Assembly (NCBI GenBank): GCA_013215775.1
Contig: JABSQO010000003.1
Span: 86,784 to 150,783, forward strand
DNA from: Piscirickettsiaceae bacterium
Lineage (GTDB): Bacteria; Pseudomonadota; Gammaproteobacteria; Nitrosococcales; Methylophagaceae
Length of the DNA stretch: 64,000 nucleotides
Direction of reading: 5' to 3'
The notes beneath the pieces were generated by a model. It did not search any database. It was not told the origin of the DNA and saw only the letters and a program-made list of their open reading frames with translations. The stretch's first letter is position 1. Each line of letters starts with the position of its first letter. Shown here one piece after another: positions 1 through 64,000 of the stretch. The position numbers and the translations under genes were made by a program.

Positions 1-785
1 AGACGTGCTTCGTGATTGCCCTCGATGAAGTCAATTTGGCAGTCAGGGCAAACCTCTCTCAATGGTCGGAAGATACGCTCATGGACAAACTTGATTCGAC
101 CCACTACATCCCACTCACGCGGATCGACGCCGTATTTCCCGAACTCAGGTAAGTCAAAAATGTCGCCATTGAATACAATCAAATCCGGTTGGAGTCGCTT
201 GGCGGTATCCAAGAACACTCTTAAAAAGAACTCGTCTATCTCAACGTCATGCAAGTCTGAGACAACCAAGACCGTCTTAAATCGACTGTCGTTCTCTCTA
301 ATGTACATACTGCCCCAATCGGCTCTCTCGATGTTTAAGGCGCGGTAATGATCAATAGAGGCGTGCTTGGCGATGCTTCTTTCCAGCGCGTGTTGATGTC
401 GCGTCAGTTTTATACCAGCCTGGCGTTTGAACTCCTCAAATGTGCCGAAGTATCTATTCCATGTTGATTCTGAAATTTGCGAGTACACTCGAAAGAAGTT
501 TCTACTAACCACCTTGTCTGGATCAATCTCAGAAATGCGGACCAACTCTGCAATACACTCTTCTGCGCCCCACTTTTCCATAAACTTGCCTTCGTCTTCC
601 GACATTGGCACGAGCGCTCGACTGATTAACTTTGGAACATCTTCGCCATTTTTATAACGCTTGCGAATCTTGTTTGCTTTAATCTGCACTGTTCTTGGCA
701 CGATTCCTAACTTCTCAGCTACATCGGCGTTCTTTGGGTAGTCTTTAAGGTTGTTGTACACTTCTGCAAATTTATTAAAATCCAT
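1..785 (-). CDS. Metallophosphoesterase with N-terminal helix-turn-helix-like part, partial
   Basis: The reading frame starts at the ATG at 785 and runs off the left edge of the window, so only about the first 261 residues are visible. The first 60 residues are basic and helical and resemble a helix-turn-helix. From about residue 170 come calcineurin-like phosphoesterase motifs: VSDLHD (metal-binding DxH), NGDIFDLPEF (GD) and EGNHEAR (GNHE). Such enzymes hydrolyse phosphoesters using two metal ions. The C-terminal histidine motifs would lie outside the window. It follows the lysis genes in the same direction, 6 bp after the Rz-like gene. Its substrate cannot be told from sequence. Confidence 0.85.
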   Translation of the reverse strand, partial: MDFNKFAEVYNNLKDYPKNADVAEKLGIVPRTVQIKANKIRKRYKNGEDVPKLISRALVPMSEDEGKFMEKWGAEECIAELVRISEIDPDKVVSRNFFRVYSQISESTWNRYFGTFEEFKRQAGIKLTRHQHALERSIAKHASIDHYRALNIERADWGSMYIRENDSRFKTVLVVSDLHDVEIDEFFLRVFLDTAKRLQPDLIVFNGDIFDLPEFGKYGVDPREWDVVGRIKFVHERIFRPLREVCPDCQIDFIEGNHEAR

Positions 786-791
786 AGTTCT

Positions 792-1367
792 CTACTTGTT
801 ATTGTTAATCCAGCCAATCAATGCGTCATGCTGTGCCGCTAGTTCGTTGTACTGTTCGGCGCATTGGATGTGGGACTCAACTTCTGCTCGCTGTGAATGA
901 GTGGAAGTGGTTTTGAGTATTGAGTTAGGCTGGTCGGTGGTTTCGGACAAGCTAACGACCTCGGCATTGAAGGGCTGCCTTGCAGTGTTGAGCAACCCGA
1001 CAGCACCGATAGAATAATTGCAAGCGCCAGTACCTTCTTCTGGGACATACTTGATAATCTCCTTAGTTATGATTTTTACTTTGTCTTTGATGAGCCTTAT
1101 TTTTTGGATCTCTTCCTCAAAATACTTCTGATCTAACGCCCTTAGCTTCTCGCTATCGCGGGCTATCTGAATAACAGCTTCTCTTTGATCAATCAGAGCG
1201 TCTGACAGTCTGTCTGACAGCTCCGCTTTGTGAAATACGTGTGATGTATACGCCGCGACTGCTGAACCGCTTAGGAACGCAATAAGAGCTATCGCAGGAA
1301 TAGTTGAGAAATTCTTTAAAAATGGCAAAAATCGTAGAAACTTAAGAAAATTGAAAATACTTAGCAT
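792..1367 (-). CDS. Inner-membrane spanin (Rz-like)
   Basis: This 191-residue protein has one N-terminal hydrophobic segment (about residues 15-40, ending in AVAAY) followed by a charged, helical periplasmic domain, the usual form of an i-spanin. A lipoprotein gene with the form of Rz1 lies inside it in another frame, which strongly supports the call. The ATG at 1367 overlaps the holin stop codon as TAATG. A GTG two codons upstream (1373) is possible but less likely. The spanin pair should fuse inner and outer membranes in the last step of lysis. Confidence 0.88.
   Translation of the reverse strand: MLSIFNFLKFLRFLPFLKNFSTIPAIALIAFLSGSAVAAYTSHVFHKAELSDRLSDALIDQREAVIQIARDSEKLRALDQKYFEEEIQKIRLIKDKVKIITKEIIKYVPEEGTGACNYSIGAVGLLNTARQPFNAEVVSLSETTDQPNSILKTTSTHSQRAEVESHIQCAEQYNELAAQHDALIGWINNNK
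839..1048 (-). CDS. Outer-membrane spanin lipoprotein (Rz1-like), embedded in Rz
   Basis: This 69-residue product starts with a signal peptide and a clear lipobox, LSGC, near residues 16-19. The mature part is short, Pro- and Ser-rich, and has no other hydrophobic segment. It is fully nested in the Rz-like gene in a different frame, the classic lambda Rz/Rz1 arrangement. It should be lipidated at the Cys, sit in the outer membrane and bind the i-spanin across the periplasm. Confidence 0.85.
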   Translation of the reverse strand: MSQKKVLALAIILSVLSGCSTLQGSPSMPRSLACPKPPTSLTQYSKPLPLIHSEQKLSPTSNAPNSTTN

Positions 1368-1546
1368 TACCACTTTTTCTCAACTACGTTGCCGGTCACA
1401 TACGTGCCGTAAAATATGATGACTGAGCTACTCCAGACATCGCCTGTAATTTTGCTCATCATCAAAAGAAAGGTTGCTGTGACAAATGCTCCGACAAACG
1501 CCCACCACTTTCTCGATTGAAGTTTCGGCCCTAATGCCTCAGACAT
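1367..1546 (-). CDS. Small holin-like membrane protein
   Basis: This 59-residue protein has two hydrophobic segments (about residues 14-30 and 41-54), a short charged N-terminus and a Lys-containing C-terminus ending EKKW. That matches a small two-span holin. Its ATG overlaps the end of the endolysin gene and its stop overlaps the Rz start, so the order is endolysin, holin, Rz/Rz1. The function is inferred from topology and position; there is no family-specific motif. Confidence 0.75.
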   Translation of the reverse strand: MSEALGPKLQSRKWWAFVGAFVTATFLLMMSKITGDVWSSSVIIFYGTYVTGNVVEKKW

Positions 1547-2006
1547 TGTGAATACCTCTTGAATAAACCAGTTGACCCGCCTTTTTCGATGCGGTTAGCG
1601 ACTCCAGCCTGCTTTCGACCTCCATGAGACCGATGTGAACCCAGCGACCGTGTTCTTGAATAATTTGCTTGTAGCCGAGTGGCTTCATTTCGTCTTCGAT
1701 AAACTTCGCCAATTGGTATGGCGTTAGGTGCGAGCAAGTAATGTCGGCAGCCAAGCCCCGCATGTGGTCCGAATCTTTAGAACCGCCAAGCTCTGTGTTT
1801 AAATCGAAGCATCTAAAGCCAGAGCTAACTCTAATAAGAACATTCGTGCCGAATCGCGCCGACAACTCCATCTTTAGCGCCTGGAGAAACCAAGACATTT
1901 TTTGAAGATTGTCGTTATCTAGTTTTGAGGGGGTGTTGTCGATACCGGCTAACTTGGCCGTGTTTGAGTGAATTAACTCATCTCTCGTAAAGTTAGGTGC
2001 AAACAT
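1539..2006 (-). CDS. Endolysin, M15-type L,D-/D,D-peptidase
   Basis: The 155-residue protein carries peptidase M15 (VanY/L-Ala-D-Glu endopeptidase) motifs: a first zinc site in DSDHMRGLAADI and the C-terminal WVHIGL with the last His ligand. It should cleave peptide cross-links of peptidoglycan. There is no signal peptide, so the holin must release it. The Shine-Dalgarno sequence (AGAGG, six bases before the ATG) lies inside a 10-bp stem at 2007-2043, which suggests controlled translation. The gene is the first of the lysis cassette, followed with overlaps by holin and spanins. Confidence 0.88.
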   Translation of the reverse strand: MFAPNFTRDELIHSNTAKLAGIDNTPSKLDNDNLQKMSWFLQALKMELSARFGTNVLIRVSSGFRCFDLNTELGGSKDSDHMRGLAADITCSHLTPYQLAKFIEDEMKPLGYKQIIQEHGRWVHIGLMEVESRLESLTASKKAGQLVYSRGIHNV

Positions 2007-2043
2007 AGAACGCCTCTTATTTTCAACAAAACCGAGACGTTCT
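2007..2043 (-). promoter_or_regulatory. Hairpin that covers the endolysin ribosome-binding site
   Basis: On the minus strand AGAACGTCTC pairs with GAGGCGTTCT (ten pairs, one G-U) around a 17-nt loop. The 3' arm holds the Shine-Dalgarno GAGG and ends at the base before the ATG at 2006. The stem would therefore hide the ribosome site of the endolysin mRNA. Confidence 0.6.
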
Positions 2044-2057
2044 CTTGCTTGGCTGTA

Positions 2058-2104
2058 AGTATCCTATCAAATCAGTGACTTAAAGTAAAGTCACCGGTGA
2101 CTTA
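2058..2104 (-). promoter_or_regulatory. Palindromic operator/promoter ahead of the lysis cassette
   Basis: The site AAAGTCACCGGTGACTTA (2087-2104) is a perfect palindrome over its central 16 bp. Its outer bases form the TAA stop of the ThiE-family gene. A second half-site, GTGACTTA, lies next to it at 2075-2082, and a -10-like GATACT occurs on the minus strand at 2058-2063. It is one of about 18 copies in the window. Confidence 0.6.
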
Positions 2105-2713
2105 TTTAGTCGCGCAAAGCAATCCAGAAATCGTTCTTGCTATGTTGTCCGATCTATAGATGTCACCTATTACAGCAACGCCGTCAGCACCCGCATCCAT
2201 CACACTGCTAACATTGCTCGTTGTGATCCCACCAATGGCCACCAACGGCTTGTCGGTCATCGCTCGCAATCGTTTGATCTCGTCAAGACCCCACAGATTG
2301 TCTGCATCCGCTTTTGTCACTGTTTTAAATATTGGCCCAATACCAAAGTAATCAATGTCTTCACCGACAGCCGAACTATATTGATCTGGGCGGTCTAGCG
2401 TTAAGCCAATTGCGACCCTTCTTGGCAACATCTTGCGAGCAATGTTAAAAGGCACATCTCTTTGACCTATGTGAAGCGCGTCAGCGTCAATTGCCAGAGC
2501 TACGTCCAGTCTATTATTTACTATCATGGACACGTCGTTGTCTGCCGTTAGCTTTCTAATCTTCTCTGCCGTGCTGTATAGCGTTAAATCTGTGCAATTG
2601 CCCCAGCTAAACTGAATGGCCTTACAACCCGCCTCTATTGATTCCGCCACCACCTCGTACAACCTATGCGTCTCGTCTCGTGAGTAGTTCGTTATAAGTT
2701 GTAGGCGAATCAC
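2102..2713 (-). CDS. ThiE-family protein (thiamine-phosphate synthase-like), active site altered
   Basis: The 203-residue protein is a TIM-barrel protein of the ThiE/TenI family. ThiE joins HMP-pyrophosphate and thiazole phosphate to make thiamine phosphate. Family motifs seen are VNNRLDVALA, HIGQRD, GPIFKTVTKADA, VAIGGI and GADGVAVIG. Two sites differ. The usual QLR-K pyrophosphate-binding segment reads IQFSWG, and the usual Asn-Asp metal pair reads Asn-Asn. The Asp of GQxD and the TK of the loop remain. There is no His typical of the TenI tautomerase. The start is a GTG with a weak ribosome site, 2 bp after the upstream stop, so translation may be coupled. A metabolic gene between fibre and lysis genes is unusual. 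Activity is uncertain. Confidence 0.85.
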   Translation of the reverse strand: MIRLQLITNYSRDETHRLYEVVAESIEAGCKAIQFSWGNCTDLTLYSTAEKIRKLTADNDVSMIVNNRLDVALAIDADALHIGQRDVPFNIARKMLPRRVAIGLTLDRPDQYSSAVGEDIDYFGIGPIFKTVTKADADNLWGLDEIKRLRAMTDKPLVAIGGITTSNVSSVMDAGADGVAVIGDIYRSDNIARTISGLLCATK

Positions 2714-2715
2714 AA

Positions 2716-3231
2716 CTAAACAGCTTTAAAGTTAGTCAGCATCGCGCCATTACTACCAGCGATAACAGACACGCTGTCAACACTCTCAATGGACAAAATA
2801 CTGTGTTGGGCGTGCTCTGTTCCGTTCACAATCACGCTGCCTTCAGCAATGAATATTTTACTGCCCAAAGCTGCTGTCAATTCAAGAGATTCACTCGATG
2901 AAAGATCGTGGATTGTTCCGGTCCATTCAGTTTGCAAGTCTGGATCTGTAATGCAGTAAAACTCAAGTGGTTCGTTGGCAATTAAAATAGCCTGTCTCGC
3001 CTGGTAATCTAAAACATCAACAAACCCTACTTGCTGACCACGACCAAATGCGCCGGTAACAGTTGCGTCTATATTTAATAACTTCAATGAGCCAGTTGAT
3101 AAGAAATGCACTCCGCCAGACCGATCAAGCATAGTTGCTGGATTAAACACATCACCCTTGCCGCCGGCTGTGCTCTTAGAAATGTGTAAGTTACCGCTGT
3201 GGTATATCTTTTTAGTAAGCCATTTGGGCAT
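2716..3231 (-). CDS. Beta-rich protein of unknown function, tail-end cluster
   Basis: I do not recognise this 171-residue protein. It is rich in beta-prone stretches and in its second half resembles a cupin-like barrel (EGSVIVNG, a His-Gln-His segment), but the match is weak. The ATG at 3231 overlaps the upstream stop as TAATG, which is preferred to an in-frame ATG 54 bases upstream inside the previous gene. It is cotranscribed with fibre genes, so a virion or fibre-assembly role is possible. Confidence 0.7.
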   Translation of the reverse strand: MPKWLTKKIYHSGNLHISKSTAGGKGDVFNPATMLDRSGGVHFLSTGSLKLLNIDATVTGAFGRGQQVGFVDVLDYQARQAILIANEPLEFYCITDPDLQTEWTGTIHDLSSSESLELTAALGSKIFIAEGSVIVNGTEHAQHSILSIESVDSVSVIAGSNGAMLTNFKAV

Positions 3232-3587
3232 TAGATTATCACCTCGCCAATGCCCGTTACTTCCGACTCCGTAACGGCGGGCCATTCCGCGCCAAACATT
3301 GCGGTTAGCGTTTCAGGCATGGCTTCATCCCGTGTATCGAGTTCCGTATTCCATTCATTTTGAGCGCGTGGTGAGGCGTTGATAATATGCTGCCGCATTT
3401 CAATCTTAACGTCATCAATGGTTTTGGAACCACTTACAAACTCTTTCAACAAGCTCCTTTCTACACTGAGTTGTTGGATAATGTGTGGCTTTAATTTCAA
3501 AGCATTGTTAGTTGCGGTGTAAGTCACACTCATTGTACTTTTAGTCAAACTATATCCATTAACCACAAATGTAAATTCTATAAACAT
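3231..3587 (-). CDS. Hypothetical protein in the fibre cluster
   Basis: This 118-residue protein has a beta-like N-terminus (FIEFTFVVNGYSL) followed by a helical, charged middle and an acidic end. I recognise no family. It lies 11 bp after the fibre gene at 3599-4165 and overlaps the next gene by one base. A small tail-fibre chaperone or accessory virion protein is possible from position alone. Confidence 0.7.
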   Translation of the reverse strand: MFIEFTFVVNGYSLTKSTMSVTYTATNNALKLKPHIIQQLSVERSLLKEFVSGSKTIDDVKIEMRQHIINASPRAQNEWNTELDTRDEAMPETLTAMFGAEWPAVTESEVTGIGEVII

Positions 3588-3598
3588 TCTTTCTCTTC

Positions 3599-4165
3599 CT
3601 ATTCATTAATAGTTACTGTACGTGTTCCTGTGCCGTCCCATGTAGGCCATGCTGTAGTTACAGAGCCGTCTATAAGCCAAGTAAATATGCCGAGTGTAAC
3701 GCTAGCATTGGACGCCAATAGATTTCCACCACCCTCCACATCTATGCTTGTAAAAAGCGATGCGGTTGGATACCCACTGCCATCCTCACCGAACTGTAGT
3801 TTAAAATTAGTAGAGCCGTTGCTCTTAATAGTTAATCGGGTAACATTGGCAGATAAAATAGGATAACCTAGATAGCTTGTTGGACTTCTTGAACCTGTTA
3901 GTGGACTCCAGGTATACCCATCTATTTGAGTGTTGCCATTAATATCCGTCCCTTCCGTTACCGTTAAGACAAAAGCACTAGAAGCCGCCGCACCATAGAA
4001 GTCACTCATTTTTATTGCGCCACTGAGCGGGACAGCTATATTACCTGCGTTATCTGGCACATAAATACCGCCACGATAATACTCACTTATGCTGATAGGG
4101 TTACTGCCGCCAAATTCAGTTTGAAGATCGCCCTTGCTTATTGGACCGGAGCTTTGAATAGCCAT
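3599..4165 (-). CDS. Tail fibre/virion protein with SEYYRGG-type N-terminus
   Basis: The 188-residue protein starts with a segment of the form GPISKGDLQTEFGG followed by PISISEYYRGG, seen at the start of many small phage structural proteins. The rest is Ser/Thr/Gly-rich beta structure. The ATG overlaps the stop of the collagen-like fibre gene as TAATG. It is probably a minor fibre or adhesin component. Confidence 0.72.
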   Translation of the reverse strand: MAIQSSGPISKGDLQTEFGGSNPISISEYYRGGIYVPDNAGNIAVPLSGAIKMSDFYGAAASSAFVLTVTEGTDINGNTQIDGYTWSPLTGSRSPTSYLGYPILSANVTRLTIKSNGSTNFKLQFGEDGSGYPTASLFTSIDVEGGGNLLASNASVTLGIFTWLIDGSVTTAWPTWDGTGTRTVTINE

Positions 4166-5124
4166 TAGACGGTCTCGTTTGCGGCCTGATCACCAACTGT
4201 GGTCAATACGCCAGCCGATGTTAGCTTCATCTTATTTACGCCGGAATAAGCGAAGTACAAAACACCTGCCGATTCTGTGAGCGCCCAATTGCCAATGTTT
4301 AAAGCAGTGCCTGGAATTCCTTGTATACCCTGTGGGCCAGTACCTCCGGCCATACGTTTGAACCATAGTTGTGAGCGCGTGCCCACAACTACTGTAGTTG
4401 TTGAAGTGGAGGCCGGCCCTCTTGCTATCCGAATCTCTATAGTTTGACCTGCTGTCAATGTGAAGGGCTCTTCGGCCAACTTGATTGTCCATTGAGGGGA
4501 AGATATGCCAGATGAACGTATATAAGCATCGTCTTGAACCATCCCTGCCGCAACGCCATCAATGAATATCTCAAGTTGTGCCTGTGCTCTTTGCGCCACC
4601 ACATCTTGTATAGTAATAAAGCCACCAAGCGTATAACTACCCGCCTCAACTGCGGTAAATTTACCAGAGGCCCATGTAATATCACTTCCTGATTGGTCAT
4701 CTTCTAGTGTCTGGAACGGTAGGTTTGCGAACGTGGATGTAAGTGCAAATGTGGATGTACTAGACCGCTTCATGAAGGAGATGGAGCTATTGCTGCTTGA
4801 AATTATCTCGTCCAGCGATTCTTTCGTCAGAGTGACCCGAATGGTATGTGTGCCCGCGCTCAGTGCTATGTTGCTCGCTGGGGAACCGTCATACGCCGTT
4901 CCATTCCACGACCATGTGTCATTGCGAGTGATTGTGTTGCCAGCGACAGCATAAGTTCCCACGCCCGCCACTTTGACAACCCCATCCGCATCCTCAATGA
5001 CGTAGTAAACCAACGCCGCATCAGCAAAAGCCTCAGATACGGGTATTTTCTTTAGAGTTGCACCCTGCATGGTGACAACATTGCCCGTTCCAGTGCAGGT
5101 TTCTTCGACAAAATTAGCGAGCAT
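4165..5124 (-). CDS. Tail fibre with collagen-like segment
   Basis: This 319-residue protein has a beta-rich N-terminal attachment region, a C1q/TNF-like jelly-roll region around residues 115-260, and a short collagen-like run (GPQGIQGIPG) near residue 270, then a beta-rich tip. Collagen-like Gly-X-Y repeats support trimeric fibres. It is the first gene after the palindromic site at 5152-5169. A receptor-binding role is likely. Confidence 0.78.
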   Translation of the reverse strand: MLANFVEETCTGTGNVVTMQGATLKKIPVSEAFADAALVYYVIEDADGVVKVAGVGTYAVAGNTITRNDTWSWNGTAYDGSPASNIALSAGTHTIRVTLTKESLDEIISSSNSSISFMKRSSTSTFALTSTFANLPFQTLEDDQSGSDITWASGKFTAVEAGSYTLGGFITIQDVVAQRAQAQLEIFIDGVAAGMVQDDAYIRSSGISSPQWTIKLAEEPFTLTAGQTIEIRIARGPASTSTTTVVVGTRSQLWFKRMAGGTGPQGIQGIPGTALNIGNWALTESAGVLYFAYSGVNKMKLTSAGVLTTVGDQAANETV

Positions 5125-5147
5125 CGTTAATCCTTAATGTTTTTACC

Positions 5148-5169
5148 ATTATAACTCAGTCGTGACTTA
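5148..5169 (-). promoter_or_regulatory. Palindromic operator with TATAAT, ahead of fibre genes
   Basis: The plus-strand site TAACTCAGTCGTGACTTA (5152-5169) matches the palindrome with two changes. On the minus strand TATAAT overlaps its edge (5148-5153), 24 bp from the fibre start codon. The outer TAA is the stop codon of the upstream gene. Confidence 0.6.
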
Positions 5170-6507
5170 CTTACCACGACCATAAAAAATATCACTTAGC
5201 CCGAACTCCACACAATCTCCATACGGCTTCTCTGCGTAATAAAAAATATCATCAATGTGTGGAAAACCGTCATTTATCAATCTATCGACAAACTCAACCG
5301 GAAGGCCGTCAAGACCTTTGCATCTGTAATTTGCCTGCATTGTTTCGCCAGTTATTGCGTCTATTTTCGTATTGCCACCTTCCGCGTAGTGAGCGACAGG
5401 CTCCATCGTCTTCATGTCTAACTCCGAACTGAAATACTCACCGGATGAGTAAATCTCGTAGTAGTCCGTAATCTCACCGCCTTGATATTTGACAGAAAAC
5501 ATCCTTCCGTTATCACCCCACGTAAGTCCAATGGCCAAATACTCGCCATCACCACATCGGTACATTCCGTAATCTCTATGAAGTTTTCTATCGCCTGGCG
5601 GCGCTCCAATCGAAAGACTTCTTGCGGCGGACTCCGCGTCCTGACACATTGTCTCCAGCCTCTCTTTCGATAACTTATCTGGCACGCTTATTTGTGAGTT
5701 TATTCGATCAATAGCTTCATTGAGTTCTTCTAAGCTGTCGCTCTTGTTGCTTTTAAAACGACACCATTCATCTTCACTGTATGTATTCGCGTCGTGATGC
5801 TTTGCGAAGTCTAAAAACTCTTCGTATGTGTCTCCCGCAATCTCTTCCCACAAGTAAAAGTTGAATACATTACTGTTAATCTTTGCCGCCATTGTTTCGT
5901 GGTAATGAGAAATGTCGTCCTTTAGCGAATTTGACTTGTTATAGTGGTCAACAAGGACAACATCGAAATCACCAGAGGCGTTCAACACGTCGCCATGAAG
6001 CACTTTTATCTTTGCTTTATCAAACGATTGTTTGGCAAATAACTCGATAACTCTGTCATCACTCTCCACAACCGTGACGCTTCTAACATTGGACTTTGTT
6101 GCAATTAGCAAAGGAACGATGCCCAAACCAAGACCGCCAACTAAGACATCGCCCGTTGCGTCGAAATACTGACTGGCCAACTGCAAAACAGCGTGACGAC
6201 CATTATTCATCCAGTGCTTTCCGTCAACCGTTAGTGACGTCGCAACGTCGTCTCTTTTTATTACAGCGCCATCAATTGAGCCGCTTGCGAATCGAATAGC
6301 ATTAAGCTCGTGTTTTTTAACGTCACGTTTGGTGTTGATAATTACTTCGCCATCAACAATCAACGCCGCGTCTTCGCCTTCTATCCGCTTTGCTTGGTCT
6401 TTTGTGATTTCAACCGTTGTAACGTCACTACCAATGTACGGGTTGTCAGCACCGCTGAACACATACATGACATCACCACCCTCACCCATTACAGCAAAAT
6501 GTCTCAT
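5167..6507 (-). CDS. Tail-region protein with a SAM-dependent methyltransferase domain
   Basis: The 446-residue protein has three parts. Residues 1-90 look like a virion attachment region. Residues 95-230 form a Rossmann methyltransferase/spermidine-synthase-like domain with the SAM motif GGLGLG at 124-129 and an acidic strand end, VVESDD, near 146. Residues 280-446 are acidic, aromatic and unrecognised. It sits between tail-tip and fibre genes in one transcription unit. Whether it is a virion protein that methylates a target, or uses the fold only as a scaffold, cannot be seen. The stop codon lies in the palindromic site. Confidence 0.75.
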   Translation of the reverse strand: MRHFAVMGEGGDVMYVFSGADNPYIGSDVTTVEITKDQAKRIEGEDAALIVDGEVIINTKRDVKKHELNAIRFASGSIDGAVIKRDDVATSLTVDGKHWMNNGRHAVLQLASQYFDATGDVLVGGLGLGIVPLLIATKSNVRSVTVVESDDRVIELFAKQSFDKAKIKVLHGDVLNASGDFDVVLVDHYNKSNSLKDDISHYHETMAAKINSNVFNFYLWEEIAGDTYEEFLDFAKHHDANTYSEDEWCRFKSNKSDSLEELNEAIDRINSQISVPDKLSKERLETMCQDAESAARSLSIGAPPGDRKLHRDYGMYRCGDGEYLAIGLTWGDNGRMFSVKYQGGEITDYYEIYSSGEYFSSELDMKTMEPVAHYAEGGNTKIDAITGETMQANYRCKGLDGLPVEFVDRLINDGFPHIDDIFYYAEKPYGDCVEFGLSDIFYGRGK

Positions 6508-6515
6508 ATCAGTCT

Positions 6516-7289
6516 CTAGTCGTAATACGCGCCGTCAATGACAGGTATAAAGCTATCCTGCCATGTGGCCGTCAAACTATTTAAAAAGCCAGTAAATCCA
6601 CCTCTTATTACCGTAACAATGTGTAGCTTGTCTGTGGTCGAATCCTTCATAAACGAGGCGTGGACGTACTCTCCCCAACCCGTGTCATCGTCGAAACGAG
6701 TACCACCAAGCGCTCTCGCTGGCACTGGGGACACGCTCATGACCGCCGGCTTTGTCATTCCAGTTATGTCCGCTATCTCTTGGCATAGTATGGTTCTCAC
6801 AGGTGGCATGCCAGGTATGTCGTAATTAGCAACGAACGGCATTACACCTATCGCGGCTGGTTTTTTTGCGTCGGCGGTTGAGTATGTAATCTGACCAGTC
6901 TGACTGTACAAAGTAAGCCCGTAAGCGCCTGCACCTACCACATACGGTCTTTGTACGAACATGTATATTTCGTATGTCGTGCTTGAATGCTGTGGAGCAA
7001 TCAACTCCGCGTGCCAAAACCCACCCGACTTACTCAAGCCACTTAAACTAGCACCCGTCGTAGTTGTGTTTATCACCGTCTTCAGCGTCGGATCTACAGT
7101 AGCGTTTAGAGCGGGCGCTGTTACAAACACCATTGGCATTGCCTCTGTGTCGCTTATACCAAGATTTAAGTCCTTTACTTCATATATCGTCAGTGAGCCA
7201 GATATTTTCCCGTAAAAGTATGGCTGCAAATAATCCGAAGACATGACTGTATTGCCTATGCCGTTTGAAAACAGAACTCCATAGCTCAT
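6516..7289 (-). CDS. Tail-tip associated structural protein
   Basis: This 257-residue, beta-rich protein starts MSYGVLFSNG, like the next upstream gene product (MSYGFEVFDDSG). The two share an N-terminal pattern and lie together after the J-like gene. Such short proteins after gpJ are common in marine siphoviruses and are probably distal tail or fibre-base proteins. No enzyme motif was seen. Confidence 0.7.
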   Translation of the reverse strand: MSYGVLFSNGIGNTVMSSDYLQPYFYGKISGSLTIYEVKDLNLGISDTEAMPMVFVTAPALNATVDPTLKTVINTTTTGASLSGLSKSGGFWHAELIAPQHSSTTYEIYMFVQRPYVVGAGAYGLTLYSQTGQITYSTADAKKPAAIGVMPFVANYDIPGMPPVRTILCQEIADITGMTKPAVMSVSPVPARALGGTRFDDDTGWGEYVHASFMKDSTTDKLHIVTVIRGGFTGFLNSLTATWQDSFIPVIDGAYYD

Positions 7290-7290
7290 A

Positions 7291-7590
7291 TCAGCCTCCG
7301 TGAAATACTAATATGTTAGCGCTGTCGTATAGCCAATCTGTCGTTCCAACCTGCCAGCTCCACGAGAGAACACTCCCGCTCACCGTCACAATAAGTCTCG
7401 ACGTTGTTAAATCCGCCATCTCTATTGGTGACGTCGGCACAACAACCCCTTTAATATTGCTCAGGTTGTATGTTGTTGACCCACTTTCGCCTCCGAGTAC
7501 CGGTATTACATCTAGCGGCAAAAACGCTATAGTGTTGCTATCCAAAATAACGACACCTGAATCGTCAAACACCTCAAAACCATAACTCAC
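7291..7590 (-). CDS. Small tail-tip protein
   Basis: This 99-residue beta-rich protein overlaps the end of the J-like gene by 4 bp and is followed 1 bp later by the 257-residue protein whose N-terminus it resembles. It is likely a small structural partner of the tail tip. I cannot assign a family. Confidence 0.7.
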   Translation of the reverse strand: MSYGFEVFDDSGVVILDSNTIAFLPLDVIPVLGGESGSTTYNLSNIKGVVVPTSPIEMADLTTSRLIVTVSGSVLSWSWQVGTTDWLYDSANILVFHGG

Positions 7591-10500
7591 GCCGCCAAGT
7601 CTCCCATCTTGACTCTCAACAAGCCCGAAGAATCGAAAACCTTAATCACATTGTTTTTGATTTCAAGTCGCGCTCCAGACGATCCAGACTTCACGTCGAT
7701 AGTTCCTCTAAATACCGCGCTGTTCAGCTCCATATTGCCGTTTTTATCCAACTTCCAGCCCGCTGTGCCTGCCGAGTAAGCCGCTGACTGAATCACGTCA
7801 CCAATTTTGGCGTTTGTAATTGCAGCGTTGGCTATGTGCGCGGTTTGAATTGCCACGCCAGCAATGTAGGTCGAGATGTTGACCGAAGTAATTTGATCCA
7901 GCGTTGCAAATGCCGTTTGGCCAGTTATACCGGCAGCGACGTTTGAGCCCGTAACGTCCGCATTTTCCGCGATAGTACCTAACTTATCACCCTCAGTAGT
8001 GTTGATGTCAGCAATAGAGGTTGGCAGCCCTGTAAGCTCATCGTACGCACCCACGCCGCCACCGCCAACTCCCGCTGGCAACGCGTACGATGACGGGTTG
8101 TTTAAAGAGCCAATTTGCTCCTCAATCATTAGCCCGTCGAAAAACATATCCACACCCACGCCGCCGTCGTTATCCACCCTCATTATCATTGACGTTGAGT
8201 CGTCCGACGTTAGGTCTACCGTCCCAAACACTCGAACCCAAGTGTCTGAAATAGCAGGCGATGTAAATGAAAGGCTGTAGTGCACTCCTGAGTCGGCAGT
8301 TCTCACATACAACTCACCATCCTTGGATATTGCCGACGCTCTAACCATTGCGCTGACAATCCACTTCTTATTTGGCGACATCTTAATGTTGTAGTCTGTC
8401 GAGTTGGCGCCCAGATACACATAAGCGTCGGCGCCTGTTGCTGCTATTTTCAATGACTGTGAGCCAAAGTACGCAACCACAGCGTCAACCGTAGGCGTAC
8501 CCGTTGCACTAACAGATCCAAGCGTCGGAAGAGTGCTTTCAAGAACAGCATACTCAGCACTGACTATGTTGACGCCAGAACCCGCTAGGTTGTCCGTTGT
8601 TACATCCGCGTTGTCCGCTGGTATCCCTGCGCCCGATACCTCAGACCATTGTTGAGCGCCATTGCTGATCGCATCCGCATACGTCCCGCCTGAAGACAAT
8701 ACAATGTTGCCCGCGCCATCTCTGATTGTAATTGATGAGAACTGCGCTGTACCTGCTTTATCTATTTTCCAACCCTGTGTGGGTGAGAATGTCGTGCTTT
8801 GAATTATGTTACCGATTTTCGCATTGGTAATCGAAGCGTCCTCGATAAATGCCTGGCTCATAAACACCTGGCCGCCCGACACAATAAATGGCGCGGTCGC
8901 CGCTTCCAATCCCGCCACATCTGAAGGAATGATTGAGAAGGTATCCGCCTTCATTATAATCTGAGAGGTCGTCGCTCCTGAATTGCCCGTTCCTTGATCT
9001 ACAGATATGCCCATGCCAGCAATGTACGGCTGGCCATCTGAACTTCTCGTCTCAACTTTAACAGTCCACTCATTCTCAAGCGCATCAATCTCGCCCTCAA
9101 GAACGGCAGCCAAGTGACTTCTTGTAATGGAGTCCGTCAACTGCGAGGCTATTACACCCGAATTTGTCGCCGTGATAGCACTCTCGCCAGATAGCGTCAT
9201 GCCATCCTCACCCCACACGTCATACGCCCCAGTAACGACATTCCAGTCCTCGTCTGGCGCCACTGTAAACGTGTGACCTGGGTTTGGACCACTGTAGATG
9301 AGGTTCAAAGCGGATGGTGTAAATTCAGGGGTTTCAGATGCCCATATTTTATACCCCGCCAAGTCACCCTCTGTTTTTCTGTCGAAGTTGACTGATATTT
9401 GATCGCCGTTCGTGCTCAAAGTGACATTTGCTGGTGCAGTTGCTATTTGAGAATTGGTCGCTATCACAGACACGTCAGCGCCCACAGAGCTGTTAATTAG
9501 TCTTGGTTTAACAGTGAGCGTAATTGCTCTATTTATATTATTGTCGTTTACGGCGTCTGAGATGCTGTACGTGTACTCGGTACCTCTTACTGATACGGCG
9601 CGAGACAGTACCGCGTTTGCCTTAATCTCTACAATATAGTCACTAGCCTCCGCAAGTGCGTTCCATTTTATCGTCACTGACGATCCCGAAAATGCACCGA
9701 CAATGACTAGGCCCGAAACCTGACCTGGCACTGGCGCTGTGCTACCTCCTGCGGCGTTCCAATCGCCGTTTAGACCATCTGCGTTTATGGTTCTTACCCA
9801 GTAGAACACAGGCACACCCATTGGCGCGCTTGTGTCCGTATAGGTTATTCCCGTTACCGCATTGATTTGAGATGCTGTCAGCACATCGTCCGTAGTTGAA
9901 CGCCAAATCTCTATCTGAGAAAAGGTCTCTGTTGGATTTACCCAACTCAACACATACGAACTCTCAACCGTTGTCACATTTAAAGTTGTTGGTGTTCCCG
10001 TCTCTGGTCTGGCTGTCGCCGTGTGACTTAAAATTACCGCCGATACAAATGAAGCCTTTTGATTAATAATGTCACGCGCAATGATCTTAAAGTTTACCGT
10101 GTCGCCAACGCTCAAACTTGTGTATGAAAACTGAAGTTCTTGGGAGCCAACATTTCCAACCCTTTCGTATTCACCGCCGTTCTTTGCCGCGTATATGTCT
10201 GCACCACCGTACATGCCGGTTAGTGGCAATTCCCAACCCAAATCAGCAACGGGACTGTATGTCGAGCCCGACTTCAGCCACGTTTCGTCAACAATTGGGT
10301 TTCTAACATGACTTATCGAAACTCTCGACTCGATAACGGGATTTACAACGGTATTTGTTAAGTCATAAACCTCGTCCTTGTACTCAATCGCTTTGATGCT
10401 TCTTGTGTACTCATTAGAGCCTGACACGGCCAGAACTCTAAATGGCTTTTTAACCTTTGTAACATCGCCAAGCATCCACTTAGCAAACTGTGGCAGTGCG

Positions 10501-12959
10501 GCCGGCATAACAGCATCGACGGTCACTTCAGTATGTGTGCCAACTCCAGTTGTTACATTTCTTTCCTCTATCACGTCGGTGTCGTACAGAACATACGAAT
10601 GACCACTGATTACAGCGGAGGCGTCATCAAGCTCAACACCAAAGCCACCAATGCCATCGTTGACGAATCTCGCTATTCTATAATCAATGCCATTTATAAT
10701 TACTCTTTTAGAGTTGGTACTGCCGTCATAGCCAGTTAGCCATGCTATATTTGAAACCACGCCCGATACGGTTGACGCAAATCTCTGAACGCTGTCGAAC
10801 GCGGCTAGAATTTTGTACGAAATGCCTGCTGAAATCGTCACCTCTCTATCTAGCTTAATCACCGACACGGTGCTTCCGATCTCCGCTCTACCGCCCTCTG
10901 ACCAGTTAGGTAACTCGTGCTGAATCAAAATCTGACTACCTACGGTGCACGCTATCGCCTCAATGGACGCCTCAAACTCGACCGTTTGCGTGATGTGCTT
11001 GTTCAGATTTAGATGAAAAATTGCCTCTTTTATTGCCTGGCTAGATCTCGTAATTCCAAAAAGCGTAATTCTTGCAGTTCTTACAGGCTCGTTAGGACCA
11101 ACAGAGGGATCTCTCACTTTCATTATCTGCCGCGCGTAGCCAGCATCCTTATTCCAGTAAGTGACTTCTATTTCATTTGATCTTTCCGATTGTGGCAGCC
11201 AGGTTACATTTAAAGACTTTTCGACAATGTTTGAAGAGTTGAACATCATCACTGGCGTGTCTGCTCTCTCGATTGCAACGGTGTATCGTGTGCCCACATT
11301 TACAATCTGTGCGTGACCCGCTCTAAAGACGTACTGGATTGAATCCCAAACATTACTCTGCGTATCAAACACGCCATCAAATCTCAAATCAGACGACTCA
11401 CAAAAATCAGCCCAATCTTGCCACTGGTTTATGTCTATTCTCGATTCGCTAATTCGCCCGCCATAGCGCGTATTGGTGATAATGTCGTAAGCAACCCACG
11501 CAGGGTTGGATGACGCCTCAATTGACCACACAACCACGTTACCCACGATTCTTCTAACCTTCACGTACTTGCCACCGTGCAGGAACGTGACGTTTGGAAC
11601 CGACGTCAATTGATCAGATAGTGTTACTTTTATGGCCTGTAGAGCCGTGTGTCTGTATGCCACATCATCGGTGACGATCTCGTTTATCTCACCCCAACTT
11701 ACATTTTCGACAATTTTTACATCTTCATCTTCCGCAATTGGTCTTCTTACGCTAACCTCGTAAAAACCTTCCGGTAATAACGGCGAAAGAAACGATTTTC
11801 TTTTAGCTGCCCTACCTTTTCCTGTTATTTTAGTTACCGTTGAGTAGACGGGCTGACGAACAACGCTGCCAACAATCGTGCCGATGTAGTCATCGACAAT
11901 CAAATCTTCACTTAATGAAGTTCCCGCTCTCAACGACCCCTGCTCGACGTCCGTATCGGAGTAATAGTAGGTTATGGTGTCGCTAACGACATTTGACGTA
12001 TCAACCATGTCAATCCACGTTGCGTCGCCAACCTTTCTATACCTAATCTCCAGACCAACTGTTCTCGCATCCGTACCACCCTCGTCGTTGTACAGAGCTA
12101 GGCCATTTGGCGCTATAATGTCGATCCTTATCTTATCAACCTCTTTTGAGGTCGTGTACAGCGAAGGCGTCGTTGTTAGGTTTAAATTTCTGCTTACTGG
12201 AACAATGCTGTCGTCAAACCAACCTATCGGAGACTGTGTGGCGCTGCCCGATCTAAACTTGGTCTCAACGCCAGAAAACGTGCTGATGTCTTGGTTGTTT
12301 AGCTTTATGTCCGATATTCCAGCAATAACACCCTCGCCGGCATTAAACAGCATGTACAAAATCTGAGTGTCACCAACATTCTCAACGTATGCGCCAATTC
12401 TGTTGCCACCAATTCTGTGTCTTCCATATACAAGAGGTACAGCTATGTCCTCTGACGATGTATTTTTTGCCCCGTCAATGCCGTAGGTTTTGCTTTCGTC
12501 CAATCCCTCGTTATAGTTTGATTTCGACGGTATAGCCGAGCTTGGTGGCAACAATGCGTTGACCAGCATATTGCCGACCATCGAAATACCAACCGTGTAT
12601 AGGCTACCCAGAGTCAGCGTTCCAATACCCAAAGATATTCCCGCGCCAGGCAACATGGCAGCCAACTGAGGCGCGAATACCGCTACCGCAATTAAAGCCA
12701 CCATTCTAAAGATGTTTTTACTCTTACCACCTTGGGGAACAGGACAAACAACCACGCTGTCGCCCTTCTCAAGAATGACATCAAACATATCTTCTTCTGG
12801 AATTATTTTGCCGTTTACGGACAGCACAAATGACATCAACAAGACGGGCACGAGACTGCCTGCTGGAATCCCCTCACTCCATTCTGGGGTCGAGCGAACG
12901 CAGTCCATAGGGTCAAATGGATTGTTAATTACCGTTACTAGAAGATTACTCTCCGACAT
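7587..12959 (-). CDS. Tail tip/host-specificity protein, lambda gpJ-like
   Basis: At 1790 residues this is the largest gene. The N-terminus (about 1-85) resembles a ubiquitin/MoaD-like fold, then a hydrophobic stretch (about 85-145) precedes the conserved tail-tip core with DIAVPLVYGRHRIGG near residue 170. Fibronectin type III-like repeats lie around 890-1200. The C-terminal part repeats a motif (ITNAKIGN-IQS, then a GWK-DK segment) near residues 1400 and 1735, typical of the central fibre end. It forms the tail hub and probably contacts the receptor. It follows the NlpC/P60 gene, as K/I/J in lambda. Confidence 0.92.
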   Translation of the reverse strand: MSESNLLVTVINNPFDPMDCVRSTPEWSEGIPAGSLVPVLLMSFVLSVNGKIIPEEDMFDVILEKGDSVVVCPVPQGGKSKNIFRMVALIAVAVFAPQLAAMLPGAGISLGIGTLTLGSLYTVGISMVGNMLVNALLPPSSAIPSKSNYNEGLDESKTYGIDGAKNTSSEDIAVPLVYGRHRIGGNRIGAYVENVGDTQILYMLFNAGEGVIAGISDIKLNNQDISTFSGVETKFRSGSATQSPIGWFDDSIVPVSRNLNLTTTPSLYTTSKEVDKIRIDIIAPNGLALYNDEGGTDARTVGLEIRYRKVGDATWIDMVDTSNVVSDTITYYYSDTDVEQGSLRAGTSLSEDLIVDDYIGTIVGSVVRQPVYSTVTKITGKGRAAKRKSFLSPLLPEGFYEVSVRRPIAEDEDVKIVENVSWGEINEIVTDDVAYRHTALQAIKVTLSDQLTSVPNVTFLHGGKYVKVRRIVGNVVVWSIEASSNPAWVAYDIITNTRYGGRISESRIDINQWQDWADFCESSDLRFDGVFDTQSNVWDSIQYVFRAGHAQIVNVGTRYTVAIERADTPVMMFNSSNIVEKSLNVTWLPQSERSNEIEVTYWNKDAGYARQIMKVRDPSVGPNEPVRTARITLFGITRSSQAIKEAIFHLNLNKHITQTVEFEASIEAIACTVGSQILIQHELPNWSEGGRAEIGSTVSVIKLDREVTISAGISYKILAAFDSVQRFASTVSGVVSNIAWLTGYDGSTNSKRVIINGIDYRIARFVNDGIGGFGVELDDASAVISGHSYVLYDTDVIEERNVTTGVGTHTEVTVDAVMPAALPQFAKWMLGDVTKVKKPFRVLAVSGSNEYTRSIKAIEYKDEVYDLTNTVVNPVIESRVSISHVRNPIVDETWLKSGSTYSPVADLGWELPLTGMYGGADIYAAKNGGEYERVGNVGSQELQFSYTSLSVGDTVNFKIIARDIINQKASFVSAVILSHTATARPETGTPTTLNVTTVESSYVLSWVNPTETFSQIEIWRSTTDDVLTASQINAVTGITYTDTSAPMGVPVFYWVRTINADGLNGDWNAAGGSTAPVPGQVSGLVIVGAFSGSSVTIKWNALAEASDYIVEIKANAVLSRAVSVRGTEYTYSISDAVNDNNINRAITLTVKPRLINSSVGADVSVIATNSQIATAPANVTLSTNGDQISVNFDRKTEGDLAGYKIWASETPEFTPSALNLIYSGPNPGHTFTVAPDEDWNVVTGAYDVWGEDGMTLSGESAITATNSGVIASQLTDSITRSHLAAVLEGEIDALENEWTVKVETRSSDGQPYIAGMGISVDQGTGNSGATTSQIIMKADTFSIIPSDVAGLEAATAPFIVSGGQVFMSQAFIEDASITNAKIGNIIQSTTFSPTQGWKIDKAGTAQFSSITIRDGAGNIVLSSGGTYADAISNGAQQWSEVSGAGIPADNADVTTDNLAGSGVNIVSAEYAVLESTLPTLGSVSATGTPTVDAVVAYFGSQSLKIAATGADAYVYLGANSTDYNIKMSPNKKWIVSAMVRASAISKDGELYVRTADSGVHYSLSFTSPAISDTWVRVFGTVDLTSDDSTSMIMRVDNDGGVGVDMFFDGLMIEEQIGSLNNPSSYALPAGVGGGGVGAYDELTGLPTSIADINTTEGDKLGTIAENADVTGSNVAAGITGQTAFATLDQITSVNISTYIAGVAIQTAHIANAAITNAKIGDVIQSAAYSAGTAGWKLDKNGNMELNSAVFRGTIDVKSGSSGARLEIKNNVIKVFDSSGLLRVKMGDLAA

Positions 12960-13323
12960 ATTTGTATATTCCCATTAGTCTGTTTTGCCAGCCGTTGTCG
13001 CTTAATCTCTCTACAATCACGCCGCCTGTGTGCTGCCATGTGTGAACAAATTTGTCGCCGCCAATGCAGTAGCCCACATGAATGTTGCCTGGCACTCTGA
13101 ACAAGAACGCGACACCTTCCTTCGCCTCGCACTTTTCCCAAAGGCGCAACTCACCCATAAAGATCGCTGTTATTTTTGCCCCGTCCTCTGGACTTGCGTA
13201 GTCAGGAATTTCAATACCGTCTCTACGCATCAGCTCCATTAGAAGTCCGTAGCAGTCGTACTCATCATCACCGCGACCGCCGTACTCGAACGGCACACCT
13301 ATAAGATCAACGTAATCAGCCAT
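12946..13323 (-). CDS. Tail assembly protein, NlpC/P60-type peptidase (gpK-like)
   Basis: The 125-residue protein has the NlpC/P60 fold signature: catalytic Cys24 in EYDCYGLL, His82 in NIHVGY and a further His in KFVHTW. These peptidoglycan endopeptidase domains occur in lambda gpK-type tail-tip proteins and help local wall penetration or tip assembly. It overlaps the L-like gene by one base and the J-like gene by 14 bp. Confidence 0.88.
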   Translation of the reverse strand: MADYVDLIGVPFEYGGRGDDEYDCYGLLMELMRRDGIEIPDYASPEDGAKITAIFMGELRLWEKCEAKEGVAFLFRVPGNIHVGYCIGGDKFVHTWQHTGGVIVERLSDNGWQNRLMGIYKYVGE

Positions 13324-13943
13324 TAGGACAGGTTGTTAATTGATGGAAAACCGCCGAAATTAAGAGCGTTTTCGTGAACACCACAACCATTCGGACCCTG
13401 TAGCGTAAAGTCACAAGATGACATGGCTCCCGCGTAACCACATTCGACACTTTTATATGCCCAAGGGCATCTGTCTCTCAACTGTCTGCGTCTTGGAAAG
13501 TTTAAAAGCAGGTGAAGCTCAGAACTTAGCGTCCACTTGACTACAAAGTCGTTTACGCTCGTATCTCTAACGGAAAATGTCTCTACCATCTCTGGCGGCA
13601 GTGATGAGTCTGCCGTACTGACGACCATCACCCTCACCTCGAAGCCGACACCTCCGCCATACTCGTTCATGCGTTGTTTCACTGCGCCTGATATGTCTTG
13701 TATCGTTACGGTTACGTTTGGCTCTTGACCCGCCTCCGTGCCTAGCTCGATCTCAAAGGGAAATGCAACATAGGTGTTTCCGTCATAGTCAAAGTCTTCT
13801 GGGTTGTTCACCAGATAAAGCGTCTCGACAAACACGCCAAGCGACGTCTTAACGTCAATCTCAAGGCACACCAAAAAGGGAAACTCGGAATCAATTCGAT
13901 TCTTCTCTTCAACGGTTGCTACTGATAAATGATTGTTTTCCAT
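13323..13943 (-). CDS. Minor tail protein, lambda gpL-like, cysteine-rich
   Basis: The 206-residue protein has a beta-rich N-terminal domain and a C-terminal segment with cysteines in CPWAYKSVECGY, SSCDF and NGCGVH. Lambda gpL has the same spacing and binds an iron-sulfur cluster, so this likely does too. Order M-L-K-J is kept. It is preceded by a perfect palindromic site with TATAAT and so probably starts a transcript that runs through the J-like gene. Confidence 0.87.
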   Translation of the reverse strand: MENNHLSVATVEEKNRIDSEFPFLVCLEIDVKTSLGVFVETLYLVNNPEDFDYDGNTYVAFPFEIELGTEAGQEPNVTVTIQDISGAVKQRMNEYGGGVGFEVRVMVVSTADSSLPPEMVETFSVRDTSVNDFVVKWTLSSELHLLLNFPRRRQLRDRCPWAYKSVECGYAGAMSSCDFTLQGPNGCGVHENALNFGGFPSINNLS

Positions 13944-13969
13944 GTTTCTCGCCAGTTATGTGATGGTCA

Positions 13970-13994
13970 ATTATACTAAGTCACGAGTGACTTA
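13970..13994 (-). promoter_or_regulatory. Perfect palindromic operator with TATAAT, ahead of gpL-like gene
   Basis: The site TAAGTCACGAGTGACTTA (13977-13994) is a perfect copy. On the minus strand TATAAT follows it at 13970-13975, 27 bp from the start codon of the L-like gene. The upstream M-like gene ends directly beside it. Confidence 0.65.
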
Positions 13995-14360
13995 TCAAAC
14001 CTCCTTCAATTTAACACCCGCAACGTCCCAGCGATGATTTCCGCCAAAACCCTTGTAAACAAACTTCATCTTGTCTTCAAAACGAACGGTAATTTCGGCA
14101 CCCGACGTTGGCATAGTCCATGTAAACGATACAGATCCACCTTTTTTGGTATCCCAAAATGCCTCAAGAAGCTGTCTATCCGCCTCGCTTATGTCAGTGA
14201 ACTTGGTCGTGTAGGTTCGTCTAGGTCTGCGCGTGTATCGCGGACGTGTGTCCGAGTACCCACCATCCTGCTTTACCTTTATTGCTGGATCATCTTGCTC
14301 TATAGAGAACCCCTTTGAGTCCTCCTTCGCAATCATACCAACCGGTGGGAAATCACTCAT
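13995..14360 (-). CDS. Minor tail protein, lambda gpM-like
   Basis: The 121-residue protein has the usual gpM-family form: a basic segment TRRPRRTYTTKF, a helix with ADRQLLEAFWDTKKGG, then SVSFTWTMP and a C-terminal beta part. It lies between the tape measure and the L-like gene, as in lambda. Its ATG overlaps the tape-measure stop by 4 bp. Confidence 0.85.
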   Translation of the reverse strand: MSDFPPVGMIAKEDSKGFSIEQDDPAIKVKQDGGYSDTRPRYTRRPRRTYTTKFTDISEADRQLLEAFWDTKKGGSVSFTWTMPTSGAEITVRFEDKMKFVYKGFGGNHRWDVAGVKLKEV

Positions 14361-17300
14361 CGAACTGCACCTCTCATGCTGTCTCTAAACGGGCCAGGGC
14401 TCGACGCCGCAGCCATTACCACATCTAATATCATCTTCTTGCCGTCGAACTTCATTTGGCCTTGGTTTGCCGTTACTTCTTGCGTTGTTTGATTGATGAC
14501 ATTCACCTGGACATTTGGCGCCTGAGTACCGCCTGCCATTGTTACGGGAATGGATTTACCATCGGGTAGCGGTACAAATGCTTCCGCCATGCTGCCCTCG
14601 CCAAACAAGGCCAATTGTGGTGAGTTTGCCACGCCACCATTAGCGTACGCTTTACCCATACTCGACATCACGCCGCCATTCTTAAATGGCCACAGATTAC
14701 TCAAGAAGTCACCTATGCCACTCATAGATCCTCCGGCTCTACCTGCCGCGCCGGATGTTGTGTGAATTGAACCACCGCCTGTTGGCATAACTGTGCCGCC
14801 GCCGAGACTGCCAAGTAAGCCACCCGCAAGGTCTCCCAAGAAGCCGCCGCCACCGCCGCCACCCAACGCTTGCGTCAGGGCTGATTGTATTTGTATCTTA
14901 ATTATGTCTTGCAAGATTGATTCTGCGAGGTCTGCGAAGTCCAATTTGCCCGTTCTTACGAATGTAGCTAATCTGTCGCTGGCGTCGTCTAACCATCTAG
15001 CAGACGCTTCTTGCATCTTCTCAGTAGAGTCTTCCCAGTCACGTAACATTTTATCCATTGGCGTTTCTGTATTGCGAACATATTCTTCCTGCAGGGAGGC
15101 TAAGTTCTCCTTCAGGGCCTTATCTATTTCTAAGATCTCCTGCGCTGTCATTGCTTCTGTTTTAACAATAGACGCCTTCGCCTCTTTGACCTTCTGCTTG
15201 TACTCAGCCAAGTAACGACCCTTGTCTCTCAAAAGGGAGTTGTTAATCTTCCGCGTGTCTTCAATCAAATCACTCGCATTTGAGAATGTTTCCTTACCAA
15301 TTGCGTCTAACTTGGCAACTTCGGCCAACCTTTTCAACTCTTCCGTAGCGTTAGGAACATTCTTCAGTAACTCGTCAATCTCACGATTTATTCGATCAAC
15401 AAAGGTGTCATCTTTTTCAGTTAGGAACTCTTTCTTAGCTGTGGCAGCCTCCTGAGTCATGCGGGCTGATTTTTTGGTAATGGCGTCGATTGCAGACAGC
15501 TCATCGCGTCGAGCCTTTTTAACTCTGTTCAGCTCGTCAACAACCTTTGCGTAACCCTCATACAGCTCTTTGACTTCTGCCAAAGTTTGACCACCCACTC
15601 GCAACCCTGCAAGCAAGTCCTTGCCTTCATCACCAAACACGCCACTTTTTAACAAGCTCTCGAACTTAGCAACCTCGCCACCCAAACCTTCTATTTCAGC
15701 AGATGCCTCTATAGTTTTGGCCTTTAAGCTGGCAATTAAGTTTTCAAGACGTGAGCCCGCGCCGGAGCCAGGCTTGTCGAGCAGCTTAGCCGACTCGCCT
15801 GCTATTTTTATCTGAGCAACTTTCAACTCCGTCAGTCTGATTATCTCTTCTTGAAGGTCTTTTATTTGCGATTTGAGACCTGTGGTTTTTTGCAAACCAC
15901 CGCCCTTCGCAAGCTCAGCTCTAATCAAAGCCATCTTTTCTCGGGTGTTTTTAAGAAGACTGTCGTAACTATCAGCAATAGCTTCCTGTCTTCTGCTGAT
16001 GAACTCTTCTCTTTCTATGTCGCCATCGTTATACGCCTTTGAGATTATCTCCATTCTGTCCGAGTAGGCTGCTCTGACGTCCTTGTTCATTCTCGCCATT
16101 TCTCGCTTCAGGTCTTCTGACATTCTTGACGCATTGTTGTCCGCCATCAACTTCAGGCCATCTTCCAAACGCTTTTGCATGTTCAGGCGGTCTGTTATCG
16201 ACTTGCCCAGCATATCTCTTTGTTCGTCGATTTCTTTTTGATATTTGGCACGTCTAGCGTCGCCAAACGAGTTAGATAGGCTACCGTCTCTGTGACCCTC
16301 TGCCTTCGCTATCTTCGCCAAAATAGCTTGCTCATTTGCTTCTCTTTGAGCGATTGAATTTCTCAAAATAGATTGCGTGTTTTCATCTACAACTTTGGTG
16401 CCGGTTCTCATTATTTCCGACGCTTCGTCTTGGTTGCCGGCAAATGCGTATATGGCTGCTGCCGCACCCGCTATAATTGCCGCGCCCCACGCCCAGGGAC
16501 CCATTACCGCAAGCAGTGAAATCTTCAGCACTCTTAAGCTGTTCGAGAATAATAACGCCGCACCACTTCCTAAAGACATGGAGGTGGTTAAACCACCCGT
16601 TAGACCCGCCGTTACCGCCGACACTGTTCCGACCGCTGTGAGCGCCGCTGTGAGCGCGAGATATGTCTTTTGGATCTTCATCACGATAGAGGCAACAATC
16701 GTGGCCGTTTTCCAAACCACAACAAACTTGCCCACCGCCATCGTAACGTCCACAATTTGGCCGCCGTGTTTTATCAGGAATTCAGCCGCTGTGGTTAACC
16801 CTCTTATTACTGTCGCCAGCGCTTCACCCCAGGCTTGAGCAAATCTCTCTACCTTGTTTGGATCTAGCCCGTCGATTACCTTGCCCAAGGCGACTTTGGC
16901 CTCTTCAAACATCTTACTGTTGCCGATGGCCACCTGAAACTTAGTCCATCTCGTTTCTAATCGAGACACCATGCCCGACCATGTATCCATCATTAGTAGA
17001 CCAGCGCCACCCATCGTTCTGTCCATCTCACGCAACATACGCTGTAGAGCATCGTGCGCCTCCACCCGCCCAGACGAGATCGCCTTAACAAGTTCTTGGA
17101 ACGACATGTTCATTGAGCGAGCCATTAATTTGATTGCTGTGGGGACTGCCTCACCCAACTGCTGACGTAGCTCCTCCATCGAGATGACGCCTTTACCCGC
17201 CATCTGTTGAATCGCTATTGTTGCTCTATGAAGAATCTCATCCGTGCCACCAAACTGCGCTACGGAGTCTGTCAGGGACACGATAGCGCCCTTTACGTTG

Positions 17301-17752
17301 TCGAGATTAACCGACTTCATTTTCACAAAGCTGTTTGTCAACTCGCCCAAGCTAAATGGTGCGCGCTCAGCCGTGTCAAATAGGAATTTGAGGTTGTCCG
17401 CTGCTTCTGTATTTCGACCGAACTCCGATGTCGCCGTAGACATGCCTTTTAGTAGAAATGTCATACGCTCGATCTTGGCGTTCGTATCTATAATTGATTT
17501 CTGCCAACCCAATGTCGCGTTGTACAGATTGTGAATACCACCTTTTAAGATGGATGCTGTGATCGCAATGTCGCGGAGCTTGGGCAATAACCCAGTAATG
17601 CTCCGCTCCATGCGTTTGACGGATTTACTCGACTGATCAAAGTTTTTGGCAAGCGACTTAATCGTTTTGCCAGCTTTGATAGTTTTTATTGTAAAGTTTT
17701 TATCGTTAAGGTCTAACTCAACAGTAATACTACCAAGACTACTACCCATCAA
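14357..17752 (-). CDS. Tail tape measure protein
   Basis: At 1131 residues this protein sets tail length. It has an N-terminal tape-measure domain (about residues 80-245, with GKGVISMEELRQQLGEAVP), hydrophobic Ala/Gly/Val-rich segments around 330-430, and long coiled-coil stretches between about 470 and 960, ending in Gly-rich loops and a C-terminal AxxPLPDGKSIPV region. The two overlapping chaperone products lie directly before it, with 6 bp between GT stop and start, as in lambda. Confidence 0.95.
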   Translation of the reverse strand: MMGSSLGSITVELDLNDKNFTIKTIKAGKTIKSLAKNFDQSSKSVKRMERSITGLLPKLRDIAITASILKGGIHNLYNATLGWQKSIIDTNAKIERMTFLLKGMSTATSEFGRNTEAADNLKFLFDTAERAPFSLGELTNSFVKMKSVNLDNVKGAIVSLTDSVAQFGGTDEILHRATIAIQQMAGKGVISMEELRQQLGEAVPTAIKLMARSMNMSFQELVKAISSGRVEAHDALQRMLREMDRTMGGAGLLMMDTWSGMVSRLETRWTKFQVAIGNSKMFEEAKVALGKVIDGLDPNKVERFAQAWGEALATVIRGLTTAAEFLIKHGGQIVDVTMAVGKFVVVWKTATIVASIVMKIQKTYLALTAALTAVGTVSAVTAGLTGGLTTSMSLGSGAALLFSNSLRVLKISLLAVMGPWAWGAAIIAGAAAAIYAFAGNQDEASEIMRTGTKVVDENTQSILRNSIAQREANEQAILAKIAKAEGHRDGSLSNSFGDARRAKYQKEIDEQRDMLGKSITDRLNMQKRLEDGLKLMADNNASRMSEDLKREMARMNKDVRAAYSDRMEIISKAYNDGDIEREEFISRRQEAIADSYDSLLKNTREKMALIRAELAKGGGLQKTTGLKSQIKDLQEEIIRLTELKVAQIKIAGESAKLLDKPGSGAGSRLENLIASLKAKTIEASAEIEGLGGEVAKFESLLKSGVFGDEGKDLLAGLRVGGQTLAEVKELYEGYAKVVDELNRVKKARRDELSAIDAITKKSARMTQEAATAKKEFLTEKDDTFVDRINREIDELLKNVPNATEELKRLAEVAKLDAIGKETFSNASDLIEDTRKINNSLLRDKGRYLAEYKQKVKEAKASIVKTEAMTAQEILEIDKALKENLASLQEEYVRNTETPMDKMLRDWEDSTEKMQEASARWLDDASDRLATFVRTGKLDFADLAESILQDIIKIQIQSALTQALGGGGGGGFLGDLAGGLLGSLGGGTVMPTGGGSIHTTSGAAGRAGGSMSGIGDFLSNLWPFKNGGVMSSMGKAYANGGVANSPQLALFGEGSMAEAFVPLPDGKSIPVTMAGGTQAPNVQVNVINQTTQEVTANQGQMKFDGKKMILDVVMAAASSPGPFRDSMRGAVR

Positions 17753-17758
17753 ACACCT

Positions 17759-18384
17759 CTACATCATTGCCGCTAACCGTTGCAAACCTTCTCTGTCCAG
17801 TTTCTCTTCTGACGTAGATACAGTTCCTAATTCAAGCTCAAGGCTTGACTGGTACTCTTGTAAATTTTCCTTACCACCTCCCAGCGCCACTCCATGCCTC
17901 AACTCACGCATGTCCTCTGTCGCCGAGATTCGACCTATGTTTCCCTGCATCAACCAAAATCGACGAAGGGGCATTGCTAGTACCTCTTTGTCGGTTAAGC
18001 TGTAGAAGCGACAGACGTGGCAAAAGACAAAGCCAAAATCTATCTCAGTAACCTTTGGCTTCTTGTCGTCGGTTACTTTTTTGCTTCTTTCGCGCCCTCT
18101 TCACCAATGTCACGGGCAAACCCGATAATTGTGTTGAGCTGTTGAAGACTTAACGCTTTCAACTTTTTATCCTCAAGCGTTGGAAATGCATCTTTGACCA
18201 TTTGAATAAGCTCTTTCACCTGCTCGCTCAGGGTCATATCCTTGCCTTCGTCTTTCTCCGCCTTCTGCGTCAATTTAATAAACTCAGAAACCGATAATTC
18301 TTTCATTGGGTATTCGCTGCCGCCCAACTTCAGTACCTTCTTTTGTTCTTCCTGGATTTCATCCATATTCAGCATTTTTGCCAT
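17759..18384 (-). CDS. Tail assembly chaperone GT, made by -1 frameshift
   Basis: The G reading frame ends AAA AAG TAA. The heptamer A AAA AAG at 18076-18082 is an ideal -1 slippery site. Slipping there joins G to a downstream frame without a stop, which reads V-T-D-D-K-K-P-K, then FGFVFCHVCRFY and ends at 17759. The fused product has about 208 residues. Lambda and many siphoviruses make G and GT this way just before the tape measure, and both bind it during tail assembly. I list it as one joined product. The downstream frame alone has an ATG but its first 35 codons lie before it. Confidence 0.82.
18073..18384 (-). CDS. Tail assembly chaperone G
   Basis: The 103-residue, helical, charged protein matches gpG-type chaperones in size, position and lysine-rich end (GAKEAKK). 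It follows the tail tube gene and a palindromic site with a hairpin. A good ribosome site (GAGGAG) precedes the ATG at 18384. Its last codons form the slippery site for GT. Confidence 0.85.
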   Translation of the reverse strand: MAKMLNMDEIQEEQKKVLKLGGSEYPMKELSVSEFIKLTQKAEKDEGKDMTLSEQVKELIQMVKDAFPTLEDKKLKALSLQQLNTIIGFARDIGEEGAKEAKK

Positions 18385-18408
18385 GTTACTTTCTCCTCAA
18401 GTTAAATT

Positions 18409-18428
18409 GCCCCTCCGCTAAGAGGGGC
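18409..18428 (-). other. 5' leader hairpin before the G gene
   Basis: GCCCCTC and GAGGGGC form a seven-pair GC-rich stem. It is followed on the minus strand by AATTTAACTT, with no clear U-run, then the GAGGAG ribosome site. It may stabilise the mRNA start or act as a weak attenuator. Confidence 0.5.
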
Positions 18429-18453
18429 ACTGTACTAAGTCACTTGTGACTTA
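18429..18453 (-). promoter_or_regulatory. Perfect palindromic operator ahead of G/GT/tape measure
   Basis: TAAGTCACTTGTGACTTA (18436-18453) is a perfect copy. A -10-like TACAGT follows on the minus strand at 18429-18434. It lies between the tail tube gene end and the chaperone gene. Confidence 0.6.
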
Positions 18454-18458
18454 TTTGA

Positions 18459-19295
18459 TTAAGCGCCTAAATCGCCGATTGCGAAAAGTTTGTTGCCAGC
18501 CGATGTATCTGGGTAGCCGGTAAACTCAACATTGTAAACACGCTCTTCGTCCACTTTGTATGCGAAATTCAACGCACCCGCTGTGGCTGCCTTAAACACC
18601 GTAAAGTCTTCCGAAACATCAGAAGGCGCATTGTCAGAAGGATGTAATGACAATAGCTGAGACGTTGACAACAAGTCAGCACCGATGCCATTCGTCACAT
18701 CAACACGCTTTTGCGAATTAACGCCACCTGCCAATGTGCCAGCAGAAACGGTGTCGCTAGATGCCGCAAGCGTGAAGCTGTCGCCAGCAACCGACTTAAG
18801 GTCATAAGTGATTGTTAAAATAGTGCCGTTTTCCGAGTACGTCGCTGGCATAACCAACACGTCTACAGAAGCGTTTAGATCTGTCACCAATGTGCCAAGC
18901 GTAGTTGCTAAGTCAACACCAATTTGGACGTCGTTAGTAAGCGCAGGGCTTGCTTTAAACGTAAACACAACACCGTTGATTGTAATTGTGTCGGCCTCTG
19001 TCGGTTGGTCAGCAAAGGTAATCGTACCCGTTGCGTTTGTACCACCCGTTTCGACCAATGTCGCACCTGGCATAATCTTGACCAGATTTTCTAAAGTCGT
19101 TTCCGCCATCGGTACGGATACCTTGACCGAACGCTTCATGATGTACTCGTTCACTTCTGATTCACCAAATTGGTCAACCGTTACCTTATGTGTGTCTGTC
19201 GTAACCTCAACACTAACGCCACCTTTGGTATAACCCAAGTTGACGCCGCCTAAAGTCACATCGCAGACGCCTAGTTTGACGTTCTCTGTGCCCAT
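18459..19295 (-). CDS. Major tail tube protein
   Basis: The 278-residue protein starts with MGTENVKLGVCDVTLGG and VEVTTDTHKVTVDQ, a pattern of tail tube proteins in this position. An inserted domain (about residues 95-205, TITFADQPTEADTITING and onward) is of a Thr/Gly-rich type found decorating tail tubes. It is expected to polymerise as hexameric rings around the tape measure. It lies between the tail terminator and the G/GT chaperones. A GGAG-like site precedes the ATG. Confidence 0.85.
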   Translation of the reverse strand: MGTENVKLGVCDVTLGGVNLGYTKGGVSVEVTTDTHKVTVDQFGESEVNEYIMKRSVKVSVPMAETTLENLVKIMPGATLVETGGTNATGTITFADQPTEADTITINGVVFTFKASPALTNDVQIGVDLATTLGTLVTDLNASVDVLVMPATYSENGTILTITYDLKSVAGDSFTLAASSDTVSAGTLAGGVNSQKRVDVTNGIGADLLSTSQLLSLHPSDNAPSDVSEDFTVFKAATAGALNFAYKVDEERVYNVEFTGYPDTSAGNKLFAIGDLGA

Positions 19296-19319
19296 TGTTT
19301 ATCTCCTTTGCAAAGAAAT

Positions 19320-19703
19320 TTAAGTTCTAATATAAGCAGTGTCGTAATTAACACTGATCTCAAGGTAATCACCTTTAGATGACGGAAAGATCACCGGCTC
19401 ATGCCGAGGTCTCATGTACTTGACGGATATGCCCGTTAGAGCGTCTGTATTGCCCAGCGTAAGCGCTTCCATCACCATTTCTGCAAGAGCAACACCCTTC
19501 TTACGATCAGTGTGTCTCACGATAACCTGAAACGACGTCTTCCTATAATTAGGAAGGTCGTAGTCAATCTGCTCGCCAATTAGAGGGGACACCAGCAGCA
19601 CACCCTCCTCTACATTCTCTGGCATGTGATCTGCAAACAAATCCTCACCTGCAAACGCGATGCCCTTGCTCTCTAAATAACCAGCTATAGGCTCCAATTT
19701 CAT
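19320..19703 (-). CDS. Tail terminator protein (minor capsid/gpU-like)
   Basis: The 127-residue protein has the size, position and a mixed alpha/beta pattern of siphophage tail terminators (EEGVLLVSPLIG, RKTSFQVIVRHTDR, DYLEISVNYDTAYIR). Terminators cap the tail tube and join it to the neck. It overlaps the upstream neck gene by 4 bp and precedes the tube gene. Confidence 0.75.
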   Translation of the reverse strand: MKLEPIAGYLESKGIAFAGEDLFADHMPENVEEGVLLVSPLIGEQIDYDLPNYRKTSFQVIVRHTDRKKGVALAEMVMEALTLGNTDALTGISVKYMRPRHEPVIFPSSKGDYLEISVNYDTAYIRT

Positions 19704-20140
19704 AGCGAACCCTTTATTGCCAGCATTACAGATTGAATAATTTCTTTCTCCAGCTTTTGAACCGCTCTTTCTAAATACTTCGGACCAACAACTTGACCAT
19801 TTGCTCTCTGCTTTGCCAACGAGTCTTTGCCGAGGTTGTACTGACCCTCGTGCATTCTCGTTGCGTAATCACCGACAGTCTTATCTGGTCTGTGTGGCAG
19901 CGCTTTACTTTCGTTTACAAAAATAGTGATTCGAGTTCTAGTGTTGAGACCAAATCTATCCTCTTGCAACTCAAGCGCATCTTCCAAGTTTCCCTCATCA
20001 ACGGGTGCTTGCTTTTTTGCCAACTCCAGTATCTCTTTCGCCCCGCCTCGCATTGCATCTAGCGCTCTTGGGTTTGTCTTCTTGTGTTGATTGCTCAACA
20101 TTGACGACACGGCGCTTATGCCGCGAACTTCTAAGCCCAT
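19700..20140 (-). CDS. Neck protein, HK97 gp10-like
   Basis: This 146-residue protein contains the typical start of the HK97-gp10 family: a helical N-terminus, LAKKQAPVDEGNLEDAL, then beta strands (RITIFVNES) and a C-terminal helix. The family acts at the head-tail joint or in tail completion. It is overlapped on both sides by other connector genes. Confidence 0.8.
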   Translation of the reverse strand: MGLEVRGISAVSSMLSNQHKKTNPRALDAMRGGAKEILELAKKQAPVDEGNLEDALELQEDRFGLNTRTRITIFVNESKALPHRPDKTVGDYATRMHEGQYNLGKDSLAKQRANGQVVGPKYLERAVQKLEKEIIQSVMLAIKGSL

Positions 20141-20472
20141 GCCACCAAATCAACCTGAACGTGGTCTACCCTGCCGTTCACGCTGAACCTTATATTCTTA
20201 CTATCAACCTTCAGAGTGATGTCCGCTATTTCGACTTTATCCCCTAGATTTATTTTAGTTGTTGGCAAAAACAACAACCGCGAGGTGGACACAATCTCAT
20301 CTATTTTGCCTCGTGAAGCAGAGCTGTCGGCACGAACCGACGTCTTTTCTCTCGAAACAACAAGGCGCACAACGCTACACAATGCCTGTCTGGGCTTTGC
20401 TAGCTTCTCTTGGCCATACAGGTCGGTAGACTTGGATGACTGAATTTGGCATGTAACGCTTGGTCTAATCAT
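20131..20472 (-). CDS. Head-tail stopper-like connector protein
   Basis: The 113-residue protein is beta-rich, with LFLPTTKINLGDKVEIADITLKV in the middle and a hydrophobic C-terminus. Size and position between the adaptor and gp10-like genes fit a head closure (stopper) protein. No unique motif was seen, so the call rests on order. A palindromic site lies 33 bp upstream. Confidence 0.65.
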   Translation of the reverse strand: MIRPSVTCQIQSSKSTDLYGQEKLAKPRQALCSVVRLVVSREKTSVRADSSASRGKIDEIVSTSRLLFLPTTKINLGDKVEIADITLKVDSKNIRFSVNGRVDHVQVDLVAWA

Positions 20473-20498
20473 GTAACAATCATACCACTTTAGGCTTA

Positions 20499-20522
20499 AT
20501 TATTCCAGTCACCAGTGACTTA
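20499..20522 (-). promoter_or_regulatory. Palindromic operator overlapping a coding end
   Basis: CCAGTCACCAGTGACTTA (20505-20522) keeps the core AGTCACNNGTGACT. It encodes the last codons (Ile-Ser-His-Trp-stop) of the upstream gene. On the minus strand AATAAT follows it at 20499-20504, ahead of the stopper gene. Confidence 0.6.
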
Positions 20523-21258
20523 TCTTTTCGCTCGAAACTATTGAGCTGCTGTTTGGGTGGAATACTTCCTTTCTGATGTCGCCGTACGTCTGACCTTCAC
20601 CGGTTGGGGTGATGAAAAATGGCATCCCATGATGCTTGTGGCCTGTATTGGCATTTTTAACATACGCTTTGTTTTTGCCGCTCACCGCAATAGCGTAAAG
20701 TTGCGATTCGTTGTAGATATTCAACAGCGACCCGCGAACTAGCGTAGAGATGTATCTGAGACTGCCCCAGCCCTTCCCTGCTCTGTCCGTGAATGAATAG
20801 TTGATCTCTCTATCAAATTGACTTTTGACAGCTAAGATCGACGCTGTGCGACTCCAGCCTCGCTGTCTGGACATCATGCCCACTCTTAGCGACATATCGT
20901 TAAAGTGCTTCAACACGGCATGGTCGTCTCTACGCACCTGACTGTGAAACGAATCCATTACGTCGGCAATGGTTACGGTGGCTGAGTCGACAAAGTTATC
21001 ATCAAGCGTTCCGTAGTTGGCCAACTTCCACATTTGAGAAGCAAGTCTTTGACTCTCCTCTCTGGCAAAGTCATTACTAACCTCCCATACAGCGTGTCTA
21101 AGGGCGGATCTCGTCACCTCAGAACTCATAGTGGGTGATGTAGCAAATCTTCTAAGCAAGCCTTCTTTGCTCATAATGTGGGCGTTATACCGATCCACAA
21201 ATGACTTTGTGACTGAGTTGATGTGATCAATCATAGTCAACCTATCCTTCTGCTCCAC
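20509..21258 (-). CDS. Probable minor head protein
   Basis: The 249-residue protein is helical, with a C-terminal part (RGSLLNIYNESQLYAIAV, then NANTGHKHHGMPFFI) that recalls the end of phage Mu F/SPP1 gp7-type head morphogenesis proteins. The match is weak. It lies among connector genes and its start overlaps the adaptor gene by 22 bp. It may be a minor capsid or ejection protein. Confidence 0.6.
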   Translation of the reverse strand: MEQKDRLTMIDHINSVTKSFVDRYNAHIMSKEGLLRRFATSPTMSSEVTRSALRHAVWEVSNDFAREESQRLASQMWKLANYGTLDDNFVDSATVTIADVMDSFHSQVRRDDHAVLKHFNDMSLRVGMMSRQRGWSRTASILAVKSQFDREINYSFTDRAGKGWGSLRYISTLVRGSLLNIYNESQLYAIAVSGKNKAYVKNANTGHKHHGMPFFITPTGEGQTYGDIRKEVFHPNSSSIVSSEKISHW

Positions 21259-21959
21259 GTAATGTAGCCGGTCAGGTATCGTAGTGCCTTTTCACTCACC
21301 GCCAGTACAAGTGGCTTCCCAGGGCGAAACATGTTGGAACTCTCACCAACCGTTTCGGACATCAAACCAGTGCGCCGCTTGTCCTCAACCGTGTCGCCGC
21401 CCATCATGAAGTCCGCCTCGGCTATCTGCGCTTTGGCGATTGCAGCCAACAGGTCAGAATCAATCAAAGTCAGATCAACCTCCGAGATGTTGCCAATGTT
21501 AAAATTCAGCTTGGTAATGTTCACGTAAGCCTCGATCATTGCCGCTTTCTTCTGTCGATCTGTAGACCCAGACCAAATATCAATACCGACCATATCGAGA
21601 GAGGTCAATAGCGCCTGGTTGTAGGTTTGAAACGACGTTTCACCCACCACAAGCGTATTTGCCGCCTCTACGACGTATCGAGAGGTGCTGGTGACAATAC
21701 CTAACGCCGTCACCATTGTCAGTTCGACTGTTCTTAATCCCTTTATTGCACCCACAGCAAGGGTATTCTCAGGGGAGTTTACCGTGATGGCCGTACCTGA
21801 GTCGCCATCATTGATAGTGACCGTGGTCTCTGCGACCAGTTCGGTATTGTCTTCCGAAAGGACTCTGTACGTTGCCGATGTTGGAGATACTAAATTGTCG
21901 TTATCATCGACAAACTGCATCTCAACCTTAACTATCGAACCATCGCGATAAATTTCCAT
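21237..21959 (-). CDS. Head-tail adaptor with N-terminal beta domain
   Basis: Residues 1-100 form an Ig-like beta domain (VKVEMQFVDDNDN, TITVN-like strands). Residues 110-240 are helical, with LLAAIAKAQIAEADFMMGG, the typical pattern of gp6/gp15-type adaptors that sit below the portal. The fusion of a beta domain to an adaptor is somewhat unusual. It is followed by the minor head gene. Confidence 0.65.
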   Translation of the reverse strand: MEIYRDGSIVKVEMQFVDDNDNLVSPTSATYRVLSEDNTELVAETTVTINDGDSGTAITVNSPENTLAVGAIKGLRTVELTMVTALGIVTSTSRYVVEAANTLVVGETSFQTYNQALLTSLDMVGIDIWSGSTDRQKKAAMIEAYVNITKLNFNIGNISEVDLTLIDSDLLAAIAKAQIAEADFMMGGDTVEDKRRTGLMSETVGESSNMFRPGKPLVLAVSEKALRYLTGYITWSRRIG

Positions 21960-21966
21960 CTGTTAA

Positions 21967-22446
21967 TTACCCCTGCGCTGTAACGATTGCGTCAATCAGG
22001 CCAGCAATGCTGTTCGACTTAGCGCCAAACTCTCCAGCAATCTCGCGGACGCCTACAATGCCTTTTTCATCAGCAACAACTTCCAACTGCTCTCGCGTGT
22101 ACTTGGCCGTTTTAACAGACTCTTTCGGCGCTTGACTGTTCATCTTTTGAATGTACTTCTCAACGCCAGTTCGATTGTCTTCGCCATCCGCAGTAGATTC
22201 AACAACGGGCAAAGTAACCTCGGCCGTCGATGGTGCTGGCATATTTGCGTTTTCAATAACTACGTTTGCGGGGCTTGAATTGCCGCCATTTTCAAACTCA
22301 CATCGCATTGCCGCCGAAAGACGGAACGCCTGGGTTTTGGTGACCGCCTCGATAGACAAGCCATCTTTAAATTCGATACCACCCGCCACACCTGTCAAAT
22401 GGTTAAAGCCTAATTCTAAAATTCTTAACTTTTGTAGTGACATCAC
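21967..22446 (-). CDS. Capsid-region protein with a C-terminal SAP/HeH-like helix motif
   Basis: This 159-residue protein has an N-terminal part of unknown fold, a Glu/Ser/Thr-rich linker, and a C-terminal stretch YTREQLEVVADEKGIVGVRE with a following helix that resembles HeH/SAP/Rho-N nucleic-acid-binding motifs. These often occur in small phage capsid-associated proteins. It lies directly after the major capsid gene in transcription order. Confidence 0.65.
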   Translation of the reverse strand: MMSLQKLRILELGFNHLTGVAGGIEFKDGLSIEAVTKTQAFRLSAAMRCEFENGGNSSPANVVIENANMPAPSTAEVTLPVVESTADGEDNRTGVEKYIQKMNSQAPKESVKTAKYTREQLEVVADEKGIVGVREIAGEFGAKSNSIAGLIDAIVTAQG

Positions 22447-22465
22447 TACCTCCTAATAAACAAAA

Positions 22466-22493
22466 ACGGGCAATGGAAAAAACCATCACCCGT
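22466..22493 (-). terminator. Hairpin with U-run between capsid and neck operons
   Basis: On the minus strand ACGGGTGATGG pairs with CCATTGCCCGT (two mismatches), followed by TTTTTGTTT. It looks like a factor-independent terminator. It lies after the palindromic site, so it would also attenuate a transcript starting there. Confidence 0.6.
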
Positions 22494-22494
22494 T

Positions 22495-22518
22495 CTATTC
22501 TAAGTCACTTGTGACTTA
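22495..22518 (-). promoter_or_regulatory. Perfect palindromic operator after the capsid gene
   Basis: TAAGTCACTTGTGACTTA at 22501-22518 is a perfect copy, 9 bp after the capsid stop codon. A GAATAG hexamer follows on the minus strand at 22495-22500. Confidence 0.6.
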
Positions 22519-22527
22519 TTATCCAGC

Positions 22528-23433
22528 TTAAATGTTCTGGATACCTTGGATACGCGCCAAAGACTTAGTGCTCTTCAGAGCAGTACCGCAGTACCATTTA
22601 AGACGTGTGCGAGTCGCATCTTTGTTCTGTACCGTACCGATGTCTTCAACAACGATACCAGCAGAGCTGCCGCCGTAGATAGCGTGTAAGCCATCAACTT
22701 CATTCAAACGCATAGCGTAGATAGAAGTGGCCGCAGTCTCAGTACCTTGAACTTCGTCAATTGGTAAGAAGTCATTAACGATGATTGGAATACCGTTGTG
22801 ACCTGGAACCGCACGACCGAAGTTCTCAATCATAATGCTTTCAGGCAATGTACCACCCATAGCGCGTAGCAATGCGCGGTAGGCACGTAAAGTACCAGAA
22901 CGCATCATAATCGCATCAGCACCGTTTGGAACTGCGTCTAACAACTCGTCTAACATTGTTAAAGTAATAGGAGCGCCATTAGCACCGGCAGTGATCGTCT
23001 GACCACCTGTAACTAAAGATGCAACACCATCAAACTCTTTAGCATTAGTACCGTTATCACCAATCGCTAAAGTGCGACGGAATTTTCGAGCAAGACCTTT
23101 TGCTTTTTGAGCGATTTGAATAGCTTTTTGGCTATTGTGATCACCCATTGTCGCGTCAAGGAATTTGTCCACATCCACATCACCAGCTAAAACTCGTAAG
23201 TTCGCAGTGACTTCGGTAAAGGTTGACGCTTCTTCGTTCACAGTATCGTTCACTGGATCTAAGAAATCGCCTTCTGAAATAGTGTTTTCACGGTTATAGA
23301 CATAAGCCTTACCGTTCACACCCATAAATGGAAGCAACGCAAATAATTCATCCTTGTCGATGATTTCTTCAATCACACCAGAGACAAGTTGATTATTCGA
23401 CAGCTTCTCAGCTTCTACACGTAATAGTGCCAT
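22528..23433 (-). CDS. Major capsid protein
   Basis: The 301-residue protein has the HK97-fold pattern of a siphophage capsid protein: an N-terminal helix-rich arm, an FLDPVNDTVNEEAS loop, a spine helix with AQKAKGLARKFRRTLAIGDN, an A-domain (IPIIVNDFLPI) and a C-terminal strand-rich end. It follows the scaffold gene and its own palindromic site, and its codons look more host-like and uniform than those of its neighbours. It is expected to be the most abundant virion protein. Confidence 0.9.
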   Translation of the reverse strand: MALLRVEAEKLSNNQLVSGVIEEIIDKDELFALLPFMGVNGKAYVYNRENTISEGDFLDPVNDTVNEEASTFTEVTANLRVLAGDVDVDKFLDATMGDHNSQKAIQIAQKAKGLARKFRRTLAIGDNGTNAKEFDGVASLVTGGQTITAGANGAPITLTMLDELLDAVPNGADAIMMRSGTLRAYRALLRAMGGTLPESIMIENFGRAVPGHNGIPIIVNDFLPIDEVQGTETAATSIYAMRLNEVDGLHAIYGGSSAGIVVEDIGTVQNKDATRTRLKWYCGTALKSTKSLARIQGIQNI

Positions 23434-23486
23434 TCTTTCTAACTCCTAAAAAAATAGATATGTCGATTTAACTAACCGGTAAGAGA

Positions 23487-23504
23487 TAAGTCAGTCGTGA
23501 CTTA
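23487..23504 (-). promoter_or_regulatory. Palindromic operator ahead of the capsid gene
   Basis: TAAGTCAGTCGTGACTTA differs from the consensus at one base. It lies in the 89-bp gap between scaffold and capsid genes. TATAAT occurs on the upstream side on the minus strand. Confidence 0.6.
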
Positions 23505-23522
23505 TTATACAGGATAGAGGTT

Positions 23523-24431
23523 TTATTTACTAGAGTTAAGAGCCGCTTCGATCTTGCTTGCGCCTTTCAACTCAATCTTGATTTCCTTGGTCTTACCACC
23601 ACCAGGCTTGGAATCACCACCTGGCTTAGCTTGGGATCTAACAATGTGGTCGCGATCAGGGTCAGCATCAACAATCTTGGCAATAGCAGCTTCAAACCCA
23701 AGAGGTTTGCCCTCGCCATCTACAAGCATTGTGCGGCCATCCGTACCAACAGTTTTGTCATAAGCAATTACGCTGCCATCTTCCACATCAAAGTGGCTAC
23801 CGTAGATAATTCGAGCTTTAGAAGACGTCAGAGTTAATTTGTCACCAATATAGCCAGAGGCGTCGAATGAATGACCCACCGTCAAGTTGTTGATCGTCGT
23901 ATCCTTGCCGGATAGTTTTGATTTCAACTTTTCGATTTCAGTCGTCAGTTCGCCCTTGTCTTTATTTTGCTGTTCAACCATTTGCTGACGCAATTTATCC
24001 CACTCGCCCTTTTTCTCAAGCTCTGTGGTCTTCGCGTCTTTCTGCGTTTGAATCAACTTTCTAACTTCTTCCAAGTCAATGCCGTCAAACTTGCCAAGAT
24101 CGGATTTCAACTTTTCGATCTCATCAGTTTGTAGTTTCAGCGTTGCCTTTTTGCTCATCACTTCTTTCAGCAGTTTCGCTTCTGCGTCTGACGGAGTGTT
24201 GCTCTTACCCTTGTTGTCGTTGTCGTTGTCGTCGTCATTGGCGTTGCCGCCTTTGTTGTCGCCGTCGTTGTTGGAATTGTCATCATTGTCGTTATCGCCG
24301 GTACCTTTGTTGTCGTCGCCATCATTTACGCCGTCAGCACCTACTCCGCGATTTGACTCCGGATTCTCTTCCCAATACGCCGTCCACTCTAACGAATACG
24401 GGTCTGTTGGTTTACTCATCGTTTTAAACAT
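23523..24431 (-). CDS. Capsid scaffold protein with Asp/Asn-rich stretch
   Basis: This 302-residue protein has an N-terminal low-complexity Asp/Asn/Gly-rich stretch (about residues 25-70, many DND and DDN), a central coiled coil (about 80-170), and a C-terminal domain ending in a Lys-rich, Gly-rich tail. Coiled-coil proteins before the capsid gene act as scaffolds. I chose the ATG at 24431 because AAAGG lies eight bases before it; an in-frame ATG at 24455 is less well placed. The acidic stretch is encoded by GTC/GTT-type triplet repeats. Confidence 0.82.
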   Translation of the reverse strand: MFKTMSKPTDPYSLEWTAYWEENPESNRGVGADGVNDGDDNKGTGDNDNDDNSNNDGDNKGGNANDDDNDNDNKGKSNTPSDAEAKLLKEVMSKKATLKLQTDEIEKLKSDLGKFDGIDLEEVRKLIQTQKDAKTTELEKKGEWDKLRQQMVEQQNKDKGELTTEIEKLKSKLSGKDTTINNLTVGHSFDASGYIGDKLTLTSSKARIIYGSHFDVEDGSVIAYDKTVGTDGRTMLVDGEGKPLGFEAAIAKIVDADPDRDHIVRSQAKPGGDSKPGGGKTKEIKIELKGASKIEAALNSSK

Positions 24432-24486
24432 TGTTATTACCTTTCTTTTGACCATTCACTTGGTCGTCATTTATCAACTTGGCCTA

Positions 24487-26016
24487 TCACTTAGCCATAC
24501 TGGTGTCATTTCCCCCGTCGGGTTTTTGACTTTTCTCTAGCGCCCCGTCTAATGACGAGCTGCCGGAAATTGGTTCGGGAGCAGCCGGTGGCCACGCCTT
24601 CAAATCTGAAATCATTGTTGCTTTAATACTCTTCTCAATCTGTGGGAACAGTTTGTCGATTAATAGCTTCATCTGCTCTTGTCTTACGCTGTCAGGCGCC
24701 GCAACGAGAGATAGTCGCTCTGCTATGTCAAACTCGTCATACAGACCACGTACGTCAAAATCGTCTGGATACTTAACAATCTCCTCATTGGAGTCGTCTT
24801 CGCCATTCCATAGGTTGACCAGGTGAATCATTTTCTCTTCCGCTCGATCTAGCGCATCCGCCTTTGAAGCAAGCAAAGCATTGACACGCTCGAAGTCATA
24901 CGCTTTCGCAACGCCAGAGCTATTGTCGATACCAGCAGAGTTGTCAGACTTGGTTCGCTCTCCAGCCATACCAACAGAGTGATAAATCTCGTTGATAATC
25001 TTCTGGATAACTGTAACTATTATTTCCGCTTGTTTTGGATCTGGTGACAGGTAAAATGGTGCATTACCGCTCTCGCCGTCGTACGTGAACATTCTCTTCG
25101 TTCCCATTTCCACTAACTTGTCAAAGCCATCGTCGCCAGGCAAAAGCCCCTGAGCTGGCATTGCCAATTGCGAGAATGTTTGATCTTGGATAATTGCATC
25201 GAGGTTAGACAGGTAGTTTGCAACCGCTCTGTCCAAGTAAGCTATGTCGCCAATCAACGATGGGGACTTGTAAAGATCATCAGTCTCAACGTGATCCACC
25301 TTAATGACGGGAACTTCGCCCAGCCCGTGTTCGCCGTCATCCTTTAGGCTGACAACTGTTTTTCGACCCTCTTTAACTTCCTCAAGGAGATACCACTCAT
25401 TTCTAGTCCATAGGCGATATTGGTTGGATACGTTGCCTGACGACTCCATAGGGTCTTCGTCATCGCGAGCAATCTCGCGCAACAAGATCCAATTCAACTT
25501 ACCAAAGTCGTCATAGCTCATGTCCAAAACATCTTGGGGAGACGCGACGTAGGAAAACGTGCGAATACCTAACTCTTTATGCTCAGCGACGGTCTCCGCT
25601 TTCGTTCCTGCGCCCGTGTTGTCGACTACGATCCATATTCGCCCGAATGTGGATGACTTGATAGACACCTGCCGCATGTACTGTTCGATATTGAGGTCGT
25701 TACGAGTGGACGCTTTCCAGAATTTCTTAACCGAATCTGAAGCGTCCTTTTCATTACGCTCTATGTTTGCTTTAAATATGTACTTGTTGACCAAATCAAC
25801 AATCTCACGAGAATGATTGAATCTGTAGGCACGTTCGACGCGCTTTTTAAACTCTTCTGGGCCTTCTTTCACATACTCAAAAATGTGATCGGCAAACCAA
25901 TCTCGCCCACCTTGATAGCACGCCTCTAAAAATTGCCAGTGCGCCAGAGTCGCCTGATAGTCAGGATGACGTCTAGCAATAAGTTTTTTTAGCTTCTTTG
26001 GGTCTTCAAAATCCAT
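24487..26016 (-). CDS. Portal protein
   Basis: The 509-residue protein matches the size and helical pattern of siphophage portals (DFEDPKKLKKLIARRHPDY, a stem-type region with AVANYLSNLDAIIQDQTF and a C-terminal crown). It lies between terminase and scaffold. The portal is the dodecameric ring through which DNA enters and leaves the head. A ribosome site (AAGGTAAAT) precedes the ATG. Confidence 0.88.
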   Translation of the reverse strand: MDFEDPKKLKKLIARRHPDYQATLAHWQFLEACYQGGRDWFADHIFEYVKEGPEEFKKRVERAYRFNHSREIVDLVNKYIFKANIERNEKDASDSVKKFWKASTRNDLNIEQYMRQVSIKSSTFGRIWIVVDNTGAGTKAETVAEHKELGIRTFSYVASPQDVLDMSYDDFGKLNWILLREIARDDEDPMESSGNVSNQYRLWTRNEWYLLEEVKEGRKTVVSLKDDGEHGLGEVPVIKVDHVETDDLYKSPSLIGDIAYLDRAVANYLSNLDAIIQDQTFSQLAMPAQGLLPGDDGFDKLVEMGTKRMFTYDGESGNAPFYLSPDPKQAEIIVTVIQKIINEIYHSVGMAGERTKSDNSAGIDNSSGVAKAYDFERVNALLASKADALDRAEEKMIHLVNLWNGEDDSNEEIVKYPDDFDVRGLYDEFDIAERLSLVAAPDSVRQEQMKLLIDKLFPQIEKSIKATMISDLKAWPPAAPEPISGSSSLDGALEKSQKPDGGNDTSMAK

Positions 26017-26044
26017 AAATTTACCTTAGCCTAATGTTAGGAGT

Positions 26045-26062
26045 TTAGTCACTCGTGACTTA
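26045..26062 (-). promoter_or_regulatory. Palindromic operator ahead of the portal gene
   Basis: TTAGTCACTCGTGACTTA differs from the consensus at one base. It lies in the 57-bp gap between terminase large subunit and portal genes. Confidence 0.6.
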
Positions 26063-26073
26063 CTTTGTCAAGC

Positions 26074-27333
26074 CTACAAACTCACACCGATGATTTGAAC
26101 TTTGCGAACTGGATACTCTAATTCAATCGGGTAACCAATCGCATCGGTGCTGTGTTCTATGTTCATTGTTTTGTCCACATCTCGCGTGCCAGGCTTGTAT
26201 ATGGTCTGCTCAAGCGAATCAATGAGAAATTTACACCCTCTATCGACCTTGAATTTAATATCACCGTTGCCGCTCTTTAACATGCGATTTACAGCATTAA
26301 CTCGGTCTGCAATTTTCGGATGTTTTCTTCTGTGCTTAATTCGCTTAAAGCCCTTTTCGCGGAAAATATCGAGGTCAGTTTCGCCCCTGGCGTGCTGTGT
26401 CCAACCACCTGCGGGATCGGGGTAGACCGTCACCTGCTTCAGTTTTCTCCAGAACCTTCTCTCCAGCTCGTTACACACCTCTTCCGTGTTTGAGCCGAAT
26501 AGGACCAGCTCTCCGACAGCCCACAGCTCGCCATTGAGTTGTGGCTGCAATATGACCGTACTCATTGGATCGATGTTGAAATCCTGTCCAATCCATATTG
26601 GAAGCGTTGGGTTAAAGTCGTACCGACCGACATGAAGGTTTCTATCGAAGGCGTGATACACCCGACCGCTCATTGTCTCGAAACTTGCCTCGAACTCCTG
26701 TTTGAATGATTTCTCATCCATATCAGCCCGGGCAGCCTCAATCTCCGCCGCCGGGATAAATGGAGACATGATTGTTGGGAACTGCCAGCTCGCCCACATA
26801 CCCGCTTTGCGTAATTCGTCTTTCTGACCCAGCGTCCACACTTCATAAAGGTGGTTGTATGATTTTGGTGTGCCGATGAACAGCGCGTGTCCGCCTGTCG
26901 ATGCGAGTGTTGGTCGAAGAACCAAACTCCACACCTCTGCCCTCATATCCTGAAACTCATCAAGAACAACATAGTGAAGTCCGACACCACGAAGACTGTC
27001 CGGCTTGTCAGCGCCCTTCAGCTCAACAATCGTCCCGTTTACCAACCAAATAGTCATGCTGGTCTCGTTCAGCTTTTTAACCCACTTTCGAGGGAATGAA
27101 TCGAGTAGTTCTTGCCACATGATTTGTTTGGCCATTCGATATGTTGGCGCCACGTACCATATCAATCTCTTTTGAATTTTGGCCGCATTTACAATTGCCG
27201 TTTTAGCAAGCTGAGTTTTGCCCCACCGACGGCCTGCGACAACCACCTTAAACCTAGACCTGTAGTTAAAAACCTCTGCTTGACCAGGGTGCAAGGCCAG
27301 GCGAATGCTTTGAGATAAAGTATTAACCTTCAT
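26074..27333 (-). CDS. Terminase large subunit
   Basis: The 419-residue protein has an ATPase domain with Walker A GRRWGKT at 34-40 and Walker B VVLDE at 122-126, coupling motif GTP near 155, then an RNase H-like nuclease domain starting at Asp251 (IGQDFN) and closing with STDAIGY. It drives and cuts DNA during packaging. I place the start at the ATG at 27333 because it gives the usual spacing to Walker A; an upstream ATG at 27366 lies deep in the small-subunit gene. Confidence 0.93.
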   Translation of the reverse strand: MKVNTLSQSIRLALHPGQAEVFNYRSRFKVVVAGRRWGKTQLAKTAIVNAAKIQKRLIWYVAPTYRMAKQIMWQELLDSFPRKWVKKLNETSMTIWLVNGTIVELKGADKPDSLRGVGLHYVVLDEFQDMRAEVWSLVLRPTLASTGGHALFIGTPKSYNHLYEVWTLGQKDELRKAGMWASWQFPTIMSPFIPAAEIEAARADMDEKSFKQEFEASFETMSGRVYHAFDRNLHVGRYDFNPTLPIWIGQDFNIDPMSTVILQPQLNGELWAVGELVLFGSNTEEVCNELERRFWRKLKQVTVYPDPAGGWTQHARGETDLDIFREKGFKRIKHRRKHPKIADRVNAVNRMLKSGNGDIKFKVDRGCKFLIDSLEQTIYKPGTRDVDKTMNIEHSTDAIGYPIELEYPVRKVQIIGVSL

Positions 27334-28009
27334 CTGCAACAATCCCTTCTTCCGCTTCCTCGTCAAACCCTTCTTCTACGATGTCTTGCGAGCCGTCCTC
27401 CAAGATGCCGCCAAGCCCATCTCCAACGCCCATAGTTTGAGCAGACGCTTTATTCCTAATGTCATCCATTTCTTTCTCTGTCAGCAGTACAATTGGCAAT
27501 TCAGGTAGGTCGTCCAGATCAACAAACCCCTCCTGGTCAATGCCTAGCGCCTTCCATGCTTGATCCATAGTTCTGCCAGCAATTTGAGCCATTAGGTTCA
27601 GCACTTTCATATCCGGTTCTGCGGCGGCCACACCACCCGTATCTTTGATAGCTTTTTGAGCCATCATCATCATCATCTTGCTAATGTTCTCTTGGGTCTT
27701 AAACGCTCGCTCTTTGCTTTCGTGAACTCGCATCGGAAGAATTTTTGCGTTCTTAGCGACCTCATCTTTGATCGACTCTTCAGCCCCAGAAACTATTGAC
27801 TCTGACTTAGCGCCCTTGAGGATTCCGTCTGCTTTGAATTTTCTTGAAAGGTGCTCGCGAGATGAGCCAATTTTTTCCGCTATTTGAGACAACGTGAATT
27901 CGCCAGACTCCCACAATGCTTTAGCTTCCGCCCACTGCGCGGGGGTGATTCGCTTAGCTGGTCTCTTCTTTGGCTTTTTGCTTTCTTCTTCTTTCTCAGC
28001 CACGATCAT
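27323..28009 (-). CDS. Terminase small subunit
   Basis: The 228-residue protein has a basic N-terminus, a helix-turn-helix (FTLSQIAEKIGSSREHLSRK, about residues 38-57), a helical middle and a very acidic C-terminus. This fits a small terminase, which recognises the packaging site. It overlaps the large-subunit gene. GGAG lies only two bases before the ATG at 28009; a GTG two codons on (28003) has better spacing and may be used. Confidence 0.83.
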   Translation of the reverse strand: MIVAEKEEESKKPKKRPAKRITPAQWAEAKALWESGEFTLSQIAEKIGSSREHLSRKFKADGILKGAKSESIVSGAEESIKDEVAKNAKILPMRVHESKERAFKTQENISKMMMMMAQKAIKDTGGVAAAEPDMKVLNLMAQIAGRTMDQAWKALGIDQEGFVDLDDLPELPIVLLTEKEMDDIRNKASAQTMGVGDGLGGILEDGSQDIVEEGFDEEAEEGIVADEG

Positions 28010-28012
28010 TCT

Positions 28013-28044
28013 CCAAAAAAATACGAGCGGTGGGGAAACCGCTC
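28013..28044 (-). terminator. Terminator-like hairpin in the terS leader
   Basis: On the minus strand GAGCGGT and ACCGCTC form a seven-pair stem with TTTCCCC-type loop, followed by GTATTTTTTT. It lies between the palindromic site at 28121 and the small-terminase start, so it may act as an attenuator. Confidence 0.65.
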
Positions 28045-28115
28045 ATTTGGAGGAGATCTGTCTGCCGTAGCAGAGTCTTTCTCGAATTGTTCATATTATA
28101 TGTCCTTCTCTTGCC

Positions 28116-28138
28116 ATATTCAAGTCACCCGTGACTTA
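28116..28138 (-). promoter_or_regulatory. Palindromic operator ahead of terminase genes
   Basis: CAAGTCACCCGTGACTTA (28121-28138) differs from the consensus at one base, with GAATAT following on the minus strand (28116-28121). It would serve the start of the virion block. Confidence 0.6.
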
Positions 28139-28165
28139 TTTAGTTAATTAATTTTCAGCCGCTAT

Positions 28166-28265
28166 GTGCGGGCTGTTTATGATTTTCCGCAAGTGTTTAT
28201 ATTATTAATAATTAAAATAAAATAAAAAAATATAGTAATAGTGATAGAGCACAAACAACCCGCAC
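28166..28265. repeat. Inverted repeat around an AT-rich segment next to terS
   Basis: GTGCGGGCTGTTT (28166-28178) and AAACAACCCGCAC (28253-28265) are inverted copies with one mismatch. Between them lies a run of almost pure A and T (about 28196-28240). Such a layout could be a replication start, a packaging site or simply a large terminator stem. No gene lies between 28139 and 28277. Confidence 0.5.
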
Positions 28266-28277
28266 AGAGAGGATCTG

Positions 28278-28529
28278 CTACGGCTTCATAAGCGCCATGC
28301 CGCTTACAGTAGGTGCGATTACCTGTCTACTGCGGCCGCGTCGCACTTCAGTGCCCTTCTTTTCAATCAAACCCTTCTTAATCAGCGACCGCGTGGAGAA
28401 GTGCAGCGATTGCTTGGTGGTCTCGTACGGTAGCGCCATCACTAGCTGATCCGTGTCTAAAAACGAACCATCTGGATTCGCTCGGACAATTGCGCTCATC
28501 AACTGGCCCTGTTTTGTTGTTAATGCCAT
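28278..28529 (-). CDS. Small winged-helix protein
   Basis: The 83-residue protein has a helix-turn-helix followed by a basic wing (GLIEKKGTEVRRGRSRQVIAP), as in MarR-like or DprA-tail winged helices. It is the last gene of the ParB/ABC/GNAT operon and overlaps the GNAT-like gene by 10 bp. A DNA-binding regulator of the operon or of the adjoining late genes is possible. Confidence 0.7.
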   Translation of the reverse strand: MALTTKQGQLMSAIVRANPDGSFLDTDQLVMALPYETTKQSLHFSTRSLIKKGLIEKKGTEVRRGRSRQVIAPTVSGMALMKP

Positions 28530-29395
28530 TCTGTGTTCCTCAACTTCTCTTCTGCCGGTTGCTCATCAAAAGCCAAGAGTGGAATACTCTCCGGTAATTT
28601 CGTATCTACATCTGGGTTTTGATATACGCCGTACATCGGACTTCCAAACACTAACTGCTGTATGTTTTTGATTAGAGTGGGTATCTCCATCAAGTCTACT
28701 TTTGACGTACCGGTGTTTAGATTGCTTCCGGTCTTTTCAAGCGCCGAATGTCGGTAGTAAAACTCTCTAATTTCTTGAATAACTCTCGCCTTGTGCCCAG
28801 GAGACATCGCCTCCAATTCCTTTAGCACTCCGTCGTGGTCTGCGGGATGACAGTCAAAAAGCCTCTTCATAAACTTCAGCCCCTTCTCGTATGCGGCCGC
28901 CTGCTTTGGCTTGACGAATTTGAAACCAGCTCGAATTGCAAATGGATTAAACTTGCTCATTGAAGATTGGATCTCCATGAACTGCTTGCCCTCCATTCTG
29001 GCAATTAGATTTAACATTCGGTACGAAACCCCACCGGCTCTGAATAATGTGTCTACCACTATTCTCGAACACAGAACGAATTTCTTATTAACAAACTTGG
29101 CTCGATATGTGTTGGTTGACTTCGTGTCTCTTCCTGGCTTCAGCCTCGGAAACAGAACATGTCTTCCGGCCAAAAGTAATCGCGGCGATGATATGACGGC
29201 GACGGCAACTAGCTGACTGCCCAACATACATCTCCAGACCCGCCCAACAACCCTTCCTTCTGATTTGTAGTGCAGCTCGTGAAGCTCATTCCAGTCGTCC
29301 TTAGTCCCTCGCTCTACTCTCATGTGTTTTAGCAGAGAAAGTTCCCCATACGCGCTCTCAGAGCGTTCAATGAGTGCGTATTCGTTCTCAATCAT
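28520..29395 (-). CDS. GNAT-like acetyltransferase-fold protein of the ABC ATPase operon
   Basis: The 291-residue protein has a GNAT-type core in its first 170 residues (LVAVAVISSPRLLLAG, then a strand-helix FVLCSRIVVDTLFRAGGVSYRML). Proteins of the COG2401 type fuse an ABC ATPase to such a domain; here the two are separate genes of one operon with two small membrane proteins between them. Substrate and activity are not known. The C-terminus (about 190-291) is unassigned. The ATG overlaps the preceding stop codon. Confidence 0.7.
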   Translation of the reverse strand: MIENEYALIERSESAYGELSLLKHMRVERGTKDDWNELHELHYKSEGRVVGRVWRCMLGSQLVAVAVISSPRLLLAGRHVLFPRLKPGRDTKSTNTYRAKFVNKKFVLCSRIVVDTLFRAGGVSYRMLNLIARMEGKQFMEIQSSMSKFNPFAIRAGFKFVKPKQAAAYEKGLKFMKRLFDCHPADHDGVLKELEAMSPGHKARVIQEIREFYYRHSALEKTGSNLNTGTSKVDLMEIPTLIKNIQQLVFGSPMYGVYQNPDVDTKLPESIPLLAFDEQPAEEKLRNTEWH

Positions 29396-29732
29396 CTACA
29401 ATTCTCAACTCATGCTTTGGCTCTACTATTTTCAGCTCAAATTTTGGCTTTCTTTTGAACATGTCCCACAGACTTACGTCAGCGAAATTATCGTGAACAT
29501 AAATCGCGGCTATGATGCCAAGACTGCCTCCAACACCAGATACGCCAATAAATAAGAAACCATCGCCAGCAACAGCATACTTAACAAAGAAATACCCAGC
29601 CACCGTAATACCCCAGCTCGTGACAAAAGCCAAAAGGTAACGAGACTGATGTACGTTCTTTGAATTAAATCCAAGTAGAAATACATTAAAAAATGTAGAT
29701 ATGAACAAAATCCCATGATCTACAAGCCCCAT
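29388..29732 (-). CDS. Membrane protein of the ParB/ABC operon
   Basis: The 114-residue protein has three hydrophobic segments (about residues 5-22, 32-52 and 56-80) and a cytoplasmic-looking charged C-terminus (MFKRKPKFELKIVEPKH). No family is recognised. It overlaps the genes on both sides, so it is almost surely made together with the ABC ATPase and GNAT-like protein and may anchor them. Confidence 0.7.
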   Translation of the reverse strand: MGLVDHGILFISTFFNVFLLGFNSKNVHQSRYLLAFVTSWGITVAGYFFVKYAVAGDGFLFIGVSGVGGSLGIIAAIYVHDNFADVSLWDMFKRKPKFELKIVEPKHELRIVDD

Positions 29733-29869
29733 TCGTCATCGTCCTCGTCGTAAAACTCTTGCGAGCCGTAAATCGCAACAAGAACCAAAACAACGATGCC
29801 GATAACAGCCACCGCACCGACAATGGATAGCACTAACACTAGCCAGCTCAACATCTCTGCCTCAATCAT
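29720..29869 (-). CDS. Small single-span membrane protein
   Basis: The 49-residue protein has one long hydrophobic segment and an acidic tail (DEDDDEWGL). I chose the ATG at 29869 because it overlaps the ABC ATPase stop as ATGATTGA; a longer frame upstream lies inside that gene. Confidence 0.65.
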   Translation of the reverse strand: MIEAEMLSWLVLVLSIVGAVAVIGIVVLVLVAIYGSQEFYDEDDDEWGL

Positions 29870-30494
29870 GTTCCACCTCAATCTTGTCTCTAAAATACTT
29901 TTCAACGTAAAGGTTTGGACCCAACTCTTCTTTCAAGTCCATGTGCGTTGTCGCAACCATGACGGTCTTGCCCAGTTTTCTTGCCACCTTCTGCAAGTTG
30001 AAGGCAACAACTTTTGCCGTCACTCGATCTAGCGCTGCTGTAAACTCATCGGCTACCCAAACATCCGCCTCTGATTCAATAACTTTCGCCAGTCTGAACC
30101 GATACTTCTGCCCGTCGGACAACTCTGAAGGCTTGCGAACAAACAAGTAGGCATCGTTCAGCCCCGCCAGGCTAAGTAAGCGAAGTGCGTCTGACATATT
30201 CTTGCCAAGCTGGTCGATAAGAGGTCTGTCGTCGTATTCAATACTGTCGATGTCGGCTACGGAATTGCCATCTTCAAGCATCAATTTCGCAAGGTCTCTC
30301 ATAAGCAATGATTTCCCCGAGCCAGATTGACCGGTTATGTAACAAATGTCGCCATCATTGATTTCAATCTTGAAGTTGTCGTAAATAACAAACTCCTTGT
30401 CGGACAAACCCAGTCCAAACGCCTCCGACACCTCCAGAACTCTTGGCGTGCGCTCCACCGATGATTTGAACTTCTTACTTATTGTGTATTGCAT
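29862..30494 (-). CDS. ABC-type ATPase, COG2401-like, stand-alone
   Basis: The 210-residue protein is a full ABC nucleotide-binding domain: Walker A GQSGSGKS at 55-62, signature LSDGQ at 125-129, Walker B VWVADE at 145-150 and switch His184 in TTHMD. There are no membrane segments in it. It is unlike transport ATPases and closest in kind to ATPases fused to acetyltransferase domains. The gene directly follows a ParB-like gene with no gap. DNA or protein remodelling is more likely than transport, but this is inference. Confidence 0.85.
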   Translation of the reverse strand: MQYTISKKFKSSVERTPRVLEVSEAFGLGLSDKEFVIYDNFKIEINDGDICYITGQSGSGKSLLMRDLAKLMLEDGNSVADIDSIEYDDRPLIDQLGKNMSDALRLLSLAGLNDAYLFVRKPSELSDGQKYRFRLAKVIESEADVWVADEFTAALDRVTAKVVAFNLQKVARKLGKTVMVATTHMDLKEELGPNLYVEKYFRDKIEVEHD

Positions 30495-31172
30495 TTAATC
30501 CCCGACGAGATTGGTCATGAACGAATTAAAAGCGACGTGACCCTTCTCTCCGGTCTCATCTTCTAATCTGCCCATGAACTTGCCGATCATTCTTGCCATG
30601 TCTACGGTGACTCGCTTGAAGCCAAACGCCTCGCCCAAAGGTACTTCGCCAGCTTCAATTTCTTTGGCTTTGGCTTCTGCTTTCTCGGTGTGTTCTTTGA
30701 CTTCGGTATCGAGGTCGTCGATCACAGAACTTAAATCCATCTCAGCTAGGTCGGCGGTAAGAAAGTCAAGTTCGTTATCTTCGTAGCCCATGCCGGTCAT
30801 ATCAAAGTCCGCATCGACAACTAGGCTTTCCAGCTCTTGTTGCTCCAGCTCATAGTCGAAATTCACTCCGACAGACTTGTTATCAACTAATCTGGCCGCT
30901 TTTATCTGATCGTCTGTCAAGTCATCTAACACAATCGTTGGAACGTACGTCATACCCAAGCTAATCGCTGCCAGACGACGCCCATGACCCGCCACGATGA
31001 CATTGTTCTTATCTACCCAAATGGATGAGTTAAAACCGAAGCGACGAATACTCTCAACAATCACGGCCACGTCTTTGTCAGTGTGAATCTTTGCGTTGTT
31101 TTCGTAAGGCACCAGATCTTCAACTTTGAATTGAATCACGGGTCTGCCCTTGATTAAACTATCCTCGCTCAT
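30495..31172 (-). CDS. ParB-like protein 2
   Basis: The 225-residue protein has a ParB/Srx N-terminal domain: DLVPYENNAKIHTDKDVAVI, then VIVAGHGRRLAAISLGM, with the GHGR version of the ParB CTP/ATP-binding motif. The C-terminal half is acidic and helical, without a clear ParB helix-turn-helix. In phages such domains often sit beside methyltransferases; none is seen here. It overlaps the small Cys-rich gene by 14 bp. Confidence 0.82.
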   Translation of the reverse strand: MSEDSLIKGRPVIQFKVEDLVPYENNAKIHTDKDVAVIVESIRRFGFNSSIWVDKNNVIVAGHGRRLAAISLGMTYVPTIVLDDLTDDQIKAARLVDNKSVGVNFDYELEQQELESLVVDADFDMTGMGYEDNELDFLTADLAEMDLSSVIDDLDTEVKEHTEKAEAKAKEIEAGEVPLGEAFGFKRVTVDMARMIGKFMGRLEDETGEKGHVAFNSFMTNLVGD

Positions 31173-31305
31173 GTTCCATCGCCCCGTCGTTGAAATCTAG
31201 GTCGTCAGACTCTTCAAACATTTCTCCAGAGTCGCAATCGCCGCAATCCTCGCTGGTGCGTCTTGACTTGCACAGGGCGCAGTCATCTCCAAACTTAAAA
31301 CCCAT
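31159..31305 (-). CDS. Small cysteine-rich, zinc-ribbon-like protein
   Basis: This 48-residue frame starts at the ATG at 31305 and ends inside the ParB-like 2 gene. It has two CxxC pairs (CALC and CGDC) separated by eight residues and an acidic C-terminus. The spacing suggests a small zinc-binding knuckle. Position between two ParB-like genes with overlapping ends supports it as real. Confidence 0.6.
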   Translation of the reverse strand: MGFKFGDDCALCKSRRTSEDCGDCDSGEMFEESDDLDFNDGAMEHERG

Positions 31306-31310
31306 TGGTA

Positions 31311-31991
31311 TTAGCCTCCATTTTCACTCTCCATCATTTCTCGATATTTAGTTGCGACCCACACGAGAGCGTCTCCGGCATTTGTCAGAGAGTCCGCTTG
31401 GTCTAGTTTTTGTGTCTTCATTACAAAGCTCATTAGCTCGGTAACATCATCTGCGTCTTCCATTGCTACCTTGAAACGCATTATTTGGTGTGTCTGTGTT
31501 GGCGCAGCCGCTAAGTCCCCTAGTGCGGGTAGTTCGTCATCTTCACCCAAATCTAAGTCGTCCAAATCTATACTCTTAGCTGAAAAGATAGATTCAAACT
31601 CCGCGTCGGAGAAAGGAGTAAAAGTGGATAGAACTTCAGCACCGCCTAAATCTTCCAACAACTCGGCTAACTTCAGCGTGTCGTCAGAACCATATCGACC
31701 GTTGTCGATCAGGCTGATTTCTTTTGCTCTCGTGTCGTCTATGACACCGAGATTAAGTACGGGAATTGATTCTGAAAGTTTATTGACGGCTATCTCTGCT
31801 CGATGCTCACCTCCAAGAATTTGGAGTGTGCCATCAGGCAATGTTCTTACGATTACTGGCTTGAACATACCCAGTCTGTCGATTGATCCTTCTAGCTTTT
31901 GTTCGTTCTCTGGACTCACTATATTGGTGTTCCAAGGATTCGGTTTCAATAGCGTCGGATCTAGTTGTTCTAATTTCATATTTTTCTTCAA
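31311..31991 (-). CDS. ParB-like protein 1
   Basis: The 226-residue protein has a ParB N-terminal domain (LLKPNPWNTN, IDRLGMFKPVIVR and LQILGGEHRAEIAVNKL with the GEHR motif). The C-terminal half is acidic, then helical, with no recognised DNA-binding motif. It is the first gene of the eight-gene operon, downstream of the divergent palindromic site. It is related to, but clearly different from, ParB-like 2. Confidence 0.82.
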   Translation of the reverse strand: MKKNMKLEQLDPTLLKPNPWNTNIVSPENEQKLEGSIDRLGMFKPVIVRTLPDGTLQILGGEHRAEIAVNKLSESIPVLNLGVIDDTRAKEISLIDNGRYGSDDTLKLAELLEDLGGAEVLSTFTPFSDAEFESIFSAKSIDLDDLDLGEDDELPALGDLAAAPTQTHQIMRFKVAMEDADDVTELMSFVMKTQKLDQADSLTNAGDALVWVATKYREMMESENGG

Positions 31992-32010
31992 ACCTTATAC
32001 AAGACGTGCC

Positions 32011-32035
32011 ATAATAGTAAATCATTGGTGACTTA
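32011..32035. promoter_or_regulatory. Palindromic operator between divergent operons
   Basis: TAAATCATTGGTGACTTA (32018-32035) lies between the ParB operon (minus) and the helicase operon (plus). A -10-like TATTAT is on the minus strand at 32011-32016. It may control both directions. Confidence 0.55.
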
Positions 32036-32054
32036 CTTTCAAGAGGATTAAACA

Positions 32055-33761
32055 ATGTCTGTAATTCAAATCGCACACAACGCGGTCAAAGCTAAGTTAA
32101 TTGACGTACCAAGAGAGGTGAAGTTGAAAGTGTCTGAGCTCCTTTCTTATCGAGTGGAAGGTGCCGAACACGTGGCCACGACTAAATCTGTCGGGTGGAA
32201 TGGGCGGTCTTCGTTTTTTCACTTTAAGCAAGGGACATTTCCCGCTGGATTTGTTCATCGGATACATGATGGCCTGACGAGAGCTGGCTACACTGTGAAG
32301 ATCGTTAGAAAGGCTCTACCATTGCCTTTGGGCGACAAAAACCCGAAGGTGGATGACTTCCCAGAAGATCCCAGATACGATTATCAGGCGCTTACCGTCA
32401 AGAGATTGCTAAAGCATGGTCAGATAATCGCGCAGGTGGCGACAGGTGGCGGGAAGTCCAGAATTGCCAAGCTGGTTTACGCCACGATTAAGCGAGAAAC
32501 TTTGTTTCTAACAACCCGCTCCGTCTTAATGCACCAAATGAAAGATGCGTTTGAAAAAGACATGAAAATAAAAGTTGGCGTTATTGGCGAAGGTGAGTGG
32601 AACGCGACAAAGGGAATGAATGTTGCGATGGTTCAGACGATTGCCCCCTACGTTGACAAGAAGACGGTCGAAGGCGAGATTGAGCGATTTTTGATTGCCC
32701 AGTTCAACGCCGAAAAGAAAGCCATCGATGCCTTAAAGCTCAAGCTGAAAAAAGATAAGGCGACGCTTCGTGAAATAAACACCGAGATTGCTAGGTTGAG
32801 ACGAGCTTTGATCGCCAAGAGACCGTCTGACTCCAGACTAGCCACTGCCACCAAAGCGAAGGTTGCAAAGCACAATGCAAAACACTTGCAGGTTCTAAAG
32901 TTCTTGGAGCGATTTGAGGTTGTTATTCTTGAGGAGGCACATGAAGCCGGTGGCAATGGGTTCTTTGAGATTCTAAAGCGCTGTGTCAATGCTCATTACC
33001 GACTATCGCTTACAGCAACGCCGTTTATGAGAGACGACGAAGAAGCGAACATGCGGTTGATGGCCACCTCTGGTCCAATCGGCATTAAGATTTCAGAAGA
33101 CATGTTGATCAAGCGCGGAATTCTAGCGAAACCAATCTTTAAAATTGTCGATATGGGAGATCCAATTAAGAAACTTCACCCGAATTACAACAAAGTTCGT
33201 CGGACAACCCCCTGGCAGCGTGCCTACAAGCTCGGTATTGCCGAAAATGAGGTTAGAAACGAGATTATTGTTGAAGAGTGTGCACGATCTAAGCGCAATG
33301 GTCTGACCGCAATGGTGCTTGTTCACCACACGGCTCACGGTCATATTCTGAAAAAGATGATGTTGGCTGAAGGTATCAAGGCCGACTTTATCTATGGCAA
33401 GCACGAGCAGTCACAGCGTAAAAGAGCCCTGGCTCGGCTATCAAGTGGCGAGATTGACGTATTGATTGGCTCTACCATTCTCGATGTGGGCGTTGACGTC
33501 CCTGCCGTTGGTCTGGTGATACTTGCGGGCGGCGGTAAAGCGGAAGTCGCCCTGCGTCAAAGAATTGGACGTGGTTTGCGCTGTAAGAAAAGTGGGCCAA
33601 ACATTTGTTTAGTTGTTGACTTTTCTGACCTTCGCAACTCTCACCTAAAGGGTCACGCAATGCAACGTAGAGCGATTATCGAGGATACGCCTGGCTTCGC
33701 CGAAAACATTCTTCCAAAGGGTGTCGATTTCGACTACGAAGAGCTAGGGTTAGCGGCATAG
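32055..33761 (+). CDS. SF2 DNA/RNA helicase with coiled-coil insert
   Basis: The 568-residue protein has an N-terminal domain of about 105 residues, then helicase motifs: Q-like RYDYQALTVK, Walker A ATGGGKS at 129-135, motif II EEAH (near 310), motif III SLTATP, and in the second domain DVGVDVP and QRIGRGLR. A charged coiled-coil insert lies at about 215-275. It resembles UvsW/RAD25-type helicases used in phage recombination and fork repair. The ATG has a good AGAGGA ribosome site. It opens the only plus-strand block. Confidence 0.9.
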   Translation: MSVIQIAHNAVKAKLIDVPREVKLKVSELLSYRVEGAEHVATTKSVGWNGRSSFFHFKQGTFPAGFVHRIHDGLTRAGYTVKIVRKALPLPLGDKNPKVDDFPEDPRYDYQALTVKRLLKHGQIIAQVATGGGKSRIAKLVYATIKRETLFLTTRSVLMHQMKDAFEKDMKIKVGVIGEGEWNATKGMNVAMVQTIAPYVDKKTVEGEIERFLIAQFNAEKKAIDALKLKLKKDKATLREINTEIARLRRALIAKRPSDSRLATATKAKVAKHNAKHLQVLKFLERFEVVILEEAHEAGGNGFFEILKRCVNAHYRLSLTATPFMRDDEEANMRLMATSGPIGIKISEDMLIKRGILAKPIFKIVDMGDPIKKLHPNYNKVRRTTPWQRAYKLGIAENEVRNEIIVEECARSKRNGLTAMVLVHHTAHGHILKKMMLAEGIKADFIYGKHEQSQRKRALARLSSGEIDVLIGSTILDVGVDVPAVGLVILAGGGKAEVALRQRIGRGLRCKKSGPNICLVVDFSDLRNSHLKGHAMQRRAIIEDTPGFAENILPKGVDFDYEELGLAA

Positions 33762-33839
33762 CTAAGGTAGAATAGAATACTTTATTTTAGACGTGATATT
33801 ATGTTTTCACGCTATCAAATACACTATACGGAGAGAGAG

Positions 33840-34142
33840 ATGTCACAAGAAGAACAAGAGCCATTTAAGAGACAAACTATGGGGCTCACACCTACGGGCT
33901 CAACTAAGATAAAAGAGCTTGCTAAAAAATACAATGTCAACATGTATGTGGTGGTTGACGTAATGATTAAATCTGCCGATGAGGAGTCTGATAACTTTAA
34001 ACACTTTATGGACATTGCGGTCGAGCAGCACGCCAAGCACAAAGCAGTGTCGAAAGAAATTAGCGATGCCGTTAGCCAAGTGACGGCGGGCATGACCCCA
34101 GAGCAGGTTGTGGACTTGCTAGAAAAAGCAAAACAACTTTAA
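33840..34142 (+). CDS. Small helical protein, possible DNA-binding
   Basis: The 100-residue protein has an N-terminal part (TMGLTPTGSTKIKELAKKYNVNMYVVVDVMI) that could be a short helix-turn-helix and a C-terminal helical part ending MTPEQVVDLLEKAKQL. I chose the ATG at 33840, directly after GGAGAGAG. It follows the helicase gene by 78 bp. Function unknown. Confidence 0.7.
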   Translation: MSQEEQEPFKRQTMGLTPTGSTKIKELAKKYNVNMYVVVDVMIKSADEESDNFKHFMDIAVEQHAKHKAVSKEISDAVSQVTAGMTPEQVVDLLEKAKQL

Positions 34143-34188
34143 TTTTAAAAAAGGTCGTTTACATGGCCTTTATTTTTGTTAGTATAAG

Positions 34189-34206
34189 TAAGTCACAAGT
34201 GACTAA
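34189..34206 (+). promoter_or_regulatory. Palindromic operator in the plus-strand block
   Basis: TAAGTCACAAGTGACTAA differs from the consensus at one base and lies 14 bp before the next start codon. It is the only copy fully within the plus-strand block. Confidence 0.55.
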
Positions 34207-34219
34207 TCAAGGAAATGAC

Positions 34220-34435
34220 ATGTTAGAGCAATTGAGAAAAATGTATAAGCAGTTCACTCGCAAAAGCAGAGTGAGAAAAGCGCTATCAACGCCACAGGGT
34301 CGTTTGGACATTCTGAAGGCTGGGTATAAGAAGTTCAGTAGTGAGTTAACCGAGCGTGAACGTAAGCAGATGCGTAAAGACATCAAAAAGCTAGAGCGTG
34401 AAATTCGACGCGACAACAGACAGCAGGTGAAATGA
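34220..34435 (+). CDS. Small basic coiled-coil protein
   Basis: This 71-residue protein is highly basic and helical (RKQMRKDIKKLEREIRRDNRQ). AAGGAAA lies six bases before the ATG at 34220. The longer upstream frame would start before the palindromic site and is not preferred. It may bind nucleic acid. The next gene overlaps its stop. Confidence 0.65.
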   Translation: MLEQLRKMYKQFTRKSRVRKALSTPQGRLDILKAGYKKFSSELTERERKQMRKDIKKLEREIRRDNRQQVK

Positions 34436-34668
34436 TGAAACTGATATGGAAACTGCCAATCTTGTCGATCACGGCGTTGCTAGTCGTTGTTGCGGGCATG
34501 TTCGCGTCAGCGGTGGTGATGTTAGTAGTCGTATTGATAATTGGCTTGCTCTTGGTTGGGTGCTCTCTTTTTGTACCCGTATATGCCGCGTTTTGGTTTT
34601 ATGGCGAGGTTAAAGCGACCATCACGACAGAGAAAAAGCCAGTCAGCCTAACCGTTGTCAAGAAGTGA
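34432..34668 (+). CDS. Small two-span membrane protein
   Basis: The 78-residue protein has two long hydrophobic segments (about residues 8-32 and 34-58) and a basic tail. It overlaps its neighbours on both sides (ATGATGA, GTGA). It is one of several tiny membrane proteins in this operon. Confidence 0.65.
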   Translation: MMKLIWKLPILSITALLVVVAGMFASAVVMLVVVLIIGLLLVGCSLFVPVYAAFWFYGEVKATITTEKKPVSLTVVKK

Positions 34669-34751
34669 CAAAGTTTTGGAAATTTGTAGAGAGATGGCTG
34701 GCAGTTGTGCTGACCGCTCTGTTTTTAATTGGAAGCTGGTTGTGGGAGTAG
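34665..34751 (+). CDS. Very small membrane peptide
   Basis: This 28-residue frame starts with a GTG overlapping the previous stop codon (GTGA) and encodes a single hydrophobic helix flanked by Trp residues (KFWKF, SWLWE). It is too short for certainty, but the overlap and the close next gene fit an operon member. Confidence 0.4.
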   Translation: MTKFWKFVERWLAVVLTALFLIGSWLWE

Positions 34752-34755
34752 CTTG

Positions 34756-35100
34756 ATGGAAAAAGTAAGAGTTTCCGCCAGTAAGAGAGGATTCGACGGC
34801 GGTGTTGACTTTCATGTTTACACGTCCACTCACGTTGGTATACCCATCGCACTTTCTCCCAGAGACCTGGGAATGACTCCGCTACCAACATTCGATCTTA
34901 CCAATGACTCAGCTCAAGAAATGATGGACAGCTTGTGGGGGATTGGGTTTCGCCCATCTGAGGGATCTGGTAGCGCAGGCGCTCTTGCCGCAACACAGCG
35001 CCATCTCGATGATATGAGAAAGCTGGCTTTTGCTCACGTGGATGCCGATGGCCCCACCACCGTATCTATCAAAGTTGATGAGCCAGTTTGGAGAGAGTGA
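34756..35100 (+). CDS. Hypothetical protein
   Basis: The 114-residue protein is soluble, with a beta-like start (MEKVRVSASKRGF) and a Gly/Ser loop (SEGSGSAG) near residue 70. The ATG at 34756 is preferred over one 27 bases upstream that lies in the preceding peptide gene. It ends at the start of the HD hydrolase gene. No family recognised. Confidence 0.65.
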   Translation: MEKVRVSASKRGFDGGVDFHVYTSTHVGIPIALSPRDLGMTPLPTFDLTNDSAQEMMDSLWGIGFRPSEGSGSAGALAATQRHLDDMRKLAFAHVDADGPTTVSIKVDEPVWRE

Positions 35101-35618
35101 TGAGTTTAATTAGAAGAGCTAAGAGATTCGCCGAAGAGCGTCACGGTGAAATCAACCAGATTCGCAAGTACACCGGCGAGCCGTATATCACTCATCCAGC
35201 GGCAGTGGCAAAGATTGTCGCGTCGGTCAAACACACTGACGAAATGATTGCGGCATCTTGGCTACACGACACTGTTGAAGACACCCGAGCCACCACTGAA
35301 GACATTTACGACTTGTTTGGGAGCGAGGTTGGCTACTTGGTTCAGTGTGTGACTGACGTAAGCAAGTTAAGTGACGGCAATAGAGCAGTCAGAAAAGCGC
35401 TAGATCGCAACCACATTGCTCAAGCTAGTGCAGGTGCGCAAACGATCAAGCTGGCTGACTTAATTCACAACACATTGAGCATTGTCGAGCACGGGGGCGA
35501 CTTTGCGAAGATATATTTAGCAGAAAAGAGATTGTTATTGGACGTTTTACGAGACGGTGACAAGGATTTATGGGCACGAGCATATTGGCTCGCAAGACAA
35601 GGGGATGTGGGTGAGTAA
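35100..35618 (+). CDS. HD-domain hydrolase, SpoT/MESH1-like (probable (p)ppGpp hydrolase)
   Basis: The 172-residue protein matches the hydrolase domain of RelA/SpoT and small alarmone hydrolases: RKYTGEPYITHPAAVA with His32, SWLHDTVEDT with His56-Asp57 and Glu60-Asp61, and KLADLIHNT with Asp120 and Asn124. No synthetase or TGS part is present, and the length is that of a stand-alone MESH1-type enzyme. It would remove the 3' pyrophosphate of (p)ppGpp in the infected cell. The ATG overlaps the previous stop as TGATG. Confidence 0.85.
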   Translation: MSLIRRAKRFAEERHGEINQIRKYTGEPYITHPAAVAKIVASVKHTDEMIAASWLHDTVEDTRATTEDIYDLFGSEVGYLVQCVTDVSKLSDGNRAVRKALDRNHIAQASAGAQTIKLADLIHNTLSIVEHGGDFAKIYLAEKRLLLDVLRDGDKDLWARAYWLARQGDVGE

Positions 35619-35832
35619 ATTAAAATCATTAATGGTAGGAATACCAGAAGATCAAGCGCGACAAATACTAAATGCGGCGGCTGAAGAAAAAATTGAGATT
35701 GTCAATAGAATGACCGACCAATTCAACCGATTAATCAACCCTACAGCCGTTCAGCAACACAGCGTTGCGAGAGACTTGGTTGACAAGGCATTGGAGCGTG
35801 CGCGTCAGTCCTCACTTGAGGAGAGCTCGTGA
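35611..35832 (+). CDS. Small helical protein
   Basis: The 73-residue protein is helical and charged (PEDQARQILNAAAEEKIEIV). I chose the GTG at 35611, which overlaps the HD gene end and has AAGGGG at good distance; an in-frame ATG two codons upstream is possible. Function unknown. Confidence 0.6.
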   Translation: MSKLKSLMVGIPEDQARQILNAAAEEKIEIVNRMTDQFNRLINPTAVQQHSVARDLVDKALERARQSSLEESS

Positions 35833-35963
35833 TGGACTTTACCCCGTTGTGTTGGATTGTTGGGGTTGGTGGTTACGTTCTCGCACTTGCCGCCTTTCTC
35901 ATAGGTGAGTGGGCCAGTGAGGGTAAAGAATGTGACCAGAGCAATGGGAGCGACTTCCAATGA
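35832..35963 (+). CDS. Small single-span membrane protein
   Basis: The 43-residue frame encodes one hydrophobic helix (about residues 6-24) and an acidic, Ser/Asn-rich tail. It overlaps both neighbours (stop/start overlaps), which supports translation. Confidence 0.55.
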   Translation: MDFTPLCWIVGVGGYVLALAAFLIGEWASEGKECDQSNGSDFQ

Positions 35964-36349
35964 GAAGTGAAAAGATAGATAAGAGAATTGTTCAACACAT
36001 TCGCTCTCGATACACGATGGTTGATGTGATCGCCAAGAGAGGGTTGTTCAACCAGCGATGTCACCAGAACGCCGTTCAGTTTGCTTCAGAGAATAAAGGC
36101 TATGGCGTAGCAGAGGTCATTTACATTGACGGCGGCACGCCGATTCTCCACTACGTCAATACCAGGGCTGGCAGATTCTACGAGACAACATTGGGCTTTG
36201 AGGCCAGTGACCTTGAATATTACAAAATCAGGGACATAAACCCTAGCGATCATCAAAACATCGTAGGCGAGTTCAGACGGTCGCTTGAGGGCTGGCGCAA
36301 TGAATACACAAACTGGTTCACGCGACTGTATGTCGATAGGGTCGTCTAA
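35960..36349 (+). CDS. Hypothetical protein with a Cys-His arrangement
   Basis: The 129-residue protein has a RCHQNAVQFA helix (Cys34), then strands with IYIDGGTPILHYVN and GRFYETTLGF. The order Cys-helix, strands, His is that of papain-like folds, but I cannot confirm a family. The start overlaps the previous stop (ATGA). Confidence 0.65.
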   Translation: MRSEKIDKRIVQHIRSRYTMVDVIAKRGLFNQRCHQNAVQFASENKGYGVAEVIYIDGGTPILHYVNTRAGRFYETTLGFEASDLEYYKIRDINPSDHQNIVGEFRRSLEGWRNEYTNWFTRLYVDRVV

Positions 36350-36441
36350 TGTACCCAGAGCCACCAGACGACCACACAGGTTGGTTCTTCGGAATCATGT
36401 TTTTGATCCTGTGCGGGCTGATGTTATTAGAAAAGTTTTAA
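36349..36441 (+). CDS. Very small membrane peptide
   Basis: This 30-residue frame starts in a TAATG overlap with the preceding gene and encodes one hydrophobic helix after an acidic, Pro-rich start (MYPEPPDDH). It is a plausible fourth tiny membrane protein of the operon. Confidence 0.45.
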   Translation: MYPEPPDDHTGWFFGIMFLILCGLMLLEKF

Positions 36442-36595
36442 AAGGCGAGTGGCAATCCTAGAGATGATTGTCTCAATCGGGCGAGTGATAGCGTCCACAC
36501 CACAAGATAACCTGCCATCCGAAGTGCTGCTCGCTATCATAAGTTAGTAGGAAAGGTTATCAGCTATCACGTTAATTAATCAAAGGGAGAGACCA
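36442..36595 (+). other. Intergenic region with an 8-bp inverted repeat
   Basis: No gene is seen in these 154 bp. TGATAGCG (near 36486) and CGCTATCA (near 36532) are inverted copies about 40 bp apart, each next to a GCGAG or GCTCG element. It might be a hairpin leader or terminator, or an operator pair. Confidence 0.3.
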
Positions 36596-36871
36596 ATGGA
36601 TGCTTACGTTATTATAAAATTCAAGATTAAAGACATTATTGATCAGGAGAGTCTCGATGAGGCATACGACGGCAACATGTCAGCCTGTGTTAAAGACAGC
36701 ATAGAGAATGAGGGGCTCGGTGGGGTGATTGAAGATGACTACAGAATATTGGACTCAGGAAGTTTGTCGCCTGTCCCTGGTCTAGCCATAACCTCCAAGC
36801 AAGCGGTCGAAATGATGAGAGCGGGCGGGTACATAATTAGCGATAAATTGCCTGAGTTTGAGTCCTCATGA
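36596..36871 (+). CDS. Hypothetical acidic protein
   Basis: The 91-residue acidic protein starts MDAYVIIKFKIKDII and has a strong ribosome site (AAAGGGAGAG). It overlaps the next gene by 4 bp. No family is recognised. Confidence 0.65.
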   Translation: MDAYVIIKFKIKDIIDQESLDEAYDGNMSACVKDSIENEGLGGVIEDDYRILDSGSLSPVPGLAITSKQAVEMMRAGGYIISDKLPEFESS

Positions 36872-37158
36872 GATTCGACATACCTGTTCCTGCTAGAAGA
36901 GCGGGCAAGTCCATGATGCAAGCGGCTCAGGCGAAGTTCTTTGCGGATGAGGCTCACTTCATTAGCACACCATCGGGTGTGAGCGTTTGGTTCGACGAGC
37001 TTCGGGCTATTGAAATAGCCAGACCCAAGATCCACCTGGTCAACGCCATTCGTGAGTCTATTGTTGGCAAGATGCGAGCTGAAAGCGAGCAGAAGGCCAG
37101 GGAGGTGATAATGATCGAGGTTATGGGCGATTGCCTTGGTATTCGGGGTTATTTGTAA
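36868..37158 (+). CDS. Hypothetical protein
   Basis: The 96-residue protein is mixed alpha/beta with a basic start and helical C-terminal half (AESEQKAREVIMIEVMGD). ATGA overlap with the preceding gene and TAATG overlap with the next. Function unknown. Confidence 0.65.
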   Translation: MRFDIPVPARRAGKSMMQAAQAKFFADEAHFISTPSGVSVWFDELRAIEIARPKIHLVNAIRESIVGKMRAESEQKAREVIMIEVMGDCLGIRGYL

Positions 37159-37412
37159 TGGCTATTTTGGGCCATAAGGCTGCAACTGTCGGCACAATGT
37201 TAAGCATGTTGTCCACCACCCACACTGACAAGCAAATTTTGCACATGCTCTCTCAAGAGAAGATCCAGAAGATTTTGAGAATTGTCAGAAAAGCGCCAAT
37301 TGAGAAGCGCACCGGAGCTGACATATCGTGCCCTGTTTGTGGGTATTACTGTCTAGGCAAAGGCGGTATCGGTTGTGTTGATAAGCCTAGCTTGGTGGAA
37401 CTTCACAACTGA
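37158..37412 (+). CDS. Small protein with a zinc-ribbon-like end
   Basis: The 84-residue protein is helical, then has CPVCGYYC and a further Cys (GIGCVDK) near the C-terminus, which suggests a zinc knuckle. It is the last plus-strand gene; its 3' end overlaps the convergent lipoprotein gene by 26 bp. Confidence 0.65.
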   Translation: MAILGHKAATVGTMLSMLSTTHTDKQILHMLSQEKIQKILRIVRKAPIEKRTGADISCPVCGYYCLGKGGIGCVDKPSLVELHN

Positions 37413-37674
37413 ATGTAATTTCGGCAGCGGAACAGCGAATGTAGGGTATTCCTATTGTCGTGTCCGAGGCTAATTCAACTGGCGACTCATTCCTTCCAGC
37501 GCAGAACCTAACAGCCTCTTCACGCAGGTGTCTGAGTACGGAACTGGGCGCCCCTACCGCACACGCATCACTTGTTCTTGATAGGTTGTATTTATTCTCT
37601 TCCAACGAGGTGAATTTGGTAGTTGCACAGCCTGATAGTGTGACAATGATCAGGATTGATAAGATGGTCTTCAT
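37387..37674 (-). CDS. Small lipoprotein
   Basis: The 95-residue protein begins with a signal peptide and lipobox LSGC (Cys at residue 16), followed by Ala-Thr, which favours the outer membrane. The mature part has four more Cys residues that could form disulfides. GAGAG lies before the ATG. It could alter the cell surface, for example in superinfection exclusion, but that is inference. Confidence 0.65.
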   Translation of the reverse strand: MKTILSILIIVTLSGCATTKFTSLEENKYNLSRTSDACAVGAPSSVLRHLREEAVRFCAGRNESPVELASDTTIGIPYIRCSAAEITFSCEVPPS

Positions 37675-37692
37675 GTTTGTTCGGTCTCTCGT

Positions 37693-37737
37693 CGGTAGTA
37701 TAAGGTTAGCTGGGAATTGTCGGCCGGTAGTATAAGG
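37693..37737 (-). promoter_or_regulatory. Pair of direct repeats ahead of the lipoprotein gene
   Basis: CGGTAGTATAAGG occurs at 37693-37705 and 37725-37737, a 32-bp period. Read on the minus strand each holds a -10-like TATACT. They lie 19-63 bp before the lipoprotein start and may be two promoters or operators. Confidence 0.45.
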
Positions 37738-37847
37738 AAAGCACTTTATAGTGGAAAATATTGGCTCCTATACCTAGGTGCTTTTTGAGAATTTCTAGGA
37801 CTTTGTTATTTTCTATCTAACTTGCTACTTACTCACTCATAAACAAG

Positions 37848-37877
37848 TTAGAGCGTGACACAATTATCACGCTCTAA
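37848..37877. terminator. Two-way terminator-like hairpin
   Basis: TTAGAGCGTGA and TCACGCTCTAA form a perfect 11-pair stem with an 8-nt loop. It lies 9 bp after the end of the gene at 37886-38494. Both sides have T-rich tails, though not long U-runs. Confidence 0.6.
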
Positions 37878-37885
37878 TCGTTTGC

Positions 37886-38494
37886 TTATTTCTTCGCGCT
37901 TGCTTTGCACATTTTCAATAGTTGCTTGCTTTCGTCGCTGTCTTTTAATGATAGCATTTTGTTTTCTTTGTCGTACTCTGTAATGTTCATTATGTGAGTT
38001 GCAAACGCTGTGCTTGATGTCTGCGTGTCTGCTGTATTGATAGCGTAATGATTGCGTATGTCTGTCGCTTTCATACTGTCATTCTCGATACAGATAGCAC
38101 TTGAAGATTGACGTTGCTTTGTTGACATTGCTTTGCTATGTCGCGTCATGTTGAGCAAGTGCGCTACAACGTGAGACGTAAACGTCTTAGACTTGCACAA
38201 AACGTCAGTCTTTAGACTGTTGATAATTTCAGTACACTTTATAAGAGCGTATGCGTTGCTGTACGCTGTCGTTTTGTTGTACTGCTTGATCTTACTAGTA
38301 CATGATAAAACAACGTCTGTAGAGCTTAGCGCTACGCTAAAATTAAGTATATGTCTCGACACTGCTTCGCTAGTAGCGTCAAGCTCGATACGTTCTGATA
38401 ATTCGCGTTGAATTTTCGCGTTGCTTGCAATGTTAGATAATTTTACGTTAGATAATGATTTTATGTTTTGAATGTGCTTAGTAGAATGTGTCAT
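37886..38494 (-). CDS. Protein without Gly, Pro or Trp, inside the GG/CC-free island
   Basis: The 202-residue frame starts at 38494 with AAGAGAG eight bases upstream, a usable ribosome site that also lacks GG. The product is rich in Ser, Thr, Lys, Asn and Ala and has not one Gly, Pro or Trp, because GGN, CCN and TGG codons are excluded by the DNA rule. Helices are likely; no family, signal or membrane segment is seen. Whether the protein has a function or merely fills the island is open. Confidence 0.6.
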   Translation of the reverse strand: MTHSTKHIQNIKSLSNVKLSNIASNAKIQRELSERIELDATSEAVSRHILNFSVALSSTDVVLSCTSKIKQYNKTTAYSNAYALIKCTEIINSLKTDVLCKSKTFTSHVVAHLLNMTRHSKAMSTKQRQSSSAICIENDSMKATDIRNHYAINTADTQTSSTAFATHIMNITEYDKENKMLSLKDSDESKQLLKMCKASAKK

Positions 38495-38812
38495 TATATG
38501 CTCTCTTTATAGTTAGTTAGTTTAGTAGTACGTTGCAGTGAGTGACTTGTTATTGCTTAGTCTTGATACTGACTTAATAAGCGTATCGTGCTAAGTCGTT
38601 AACGCTGTTTCGCTGTAACGTGTAAACATAATAGCACGCTGAACAATACACGCAAGCACTAAATGCAAAATAAATGTAAATAAAGTGTAAGTGACTGATT
38701 GATATAGAGATAAAAGCTAAAATAAATGTTGCAATTGTAAGAAGTAGCATAAAAAGCGTGTAAATGCGACGTTTTAAGCGTGTATATAAAGAGTGTATTC
38801 CGTCAGCGTGTA
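38495..38812. other. Noncoding right part of the island
   Basis: I see no credible gene here. The left half is T-rich and the right half is A-rich on the plus strand. It contains weak GTGACTT-like half-sites (near 38540 and 38690) and many GCGT/ACGC words. A promoter for the minus-strand gene at 38494 may lie in it but no clear -35/-10 pair stands out. Confidence 0.4.
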
Positions 38813-38880
38813 GATGAGGAACATTCTCAAATGAGGACGATTGCTAAATGAGGAGCGTTCTCATTTAAGAACGATTTCAC
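38813..38880. repeat. Four 17-bp tandem repeats (iteron-like)
   Basis: Four consecutive 17-bp units share the pattern AATGAGGANCNTTCTCA: units start at 38813, 38830, 38847 and 38864, the last one being degraded. They begin 12 bp after the island ends. Tandem units of this size are typical of protein-binding iterons at replication origins or operators. Confidence 0.6.
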
Positions 38881-38951
38881 TTTCCATGGAGAAGGAACTT
38901 GGTTCGCGCGTACGCAGATAGCTAGCCTTTCCCAATCAGGTTTCCATGGAG
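38881..38951. repeat. Direct repeat TTTCCATGGAG
   Basis: TTTCCATGGAG occurs at 38881-38891 and again exactly 60 bp later at 38941-38951, directly after the iterons. Each holds a CCATGG palindrome. A related CTCCATGGAA lies near 40531. Confidence 0.6.
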
Positions 38952-39127
38952 CAAACCACTTCCAGACCCACTTCCGCTCTGGCACTGGCGCAATGCCCCA
39001 GCCTCTCCCACCAAGGAAACCTCACATCGGTGCGACAACCGATACCCTCTCCCGCTCACCAAGTAAAGAAAAGAGCGAATTAACGCCCTTCCCTTCACCT
39101 CATGTTATTAGCGTCCGTAGACGGTCC
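38881..39127. other. Noncoding region rich in CCWWGG hexamers
   Basis: No gene is seen. The plus strand is C-rich in its second half. CCATGG occurs twice and CCAAGG once. It continues a set of nine CCWWGG hexamers found only in noncoding parts of 38.88-40.60 kb. Confidence 0.4.
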
Positions 39128-39328
39128 CTATTGCATCATGCGTCGGTGCGAACGGTTGTGTTGTGCTTCTACAAACATGTCATCTTCCACTTGGGTTGCT
39201 AACATCTCCATATCGAGTGCTAAATCGTCCATCGACGTTGCTTCCAACTCGTCAAACTCTTCAGCAGTGATCTCCACGTGCTCCACACCTTCAATCATTA
39301 CCCAATTAACGTCTAATAAATTGCTCAT
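39128..39328 (-). CDS. Small acidic protein
   Basis: The 66-residue protein is acidic in its middle (EEFDELEATSMDDLALDMEM) and basic at its end. AGAGAG precedes the ATG, and a 26-bp promoter-like element lies 47 bp upstream. Function unknown; an acidic DNA mimic or a small inhibitor is possible. Confidence 0.6.
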   Translation of the reverse strand: MSNLLDVNWVMIEGVEHVEITAEEFDELEATSMDDLALDMEMLATQVEDDMFVEAQHNRSHRRMMQ

Positions 39329-39374
39329 TTGGTTGCTCTCTTTTGTTTCGTCTCGTAGCGAATTTGCTACAGTT

Positions 39375-39400
39375 CTAGTATCTCAACTGAGCATTGGAAT
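39375..39400 (-). promoter_or_regulatory. TTGAGATAAT-type promoter element
   Basis: On the minus strand the element has ATTCCAATG, then TTGAGATACTAG. It is 47 bp before the start codon of the 66-residue gene. One of seven copies. Confidence 0.65.
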
Positions 39401-39547
39401 AGCGGTCGGAGGGTTGACACTACCGAGCGGTAACAATCGACGCCCAATGACGCTTTCCTTGGTGTTTCGGCGTGTACGGGAATGGCCTGCAATCACCTTG
39501 GCCTGCGTTAGCCTGAAATTGCCAAGGAACGGTGGACTGTCACCCAT
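39401..39547. other. Noncoding gap with three CCWWGG hexamers
   Basis: Between a terminator and a promoter element this 147-bp gap holds no gene. It has two CCTTGG and one CCAAGG and a GAAATTGCCAAGG segment that resembles one at 40570-40590. Confidence 0.35.
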
Positions 39548-39575
39548 AAAAAAGCCCCAATTAAGGGGCTTTTTT
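39548..39575. terminator. Two-way terminator
   Basis: AAAAAAGCCCC and GGGGCTTTTTT are inverted copies around AATTAA. The stem with A- and U-runs on both sides is a standard factor-independent terminator in either direction. It follows the end of the gene at 39596-40195. Confidence 0.85.
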
Positions 39576-39595
39576 GATTGCCTGGTGTCGGTGGA

Positions 39596-40195
39596 CTACG
39601 CTGCCTTTTGGAAAGCCAAACCAGTGATGATGCCTGATACATAGCCTTGATAAATCATCAACGCCTCACCACGTTCAAAACTGTCGCCGTCATTGCCTTC
39701 GCCGCGAGTGTGGATGTACCAAGTGTACTCATCATCCTCATTAAGCTCGTCGTTCCGTAGCAGTGCAACACTGGCGGTGCGGCTATTGAATTCCGATACG
39801 GTCAGTAATGGTTCGGATGAGCTGAACTCGTGCACTTCACCACAGTCGGGACAAGGCACTTTACTCATTGCCTCTTGAAAGGAGTCAGCCAGCTCGTCAA
39901 CTTCCACCTCAGACGCAACTTCATGTCCTGGCTCAATCTCAGGCTCACGTTGCTTTGGCTTGGTGTCACTGAGAATTGATGGGACTCGAATAATCTTGAC
40001 ATCAATGCCCATGTTGCTAAATAGATTGGCAATCGCATCTTGAACACCATCCGCCGGATTGGCAGCGTTCTTTAGCCGCAGTTCGTCCAGTGCTTTGACG
40101 TGACCCAACTGAATCTCGTCTAGCGTCTTCATGTGGCCCAATCGTACTCCCGCTAGGTGTACCCGTTGTTGGTCAAGTAAACTATCTTCTGTCAT
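39596..40195 (-). CDS. Hypothetical protein with helical repeat and CPDC motif
   Basis: The 199-residue protein has an N-terminal helical repeat (RLGHMKTLDE, QLGHVKALDE, i.e. three 9-10-residue units), an acidic linker, and a region with CPDCGEVH, half of a zinc site. The C-terminal part (YTWYIHTRGEG, ALMIYQGYVSGII) is unassigned. GAGGAG precedes the ATG at 40195. Confidence 0.65.
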   Translation of the reverse strand: MTEDSLLDQQRVHLAGVRLGHMKTLDEIQLGHVKALDELRLKNAANPADGVQDAIANLFSNMGIDVKIIRVPSILSDTKPKQREPEIEPGHEVASEVEVDELADSFQEAMSKVPCPDCGEVHEFSSSEPLLTVSEFNSRTASVALLRNDELNEDDEYTWYIHTRGEGNDGDSFERGEALMIYQGYVSGIITGLAFQKAA

Positions 40196-40205
40196 TTGTT
40201 GCTCC

Positions 40206-40289
40206 TCATGCGTTAAGAAAAATGGTTTGAACGGCTGCAAACGCAACAACCGCCAAAATTGTATAACTAATCGTTTTAATGGTGCTCAT
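40206..40289 (-). CDS. Very small membrane peptide
   Basis: This 27-residue frame overlaps the stop of the preceding 46-residue gene as ATGA and encodes a single hydrophobic helix. It ends 10 bp before the start of the next gene. Small size limits confidence. Confidence 0.45.
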   Translation of the reverse strand: MSTIKTISYTILAVVAFAAVQTIFLNA

Positions 40290-40426
40290 GCTGACAAGAC
40301 CATGTGAAATAGTACGCCACAAGTGACTACAAAGAACGCGAACCCAATCATGTTCATTCGGTCGTCAAATAGTGCCTGTTGCTGTTGTCTCTTGGCGTCT
40401 CTGATGCTTTCGCTATATGTCTTCAT
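40286..40426 (-). CDS. Small single-span membrane protein
   Basis: The 46-residue frame has a charged, Gln-rich N-terminal half and a hydrophobic C-terminal helix (about residues 26-46). GAGAG precedes the ATG, and a palindromic site lies 37 bp upstream. Confidence 0.6.
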   Translation of the reverse strand: MKTYSESIRDAKRQQQQALFDDRMNMIGFAFFVVTCGVLFHMVLSA

Positions 40427-40452
40427 ATCTGCTCTCTCGTTAGTGAGATTAC

Positions 40453-40480
40453 ATAATAACAATAAGTCATCGGTGAGTTA
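40453..40480 (-). promoter_or_regulatory. Palindromic operator ahead of the 46-residue gene
   Basis: TAAGTCATCGGTGAGTTA (40463-40480) has two changes from the consensus. A TTATTAT hexamer region follows on the minus strand at 40453-40460. Confidence 0.5.
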
Positions 40481-40738
40481 ATCGGTAGTTCGTAGGATAA
40501 AGCAAACTACCAAGATGTCAAGGTGCAGCACTCCATGGAAAAACACCAAGGAAGAATCAAGGAAAACAGTTGGAATTGCCAAGGAGAGCAAGTGGTGTAG
40601 GTATGGAGGTAGGAGTTGGTCGGTATAGGGGCATCGAGCCGTTCCCATTCCCTTTTCTAGTCAGATAATAAATGGAGGTTCTAGCCCTACTAAAAGCCGT
40701 ACTACGAACCTCCAACTCCTAACTAAAGAGAGTAAACT
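40481..40738 (+). ncRNA. Candidate structured RNA or leader
   Basis: No gene is seen in this 258-bp stretch. TAGGAGTTGG (40610-40619) can pair with CCAACTCCTA (40712-40721), and GGAGGTTC (40674-40681) with GAACCTCC (40706-40713). The two stems share two bases and so partly compete. A 21-codon frame with a ribosome site follows. Three CCWWGG hexamers lie in the first half. The strand is uncertain. Confidence 0.35.
40570..40690 (+). repeat. Noncoding repeat copy A
   Basis: Shared words with copy B (41213-41290): TTGGAATTGCC, CGGTA, CCGTTCCC followed by TTC, and AGTCAG followed by AAATA-AAATGG. Order is kept but spacing differs, as expected for two diverged copies of a noncoding element. Confidence 0.4.
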
Positions 40739-40804
40739 ATGAAGCGGCTTACCAGCGCATGTTCATTATACCGATGTTACATATCGAGTGCTACTTCGGT
40801 ATAG
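40739..40804 (+). CDS. Possible leader peptide
   Basis: A 21-codon plus-strand frame follows the structured stretch, with AAAGAGAG seven bases before the ATG. Its 3' end runs into the end of the convergent gene at 40791. The upstream words CTAACTAAAGAGAG resemble the leader of the gene at 38494. This may be chance. Confidence 0.25.
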   Translation: MKRLTSACSLYRCYISSATSV

Positions 40805-41051
40805 TCTTGGCGGTTTCCTCAACGGTCTTCAAGTAAGCGTCGATAACATCTTCAATCGGATAACGGCACTTCCATAACTGATTGCCTCTGGTAACGAAGC
40901 TGGCTAACCGAATAGCTCTGGAGAACATCACGTTGTCGGAACTAAATTCCCGTGATCCGTCAATCTTATCGAGATGCCGCTGTGCCTCATCCGCAAGCTC
41001 ACTGTTTACATAAAGCGTGTAATTTCCAACCTTTATCTTCTGGTGCGTCAT
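40791..41051 (-). CDS. Hypothetical protein
   Basis: The 86-residue protein starts MTHQKIKVGNYTLYVNSELADE and is helical after that (ADEAQRHLDKI). The start at 41051 has GAGAAG before it; in-frame ATGs at 41087 and 41096 would make it up to 101 residues. A small DNA-binding or toxin-antitoxin-like protein is possible but not shown. Confidence 0.55.
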   Translation of the reverse strand: MTHQKIKVGNYTLYVNSELADEAQRHLDKIDGSREFSSDNVMFSRAIRLASFVTRGNQLWKCRYPIEDVIDAYLKTVEETAKTIPK

Positions 41052-41212
41052 ATCGCTTCTCGCTGTGTTGTTGTCTATGTGATACATAATATACACTCAA
41101 TCGTGGTCATAATATCGGGTGTTTCGTTAATTTCGTCACTTTCCTACATTGAGACATACCGTCGTTAGAGAACCAAGTCCCTAGAGTGAACGCGCGACTT
41201 TTTAGTGTGCTC

Positions 41213-41290
41213 TTGGAATTGCCTGGTCTCCGGTAGCCTGACACCTATAGGAATCCGTTCCCGTTCTCAGTCAGCCAAATACAAATGAAA
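41213..41290 (+). repeat. Noncoding repeat copy B
   Basis: This is the shorter partner of copy A at 40570-40690, with TTGGAATTGCC at 41213-41223, CCGTTCCC at 41255 and AGTCAG at 41269. Confidence 0.4.
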
Positions 41291-41386
41291 TGGCGTAGAT
41301 GATGCCGCATACCCATAGAACCAAGTCCAGTGCGGCTCTCATAGGTTTGCCGTTTGAAATGTTGCGTTTACGTTTAAACACCATTG

Positions 41387-41504
41387 CATTAAATCCACAC
41401 CCAACCCCCAACACTCCCTATCAAACACACTCTCATCCCTACTACTATCACTCATACATACACCACACTCTCCCTCTATCATTACCCTACACTTCACCTA
41501 TACC
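41387..41504 (+). other. 118-nt tract without G on the plus strand
   Basis: Between the G at 41386 and the G at 41505 there are only A, C and T. The tract is pyrimidine-rich (CCCAACCCCCAACACTCCC and many ACTC/TCAT words). A transcript of the plus strand could not form G-C or G-U pairs within it and would be unstructured. It ends about 70 bp from the next minus-strand gene end. Confidence 0.75.
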
Positions 41505-41574
41505 GTATACATCGCTCAGGTCTCATTCTTATTGACCTTCTAGCTTTTGGTCACTTTGTTCTTTTCTTCTACGT

Positions 41575-41868
41575 TTAGAAATTAAATTGCATTGGGAAGT
41601 CTTCTCCAAAGTTCTTAATCCTTTTCGTTTTGACCGCTATTCTCAATCTTCTTCCATGATCACTATTGTCTCTACGTTTTGGGATTAGTTGACTTAACCT
41701 CTTATACTTATACGCTTCTTCCATTTTCTTGAAGTTATGCCTCGCTTCTTCACCATTATGATAATAAGTTCGTCTTCCACTATGCTCGATTATTATTCCC
41801 AAATGCGTCTCAATCAGCCTTGCTGTTTTCTTACCCTTTCCGAATTGCTTGACTACAACCTGAAACAT
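41575..41868 (-). CDS. Small basic protein
   Basis: The 97-residue protein is very basic (KKMEEAYKYKRLSQLIPKRR, RRLRIAVKTKRIKN) with an N-terminal beta-like stretch. A strong AAGGAG ribosome site supports it. RNA or DNA binding is likely from charge. Function unknown. Confidence 0.65.
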   Translation of the reverse strand: MFQVVVKQFGKGKKTARLIETHLGIIIEHSGRRTYYHNGEEARHNFKKMEEAYKYKRLSQLIPKRRDNSDHGRRLRIAVKTKRIKNFGEDFPMQFNF

Positions 41869-42168
41869 ATGGACTCCTTCTTATTCGTTTATCTTATGAC
41901 TCAACTATATCGTCGTTTCATTGGAATTACTCTCGGTACTACAGTGCTCAAATTAGCTGTCCGGAATCGCTACTCTAGTGCTTATCTATCTCTGTCATTC
42001 CGACCGCTTAGAACGTGAATTTGAGCGTCTGACAGCACTTGGGAGACTCGTTATCTATTGCACTGTTATTCTGCTAGAAAAGAGGCTCTTTACTATTGAT
42101 ATTGCGTTGCGCTCTTGGTGATCTTGGGATTGTAGTGCCTTGATTTATATAGGCTTTCCAAAACGTGC
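41869..42168. other. Noncoding gap
   Basis: No gene is seen in these 300 bp. A minus-strand ATTCCAATG and a GTTGAGTCATAAG, near 41890-41930, look like a stretched version of the TTGAGATAAT promoter element for the gene at 41868. Confidence 0.35.
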
Positions 42169-42190
42169 TAAAAAGGGGCATTGCGCCCCT
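42169..42190 (-). terminator. Terminator
   Basis: On the minus strand AGGGGC, a GCAAT-type loop and GCCCCT form a stem followed by TTTTTAGC. It lies 6 bp after the stop of the gene at 42196. Confidence 0.8.
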
Positions 42191-42195
42191 CCCTC

Positions 42196-42474
42196 TTACA
42201 GTTCTTTAAACGGTACTTTTCTGATGAAATATCGGTACAAGTCCTTCACAATATCGTATGGATAAACGTGGATATAAATGACGAGATTTACGAACACCCA
42301 GAACACTCCGTCTCTTTTCGCTCCTTTTCTGTATATCCGTGCCGTTCTGTTGTGAAATACGAGCCACAGGCAAAGTACGATTAGTCCGACAAATAGATAC
42401 AGTTGGTAGTACGAAATCTCAAACAACGGTATTCGCCTTGTCTCTGACAAATGCCTCAACTTGGTCAAAGTCAT
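42196..42474 (-). CDS. Small membrane protein
   Basis: The protein has one or two hydrophobic segments (YLFVGLIVLCLWLVF and VFWVFVNLVIYI) and a basic loop between. The first ATG (42474) lies 55 bp inside the upstream gene and has no clear ribosome site. A TTG near 42426, overlapping the upstream stop and with AAGG before it, may be the real start. Confidence 0.6.
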   Translation of the reverse strand: MTLTKLRHLSETRRIPLFEISYYQLYLFVGLIVLCLWLVFHNRTARIYRKGAKRDGVFWVFVNLVIYIHVYPYDIVKDLYRYFIRKVPFKEL

Positions 42475-42598
42475 TCGCTATTAACACTGGGTTGCCCGCT
42501 TTTATTGACTTTTCAATTTCATAGACCTCATCATCATCGTCCATAGATTCAAACTCAACGCCAATCCAAATGCCGTTTCTGTTCGTTAGTCTAATCAT
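42419..42598 (-). CDS. Small acidic protein
   Basis: The 59-residue frame has an acidic middle (ESMDDDDEVYEIEKS) and a start that overlaps the previous stop as ATGATTA. It is placed in a series of overlapping genes, which supports it. Function unknown. Confidence 0.6.
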   Translation of the reverse strand: MIRLTNRNGIWIGVEFESMDDDDEVYEIEKSIKAGNPVLIANDFDQVEAFVRDKANTVV

Positions 42599-42993
42599 CG
42601 CTTAGGTCCAAAACCGAACAGCTTGAAGAACCAATTACCCTTCTTCACCACATTCTTCCGGTTCAGTTCACTCAATGTGCCTGTCTCGGCACCGTTGTAC
42701 GTCTTGATGCCTTTATGTGCCATCACCAGGTCTCTACGGAGTTGAACCGTCTCGCGAGATAAGTCCATGTTCGACTTGTGTAGTCTTCTCATTTCCGCAA
42801 TGGAAGACACGGCGAACTGAACCGCTTGGCCAACATCATCATAGCTGTACTCCTCACGCATACTCTTTAGGAGGTCGCTAGTCTTTTTATTGACGTAGGT
42901 TGCCAGTCGGCGTTTGCCACTATCTATCTTCTTCTGGTGTGCCAGTACGCCTACCGTTGGCTTTTTACCTTCTCTCAATACTGCTTCACTCAT
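42595..42993 (-). CDS. Possible ribbon-helix-helix DNA-binding protein
   Basis: The 132-residue protein has RRLATYVNKKTSDLLKSMRE and a second helix (DVGQAVQFAVSSIAEM), the strand-helix-helix form of CopG-like proteins, then a coiled coil and a basic C-terminus (NWFFKLFGFGPKR). It overlaps the exonuclease gene by 4 bp. A small regulator is likely. Confidence 0.6.
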   Translation of the reverse strand: MSEAVLREGKKPTVGVLAHQKKIDSGKRRLATYVNKKTSDLLKSMREEYSYDDVGQAVQFAVSSIAEMRRLHKSNMDLSRETVQLRRDLVMAHKGIKTYNGAETGTLSELNRKNVVKKGNWFFKLFGFGPKR

Positions 42994-43556
42994 TTTGTCA
43001 CCTCTTGTGTTGGTTGAATTTCAATCATGTGGTTCATAATCTTCATTAGATGCTTAGCCTGCCACTCGGCATCCGATAGCGCGTTATGGTGAACGCCTTC
43101 TCTTGGTATCGTTATTTCTGGATATAGGTTCTTCAACGTCCGATAACACATATCGTTTCGGAAGTTCCAGGGAGGGGTCATACCTATCTGCTGGTAAACG
43201 TCTCTTAGGATTACGCAGTCAAATACAGGCGCATTGGCCCAGACCCTCCTTGCCGTCAGCGGTACGCCCATTACGCCCAAGAACAGCTTCAGTCCTTTTA
43301 GAGCGCTGATAATCGTTATCTTGGATTTGCTTATCGCCTTACGCGCTTCGTCACTCTGCTCCATCCACCAAAGCACCGTGTCTGGCTCAATGTCTCTATC
43401 AATGCCAAGATTGGTGTACGAGCGTATGTCCACTTCCTTGTAGAAGCGTTTCTTGATTTCATCGGTAGTTGGGTCAAATATGACGGCGCCTATGGACACC
43501 ACCATTGCGTTCGGCTTTCGGCTTAGCGATTCAATATCAATCATTGCTTGGTTCAT
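42990..43556 (-). CDS. DEDDh 3'-5' exonuclease, T4 DexA-like
   Basis: The 188-residue protein has the four motifs of DnaQ-fold exonucleases: MIDIES (Asp7, Glu9), VWANAPVFDCVIL (Asp in motif II) and HHNALSDAEWQA (His and Asp of ExoIII). The layout with DTVLWWMEQS and the RxVWAN segment is that of the DexA/Rv2179c-like family. It degrades single-stranded DNA or RNA from the 3' end. The ATG at 43556 overlaps the previous stop (ATGA). Confidence 0.87.
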   Translation of the reverse strand: MNQAMIDIESLSRKPNAMVVSIGAVIFDPTTDEIKKRFYKEVDIRSYTNLGIDRDIEPDTVLWWMEQSDEARKAISKSKITIISALKGLKLFLGVMGVPLTARRVWANAPVFDCVILRDVYQQIGMTPPWNFRNDMCYRTLKNLYPEITIPREGVHHNALSDAEWQAKHLMKIMNHMIEIQPTQEVTK

Positions 43557-44200
43557 TTCTTTTCCCCCACGTCCACCCACAAGCCACGAAAATAAGCCTC
43601 GCGATTTTCGTCTTTGCTGGCATTAATTCGCTCTTCATACTTGGCTCTTTCTTTTACAATGGTTCTGGCGTCCCAAGAGACAACACCAGTAATCTTTATT
43701 TCGCTTATGGCAGCAATACAGCCCGCTATACCTGCTCCGCATACGTGAGTTGCATCTTCGCGAGTGCTTTCCGCCAGAAGAACTTTGCCGCGTCTGACCA
43801 CAGGCTTGTCATTATCTTTGGCGGGCTTGTAGAAGCTGGTCACTCGGTATGAACTATCGCGGTACTCAAACGTCTCTGCAATGCGTGGATTGCCTTCGCC
43901 TGGCACACCAAGATTGAGATCGTACTTGTCGACTATCTCCTCGATTCTTCCATCAGGCATAGTGCTTGACCAACCACCGTAACCATCAACTGCTAGTTCA
44001 TACGGCATATCAAAGAATGGTTTGTAAAACCCACTCTGACACGCTTTGGTTAGGTCTTCTCCCACTGGGTCGTGATAAGGGTTGCCTTCCCCAAACTCCT
44101 TATCAGATTGAAAGATCACATCGACCTTCATTTCCATAGATGGCTCTGTTGTGAAGTTGTGACGAGCCATCGTGCATCTATAGGTTTTCATTTCACTCAT
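43553..44200 (-). CDS. Hypothetical protein
   Basis: The 215-residue protein has no recognised family. Its middle resembles an alpha/beta small-molecule-binding or Ig-like fold (AETFEYRDSSYRVTSFYK), and VCGAGIAGCIAAISEIK is a hydrophobic Gly/Ala helix. It overlaps genes on both sides by 4 bp and so is part of a long operon. Confidence 0.6.
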   Translation of the reverse strand: MSEMKTYRCTMARHNFTTEPSMEMKVDVIFQSDKEFGEGNPYHDPVGEDLTKACQSGFYKPFFDMPYELAVDGYGGWSSTMPDGRIEEIVDKYDLNLGVPGEGNPRIAETFEYRDSSYRVTSFYKPAKDNDKPVVRRGKVLLAESTREDATHVCGAGIAGCIAAISEIKITGVVSWDARTIVKERAKYEERINASKDENREAYFRGLWVDVGEKK

Positions 44201-44355
44201 TTCTTTTCCTCTTCCTTATCCTTCATGTACTTGTTAATCCACACCAGTCTCGTCTCTTGACCGCCTAATAATCGTTTCAAGTTGGAAATGTATCGCTCAC
44301 ACTCGAACTTACTCACTACCAATTGCCTCTCACATTGGTGTTTTAAGTTACTCAT
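44197..44355 (-). CDS. Small helical protein
   Basis: The 52-residue frame (MSNLKHQCERQLVVSKFECE) is helical and charged, ending in a Lys/Glu run. Overlaps with both neighbours (8 and 4 bp) support translation. Function unknown. Confidence 0.55.
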   Translation of the reverse strand: MSNLKHQCERQLVVSKFECERYISNLKRLLGGQETRLVWINKYMKDKEEEKK

Positions 44356-44644
44356 TTGCTCTCACCTTGTATATCGCTTCGACGCAAAGCCTCAAGTCAC
44401 TAACTCTGTAGCCATCAATCTCACATATATGCTTGTCGCCCATTTCCATTCCTATCAGCGTTGCGTCACTTAGACCTATATTTACACCGCCTATGTCCAC
44501 GTAGAGCAGCACCACTTTGAACTTCATACCTCTGTCGTACTCATCTATGTAGGCATTGCTGGCTTCTCTTATCAAAACCTCTGTACCTATTGTGAGTTCT
44601 GAACCGTGAGCATCGCTCCACTCTGTTAAGTCTTTATGCTTCAT
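44348..44644 (-). CDS. Small beta-rich protein
   Basis: This 98-residue protein has beta-like segments (ELTIGTEVLIREASNAYIDE, KFKVVLLYVDIGGVNIGL) as in small SH3-like barrels. The ATG has GGAGAA before it. Family unknown. Confidence 0.6.
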   Translation of the reverse strand: MKHKDLTEWSDAHGSELTIGTEVLIREASNAYIDEYDRGMKFKVVLLYVDIGGVNIGLSDATLIGMEMGDKHICEIDGYRVSDLRLCVEAIYKVRANE

Positions 44645-44822
44645 GATTTTCTCCTTCAGGCATATTGATTGTCGTATTAGGTGGGTAATAGCAATGTGGA
44701 GTCATGTCGGGAAACTTCTCATCATTCAAGTCCCGTATCTCCGCCCAACGACCCTCATCATTTAACTCTCTAAGTGCTATTCCCATAATGCTTTCGCCTG
44801 GGCTTGTTGTGTGTGTTTTCAT
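44634..44822 (-). CDS. LysM domain protein
   Basis: The 62-residue protein is close to a bare LysM domain: SPGESIMGIALRELNDEGRW, AEIRDLN, then YPPNTTINMPEG at the position of the PGxxLxIP end. LysM binds the sugars of peptidoglycan. There is no signal peptide. It overlaps the next gene by 11 bp. A wall-targeting partner of SleB (2.5 kb away) is possible. Confidence 0.75.
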   Translation of the reverse strand: MKTHTTSPGESIMGIALRELNDEGRWAEIRDLNDEKFPDMTPHCYYPPNTTINMPEGENHEA

Positions 44823-44825
44823 TTC

Positions 44826-45206
44826 CTATTCCCCAGTTCTTTCAACATTGCGATACACCGCCATCACCTGTTCAGAACTAACGCCATAACCCTCAAGGCT
44901 ATCTACGGTGTCTGATATGTCTTGCGTGTAACAAACCTCATGGTTGTTCAATTCACGTCTGATAATTGCCTCAATACCGTTCTCAGCAATGTCTTCCTTA
45001 ATGCCTTCGGCTCGAATATCGCTCAAACCTTTGCTAACCGCATCTTCATTCCCTCTTCTGACAATCAAACCGCCACCGACAGATGTGTAGTTCTCACCTT
45101 CGGTTCTCTGCTCCTCATACTGCTCGTTTGAAAAGGCGAAAAAGCAATCAAACCGCTTGAACAGTTCCGTTTGTTTCGCCTGAACGTAATCGGTTAAATA
45201 TTTCAC
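44826..45206 (-). CDS. Hypothetical protein
   Basis: The 126-residue protein starts MKYLTDYVQAKQTELFKRFDCFFAF with aromatic helical content and contains a Gly-rich SVGGGLIVRRG. The family is not known to me, though proteins with this start occur in other phages. It overlaps the preceding gene by 4 bp. Confidence 0.6.
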   Translation of the reverse strand: MKYLTDYVQAKQTELFKRFDCFFAFSNEQYEEQRTEGENYTSVGGGLIVRRGNEDAVSKGLSDIRAEGIKEDIAENGIEAIIRRELNNHEVCYTQDISDTVDSLEGYGVSSEQVMAVYRNVERTGE

Positions 45207-45400
45207 GCTTTCGCTCCTTTGTTAATCCACTCTTGGTTGAGTTTGTCTCGCAACTTAACCAACGGATCAATCTCTGATTTGTAATGGGCGTTGTGAACTG
45301 GATCGGGAACAGGTTGGTCAGCGTTCCAGCAATTCAACCTATGTATCAAATGTGTCAGTTCGTGACTCTTTAGGCTTTCCCAATTTTCAGGCTTCTTCAC
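45203..45400 (-). CDS. Hypothetical small protein
   Basis: The 65-residue protein has a His-rich start (SHELTHLIHRLNCW), a Pro-rich loop and a C-terminal helix. Start and stop overlap neighbours by 4 bp each. Function unknown. Confidence 0.55.
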   Translation of the reverse strand: MKKPENWESLKSHELTHLIHRLNCWNADQPVPDPVHNAHYKSEIDPLVKLRDKLNQEWINKGAKA

Positions 45401-45696
45401 AAGTCACACCCAACATTTATCACCGCTTCGATAGTTTGATTGATGGACTCATACCCCTCTGCCTTCATCTTTTTATTCAATGCGAACATTTGACCTTCGC
45501 CAATGCTGATCTCCAACTCCACTCTGCTTACGTGCTCCGTATCCTCAAGAGCCTTCTCTGCCTTCATCACATGACTCAACGCGCTCACATCGTAATGACC
45601 AGAGTCGCCGCTTGATTCTGTGGCATATTCAGCATCAATCATTTCTTGCAGCGCCACTCGTAGCTCTCTGATATTTTTATATGTTGGTTCGCTCAT
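45397..45696 (-). CDS. Hypothetical protein, possible ribbon-helix-helix end
   Basis: The 99-residue protein has a helical N-terminus and a C-terminus (MFALNKKMKAEGYESINQTIEAVI) that could be a ribbon-helix-helix. It begins a run of overlapping genes toward lower coordinates. Its promoter must lie in the 90-bp gap upstream. Confidence 0.55.
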   Translation of the reverse strand: MSEPTYKNIRELRVALQEMIDAEYATESSGDSGHYDVSALSHVMKAEKALEDTEHVSRVELEISIGEGQMFALNKKMKAEGYESINQTIEAVINVGCDL

Positions 45697-45744
45697 AATT
45701 GCTCTTCCTATTTCGTTTGTTTCTTGCTTAGTTGCTCGACTAAT

Positions 45745-45786
45745 TACAGTTTAGACTTTGACTTAAGGAAAGTCGGGTGGAGGTAT
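45745..45786 (-). promoter_or_regulatory. Possible promoter with CCACCCGACTT box
   Basis: On the minus strand CCACCCGACTTTCC is followed by a TAAACT hexamer. The same box occurs before the promoter elements at 47064 and 60688. It lies between the genes at 45787 and 45696. Confidence 0.4.
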
Positions 45787-46071
45787 TCACTTGCCTTTTC
45801 TCTTTGCTTTACGCTTCTTAGCTTGTGATTTGCCTGGACGTTTGTTCTCTTTACGCCAATCATCCACTGGCTTGTCTTTAATCAGGTGGTGAAGAATTGG
45901 GCTATAATCAATAGCTATTGGGAACGGCAGTATGTCGAAGTCTGTCGGGTTGCCAACGAAGACAATCTGCGTACCAATCGAGACGCCACCTCGCAACTCG
46001 TTTCTTGTTTCTATAAGCGCCTCAAGGTAGTCGGTGTGTCCTGGTGTTCCTACACTTGTATACGTCGTCAT
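45787..46071 (-). CDS. Hypothetical protein with very basic tail
   Basis: The 94-residue protein ends in a Lys/Arg tail (KKRKAKRKGK) after a Pro/Ile-rich middle. Its ATG overlaps the previous stop by one base. It may bind nucleic acid or act as a membrane-surface protein; no family is known. Confidence 0.6.
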   Translation of the reverse strand: MTTYTSVGTPGHTDYLEALIETRNELRGGVSIGTQIVFVGNPTDFDILPFPIAIDYSPILHHLIKDKPVDDWRKENKRPGKSQAKKRKAKRKGK

Positions 46072-46463
46072 TAGCCCACCCCATGATGTTCTGCTACTTC
46101 TTTGGCTGTATTAACGCCGTGCTCGTAGTCTTCGTCTGTGTCGTCCTTTTCACGCTCATAGGTCACACCGACAACGTGTAGTTTTGGCTCGTCGTACTGG
46201 ACGAATATGTCCCCACTTTGACTGTCGACACCAGCACCGAAGTCTCGCAAATTCTCCCAAACGCAAGTAACAAGGTCTCCGTTCACCGGTAGCGACTTCC
46301 AATACTCGCTTGCTTCTGAGTCATTCGCCACAAGCCACTCTAGTGCTTGTTCTGGCGTTAGGTCTTTTATGTTGATTTGCTTAGCCATTGACATTCCTTC
46401 TAAAATTACTGACTCGGTGCTCTCGTTGTATTTCGTCACCAACTCTTCCAACTCTTGATTCAT
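46071..46463 (-). CDS. Hypothetical acidic protein
   Basis: The 130-residue acidic protein has an N-terminal helix (MNQELEELVTKYNEST) and a beta-rich middle (DLVTCVWENLRDFGAG, DIFVQYDEPKLHVVG). The ATG at 46463 overlaps the previous stop (ATGA); a longer frame upstream is inside that gene. Function unknown. Confidence 0.6.
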   Translation of the reverse strand: MNQELEELVTKYNESTESVILEGMSMAKQINIKDLTPEQALEWLVANDSEASEYWKSLPVNGDLVTCVWENLRDFGAGVDSQSGDIFVQYDEPKLHVVGVTYEREKDDTDEDYEHGVNTAKEVAEHHGVG

Positions 46464-46840
46464 TTCACGTCCTTCAATATTGATGATAGGTTCTCTTCCA
46501 GTGCCGAGTGAAATAGGCTCATAGCTCCCGATATTGAATCCCAAGACGTTTCAAATGGCACACTCACTTCGCAAATCAACTCACCATCGTGCTCAATCTC
46601 AAAGTCAACGGTCATTTGGCCATCTTTTCTAAACTTGGCACCTGATATATATTGCTCAAATGAAGGACTGCACCAGATGACATAGTGTCTTTCGGATTCA
46701 CTCGTCAAATACATAGCGCCACTTAGTTCAATCACTTCCAAAACCCACTTATGTCCGTCAATCACCATGCTGTGCTTCTCGTCTTGGCGGAGCGCGTCAT
46801 ATAGGTCTTTCAGATGCGTTTCTTTTTGCTCTTGATTCAT
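46460..46840 (-). CDS. Hypothetical protein
   Basis: The 126-residue protein is mixed alpha/beta (HSMVIDGHKWVLEVIELSG, GQMTVDFEIEHDGEL). It overlaps both neighbours by 4 bp. No family is recognised. Confidence 0.6.
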   Translation of the reverse strand: MNQEQKETHLKDLYDALRQDEKHSMVIDGHKWVLEVIELSGAMYLTSESERHYVIWCSPSFEQYISGAKFRKDGQMTVDFEIEHDGELICEVSVPFETSWDSISGAMSLFHSALEENLSSILKDVK

Positions 46841-47019
46841 TTCGCCTCCATCAATTCTTTTAATGGCGCTGTGTTAGGGTTCAACTTCACGGCGGCCTTT
46901 GGTACTTCGCAAATAACTTCTGCGTTCCAAACAATTACGTCCTCTTTAGCCGTTTCCATATTTTCAGATTCGATATAGAATCTTTCGCCATCTTCAACAC
47001 ATAAAAAATGCTTGGTCAT
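46837..47019 (-). CDS. Small hypothetical protein
   Basis: The 60-residue protein has a beta-like start (MTKHFLCVEDGERFYIES) and a short helical end. It is first of its operon; a TTGAGATAAT-type promoter element lies 45 bp upstream. Confidence 0.6.
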   Translation of the reverse strand: MTKHFLCVEDGERFYIESENMETAKEDVIVWNAEVICEVPKAAVKLNPNTAPLKELMEAK

Positions 47020-47063
47020 ATTGCTCTCACTTCGTTGGTTTCAATGCGTTATTGCACTGTAAT

Positions 47064-47089
47064 CATTATGACAATCAGACTGAGGTAAG
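47064..47089 (-). promoter_or_regulatory. TTGAGATAAT-type promoter element
   Basis: On the minus strand CTTACCTCAG, then TGATTGTCATAATG. It is preceded by CCACCCGACTT and sits 45 bp before the start at 47019. The -10 (CATAAT) is one base off the common form. Confidence 0.55.
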
Positions 47090-47101
47090 TCGGGTGGCGA
47101 T

Positions 47102-47281
47102 TCAATAACACCAGTGGTCTTGCCAATCTGTTCCCTTGCTGACCGATATGTCGATTTTCTCAAGATCCTCCGCCGATATGTGCAAAGGAATGTCATTCAC
47201 AAAAAGGCTTTGTGCCTCCTCCAAACGCATCTGCCTTAGCATTGCCGTCTCTTTGTTTCTCTCTTTGTTTCTCGGCGTCAT
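47102..47281 (-). CDS. Small hypothetical protein
   Basis: The 59-residue protein is basic at its start and acidic later (ISAEDLEKIDISVSKG). The ATG at 47281 overlaps the stop of the SleB-like gene. Function unknown. Confidence 0.55.
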   Translation of the reverse strand: MTPRNKERNKETAMLRQMRLEEAQSLFVNDIPLHISAEDLEKIDISVSKGTDWQDHWCY

Positions 47282-47649
47282 CAACAGCCTCCTGAATAAA
47301 ATGTGTGATTGCCGTGAGTAGCTTTTGCCATGTTCACGGACCACTTGGGGCTAAGGTCTGAGCGTGCGTAGTGACACGTATTACCAACTTCACCTGGTAT
47401 CTCAAGAGCGATATGGGCGCCTGTCATAGAGATCTGCCAAGACCGATGATCATTAATCTCTTCGGGCTTTCCATCCCAGTAGAATGAGAACTGGTGCTTT
47501 TGCTTCACAACGCCACAGACCGTGTTAGGAAAGCGTTTGCTGTGTACTCGATTCATAATGGTATCGGCCACTCTCATTTGTGCTTCCAGCGGTTCGCCTC
47601 TCGCTTCAAAGTAGATAGCCATTGCCATGCAAGTTAGTGGATCAATCAT
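47281..47649 (-). CDS. SleB-like cell-wall hydrolase
   Basis: The 122-residue protein matches the SleB/hydrolase_2 family: MAMAIYFEARGEPLEAQ with the catalytic-type Glu, VADTIMNRVHSKRFPNTVCG, VVKQKHQFSFYWDG and a C-terminal SGGC. These are lytic-transglycosylase-like enzymes acting on peptidoglycan. It has no signal peptide and lies 45 kb from the lysis cassette, among small accessory genes. Its target stage is unclear. Confidence 0.82.
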   Translation of the reverse strand: MIDPLTCMAMAIYFEARGEPLEAQMRVADTIMNRVHSKRFPNTVCGVVKQKHQFSFYWDGKPEEINDHRSWQISMTGAHIALEIPGEVGNTCHYARSDLSPKWSVNMAKATHGNHTFYSGGC

Positions 47650-47899
47650 GTTTAGCTCCTATTAAAAAATCATCAACGTCAAGAAACTCACCAATAAACA
47701 CCGTCTTAAATGCAATTCCAGTCGGAGGTAAGCCAACTTCTATAACCACCAAATTAGACTTTTTACCTTGCTTGATTTGAAACTCCCTATCTCTCACCAC
47801 CGCTCTTACGTGAAAGTTGTCATCAGCAAATGTGGTATGTGTGCTGGTCTCCTGACATGTAAGCCTCTTGGCAATTTTCTCCGCTCTTTCTCTATACAT
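47642..47899 (-). CDS. Small hypothetical protein
   Basis: The 85-residue protein is basic and beta-rich (HVRAVVRDREFQIKQGKKSNLVVIEV). Both ends overlap neighbours by 8 bp. Function unknown. Confidence 0.55.
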   Translation of the reverse strand: MYRERAEKIAKRLTCQETSTHTTFADDNFHVRAVVRDREFQIKQGKKSNLVVIEVGLPPTGIAFKTVFIGEFLDVDDFLIGAKHD

Positions 47900-48194
47900 C
47901 CGAGTAAGTCCTTTTGATCACTTTCGCCGCCGTGTTTATTTGATGAGCCGATGGTGTGTAGTCTTTAGCATGTTCTTCCGCCATAGCCACGCACTGCTTG
48001 AAGGTAGGGGTCATTGAACTCTGTCCATACGCTGTGGGTACATAATCTCCCCAATTATTCTGCCAGTCGCAAATGTAATAGCATCGGAAATATGGCTTAA
48101 CCTTTTGGTTTCTGTAGTATTTGTACTCAACGATTTTGTAGATGCCACAAAACCAGTAGGTGTCCCCGAAGCGCTTCTTGGGTTCAAACTTCAC
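47892..48194 (-). CDS. Hypothetical protein, aromatic-rich
   Basis: The 100-residue protein is rich in Tyr, Trp, Phe and Cys (YWFCGIYKIVEYKYY, YFRCYYICDWQNNWGDY) in its first half and helical later. I recognise no family. It overlaps its neighbours by 8 and 4 bp. Confidence 0.55.
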   Translation of the reverse strand: MKFEPKKRFGDTYWFCGIYKIVEYKYYRNQKVKPYFRCYYICDWQNNWGDYVPTAYGQSSMTPTFKQCVAMAEEHAKDYTPSAHQINTAAKVIKRTYSDV

Positions 48195-48403
48195 GATAAA
48201 CTCTCCTCAATCATGTTCCATCTCTCGATGAAGTTAGTTAGGTAGCTTCGGTGCATTTCAGTTATCAGATCCACACTCTCCAACTCACACAACATTTCAT
48301 CAGCACTTCGCCACTCAAGTTTCCATCGTTCACTGTATTGCTCAAGTTCGTCACACAGAGGTGCGAGCGAGTCTGGAAATGGATGTCTATTCTCTTTGCT
48401 CAT
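48191..48403 (-). CDS. Small helical protein
   Basis: The 70-residue protein is helical and acidic (LCDELEQYSERWKLEWRSAD). It overlaps the next gene by 4 bp and the previous by 17 bp. Function unknown. Confidence 0.55.
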   Translation of the reverse strand: MSKENRHPFPDSLAPLCDELEQYSERWKLEWRSADEMLCELESVDLITEMHRSYLTNFIERWNMIEESLS

Positions 48404-48596
48404 CTTCTTTCTCCATTTGCTCTTTCAATTTAGTTGCCCAATCAATCAACGCTTGAAGTGATTCTGGGTTGGCGTTCATCCAATGAGTCGCCTTTGAATC
48501 GAGAAATATTTCACCACCCTTCATGCTTGACACCTTGAATTTAGCCATATCAACAGTGGACAATCTGTTGAATTGCTGTTCGTAAAATCTACTCAT
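48387..48596 (-). CDS. Small hypothetical protein
   Basis: The 69-residue protein is helical with an acidic end (KLKEQMEKEDEQRE). It overlaps the previous gene by 8 bp. Function unknown. Confidence 0.55.
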   Translation of the reverse strand: MSRFYEQQFNRLSTVDMAKFKVSSMKGGEIFLDSKATHWMNANPESLQALIDWATKLKEQMEKEDEQRE

Positions 48597-48753
48597 GCCG
48601 TACTCCTGTTGAGAACCAAATATTGCTGTTTGCTTTTAGGAAGAATTTTCCATCGTCGCAAATGTCCCATTGGTTTACTTCGTGGATGCTCTCGATGTAC
48701 CCATCCTCTATCGCCTTGTCGATACACGCCTTTCTATGTTTCTTTTCACTCAC
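48589..48753 (-). CDS. Small hypothetical protein
   Basis: The frame from the GTG at 48753, which overlaps the previous stop (GTGA), gives 54 residues (VSEKKHRKACIDKAIEDGYI). An upstream ATG at 48774 lies inside the previous gene and is not preferred. Function unknown. Confidence 0.5.
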   Translation of the reverse strand: MSEKKHRKACIDKAIEDGYIESIHEVNQWDICDDGKFFLKANSNIWFSTGVRHE

Positions 48754-49037
48754 GACATGCTCTCCAACAGGCACGCGGTAGAACCCTTCTCAATCGCCTG
48801 CCTCATGCCCTCGTGGGCTGAGTAGTTCTCGCTATGACCAGAGTAGTAATGGACGCTGTGCTTTTCACACCACACCACGAATTTTTCAGCACCTTCAGGT
48901 GAGTAAATGTGTACGTTGTCGTCAGTACCCCACACTTCCATTTCAAGTTCCAAAGACCAATCGAGAACCATCATTTTGTCGTCTTTACCGACGTCCATGA
49001 CCTCGTGCGAAAACTGTGTCAAGTAATCTAGTCCCAT
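48750..49037 (-). CDS. Hypothetical protein
   Basis: The 95-residue acidic protein has a segment VVWCEKHSVHYYSGHSENY rich in His and Tyr. The start overlaps the preceding membrane protein gene by 10 bp. Function unknown. Confidence 0.55.
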   Translation of the reverse strand: MGLDYLTQFSHEVMDVGKDDKMMVLDWSLELEMEVWGTDDNVHIYSPEGAEKFVVWCEKHSVHYYSGHSENYSAHEGMRQAIEKGSTACLLESMS

Positions 49038-49210
49038 TTGGTTCCCCCTTCTGTTTCTAAAACAATCAAACTGGTCAATCCCGCTAACGCCATCGCTGTA
49101 ATCGGCATCGCTAGTTCTAAGTAATTTCCACTAAATAACTCGCTTAGTATGAATATTCCACTTGAAGCAAATACTAGGTTTGCAAAGTAAACTATTAATT
49201 TTGGTAGCAT
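49028..49210 (-). CDS. Small two-span membrane protein
   Basis: The 60-residue protein has two hydrophobic segments (about residues 4-24 and 31-50). It is first of an operon of small genes; a TTGAGATAAT-type promoter element lies 35 bp upstream. Confidence 0.6.
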   Translation of the reverse strand: MLPKLIVYFANLVFASSGIFILSELFSGNYLELAMPITAMALAGLTSLIVLETEGGTKWD

Positions 49211-49244
49211 TTTGTTCCCCTCGTTGTTGTCTTTTCGACTGTTT

Positions 49245-49286
49245 CTATTATCTCAACAAATGCGTGGATTGTTCAGTGGTGACTTA
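49245..49286 (-). promoter_or_regulatory. TTGAGATAAT-type promoter with palindrome half-site
   Basis: The element (49245-49270) has AATCCACG, then TTGTTGAGATAATAG on the minus strand. The palindrome half GTGACTTA is directly upstream (49279-49286), with a poor left half. The start codon is 35 bp away. Confidence 0.6.
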
Positions 49287-49289
49287 CTA

Positions 49290-49952
49290 CTACCATTCCG
49301 GTTCAATGTATTCGTGACATGCAGCACGCCCATTGCCATAACTTAAAACGTATTCCATACCTTCCCACTCTGTATGAGCGTGTTGGTCAACCACTTCTGC
49401 TATGTTCCAGAACTGTGTATTTACGCGAGTGCCATCTCCATGACGATTCTGTGACTTTCGGAAGCCCGTTCTTAGGAGATGTTTTGCTTCTTGTTTGAAT
49501 TGATCTAGGCGTCGATAGTCAATCTTCTCGTCTCTATCCTTCATTTCATTTATGAAAAGCCGAACGCCTACTTGAATCATTTCGTCAAAGGCATCATCCC
49601 AATCGTGTCCGTGAGTGTTCTTGATTTCGACTCGCATTGGGATACCTCGATTATGTACCATCGCAAGATTCATAATGTCGCGGCCAAGCGCCTGTTCTGG
49701 CGTGTGAATTGAGTAGCCATCTCTTTGCAACTCACCCCACTGACCTCTTACGTGCCATATGCCGCCAAGTGCCTCAAGTTCGTCACCGACACTGCCAATA
49801 GCCCTCAGACCATTTTGATGCTCAAGCAGATCGTGGGCAACAAGCAAGCCAGAGCCCATAGCCATACCTTCTGTCGCTCTCATGCCTTTGATTTTCAATC
49901 CCAGTTCGCCTGATAATTGGTCTTCGGCTACTTGTAATCTTACGTATCTCAT
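49290..49952 (-). CDS. Hypothetical protein
   Basis: The 220-residue protein is His- and Asp-rich in its middle (NTHGHDWDDAFDEMIQVGVR) and starts MRYVRLQVAEDQLSGELG. I recognise no family. It is a single-gene unit between two promoter elements. The many His residues might bind metal. Confidence 0.65.
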   Translation of the reverse strand: MRYVRLQVAEDQLSGELGLKIKGMRATEGMAMGSGLLVAHDLLEHQNGLRAIGSVGDELEALGGIWHVRGQWGELQRDGYSIHTPEQALGRDIMNLAMVHNRGIPMRVEIKNTHGHDWDDAFDEMIQVGVRLFINEMKDRDEKIDYRRLDQFKQEAKHLLRTGFRKSQNRHGDGTRVNTQFWNIAEVVDQHAHTEWEGMEYVLSYGNGRAACHEYIEPEW

Positions 49953-49986
49953 TTTCTCTCCCCATTTGTTTGCTTGTTTGACGTTT

Positions 49987-50031
49987 CTAGTATCTCAACA
50001 AGCCTGCGGAATGTAAATCACTTATGACTTA
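49987..50031 (-). promoter_or_regulatory. TTGAGATAAT-type promoter with full palindromic site
   Basis: The element (49987-50012) has ATTCCGCAG, then TTGTTGAGATACTAG. TAAATCACTTATGACTTA (50014-50031) lies directly upstream and overlaps the -35 position. The start codon at 49952 is 35 bp away. Confidence 0.65.
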
Positions 50032-50210
50032 CTTCCTCAATGTTGCGCATGATGATAGATATGAAATGAAATGTCAAACATTGGTGATCATTCTCGCTAC
50101 GCTAACGCTGTTTTGAGCGTTGGTATTGATTGACTGACGCAATGATGTAAGTCTAGTGTTCCGAACGCTTAGAGAGCATTTAAGACGTTCTCCATTGGAA
50201 CGTGTGAGAT
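50032..50210. other. Noncoding gap, low in GG/CC
   Basis: No gene is seen. In style (many ACGC, GCGT, TTGCG words, few GG or CC) this stretch resembles the GG/CC-free island at 37.8 kb but is not free of them. Confidence 0.3.
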
Positions 50211-50237
50211 TAAAAAATAGGGGCTAAAAAGCCCCTA
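50211..50237 (-). terminator. Terminator
   Basis: On the minus strand TAGGGGCT, a short T-loop and AGCCCCTA form an eight-pair stem followed by TTTTTTA. It lies 15 bp after the gene at 50252. Confidence 0.85.
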
Positions 50238-50251
50238 CAACGAAAAAACTG

Positions 50252-50557
50252 TTAAACGAAGGCGGACACTAACGACGCTTCCGTTTCAGTCATTCCTAAC
50301 TTACTTGACATCGCCAAGATTTCATCCTCATCCTTGCGTTCATGTACTGGTTTTGTTTTGGTAACGGTACCCATTGTCGGCACTGGGAGCTTACGTTCCG
50401 ACGCTGGCAAATCAATGCCAGTCAATTCTATTGTCGAGCGAGGCCAAGCGGCGTGGATTCTATCTGCTGCCTTTTTCTCGCTATTTGCTCTGGCGCTAAC
50501 GTGTAGCCCACCATCGACCAAGAAGCTGTAATTGTGAAATTCTGGTTGTTCAGTCAT
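50252..50557 (-). CDS. Hypothetical protein
   Basis: The 101-residue protein has a beta-like start (NYSFLVDGGLHVSARAN) with a helix (EKKAADRIHAAWP), as in small regulatory or double-stranded-RNA-like folds, and a helical end. It lies between two strong terminators. Function unknown. Confidence 0.6.
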   Translation of the reverse strand: MTEQPEFHNYSFLVDGGLHVSARANSEKKAADRIHAAWPRSTIELTGIDLPASERKLPVPTMGTVTKTKPVHERKDEDEILAMSSKLGMTETEASLVSAFV

Positions 50558-50577
50558 ATTGTTCCCCTAACTTATTT

Positions 50578-50605
50578 GAAAATAAAAGAGGGGCTTTCGC
50601 CCCTC
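50578..50605 (-). terminator. Terminator
   Basis: GAGGGGC and GCCCCTC pair around a GAAA-type tetraloop, followed on the minus strand by TTTTATTTTC. It ends the transcript of the gene at 50622. Confidence 0.88.
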
Positions 50606-50621
50606 GATACTGCGTTACCTT

Positions 50622-51389
50622 CTAGTCAATCATTGCGCTCAGTGAGTCCAACAATGTGCTTTCAGGGTTGACATTCATAGTCTTATCATCCATCACCGCA
50701 ATCTTCATCGCTGGTAGAAGTTTGAACATTTGATGTCCTTGTGAGCGAGCCGTTCCCTCACTGTAGCCTTTGACACCATTTGCCTTTTGATCTTTCATGT
50801 GAGTAATTAGGTCAATGGCTGTAATACCCTCTTCGCTGTTTGTCAGGAACTTAATTGCTATTGCTGTGTAGGTTGATAACTTCGCACTACCGTTGACAGC
50901 GCCAATCAAGTTCACAGCTTTCTCGCCAACTTTCACAGCAAGCTGGTCGATAGCATCCAGCAGAGCATCTTGCTGTTTGACCAACTCTTCAGGCTTCAGC
51001 TTGGCGTCCGACAGTTCAAGAACCAATGCTTCGCTCATTTTTTCACCAAGACGTTCACGCAGTACCACTGACTTCTTAGCACCCGCCATCGTGCTTCGTG
51101 TTTTTGCTTTACCTTTGCCTTTCTCTGACAATTCTGTGGTTACTGGAGCATCGTCTTCGCTGGTTACTTCAACAGCATCGGCTTCGGAATCTTGTGCTTC
51201 ATACGCTTCGGTAACCGCCGCTTCATTGTCGAGATCGGTAACCGTTGCCTCTAAATCGTCGTCACTTACTTCAATAGAATCACTTGATGATGGCTCTGCT
51301 AACAAACTATCCAGTTCGTCTAATTCAATATCCGCCATCACTGCGTCATTAACCAATTCTTTCGTTGTTGTTGTTTCTAATTTGCTCAT
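50622..51389 (-). CDS. Hypothetical protein with acidic N-terminal half
   Basis: The 255-residue protein has a disordered, Asp/Glu/Ser/Thr-rich first 90 residues, a basic linker (KGKGKAKTRSTMAGAKKS), and a helical C-terminal domain with TAIAIKFLTNSEEGITAIDL and GYSEGTARSQGHQMFKLLPA, possibly a winged helix. Size and isolated position suggest a well-expressed early protein. No family is recognised. Confidence 0.7.
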   Translation of the reverse strand: MSKLETTTTKELVNDAVMADIELDELDSLLAEPSSSDSIEVSDDDLEATVTDLDNEAAVTEAYEAQDSEADAVEVTSEDDAPVTTELSEKGKGKAKTRSTMAGAKKSVVLRERLGEKMSEALVLELSDAKLKPEELVKQQDALLDAIDQLAVKVGEKAVNLIGAVNGSAKLSTYTAIAIKFLTNSEEGITAIDLITHMKDQKANGVKGYSEGTARSQGHQMFKLLPAMKIAVMDDKTMNVNPESTLLDSLSAMID

Positions 51390-51409
51390 AATAATTACCT
51401 CGTTGTTTC

Positions 51410-51465
51410 GTTGTCTGCTTATTGCAGTGTTTACAGTTTACGTCCTGATCTTAGGATGTAACATC
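51410..51465 (-). promoter_or_regulatory. Possible promoter ahead of the 255-residue gene
   Basis: On the minus strand TTCCGATG, then ACATCCTAAG and TAAACTG resemble the stretch upstream of 45745-45786. It lies 25-75 bp before the start codon at 51389. Confidence 0.35.
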
Positions 51466-51564
51466 GGAACATCTATTGTTCCTGACCTCGCTGATAACTC
51501 TTTATTGCTTCGTCGTTTCAGCCTGTACATCATCTCACTCAGACGTTGGCAAACGAAGTGGTAG

Positions 51565-51844
51565 CTTGAATCTACCAGTGACCGCAAATGTCGCGCGTGT
51601 ATATATAGACCGCGCGAATACTCTCTAAATTAAGGAAGGTATATCGGTAGTGTGTAGGCAGTTTGATACTGCTTGATGATTGTTGGGGTATGATGTGTTT
51701 CGTGGAGTCTTTCCACGAGTGTTATCCAACCCATGATAGGTAGTGGGGGTCTGCTCCCATTCCTCCACTACCTGATTTTTCTGCGTGTACGCCCACCCGC
51801 TTCCTTTCCCTGATAGGATTTCAAGCAGCCAACCGTTTTCTCAA
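51565..51844 (+). ncRNA. Noncoding region with two hairpins, candidate small RNA
   Basis: No gene is seen. On the plus strand CGTGGA and TCCACG form a stem near 51703-51719, and AGGTAGTGG with CCACTACCT near 51740-51776 form a nine-pair stem followed by GATTTTT. A TATGAT hexamer lies about 15 bp before the first stem. This could be a short terminated RNA. Confidence 0.3.
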
Positions 51845-52351
51845 CTACCAAGAGCCTGACATCATAGAACCGATAGGCTTCGGATCATCCGGAATCTCTG
51901 GCTCAACCCACTCGTCATAGTCTTTCAGTTCGTTGTCTGGCTCAACCCACGTAGATTCTTCTTCTTCCGACACATAGTTCGCAATCTCACCTGTTTTCTC
52001 CAGGCGCCAACCACTGTTGGTGTAGCGAGATAGAAATCCTCTGTACGCATCGAGCGCCTCATCTGCCGTGTTGTACTCCTCACTAGCAAGCGGATCTCTA
52101 ACGAATGTAAATGTCACCTGACCTTCACTGTCGACCTTCTCGATTCTATTGCTAACCTGCAACTCAAACGGCGTCCAATACTCTTTTGGCTTCTTATTTA
52201 TATCTCTGACAATTCCGTGCCATCTCGCAGTCACCGTGAACCGATTGTTCAAGAATTGGTCAATCAAACAGTATTCCTCGTCCTCTCTCAAGAACTCCCA
52301 ATCGGCTACTGATACTTTCTGCCCAAACTTGCTAACGTGTCCTGTTGCCAT
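51845..52351 (-). CDS. Hypothetical protein
   Basis: The 168-residue protein begins MATGHVSKFGQKVSVADWEFL and is acidic at its end (EEEESTWVEPDNELKDYDEWVEP) with repeated WVEP words. It overlaps the DUF6283-like gene by one base. Function unknown. Confidence 0.6.
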   Translation of the reverse strand: MATGHVSKFGQKVSVADWEFLREDEEYCLIDQFLNNRFTVTARWHGIVRDINKKPKEYWTPFELQVSNRIEKVDSEGQVTFTFVRDPLASEEYNTADEALDAYRGFLSRYTNSGWRLEKTGEIANYVSEEEESTWVEPDNELKDYDEWVEPEIPDDPKPIGSMMSGSW

Positions 52352-52677
52352 TATCTGCTCTCCTCAATTTCGTTATCTAGCCTGACGCCGGTAGCCTGGT
52401 GTCCGTGATGGTCGATACAGTCTTGCTGACTATCAAACACCAACTCTTCACCAGACAGTTTGAGTGGTATTCTCAATCTATTGGCCGTCCTGACAAACAT
52501 ATTCTCTTCACCTTTGATCAACATGTGACCGGCACATTGCAATGACGTTTCCTTGTGACAAACAAAGGCGTCTGATTCTAGGATCTCCGTCATACGTTCG
52601 TCGCCCAGCCAACCTTCTAAACTGTCTTTTCTAAATGGGCACTTGCCGCATGGCTTCTTAACATTGGGTAGTCTCAT
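52351..52677 (-). CDS. DUF6283-like cysteine-rich protein
   Basis: The 108-residue protein has the family pattern CGKCPFRKD, then GWLGDERM, FVCHKET and CAGHML, with Cys and His likely to bind a metal or iron-sulfur cluster. The family is common in phages and actinobacteria with unknown role. I chose the ATG at 52677, after GAGAGG. A promoter element lies 28 bp upstream. Confidence 0.75.
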   Translation of the reverse strand: MRLPNVKKPCGKCPFRKDSLEGWLGDERMTEILESDAFVCHKETSLQCAGHMLIKGEENMFVRTANRLRIPLKLSGEELVFDSQQDCIDHHGHQATGVRLDNEIEESR

Positions 52678-52704
52678 AGAACCTCTCATTTCGTTTCAGT
52701 ACAT

Positions 52705-52730
52705 CTATTATCTCAATCAGTCGTTGGAAT
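52705..52730 (-). promoter_or_regulatory. TTGAGATAAT-type promoter element
   Basis: On the minus strand ATTCCAACG, then TGATTGAGATAATAG, a near-perfect copy, 28 bp before the start at 52677. Confidence 0.7.
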
Positions 52731-52755
52731 GAGCATCGGTAAACGACAGCCAAAG

Positions 52756-52787
52756 AAAAACCCCGAATCATTTCTGACACGAGGTTT
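52756..52787 (-). terminator. Terminator
   Basis: On the minus strand AACCTCG and CGGGGTT pair (one G-U) around a 14-nt loop, followed by TTTTCTTT. It follows the gene at 52830. Confidence 0.7.
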
Positions 52788-52829
52788 CTCCCAACGAAAC
52801 ACAGAGAGCAATCTGTGTAGGTTAGAAGA

Positions 52830-53102
52830 TTACATCAAATTATTGTAATCTTCAATCTCCTCTTTGGTCATTACTTTAGCCCGACCCATGATGCCGTAAA
52901 ACGCCAACACAGGTACTCTCGCTAATAATGACAGCATGTTAATTACCGATAGGATCATCGCCGCCGCAAGTGAGAGAAGGTTGAATATCAATGGGTGCAA
53001 CACCTCAAACCACAAGTCTAATGGCAAGTGAATGGTCGGGAAGACCACACCCGAATACAGTGAGTGCAAGTAGCTTGGATTTTTCTTCTTAATCTTAACC
53101 AT
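52830..53102 (-). CDS. Small membrane protein
   Basis: The 90-residue protein has two hydrophobic segments (about residues 30-52 and 55-75) and basic ends. It overlaps the coiled-coil gene by 8 bp. Function unknown. Confidence 0.6.
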   Translation of the reverse strand: MVKIKKKNPSYLHSLYSGVVFPTIHLPLDLWFEVLHPLIFNLLSLAAAMILSVINMLSLLARVPVLAFYGIMGRAKVMTKEEIEDYNNLM

Positions 53103-53316
53103 TATCTACAACTCTCCCCTTCATTTTTTTAAGTGCCGCCTTGTACTTGTCATTGGCTAACGTCAGTGCTTCAATCTTCACATCCGTCATTGCCTTTGCT
53201 CTTTTCAACTTCTTATTTTCAGTCAGCAGCCTAGTGTTTATGGCTATCAAATCCATAACCTTGCCGATAGCCTCTTCTTCGGCCATCTCTTCTTCGGTAA
53301 ATATCGTGTCGCTCAT
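53095..53316 (-). CDS. Small coiled-coil protein
   Basis: The 73-residue protein has an acidic start (FTEEEMAEEEAIGKV) and a long helix with heptad pattern. It overlaps both neighbours. Function unknown. Confidence 0.55.
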   Translation of the reverse strand: MSDTIFTEEEMAEEEAIGKVMDLIAINTRLLTENKKLKRAKAMTDVKIEALTLANDKYKAALKKMKGRVVDNG

Positions 53317-53585
53317 TAATTGCCTCCAGAATTTTCAAATCTGAACCAATGCCACCACCTTCTAGCATGTAACTCATCAGCCAGTGCCATTAGATCGTCA
53401 GGCCCAGCAGGGACACCCAAAAAGCCACTTATTTTTGCCATAGCTAGTCCAAAATTCTCAGGAGGCCGAACTGAGTGGGTAATGCCCCATGCAATCAACG
53501 CCTCACTTACGAGTAATTTCTTACCTTTTAATGAGCCGTCACATTTAACCACTCCAGTTTTAAACATTTCAGGATAGTTCGTCAT
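53316..53585 (-). CDS. Hypothetical protein
   Basis: The 89-residue protein is helical with a Trp-rich end (HARRWWHWFRFENSGGN). Start overlaps the previous stop by 4 bp. Function unknown. Confidence 0.55.
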   Translation of the reverse strand: MTNYPEMFKTGVVKCDGSLKGKKLLVSEALIAWGITHSVRPPENFGLAMAKISGFLGVPAGPDDLMALADELHARRWWHWFRFENSGGN

Positions 53586-53926
53586 GACTCGCCTCTTTCT
53601 AGTTGTTCCGTGTACAGCACTTGCTTTTTAAATAGATAATCAGGCGTGTGTCCAAGATCGGTTATCAATTCGTTTATAAAATCCAAAACCGTATCAGCAC
53701 TCTGTCCATTTAGCTTCTTTACAAGCCTCAATGTAACTTCAATCTCTTTCCTATAATTCTCTTTGTATTTAGCGACTTCTCTGTTTAGGTCTGTCACCTG
53801 TTGTTGGAGCTCTTCAATACGCTCTTCTTGGTTCTCACATTCAGCTACGAGCTCCTCTGAGGTTGTTGAAGAAGGTCTCTCAAAAATACGAATTTCTTCT
53901 CTGGCTCTAATTGTTAATTTACTCAT
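53582..53926 (-). CDS. Coiled-coil protein
   Basis: The 114-residue protein has a central coiled coil (EEQIEELQQQVTDLN-type heptads, about residues 28-75). It lies in a run of overlapping small genes. Function unknown. Confidence 0.55.
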   Translation of the reverse strand: MSKLTIRAREEIRIFERPSSTTSEELVAECENQEERIEELQQQVTDLNREVAKYKENYRKEIEVTLRLVKKLNGQSADTVLDFINELITDLGHTPDYLFKKQVLYTEQLERGES

Positions 53927-53927
53927 A

Positions 53928-54236
53928 TCACTTCAAATCCTTAATGTATCGCTGGATCATTTCGTAGTAATAGTGATCGGTTTCATCTTCCTCTATGTCT
54001 AATGAGTCCTTAACAAACTCCATAAGCACTTTCTCTTTCTGCTTATTTGACAGTTCGCCCGTTGCTTTATTGTGGAGTTTCAAAACGTAGTCCCGTAACT
54101 TCTCAGCTTCGGCTACTGTCTCGCCATAACACTCAATGGCATTGCTATGTTCCAAATCAGGCACATCAATACCTGCGGCATACAGTTCACCAAACTCCGT
54201 CTGCATAGTCTTTCCAACTTCAAGTCTCTTTTTCAT
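53928..54236 (-). CDS. Helical acidic protein
   Basis: The 102-residue protein is helical (ETVAEAEKLRDYVLKLHNKA) with an acidic patch (DIEEDETDHYYYEM). The ATG at 54236 has GGGAGA upstream; a TTG at 54242 that overlaps the previous stop could also start it. Function unknown. Confidence 0.55.
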   Translation of the reverse strand: MKKRLEVGKTMQTEFGELYAAGIDVPDLEHSNAIECYGETVAEAEKLRDYVLKLHNKATGELSNKQKEKVLMEFVKDSLDIEEDETDHYYYEMIQRYIKDLK

Positions 54237-54238
54237 AT

Positions 54239-54454
54239 TCAATTCTCCCGCTTCTTGCTATCACCCACAGGCTGATACTCTTGCTTCAAGGGAGATATAG
54301 GCTCGTCATAGTCACTTATCGTATGCAAATGAGTTCCATTAAGCTCAACACAACAAACCGTTATGCCATTCTCTAACTCATAACAAGGTCTGCTCCACCA
54401 ATCCGTATACTTGTATTTAGCCGTTTGTCCGTTGTTTAGTATTAAATCCTTCAT
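54239..54454 (-). CDS. Small beta-rich protein
   Basis: The 71-residue protein starts MKDLILNNGQTAKYKYTDW and is beta-like with a Cys-Cys pair. GAGGTGGG precedes the ATG at 54454. It is the first gene after a palindromic site. Confidence 0.55.
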   Translation of the reverse strand: MKDLILNNGQTAKYKYTDWWSRPCYELENGITVCCVELNGTHLHTISDYDEPISPLKQEYQPVGDSKKREN

Positions 54455-54471
54455 ACCCACCTCGCTATTAA

Positions 54472-54489
54472 TCAATCACTTATGACTTA
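54472..54489 (-). promoter_or_regulatory. Palindromic operator ahead of a small-gene operon
   Basis: TCAATCACTTATGACTTA has three changes from the consensus, all in the left half. TATAAT and a further TAAGTC half-site lie on its upstream side. The start codon at 54454 is 17 bp away. Confidence 0.5.
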
Positions 54490-54537
54490 TTATATAAGTC
54501 AAATAGTGGAATGTCTTAGGCAACTTCTTATCCGCCA

Positions 54538-55188
54538 TCAGACAAACCCCATAGATTTAGCCAACTCAGGATGAGGCTTTAGATAGCACACCTGCTGAGA
54601 TGTAATATCACCCATCATTAATTCAATACATTTCTGTTGTGACAAACCACGAGTACGCATGTAAAACATTTTGTTCTCGAACTCCTCGTTGCCCTCCTCT
54701 TTGCCGTCAAAGAATCCAACAGAATATTCGTCGCCAATGCAGGCGTGGTATTCTTTAAACCGCTCTTGACTTAACATTGAGTATTCGTGAGGTTGTATGT
54801 CAACTTGACCGTTCTCACTAATGATCGTCATTTGCACCTCTGGATTAGGCAGTTCATCGAGACCATCAAAGAACTCTTCAATGCCTTCATCCAGCTTAGT
54901 TCTATCACCATTTTTATAGCGATATAGGGCGCGCAATGCACTATGTTTATTAAGGAATTTCAATTTACCTCTGCTATATCCTCTACCTGTTTTATACGAC
55001 TCGGTAAAGTCAGAATAATCACCATAGGTAGGGTCAGCGTAATCAGTGAAATATCCTTCGACGAAATACTTACTAGGCTTGGCTAGATAGATTCCTAACA
55101 ATAATGGTCTATATTGTTTGCCGACAGGCAACTGCTGAACAACCATTATCCAAGAATACAAATCAATATCTTTAATTTCTTTAGCCAT
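54538..55188 (-). CDS. Hypothetical protein
   Basis: The 216-residue protein is Tyr- and Gly-rich in its middle (DYADPTYGDYSDFTESYKTG) and helical near its end (LSQQKCIELMMGDITSQQV). I recognise no family. It lies 3 bp after the exonuclease gene. Confidence 0.6.
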   Translation of the reverse strand: MAKEIKDIDLYSWIMVVQQLPVGKQYRPLLLGIYLAKPSKYFVEGYFTDYADPTYGDYSDFTESYKTGRGYSRGKLKFLNKHSALRALYRYKNGDRTKLDEGIEEFFDGLDELPNPEVQMTIISENGQVDIQPHEYSMLSQERFKEYHACIGDEYSVGFFDGKEEGNEEFENKMFYMRTRGLSQQKCIELMMGDITSQQVCYLKPHPELAKSMGFV

Positions 55189-55191
55189 CGC

Positions 55192-55764
55192 TTACGCCAC
55201 AGCCTCTATCGCTCTCGGCACATCTGCTAATTTAGGTATCGTGTAAGCACCCTGATCAATACCCTTGAACAAGCACTTCATCATCACGTCCACATCGTAT
55301 TCAGCACCATGCGCTTTGCTAGGGTCATATTCGACGCCCAGAGCGAAGCACAGCTCTTTCAGATTAGGGTTCTTGCCCAGTGGTGTAGCCCATCGAGCTT
55401 CTTTCATCGTACAAAATACTTCTGTCGATGGAATCTCCAACCCAACTCTTGCCAGCTCCATCGCAATGAAGGGACCATCAAAGTTCATGTTGTGTGCAAC
55501 CATTAAGTCAGCATTGGCCATTTGTCTCTGAACTAGAGGCGCAACCTCCGCCCAAGTCTTTTCACCCGCCAACTCTGCAATGCTAATGCCGTGAACCTCT
55601 TGAGCCTTCGCATCAATAGATCGTTTTGGGTTTATTCTGGTCGTGTAACTGTCTACCAGCTCTCGACTGTCGCTGTCATAGGATCTAAAGCAAATCTCAA
55701 CGATTCTATGACCGTCCTCCTGGCTCAATCCTGTTGATTCAATATCTGTGCCTGCAATTATCAT
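55192..55764 (-). CDS. DEDDh exonuclease, DnaQ/Pol III epsilon-like
   Basis: The 190-residue protein has motifs of the proofreading exonuclease family: GTDIESTGL (Asp7, Glu9), VAHNMNFDGPF (motif II Asp) and HGAEYDVDVM (ExoIII His and Asp). It resembles DnaQ more than the DexA-like enzyme at 42990. It may edit phage DNA synthesis or process ends. The ATG at 55764 overlaps the previous stop (ATGA). Confidence 0.87.
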   Translation of the reverse strand: MIIAGTDIESTGLSQEDGHRIVEICFRSYDSDSRELVDSYTTRINPKRSIDAKAQEVHGISIAELAGEKTWAEVAPLVQRQMANADLMVAHNMNFDGPFIAMELARVGLEIPSTEVFCTMKEARWATPLGKNPNLKELCFALGVEYDPSKAHGAEYDVDVMMKCLFKGIDQGAYTIPKLADVPRAIEAVA

Positions 55765-55958
55765 ACTAATATCACCTCTGATCCCATTGGAAAACTCACT
55801 CTGAATCCGCCATTCATATCGTGCTCGGCAAAGCAAACGCCAAGCCCTCTATCCACTTTCATTAACACCCACACAAGTGTGTCCATTTTCATCACATGCT
55901 CATCAGCGCGATTGGCATACTTGAAGCGTTGCAGAATTTTTAGGTCTTCAATTTTCAT
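55761..55958 (-). CDS. Small hypothetical protein
   Basis: The 65-residue protein is beta-rich (DTLVWVLMKVDRGLGVCF). The ATG at 55958 overlaps the previous stop as TGATG. It is in a run of overlapping genes. Function unknown. Confidence 0.55.
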   Translation of the reverse strand: MKIEDLKILQRFKYANRADEHVMKMDTLVWVLMKVDRGLGVCFAEHDMNGGFRVSFPMGSEVILV

Positions 55959-56245
55959 CACCAACTACCCCCTACATATTTTGATTCACTCACTTCCATG
56001 ACCTCTTCTTTCTCAACAACCTTTGCAACAATGGTGGGTTGCTTAATTTCGTCACCCGCCGCCGTTATCAGATTGATAAAGTCAGCACCTATAATGCCGC
56101 TTACGGTCATAAACAATGTGTCCAGCGCTACTCTGTACTGACTATCGGTAATAGCACCACTGCGATGCTTACCAACAAGATATTCAAGAGTCTCGATTGC
56201 CTTTCTATCGAGTTCTTCCTCAACAGTGGGAAGGAAGTCGCTCAC
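55958..56245 (-). CDS. Hypothetical protein
   Basis: The 95-residue protein is helical, with a central hydrophobic region (LFMTVSGIIGADFINLITAAG). It overlaps the Nmad5-like gene by one base. Function unknown. Confidence 0.55.
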   Translation of the reverse strand: MSDFLPTVEEELDRKAIETLEYLVGKHRSGAITDSQYRVALDTLFMTVSGIIGADFINLITAAGDEIKQPTIVAKVVEKEEVMEVSESKYVGGSW

Positions 56246-56826
56246 TAGGCGGCCTTTTTCTCACAGTCAACATTTTCGCCTTTCGCATGACTAATCAAAC
56301 AGTTGATTTTGCTTGGTGGAATTGCAAGAGCGGTCGTTATCTTTTTCTTATCTTCAACCTCTGGTAAATACTTCTCACCTTCTGGCCATTGCTCTAACAA
56401 AGCCTTTATAGAGGTGCAGCCATCCAGCATCGCACGAAGATTTTGCCGAAGGTTGACCCACTCGTCATTAACCACCGCTAGCTTGTCGCTCATTTTTGTA
56501 AATCGTTTGGCGAATTTATGAGTATCGCTATACTCTGGTCGACCAGAGCCCATGTTCCAGCACTTCATATATTCACCCAACTTCAGGTGAGCGCATCCAG
56601 TACCAAAGTACACATAAAACCCATCGTGTGTGCCAAGAATTCTATCCGGTGCTTCGTTTACGTAGTTAAGATCGGCACCCAAGAAGTCCTCTCTTATTTC
56701 TTTGGCGAGAATAGACGCCGCCTTGTCGTATTTCTTTTGGCCAGCCCCCTGCGTATCGAACTTAACATTTTCAATGATTGTCTTTCGATGCGTGCCAGTT
56801 AGTCGGCCTGTTTTTAATTTAATCAT
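56245..56826 (-). CDS. Nmad5-like protein (nucleotide-modification-associated)
   Basis: The 193-residue protein resembles the Nmad5 family in its C-terminal half (LRQNLRAMLDGCTSIKALLEQWPEG and EKYLP), a pattern found in many phage proteins placed near DNA-modification genes. No catalytic residues can be read with confidence. A TTGAGATAAT-type promoter element lies 39 bp upstream. No base-modifying enzyme is identified next to it, but nucleotide kinase, MazG, ThyX and NrdAB genes lie within 8 kb. Confidence 0.6.
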   Translation of the reverse strand: MIKLKTGRLTGTHRKTIIENVKFDTQGAGQKKYDKAASILAKEIREDFLGADLNYVNEAPDRILGTHDGFYVYFGTGCAHLKLGEYMKCWNMGSGRPEYSDTHKFAKRFTKMSDKLAVVNDEWVNLRQNLRAMLDGCTSIKALLEQWPEGEKYLPEVEDKKKITTALAIPPSKINCLISHAKGENVDCEKKAA

Positions 56827-56864
56827 TATTTGCTCCCCTTATTTCTTCGTTTGTTTTACGATTT

Positions 56865-56890
56865 CATTATCTCAATCAGACAATGGAATG
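56865..56890 (-). promoter_or_regulatory. TTGAGATAAT-type promoter element
   Basis: On the minus strand ATTCCATTG, then TGATTGAGATAATG, preceded by CCGAC. It lies 39 bp before the start at 56826. Confidence 0.7.
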
Positions 56891-56901
56891 TCGGTAGGTA
56901 G

Positions 56902-57126
56902 TCAAAACGCATCATCAATGTCTGACGGTCTGCCATCAAGCCAAAGAATTACATCCTCATCAAACGCGCTACCACCTTCGGCAGCCGTTCTCAATTCTGA
57001 CGCCCAGTTTTCCATCTGCTCGATGTCCTCAGCGTTGTCGCCAAACATACCGTGAGGTGGTAACTCGTCAGCTTGCTTTTGCAGTTCTGTCGCTGCCTCT
57101 AAAATTTCATCTTTGTTCTTTTTCAT
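56902..57126 (-). CDS. Small acidic helical protein
   Basis: The 74-residue protein is acidic (ELPPHGMFGDNAEDIEQMENW). AGGGGAGAA-type sequence precedes the ATG at 57126; the longer frame starts inside the kinase gene. Function unknown. Confidence 0.55.
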   Translation of the reverse strand: MKKNKDEILEAATELQKQADELPPHGMFGDNAEDIEQMENWASELRTAAEGGSAFDEDVILWLDGRPSDIDDAF

Positions 57127-57139
57127 AGTTCTCCCCTCG

Positions 57140-57757
57140 TCAATGGACAGCATGTCTGCCTGATTCAAGCTGTGTCATGTGTCGCTCGTGTACGCGATTC
57201 ATTGCGTTATCTATCACATCACATCGACTTGTGAGATCGGTCGTCTTACGATTGATTATGAAGCGACCTGACTTCATCCTCCCGTCAGTAACTAAGCCCA
57301 GCACAAGTGAATTGATATGCTCGATGTACGCCATGTTGTTCGGCGCCTTTCCTTCGGCTTCAACAAGTGGAATACCTGGCTGAACTGCAACAAGCAGTGC
57401 GAAATATTTGTTGGCTGAAGCTATACAGCGATTCATGTACTCAATGAATAGAGCCTCGTCATCTTTGTCCAAGTTCTGACGCTGTACGTCTGCCATTGTG
57501 TAAGCAAGCATGTCGATAGGCGTTCTATCGGTCACAAACTCACCCGTGTATTGTTTCCACAACGCTTCTGCGGCATCGAGAATCCCGTTTTGGATCATCA
57601 TTCTGATTTTGAAGTCATAATCAACTTTGGGATCAAAACCCAGTGCCCTGAACACTTCACTCGTACTGGTTCTAACAAAAGGAATACGCGCCAGTTGCGC
57701 GTACTCCTCTGCTAGTGTGGTTTTACCAGTGCGGTGAGCTCCACAAAGTCCAATCAT
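57140..57757 (-). CDS. P-loop nucleotide/nucleoside kinase-like protein (AAA_28/NadR type)
   Basis: The 205-residue protein starts MIGLCGAHRTGKTTLAEEYA with the P-loop at residues 6-13, followed by a lid-type region and DRTPIDMLAYT near residue 78, as in NadR/Ttd14-like and deoxynucleoside-phosphate kinases. It probably phosphorylates a nucleotide. The start overlaps the MazG gene by 4 bp, so the two are made together. Confidence 0.75.
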   Translation of the reverse strand: MIGLCGAHRTGKTTLAEEYAQLARIPFVRTSTSEVFRALGFDPKVDYDFKIRMMIQNGILDAAEALWKQYTGEFVTDRTPIDMLAYTMADVQRQNLDKDDEALFIEYMNRCIASANKYFALLVAVQPGIPLVEAEGKAPNNMAYIEHINSLVLGLVTDGRMKSGRFIINRKTTDLTSRCDVIDNAMNRVHERHMTQLESGRHAVH

Positions 57758-58353
57758 GTTAAATCTGCTGGCTCTGGAGTGCTTTCAAAAGACTTGGGCA
57801 GAACGACTGGAATCTCACCGTTAGCCAAGCCACCTTCAAGAATTTCACGTTCAACCACTAGGTCGCGGTTCAAGGCGTTTTCGCTTGTGAACTTGTCTGG
57901 GAATCGAGCCTTTAACTTGTCGATGTTGATTTGTGCCGCCTGGTCGAAACTAGATCCCAACAAGCGAAGAACCATCGCGTCATACCACATGCCATCACCC
58001 ACTTCTTCAATAGCATTGGCAACATCAAGCGGCGTTCCTCTTTTGACGTGGTTCAACATCATATCGAAGAACTCAATGCTCTCAGTTACCTTACCTAAAG
58101 CGGCATGAAGCAACTCAGCCGTCATTGGGTCCAGCTTCTTAGCCGCTGGCATTAGTTCGCTTTGCGGTGCTTTAATCCCAAGATCAGCGCCGTAAATCAA
58201 GTGACGCTTCATGTTATCCATGCCTTCGCCAATTGTTATCAAATCATCCGTTAAGAAGTTGAAGATTACCTGGTGTTCGCCCGTTAAGACCATACCTTCT
58301 GGAAACTTCTTCTCTGTGCGCTCTGACGCCGCTAAGTATTCTTGCTGATCCAT
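57754..58353 (-). CDS. MazG-like nucleotide pyrophosphohydrolase
   Basis: The 199-residue protein contains the MazG metal site in its C-terminal half: NAIEEVGDGMWYDAMVLRLLG (the EExxD pattern), then AAQINIDKLKARFPDKF with the Asn and Lys typical of phage MazG-like proteins. The enzymes hydrolyse NTPs or dNTPs to monophosphates. A link of phage MazG to (p)ppGpp levels has been debated; it shares the genome with a probable alarmone hydrolase. Confidence 0.82.
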   Translation of the reverse strand: MDQQEYLAASERTEKKFPEGMVLTGEHQVIFNFLTDDLITIGEGMDNMKRHLIYGADLGIKAPQSELMPAAKKLDPMTAELLHAALGKVTESIEFFDMMLNHVKRGTPLDVANAIEEVGDGMWYDAMVLRLLGSSFDQAAQINIDKLKARFPDKFTSENALNRDLVVEREILEGGLANGEIPVVLPKSFESTPEPADLT

Positions 58354-58355
58354 GA

Positions 58356-58616
58356 TTATTTCACCTCTTTATGATGTGACACTGGGTAACAAGCAACGCC
58401 GCCCTTCTTTGAACCGCCTGCAAACATACAGCGAACATTTGGATTACCAACCGGAGTCCACTCACTTACGCGAATATTCCAACCTGCTGTGTCAACGGTG
58501 TATTCAGCGGTTGGCTTAAGCTCTTGCTGACCTAAAGTCGTCAACTTCTCCCAAGCTCCTGCTGATGCTGTTGTTGATGCTATGACGAGTGCCAAAGCTA
58601 ATAATGTTTTCTTCAT
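58356..58616 (-). CDS. Small secreted periplasmic protein
   Basis: The 86-residue protein has a clear Sec signal peptide (KKTLLALALVIASTTASAGA; cleavage after ASA), and a beta-rich mature part with two Cys residues that could form a disulfide. A palindromic site and a hairpin precede it. It would act in the periplasm. Function unknown. Confidence 0.72.
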   Translation of the reverse strand: MKKTLLALALVIASTTASAGAWEKLTTLGQQELKPTAEYTVDTAGWNIRVSEWTPVGNPNVRCMFAGGSKKGGVACYPVSHHKEVK

Positions 58617-58651
58617 TTACTTCCCCTTTAATTGATTGAATCTTTAAGAAA

Positions 58652-58668
58652 CCACCTCGATGAAGTGG
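58652..58668 (-). other. 5' leader hairpin
   Basis: CCACCTC and GAAGTGG pair with one mismatch; outer AA and TT bases extend the stem. It lies in the leader of the secreted-protein gene, 36 bp from its start codon, after the palindromic site. Confidence 0.4.
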
Positions 58669-58787
58669 CTTTTCAAAGCACCGTCTTTCCGGTGTGTCAA
58701 CGCTCTATGCGTACATTGGATTTAAGCAATGGCTAAATACATAATCGCCTCCTTTGTTTGAAATTAATCAGCTAATTCAGAGATTTA

Positions 58788-58808
58788 ATTATAGTCACAA
58801 GTGACTTA
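58788..58808 (-). promoter_or_regulatory. Palindromic operator with TATAAT ahead of the secreted-protein gene
   Basis: ATAGTCACAAGTGACTTA (58791-58808) is followed on the minus strand directly by TATAAT (58788-58793). The leader to the start at 58616 is about 165 bp, unusually long, and includes a hairpin. Confidence 0.65.
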
Positions 58809-58837
58809 TTTAGCTACTGGTAAAGTTAACTTACCGA

Positions 58838-59749
58838 CTACTTAGCGTTCATCATCCTAACTTGAGAGCCCACTGAGTTCATTGCACTGTATGGCATGAA
58901 TACAACATCACCTGTCGCACCCGAAGTCATACGTGCGTACAACGCTTCTGCTTGAATCTTGGCAATCTCTAATCGACGTAGCTCAAGCACTTGGTCACTC
59001 AGCCCCGAATTTAGAGCCTTGTTCTGTGCCGCTGCCGCTTGTGCGTCAATCAGGTTCTTTTCAGCATCTTTATGTGCCAATGTGATGCCGTTATCTCGCT
59101 TCAATAATTCAATGGCTTGTTGTGCTTCTTCCTGTGCAATCTGCAACTCTCGATCTTTATTGGCAATCAAGCGATCACTAATAACTGTCGGCAATGTCAT
59201 TCGGGTTACGACCGCATCTGACACTTCAATCGGACTTTTCGCCAAGCGCTTGTTCAACTCAACTCCAACTTCTTGATTGATCTTGCCACGATTAGCTAAT
59301 GTTTCCTCTGGCGTGTATTGACTAATCACATCACGAAAGGCTGTTTCAATAATCGGCTGGGCATAAATACCAAATACCGCATCTGAGGTAACACCCTTTT
59401 TCTTATCAACTTTAATGTCGTGGAACATCGTATTGATAACTGCCGCATCATCACGAAGACGGTAACGAAACGAAAGAGTGAAATCCATCTTAAGACCTGG
59501 ACGCGCTTTGCCTTCAGAATCATAGTCACGCATTGTCACGCCCATACCCATTGTTTTTCGATTAGTTGTTAAGTCCAACAAAACCAAATGATCGCGACCC
59601 CACGTTGAATGACGACCTTCGCCTAATACTTCAGCGTTGTAACCATTGACACCAAGAATCTTACCCTTGTGACCTGGCGGTACTTGTGACGTACAGCCGC
59701 TAATACCAATCAGCGATACCGCCAATAATGCTAATAAAATTTTCTTCAT
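58838..59749 (-). CDS. SPFH/band-7 (prohibitin-like) lipoprotein
   Basis: The 303-residue protein starts with a signal peptide and lipobox ISGC (Cys19; +2 Thr suggests the outer membrane). Residues 20-215 match the SPFH/prohibitin fold (VPPGHKGKIL at the start, YTPEETLANRGKINQEVGVE, SDAVVTRMTLPTVI), followed by an Ala/Glu-rich helix (about 215-275). SPFH proteins form large membrane rings that scaffold proteases and others. The ATG at 59749 is chosen because the signal peptide starts there. The neighbouring two-span membrane protein gene ends 1 bp upstream. Its role in phage is not known. Confidence 0.85.
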   Translation of the reverse strand: MKKILLALLAVSLIGISGCTSQVPPGHKGKILGVNGYNAEVLGEGRHSTWGRDHLVLLDLTTNRKTMGMGVTMRDYDSEGKARPGLKMDFTLSFRYRLRDDAAVINTMFHDIKVDKKKGVTSDAVFGIYAQPIIETAFRDVISQYTPEETLANRGKINQEVGVELNKRLAKSPIEVSDAVVTRMTLPTVISDRLIANKDRELQIAQEEAQQAIELLKRDNGITLAHKDAEKNLIDAQAAAAQNKALNSGLSDQVLELRRLEIAKIQAEALYARMTSGATGDVVFMPYSAMNSVGSQVRMMNAK

Positions 59750-59750
59750 A

Positions 59751-60113
59751 TTATTCTTCTCCTCGAATGGCATCCCATTCTGCTTTTGATTTGTCTTTCT
59801 CTTGACGGATTTCGCTAAGTTCATAGGACTGATTTGATACTTCAACAACCTCGCGGTCGCTAATGTAAACAGGCGTATCAAACGAATGACGTACCTGTGT
59901 TCTTGCATTGTCGCTTTGCACTTCCAGCTTTAATGGCTTGAAGAGCAAGAACAACACCCCAACGGCAATAATTACCATGTGCGTTTTGAAATTTTGTTTG
60001 ATTTTGAGTTTGTCTGGTGCTTCCAGAAAAGTCACCGCTAATACATAGCAACAGTAAGCGATAAAGGCTATTCCAAAGACATAGAACAGCGTGTGTAAAC
60101 CTTGAATGGTCAT
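59751..60113 (-). CDS. Two-span membrane protein of the SPFH cluster
   Basis: The 120-residue protein has hydrophobic segments at about residues 5-30 and 46-62 and a charged C-terminal part (VEVSNQSYELSEIRQEKDKSK), probably periplasmic or cytoplasmic. It is directly followed by the SPFH lipoprotein gene and likely works with it. The leader carries a hairpin. Confidence 0.7.
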   Translation of the reverse strand: MTIQGLHTLFYVFGIAFIAYCCYVLAVTFLEAPDKLKIKQNFKTHMVIIAVGVLFLLFKPLKLEVQSDNARTQVRHSFDTPVYISDREVVEVSNQSYELSEIRQEKDKSKAEWDAIRGEE

Positions 60114-60135
60114 GTAATTCCCCTAATTTTAAAAC

Positions 60136-60176
60136 GAGTGTGATTGCCAAAGCATCACGAAAAGACAACCACACTC
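60136..60176 (-). other. 5' leader hairpin
   Basis: GAGTGTG with CACACTC and TTG with CAA pair around one mismatch. It lies between the palindromic site at 60194 and the membrane-protein start, with TTTTAAAATT behind it. It may be an attenuator or mRNA-stabilising stem. Confidence 0.5.
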
Positions 60177-60190
60177 TTGAACACTTTTAT

Positions 60191-60211
60191 ATTATAGTCA
60201 CTGGTGACTTA
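60191..60211 (-). promoter_or_regulatory. Palindromic operator with TATAAT ahead of the SPFH cluster
   Basis: ATAGTCACTGGTGACTTA (60194-60211) is followed directly by TATAAT on the minus strand (60191-60196), the same layout as at 58791. Confidence 0.65.
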
Positions 60212-60212
60212 T

Positions 60213-60653
60213 TTAGTCAATGCGAATAAGTTTTATTCTTTTGGCTGATTTAAACACCACAAAATGACGGTGATCAATGTACAAGCCATCTTCTGCCGTC
60301 TCGATAACCTCACGAATGAAACCTTGACCATTCTCTAAAATCATCTTGTTTGTTGTGTTGGCAGCAACTTCACCTAGCACTCGCTCAAGCTCTTTGGTAA
60401 CTCGCGAGCCTCCAGACGTATGAGCGGTAAGCATGTAGGAGTAAGAAAAGTAAACATTAATCAAAATGCCATCTTTAGTCACTACGTCACGATTTATATG
60501 CCAATACTTCACATCGCCACGAACCTTTGATCGCCCGTCGATTATATTTACATTGTCGCAGTAGACACTTCCTGAACTAATCTCACATATACCCGCCATA
60601 ACGGGCGTCGTTGCCATAAAACCCAACAAGCCAACTAATAATAATTTCTTCAT
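60213..60653 (-). CDS. Secreted protein of the envelope cluster
   Basis: The 146-residue protein has a Sec signal peptide (KKLLLVGLLGFMATTPVMAG, cleavage after VMA) and a mature part with SPFH-like parts (KYWHINRDVVTKDGILINVYFSYSYML, ERVLGEVAANTTNKMI) that look like a shortened band-7 region. It may be a truncated relative or partner of the SPFH lipoprotein. It is preceded by a TTGAGATAAT-type element. Periplasmic location is likely. Confidence 0.7.
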   Translation of the reverse strand: MKKLLLVGLLGFMATTPVMAGICEISSGSVYCDNVNIIDGRSKVRGDVKYWHINRDVVTKDGILINVYFSYSYMLTAHTSGGSRVTKELERVLGEVAANTTNKMILENGQGFIREVIETAEDGLYIDHRHFVVFKSAKRIKLIRID

Positions 60654-60687
60654 TTTTGCACCTCGTTCTTTTGTTATTTAGTGTTTA

Positions 60688-60723
60688 CATTATCTCAATC
60701 AAACACTGGAAAGTCGGGTGGTA
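60688..60723 (-). promoter_or_regulatory. TTGAGATAAT-type promoter element with CCACCCGACTT box
   Basis: On the minus strand CCACCCGACTTTCC, then GTGTTTGATTGAGATAATG. It lies 35 bp before the start at 60653. Confidence 0.7.
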
Positions 60724-61674
60724 CTACGCTAACTGACGATACTGAATCCAGCCCTTAAAGTTAGCTGACCACAGATTGTCATTCACATCGGCATGCGTAA
60801 TGCCATCTTCCCAACCACGCTCATCATCATTCATAGCGTGTGGCATAGGCGTTGCTTGATGCTCAAGAGGTGATAAGTGAACAGGGTCGTCGTCACCCAA
60901 TACATGACCATTACCGCTGTCATACGGGCGTGTTGCCAGCATGTTGTACAACTCCAGGTCTTTCTCGATACTTGGCTTGCTATTGTCGTGATTCAAGTAG
61001 GACACACGAGCACATCGAGCCGCACTACACTTAATGGCATTGTCAAAGTCCTCTTGCGAGATGAACAACTGCTCGTCTTTCATTGAGCCGAACTCGCTGA
61101 ATATGTCCACGTACGGAAGATGCCAACATTGATCGCTCATGTGTACTGGGCGACTCTTCTCCATAGCCTCATACATACAGCTTGCCAGTTCTTGAATTTC
61201 TGGCTGAGCATCTTTATGAATACGGAGGTTGAAGAAGTTCTCCCACTCCGTTGCTGTTACAACTGTTTGCATAAACTGGAACGGCTCAAGAATACGATTG
61301 GTGATCTGCTTGTGAGCATCCGCTTGAAGCAGAATCTCAGCTTTACGTGCCGCTGTATTCGCTGCCTGTTGCCAGGCAAGCATTGCGTACTCTTTTCTAA
61401 CAGCATCAAGCTCAACATTGGCTTGCATACCAGGTTGGTTTCTTCCCCAATGAATAGGTGTTGCTGGGTCAGTTCTAACCTGTTCAATCATCTTCTTCAC
61501 CGGAATGGCTCGACTGCTTGCCGCATTACGACTGAACAATCGGTGAGTCATAAGCTCGCCATGTATGTATCGGTGGTATCGCAACTGCACCGTTCTTATT
61601 CTGTCACCATTAGAATTAATGCTGTCTGCAATTATCTTGGCACTAATGCCGCCTTTACCTTTAACTTCTATCAT
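60724..61674 (-). CDS. thyX: Flavin-dependent thymidylate synthase
   Basis: The 316-residue protein has the ThyX signature in the form HRLFSRNAASSR (His44 to Arg55), which matches HRxxSxNxxSxR, with further family blocks (MQTVVTATEWENFFNLR, QPEIQELASCMYE). ThyX makes dTMP from dUMP with FAD, NADPH and methylene-folate. It is longer than most bacterial ThyX (about 220-250). I chose the ATG at 61674 with GGAGGA upstream; an earlier ATG lies in the FmdB-like gene. Confidence 0.9.
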   Translation of the reverse strand: MIEVKGKGGISAKIIADSINSNGDRIRTVQLRYHRYIHGELMTHRLFSRNAASSRAIPVKKMIEQVRTDPATPIHWGRNQPGMQANVELDAVRKEYAMLAWQQAANTAARKAEILLQADAHKQITNRILEPFQFMQTVVTATEWENFFNLRIHKDAQPEIQELASCMYEAMEKSRPVHMSDQCWHLPYVDIFSEFGSMKDEQLFISQEDFDNAIKCSAARCARVSYLNHDNSKPSIEKDLELYNMLATRPYDSGNGHVLGDDDPVHLSPLEHQATPMPHAMNDDERGWEDGITHADVNDNLWSANFKGWIQYRQLA

Positions 61675-61867
61675 CCATTCCTCCACTGTATCCGTCGCGT
61701 TCCCAATTAACCCCTTTACGAACAAAGTTGCCATTCTTAATCACGCGACGAGTTTCGCCATCACAAGATGGGCAAATCGTGAGAGGCTCATCAGTTATTT
61801 TCTGAATCACCTCAAACTCACGATTGCACACATCCTCATCTCTACATCTGTACACATACGTTGGCAC
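61661..61867 (-). CDS. FmdB-like zinc ribbon protein
   Basis: The 68-residue protein starts MPTYVYRC and has the FmdB/CxxC regulatory-type ribbon: Cys8, Cys14, then EFEVIQKITDEPLT, CPSC (32-35) and TRRVI. Such ribbons occur widely and their role is unclear. It overlaps thyX by 14 bp. Confidence 0.8.
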   Translation of the reverse strand: MPTYVYRCRDEDVCNREFEVIQKITDEPLTICPSCDGETRRVIKNGNFVRKGVNWERDGYSGGMDDRS

Positions 61868-61869
61868 TA

Positions 61870-62178
61870 CTAACCCTCACCAGCGCCAATAAACAAAGCG
61901 TCAATTCGACCGGCTCTTTCTTGAGAGCGTGTCGCAATGTCTTCCAACTGCTTCTTGTTGTCACGGACGGTCTTCAACTGCGTTTCGAGGTTTTTAGCTC
62001 TGCTACCCATGTCGTTCGCCGCCTGTAACGATTTCTTAGCATGTTCGCTGTACTTACTCATGGCAGTGGTAAATACCTCACCAATGTCTTCAAATTCGGC
62101 CTTAGCGCTCTTTATCACACCGTTTTGATCGCCAAATATCACCGCCTTTACTGCTTCTATCAATTGTTTCATGTTCAT
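61870..62178 (-). CDS. Coiled-coil protein, PspA-like helix pattern
   Basis: The 102-residue protein is almost fully helical (EHAKKSLQAANDMGSRAKNL, ETQLKTVRDNKKQLEDIA). GGAGAAAG precedes the ATG at 62178. It recalls PspA/YjfJ-type helices but is too short to assign. It sits in the nucleotide-metabolism operon. Confidence 0.6.
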   Translation of the reverse strand: MNMKQLIEAVKAVIFGDQNGVIKSAKAEFEDIGEVFTTAMSKYSEHAKKSLQAANDMGSRAKNLETQLKTVRDNKKQLEDIATRSQERAGRIDALFIGAGEG

Positions 62179-62205
62179 TTTTACTTTCTCCAATAATAAA
62201 ATGGG

Positions 62206-62418
62206 TTAAAACCCGCTTGTTGAGTTGTCAATAAATTCCGCCGCTGGGGTAATCCCTTCAGGCTTGCTATCTATTCCCTCCTTAAAATCCGCAACACAAA
62301 GGTTGCAAATCGTCTTGTTGGTTAGATCACTTTTAACCAATGTAATTTTCTTATCCGAATCGTTGATGCCGCAGAACGAACACCGATGCTCGTCGTCTTT
62401 TTCTGCCGCGCCTACCAT
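62206..62418 (-). CDS. Stand-alone ClpX-type zinc-binding domain
   Basis: The 70-residue protein has Cys13, Cys16, Cys38 and Cys41 in the ClpX pattern (CSFCG, then ICNLCVADF). In ClpX this domain binds adaptors and substrates; here no AAA+ part follows. It might mimic the ClpX zinc domain to redirect or block ClpXP. It lies between nrdB and the coiled-coil gene and overlaps nrdB by 7 bp. Confidence 0.78.
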   Translation of the reverse strand: MVGAAEKDDEHRCSFCGINDSDKKITLVKSDLTNKTICNLCVADFKEGIDSKPEGITPAAEFIDNSTSGF

Positions 62419-63410
62419 TGCAAATCCCCTGATGAGTAGGCGTCGACCTTCGTTTCAAAGAAGTTCTGCTCCGCATCATTGATCTGACTAAACGTGTCGA
62501 ACCAGGGAACAGGGTTTTCAGTGCCGTATATCTTGTCCAACCCCATAGATGTGAGTCGAAGGTCGCACAGGTATTCTGGAAACTGCCCCTGAATTGTGTC
62601 GTTGAGACCTAACACACCGCCTTCAATGATGTACTTGCCCCAATCTGCTTCAAAGTTCACAGCATGTCGGAACAAGTCATAAACCTTTGCAATCAACTCA
62701 GGTGTAAACAACTCAGGGCGTTCTAATCGCAATGTGTTCCAGATATTGAGATGAAGGTGTAGGTGACCCACTTCGTCACGCTGAATAAACTTAATCATCT
62801 TGGCGCTGCCTTTCATCTTGCCCATTCGAGCAAGCGTGTAGAACGTCAGGAATCCGTTGTAAAAGTAGATACCTTCCAAAGCGACGTTGGCTGCAATTGC
62901 CAATACAAAGTTCTCTGGTGAGAATCCTTTACCCAAGATGAGTGAGCTGGACATTACATGCTGGTTCTTCTTAGCCAGAATTTCATCCGTTTCAAACATC
63001 CAATACACTTCTTTCGGATCGAACCCAATTGTCTCAATCATTTGTGCGTAGGATTCGACGTGCAGTGCTTCATCCCATGCTTGACGTACCAAGCACTGAT
63101 TGATCTCCGGACTCGTTACGTGTCTGTTGATGTTGTTCACAAGGTTGTTTAACTGTATTCCATCTAAGTTAGATAGAAACGCTAATGCTTTCTTGTAGGC
63201 GTCGATCTCACCGTCTGATAATGTTCCCAATGCAAACTGCTTCGCATCGTCGGTTAAATCAACTTCGTCAGGAAACCAAGTGTTCGCCATCATCGTTTTC
63301 AAAATGTCACGAGCAAAGGCGTGTTTTACCGGTCGCACTTGCATGAGGTCGTTTTTGGGTCCCTCGATAACCCGCCGAGCGTTTACTGCCGACTGTACTT
63401 CTTCCGTCAT
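62412..63410 (-). CDS. nrdB: Ribonucleotide reductase small subunit, class Ia
   Basis: The 332-residue protein has all metal ligands of the R2 family: Asp83 (NLDGIQ), Glu114 and His117 (DEALHVESY), Glu179 (ALEGIYFY), Glu213 and His216 (RDEVGH). Tyr121 is the expected radical site. The C-terminal end, with LQW, is the tail that binds NrdA. It supplies dNTPs for phage replication. A palindromic site and a leader hairpin precede it. Confidence 0.95.
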   Translation of the reverse strand: MTEEVQSAVNARRVIEGPKNDLMQVRPVKHAFARDILKTMMANTWFPDEVDLTDDAKQFALGTLSDGEIDAYKKALAFLSNLDGIQLNNLVNNINRHVTSPEINQCLVRQAWDEALHVESYAQMIETIGFDPKEVYWMFETDEILAKKNQHVMSSSLILGKGFSPENFVLAIAANVALEGIYFYNGFLTFYTLARMGKMKGSAKMIKFIQRDEVGHLHLHLNIWNTLRLERPELFTPELIAKVYDLFRHAVNFEADWGKYIIEGGVLGLNDTIQGQFPEYLCDLRLTSMGLDKIYGTENPVPWFDTFSQINDAEQNFFETKVDAYSSGDLQW

Positions 63411-63428
63411 TCATTTTCTCCTTAAATT

Positions 63429-63450
63429 GTGAGGGCTTTTACACCCTCAC
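63429..63450 (-). other. 5' leader hairpin before nrdB
   Basis: GTGAGGG and CCCTCAC form a perfect seven-pair stem with an 8-nt loop, followed by AATTTAAGGAG, i.e. the ribosome site. The tail AATTTAA is the same as behind the G-gene leader hairpin. Confidence 0.55.
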
Positions 63451-63451
63451 A

Positions 63452-63476
63452 TAAGTCACTACTGATTTATCTATAA
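63452..63476 (-). promoter_or_regulatory. Palindromic operator between nrdA and nrdB
   Basis: TAAGTCACTACTGATTTA (63452-63469) has two changes in the right half. TATTAT lies on its upstream side on the minus strand. Confidence 0.5.
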
Positions 63477-63498
63477 TATCAACAAAACTATGGGTTTG

Positions 63499-64000
63499 CT
63501 ATTGGCAAGACTCACAATCGGGGTTGTCGATAGAACACATTTCCGCTGGAAGTTCGTCGCCCATATCTACTTCCCCCGCCATAGCCATCAACTCTTCTTC
63601 CGTCGCGCTGACCAGTACCGTTTCTACTTTAGCAACCGGTACCACTTTGTCATTCAACTCTTCAACCTGACGACGAAGGTAGTAAGTCGTTTTAAGAGCC
63701 AGTTTCCAAGCTAATATGTACCAATCACTCAAGTCTTTACCGCGTGTACCTAGTTTGGCGAAGATGTTGACTGATTGAGACTGGTCTAACCACGCCTGAC
63801 GTACTGCGGCAGCCTTTAAGATCCACACTTGATTGATCTCGAATGACTCCTTGCACAACTCTGGACGACCGTAACGCAATGAAGGATCGACAATAGTAAA
63901 TACACCACTGTGATTCTCTTTCGTGTAGGTACGTTTGAATGTTGGTTCGATTGTCGGCGTAGTGCCTGCAATGTTCGCAATAGTCGCTGTCGGAGCAATG
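63499..64000 (-). CDS. nrdA: Ribonucleotide reductase large subunit, partial (C-terminal part)
   Basis: The frame is open to the right edge of the window, so about 166 C-terminal residues are seen. It starts in the window with APTATIANIAGTTPTIEP, the finger-loop and substrate-site region of class Ia NrdA, followed by YTKENHSGVFTIV, QSVNIFAKLG and the tail CSIDNPDCESCQ with the CxxC pair that re-reduces the active site. The rest lies outside. Confidence 0.93.
   Translation of the reverse strand, partial: IAPTATIANIAGTTPTIEPTFKRTYTKENHSGVFTIVDPSLRYGRPELCKESFEINQVWILKAAAVRQAWLDQSQSVNIFAKLGTRGKDLSDWYILAWKLALKTTYYLRRQVEELNDKVVPVAKVETVLVSATEEELMAMAGEVDMGDELPAEMCSIDNPDCESCQ

What the first reader, a model, noticed from the sequence alone, without database searches (positions are those of the whole stretch)
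37800..38799. A 1000-bp island without a single GG or CC dinucleotide
I checked each base: between the GG at 37798-37799 and the CC at 38800-38801 neither strand has GG, since CC is its complement. With normal base use about 60-100 would be expected. The rule crosses a gene, a terminator-like stem and noncoding DNA, so it is a constraint on DNA. Known facts that could matter: type I-F CRISPR systems, common in gammaproteobacteria, use a CC/GG PAM, and Cas9 uses NGG, so nothing in the island could be targeted by either. A mutator acting at CC, as some cytosine deaminases do, could also erase it. Other options are avoidance of a modifying or cutting enzyme, or a need for a certain DNA form at an origin. 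Iterons begin 13 bp after its end.
Basis: partly seen in the sequence, partly recalled or inferred. Interest (0 to 1): 0.95.

Follow-up and report, generated by a model that had tools for sequence, protein, structure and literature searches.

The report
Phage DNA zone purged of GG

Summary
Confirmed and extended. Window 37800-38799 has no GG/CC (69-91 expected); the next longest run in the 150,783-base contig is 138. The window is a prophage of the SSU5/nickie/RHEph10 type. Relatives from Rhizobium, Pseudomonas, enterobacteria and metagenomes carry deserts at the same place. In most they start at a conserved site, TCTARGACTTYG (window 37795), and run about 0.7-2.1 kb to the right, whichever way the genes point. 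Of 53 distinct sites, 40 have less than half the GG/CC density on the right. In 8 overlapping pairs of relatives 1,133 substitutions include 26 that make or break GG/CC (531 expected); the helicase shows 385 (358 expected). So the rule is selected, acts on both DNA strands and follows a drifting word-recognising factor. CRISPR, mutator and primase explanations fit badly. My best candidate is the neighbouring ABC-ATPase/ParB cluster with its GNAT-like partner, a published type of predicted base modifier, with the island as its exempt zone; that is inference. Against it: ANB28 and BUCTxx99 have the cluster but only a short desert, and L066 keeps a GGB desert without the GNAT-like gene.

The parts
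37800..38799 (.). GG/CC-free island (exempt zone)
   Evidence: 0 GG/CC in 1000 bases; deserts at the same place in relatives
37795..37803 (+). Conserved anchor site CTARGACTT at the left edge; the desert extends to its right
   Evidence: at this place in 16 of 20 loci scanned, in the orientation of the helicase; 53 distinct sites in the larger panel. Some desert loci (SSU5, L066, L139, L146) have no exact match
37886..38494 (-). Gene X, 202 aa, no Gly, Pro or Trp; unknown function
   Evidence: joined at E < 1e-3 to a family that ends at 34 of 86 ORFs beside the site; alignment A2; composition
38495..38799 (-). Region upstream of gene X inside the island; in ANB28 and BUCTxx99 only a short desert lies beyond the gene at this place
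37848..37877 (-). Perfect 11-nt inverted repeat, terminator-like, after gene X
38814..38864 (+). Iteron-like 17-nt repeats just outside the right edge
   Evidence: the middle copy (38831-38847) read by eye
28520..29395 (-). GNAT-like protein, phrog_886; candidate partner of a word-specific base modifier (prediction)
   Evidence: depositors label homologues 'ABC-type ATPase fused to a predicted acyltransferase domain' or alike; alignment A3; profile support weak
29862..30494 (-). ABC ATPase
   Evidence: Pfam ABC_tran 3e-12
30495..31172 (-). ParB-like protein 1
   Evidence: phrog_930, 1e-69
31311..31991 (-). ParB-like protein 2
   Evidence: Pfam ParB_N 1e-7, phrog_723
32055..33761 (+). UvsW-like helicase used to find and orient relatives

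Best explanation
This is a zone of about one kilobase, anchored at a conserved site, from which the phage lineage keeps out every copy of a short GG-containing word, likely because that word is the target of a phage-encoded DNA-modifying system and the zone would have to stay unmodified to work. Shown: the zone, its anchor site in most relatives, its place beside the helicase cluster, its independence of gene direction, its lineage-specific words, and the selection that holds it. Inferred: that the recognising factor is the ABC-ATPase/ParB cluster with its GNAT-like partner 6-9 kb away, that it modifies DNA at the word, and that the zone, which holds gene X and its upstream region, must be free of the modification so that gene X can be expressed or replication started on otherwise modified DNA.
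For: The desert starts at the site and spans the gene at this place in either orientation and second ORFs (L098 129 aa; L129 194 aa; others read by eye), so it is a DNA rule. 1,133 island substitutions in 8 overlapping pairs (islands trimmed to their strict part) include 26 GG/CC-changing ones against 531 expected; helicase 385 against 358. Words are lineage-specific: L089 has 0 of GGA, GGC, GGG, TCC, GCC, CCC in 900 bases but 32 GGT and 11 ACC; L009 tolerates GGA; L131 CGGT and some CGGA; SSU5 has 0 of AGGC, CGGC, AGGT, CGGT; L141 avoids GGC and GGT. A drifting recognition specificity would leave this. The GNAT-like gene was found in 68 of 74 loci and in 30 of 50,697 phage records, the same 30 that top the helicase list. 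A GNAT coupled with an ABC ATPase is predicted to acylate a DNA base (PMC7824862, passages read). Word distance tracks GNAT distance best in two of three tests: r 0.569, partial over gene X 0.376, p 0.001, n 31; r 0.493, n 43 after a post hoc exclusion.
Against: L066 keeps a GGB desert (longest free run 472, mean spacing 12.6) but has no GNAT-like gene where it should lie, nor elsewhere in its 80-kb fragment; two ParB-like genes and a P-loop ATPase remain. ANB28 and BUCTxx99 carry the GNAT-like gene but have only a short desert. With all 47 distinct loci, terL (0.527), portal (0.523) and ABC (0.492) track the word better than GNAT (0.472), so shared ancestry may explain the correlation. Acetyltransf_10 hits 1 of 21 members at 0.005 and no solved structure matches. 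No modification has been measured. Promoter-like sites upstream of gene X do not exceed shuffles as a set. Tenacibaculum phage pT24 shows no comparable word desert in 50 of 235 kb.
Confidence: 0.28

Rival explanations
1. Protein-free zone: the phage's ParB-like and ABC ATPase proteins bind or load at the word and coat or partition the genome; the island is kept free of the word so that it stays open, without any base modification.
For: ParB1, ParB2 and ABC homologues were found in all 34 loci searched, L066 included; L066 keeps a desert without the GNAT-like gene. ParB1 keeps a partial signal over gene X (0.208, p 0.004).
Against: Over GNAT the ParB signals vanish (0.051, 0.037). Binding of these proteins to such short words is unknown.
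Confidence: 0.14
2. Self-exemption of gene X: its product is a small DNA-binding protein that recognises the GG word over the phage genome, and its own locus is kept free of the word so that it is not bound or silenced.
For: A gene of similar size lies in the island of the lineages examined. The word tracks it after controlling for helicase (partial 0.272, p 0.001) and ParB2 (0.302). The C-terminal motif looks by eye like a winged helix; the N1_10 protein has one weak PHROG hit, 'HTH DNA binding protein', E 0.0047.
Against: After controlling for GNAT the signal vanishes (-0.005, p 0.51). Only 22 of 35 of these proteins match one profile, so those of RHEph10, nickie, L009, L066 and SSU5 are linked by place and by eye only. 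The desert reaches beyond the gene to the site.
Confidence: 0.14
3. Primase-silent origin: the word is the priming site of the phage DnaG-like primase, and the island is an origin zone where no primer may start.
For: 34 of 36 records searched encode a homologous zinc-finger primase. Iteron-like repeats lie nearby.
Against: L119 and L106 have 99.2% identical primases but different words: AGGT 1/8 against 13/8, CGGT 3/6 against 15/10. T7 has no desert of its GTC priming word (recalled) at its primary origin. GC skew follows gene strand.
Confidence: 0.1
4. Avoidance of a host defence: a nuclease or CRISPR PAM with GG specificity drives loss of the word from an especially exposed stretch.
For: By my count the island lies about 6-14 kb from the inferred cos end, on the side that would enter first if packaging runs as in lambda (from; inference). 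Csy4 occurs in 3 of 29 genomes searched.
Against: No Cas1 or Csy4 match in the host. Hosts are diverse. The rest of the genome keeps normal GG/CC. Words vary by phage lineage.
Confidence: 0.07
5. A local mutator, such as a cytosine deaminase acting at CC, erases the word.
For: GC content is about 10 points lower in the islands.
Against: In three pairs C:G to T:A changes are 44-52% of island substitutions against 49-58% in the helicase. GC and CG steps are raised. Silent codon changes outnumber replacements in gene X (40/14, 39/8, 48/30).
Confidence: 0.03

Closest known systems
Restriction-site avoidance in phage genomes (recalled)
   Same: A short word is selected against because a DNA-acting enzyme recognises it.
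   Different: As recalled, known avoidance is genome-wide and partial; here it is confined to about 1-2 kb at one place, absolute in the strict lineages, and the word changes with the phage lineage.
Phage Mu Mom, and the GNAT plus ABC ATPase modifier predicted in PMC7824862
   Same: A GNAT-like protein next to an ABC ATPase, the predicted kind of base modifier.
   Different: No target word or exempt zone is described in the passages read; the protein here is untested and its GNAT fold weakly supported.
SSU5/nickie/RHEph10 phages and phage-plasmids
   Same: Same gene order: portal, terL, GNAT-like, ABC, ParB, ParB, helicase, then the island.
   Different: No feature marks the site or the desert in the records read; in RHEph10 a minus-strand gene is called over the frame of gene X.
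PAM avoidance (type I-F CC/GG, Cas9 NGG; PAMs recalled)
   Same: The strict version of the word equals these PAMs.
   Different: No Cas1 or Csy4 in the host, and other lineages avoid GGV, GGB, GGY or MGGY instead.

Membership tests
SSU5/nickie/RHEph10 phage group | Syntenic block portal-terL-GNAT-ABC-ParB-ParB-helicase | tested here: met
SSU5/nickie/RHEph10 phage group | Site TCTARGACTTYG after the helicase cluster | tested here: met
Classical restriction-site avoidance | Word depleted through the genome | tested here: not met
   GG/CC at ordinary density outside the island
CRISPR PAM avoidance | Host carries a system with that PAM | tested here: not met
   no Cas1, no Csy4 match in G000; other signature genes not searched
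Mom/GNAT DNA modification system | GNAT fold in the candidate enzyme | tested here: inconclusive
   weak Pfam hit in 1 of 21, no PDB hit; motif seen by eye in A3
Mom/GNAT DNA modification system | ABC ATPase partner next door | tested here: met
Mom/GNAT DNA modification system | GNAT-like gene present wherever the desert is | tested here: not met
   L066 lacks it but keeps a GGB desert; its record is an 80-kb fragment
Mom/GNAT DNA modification system | Modified bases at the word in virion DNA | not testable with these tools
   needs long-read or mass-spectrometry data
Primase-silent origin | Word follows primase sequence | tested here: not met
   L119 against L106
Deaminase hypermutation | Excess of C:G to T:A changes | tested here: not met
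   three pairs

The most novel reading that the evidence does not exclude
A phage superfamily keeps a kilobase-scale 'clean zone', anchored at a conserved 12-base site, that is free on both strands of the target word of the phage's own DNA-modifying machinery; the word has been rewritten repeatedly in evolution and the zone, including the protein it encodes (which in strict lineages gives up glycine, proline and tryptophan), was rewritten each time to match.
Probability: 0.3. Interest if true: 0.93.

Novelty: categorically new. Interest (0 to 1): 0.86.

Why it matters
In strict lineages the rule forces a protein to do without three amino acids and holds while many other bases change. Because its word varies between lineages, the deserts act as natural footprints that spell out the specificity of an unknown DNA-acting factor in dozens of phages, so that factor can now be sought directly. 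If it is a base modifier, the zone tells which piece of phage DNA must stay unmodified, which is testable by sequencing virion DNA.

Tried and rejected
Host CRISPR: no Cas1 or Csy4 match in the host. Mutator: no transition excess. Primase: rejected as word-setter by L119/L106; T7 control negative; the primase zinc-finger alignment gave no clear link. cos at the site: SSU5 and Cyrano records both end next to the terminase gene, so the site is probably not the DNA end. Replication origin by GC skew: skew follows gene strand. Rfam: four matches, all below their gathering scores. Promoter upstream of gene X: 28 genes tested, not above shuffles as a set. DNA similarity of the island in phages and plasmids: only short pieces, best E 0.03 and 4. 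Gene X by single-sequence search: no relative and only itself; by profile 21 proteins, the window's own included, none with a functional name. Tenacibaculum phage pT24, named in PMC7824862 for a GNAT/ABC pair: no comparable word desert in its first 50 kb; the rest was not fetched. Gene X and the GNAT-like protein against solved structures: no credible match.

Rows dropped and choices: one search removed near-duplicates (GNAT-like over 97% alike), 59 to 47, then, after the n 47 result was seen, four rule-poor loci (L011, L045, L056, L132). In the distance tests and 105 loci without the compared proteins were left out; one search also left out L045, L141 and L132 by name, L045, L055 and L132. 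In those tests the 'gene X' of 13 of 35 loci is assigned by place only. One search skipped L055 for proteins. One search failed on a wrong coordinate (L070) and was rerun.

Full report
Observation. Window 37800-38799 has no GG or CC; 69 are expected from its own base composition and 91 from the window rate. The next longest GG/CC-free run is 83 in the window and 138 in the 150,783-base contig. The window is the end of contig C23 of a 2.2-Mb bacterial assembly; host genes up to lepA lie on the left of the contig and phage genes follow to the contig end (gene names partly read by eye). I did not identify the host organism.

Relatives. The helicase at 32055-33761 leads to the SSU5/nickie/RHEph10 group of phages and phage-plasmids. 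Their gene order is alike: portal, terL, GNAT-like, ABC ATPase, ParB-like genes, helicase. Beyond the helicase cluster several carry a desert, in GC-rich genomes: V1VFA-S 0 GG/CC in 1,279 bases (178 expected), nickie 3 in 1,275 (153), hairong 4 in 1,428 (157), Nican01 3 in 1,224 (155), RHEph10 7 in 1,222 (169), N1_10 5 in 1,236 (168), Y2_11 5 in 1,233 (167), B1VFA 5 in 941 (133), X66 7 in 926 (133). These segments were chosen as the most depleted of each locus.

Anchor site. CTARGACTT, in the wider form TCTARGACTTYG, sits at the left edge in the orientation of the helicase: at this place in 16 of 20 loci first scanned (L010 has a match elsewhere, L012, L046 and L047 none). In strict phages GG/CC density falls from roughly 10-25 per 100 bases left of the site to 0-3 in the first 100 bases right of it. 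Of 64 sites in the larger panel with at least 400 bases on both sides, 53 are distinct and 40 of these have less than half the density on the right. With longer flanks required, 53 distinct sites remain, and in 47 the longest GG/CC-free run of the locus lies within 2.3 kb to the right. At least one match (L145) is probably chance. Some desert loci (SSU5, L066, L139, L146) have no exact site. In the window the site itself holds the boundary GG.

A rule on DNA. The desert covers noncoding DNA, the gene at this place in either orientation, and second ORFs. Gene X is a family of 34 of 86 ORFs tested beside the site, the window protein among them; the genes at this place in RHEph10, nickie, L009, L066, SSU5 and ANB28 are not joined to it by profile and are linked by place and by eye. 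In loci without a strict rule the gene uses Gly and Pro (10 and 1 in SSU5, 18 and 9 in ANB28), so the ban does not come from the protein. Under a pure GG/CC ban no other step falls below 0.55 of expectation in 17 islands; the lowest, TA and AC, are also low in the background.

Selection. In 8 pairs of relatives (some share a member; islands trimmed to their strict part) the island changes faster than the helicase, yet 26 of 1,133 substitutions make or break GG/CC against 531 expected; in the helicase 385 against 358. In three pairs the substitution spectrum has no excess of C:G to T:A.

Lineage-specific words. Many deserts that first looked weaker are deserts of a different word. In L089 GGA, GGC, GGG and their complements are absent from 900 bases while GGT/ACC occurs 43 times. 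L009, L146 and L066 tolerate GGA; L126, L129 and L131 CGGT (and some CGGA); L098 and L106 AGGT and CGGT. SSU5 has none of AGGC, CGGC, AGGT, CGGT (8-10 expected each) but 11 of 11 TGGT; its GGG (4/23) and TGGC (6/15) are low too. L141 avoids GGC (8/50) and GGT (3/26) but keeps GGG (90/34) (all). L139 tolerates CGG and some GGG. CGGC and AGGC are avoided in most. Several loci are intermediate (L092, L109, L115, L132, L148). Summed over 47 loci the residue is symmetric between strands (479 GG, 495 CC), though single loci can be skewed in a tolerated word (L089 32 to 11). ANB28, BUCTxx99, L011 and L112 have no rule over the first 0.9 kb, but their longest GG/CC-free run (125-194 bases) lies 0.9-1.1 kb right of the site.

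Which factor? A word that drifts by lineage, in phages of very different hosts, points to a factor encoded by the phage. The primase is unlikely to set the word: L119 and L106 have 99.2% identical primases, different words, 29% identical gene X and 65% identical helicases. In distance tests the GNAT-like protein predicted the word best among nine proteins (r 0.569, n 31). With 47 loci terL, portal and ABC did better; without four rule-poor loci, an exclusion made afterwards, GNAT was best again and no other protein added significant signal. Against it, L066 keeps a GGB desert without a GNAT-like gene, while two ParB-like genes and a P-loop ATPase remain. This is suggestive only. A GNAT coupled with an ABC ATPase is a published prediction of a base-acylating DNA modifier (PMC7824862, passages read). 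Profile support for the GNAT fold is weak; it rests on depositors' labels and on motifs seen by eye.

Reading. I commit to an exempt zone: the phage keeps the target word of its own modifying system out of the stretch that holds gene X and its upstream region, so that this stretch stays unmodified. Why that is needed (early expression of gene X on modified DNA, or start of replication) is inference. Confidence 0.28, lowered from 0.37 after L066. That some phage-encoded word-recognising factor is behind the rule I hold at about 0.65.

Known kinds. Genome-wide restriction-site avoidance is known (recalled); I found no report of a site-anchored, lineage-specific local ban (searches; listings only). 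Other papers: passages of PMC8537276 and PMC12839542. The library lacks most subscription papers and two older papers of interest, so this is not proof of absence.

Noticed in passing
L009 record (G044:C1:76562-78601): The primase matches in two pieces about 1 kb apart inside one open frame of 750 aa, as if an intein or other insertion sits in the primase.
   Followed up: no
window 39540-39579: A 40-base stretch is 95% identical to KVP40-like Vibrio phages; by eye it is a hairpin followed by T, perhaps a shared intrinsic terminator.
   Followed up: no
L048 15258-15938: RHEph10 gp148 is annotated on the minus strand over a GG-poor plus-strand frame (15282-15848) that matches the genes annotated in its relatives.
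   Followed up: yes
window 2102-2713: An ORF among the phage structural genes reads by eye like thiamine-phosphate synthase (ThiE), a possible auxiliary metabolic gene.
   Followed up: no
L171 5755-6120 (phage T7): T7 has a 365-base run without CAG/CTG, the recalled E. coli DnaG priming word, over its phi1.1 promoters (primary origin, recalled).
   Followed up: no
L045 29227-29466 and L056 22628-22762: Short GG/CC deserts in ANB28 and BUCTxx99 coincide with many copies of GCTGAAC/GTTCAGC repeats, also present beside the site.
   Followed up: partly
left flank of the site, about -40 to -15: Many metagenomic relatives share a stretch like GAGGAAGG followed by GGGCC left of the site; function unknown.
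   Followed up: no
L066 4914-9922: L066 has terminase-like genes, a 359-aa P-loop ATPase and two ParB-like genes but no GNAT-like gene between them, unlike its relatives (names by eye).
   Followed up: partly
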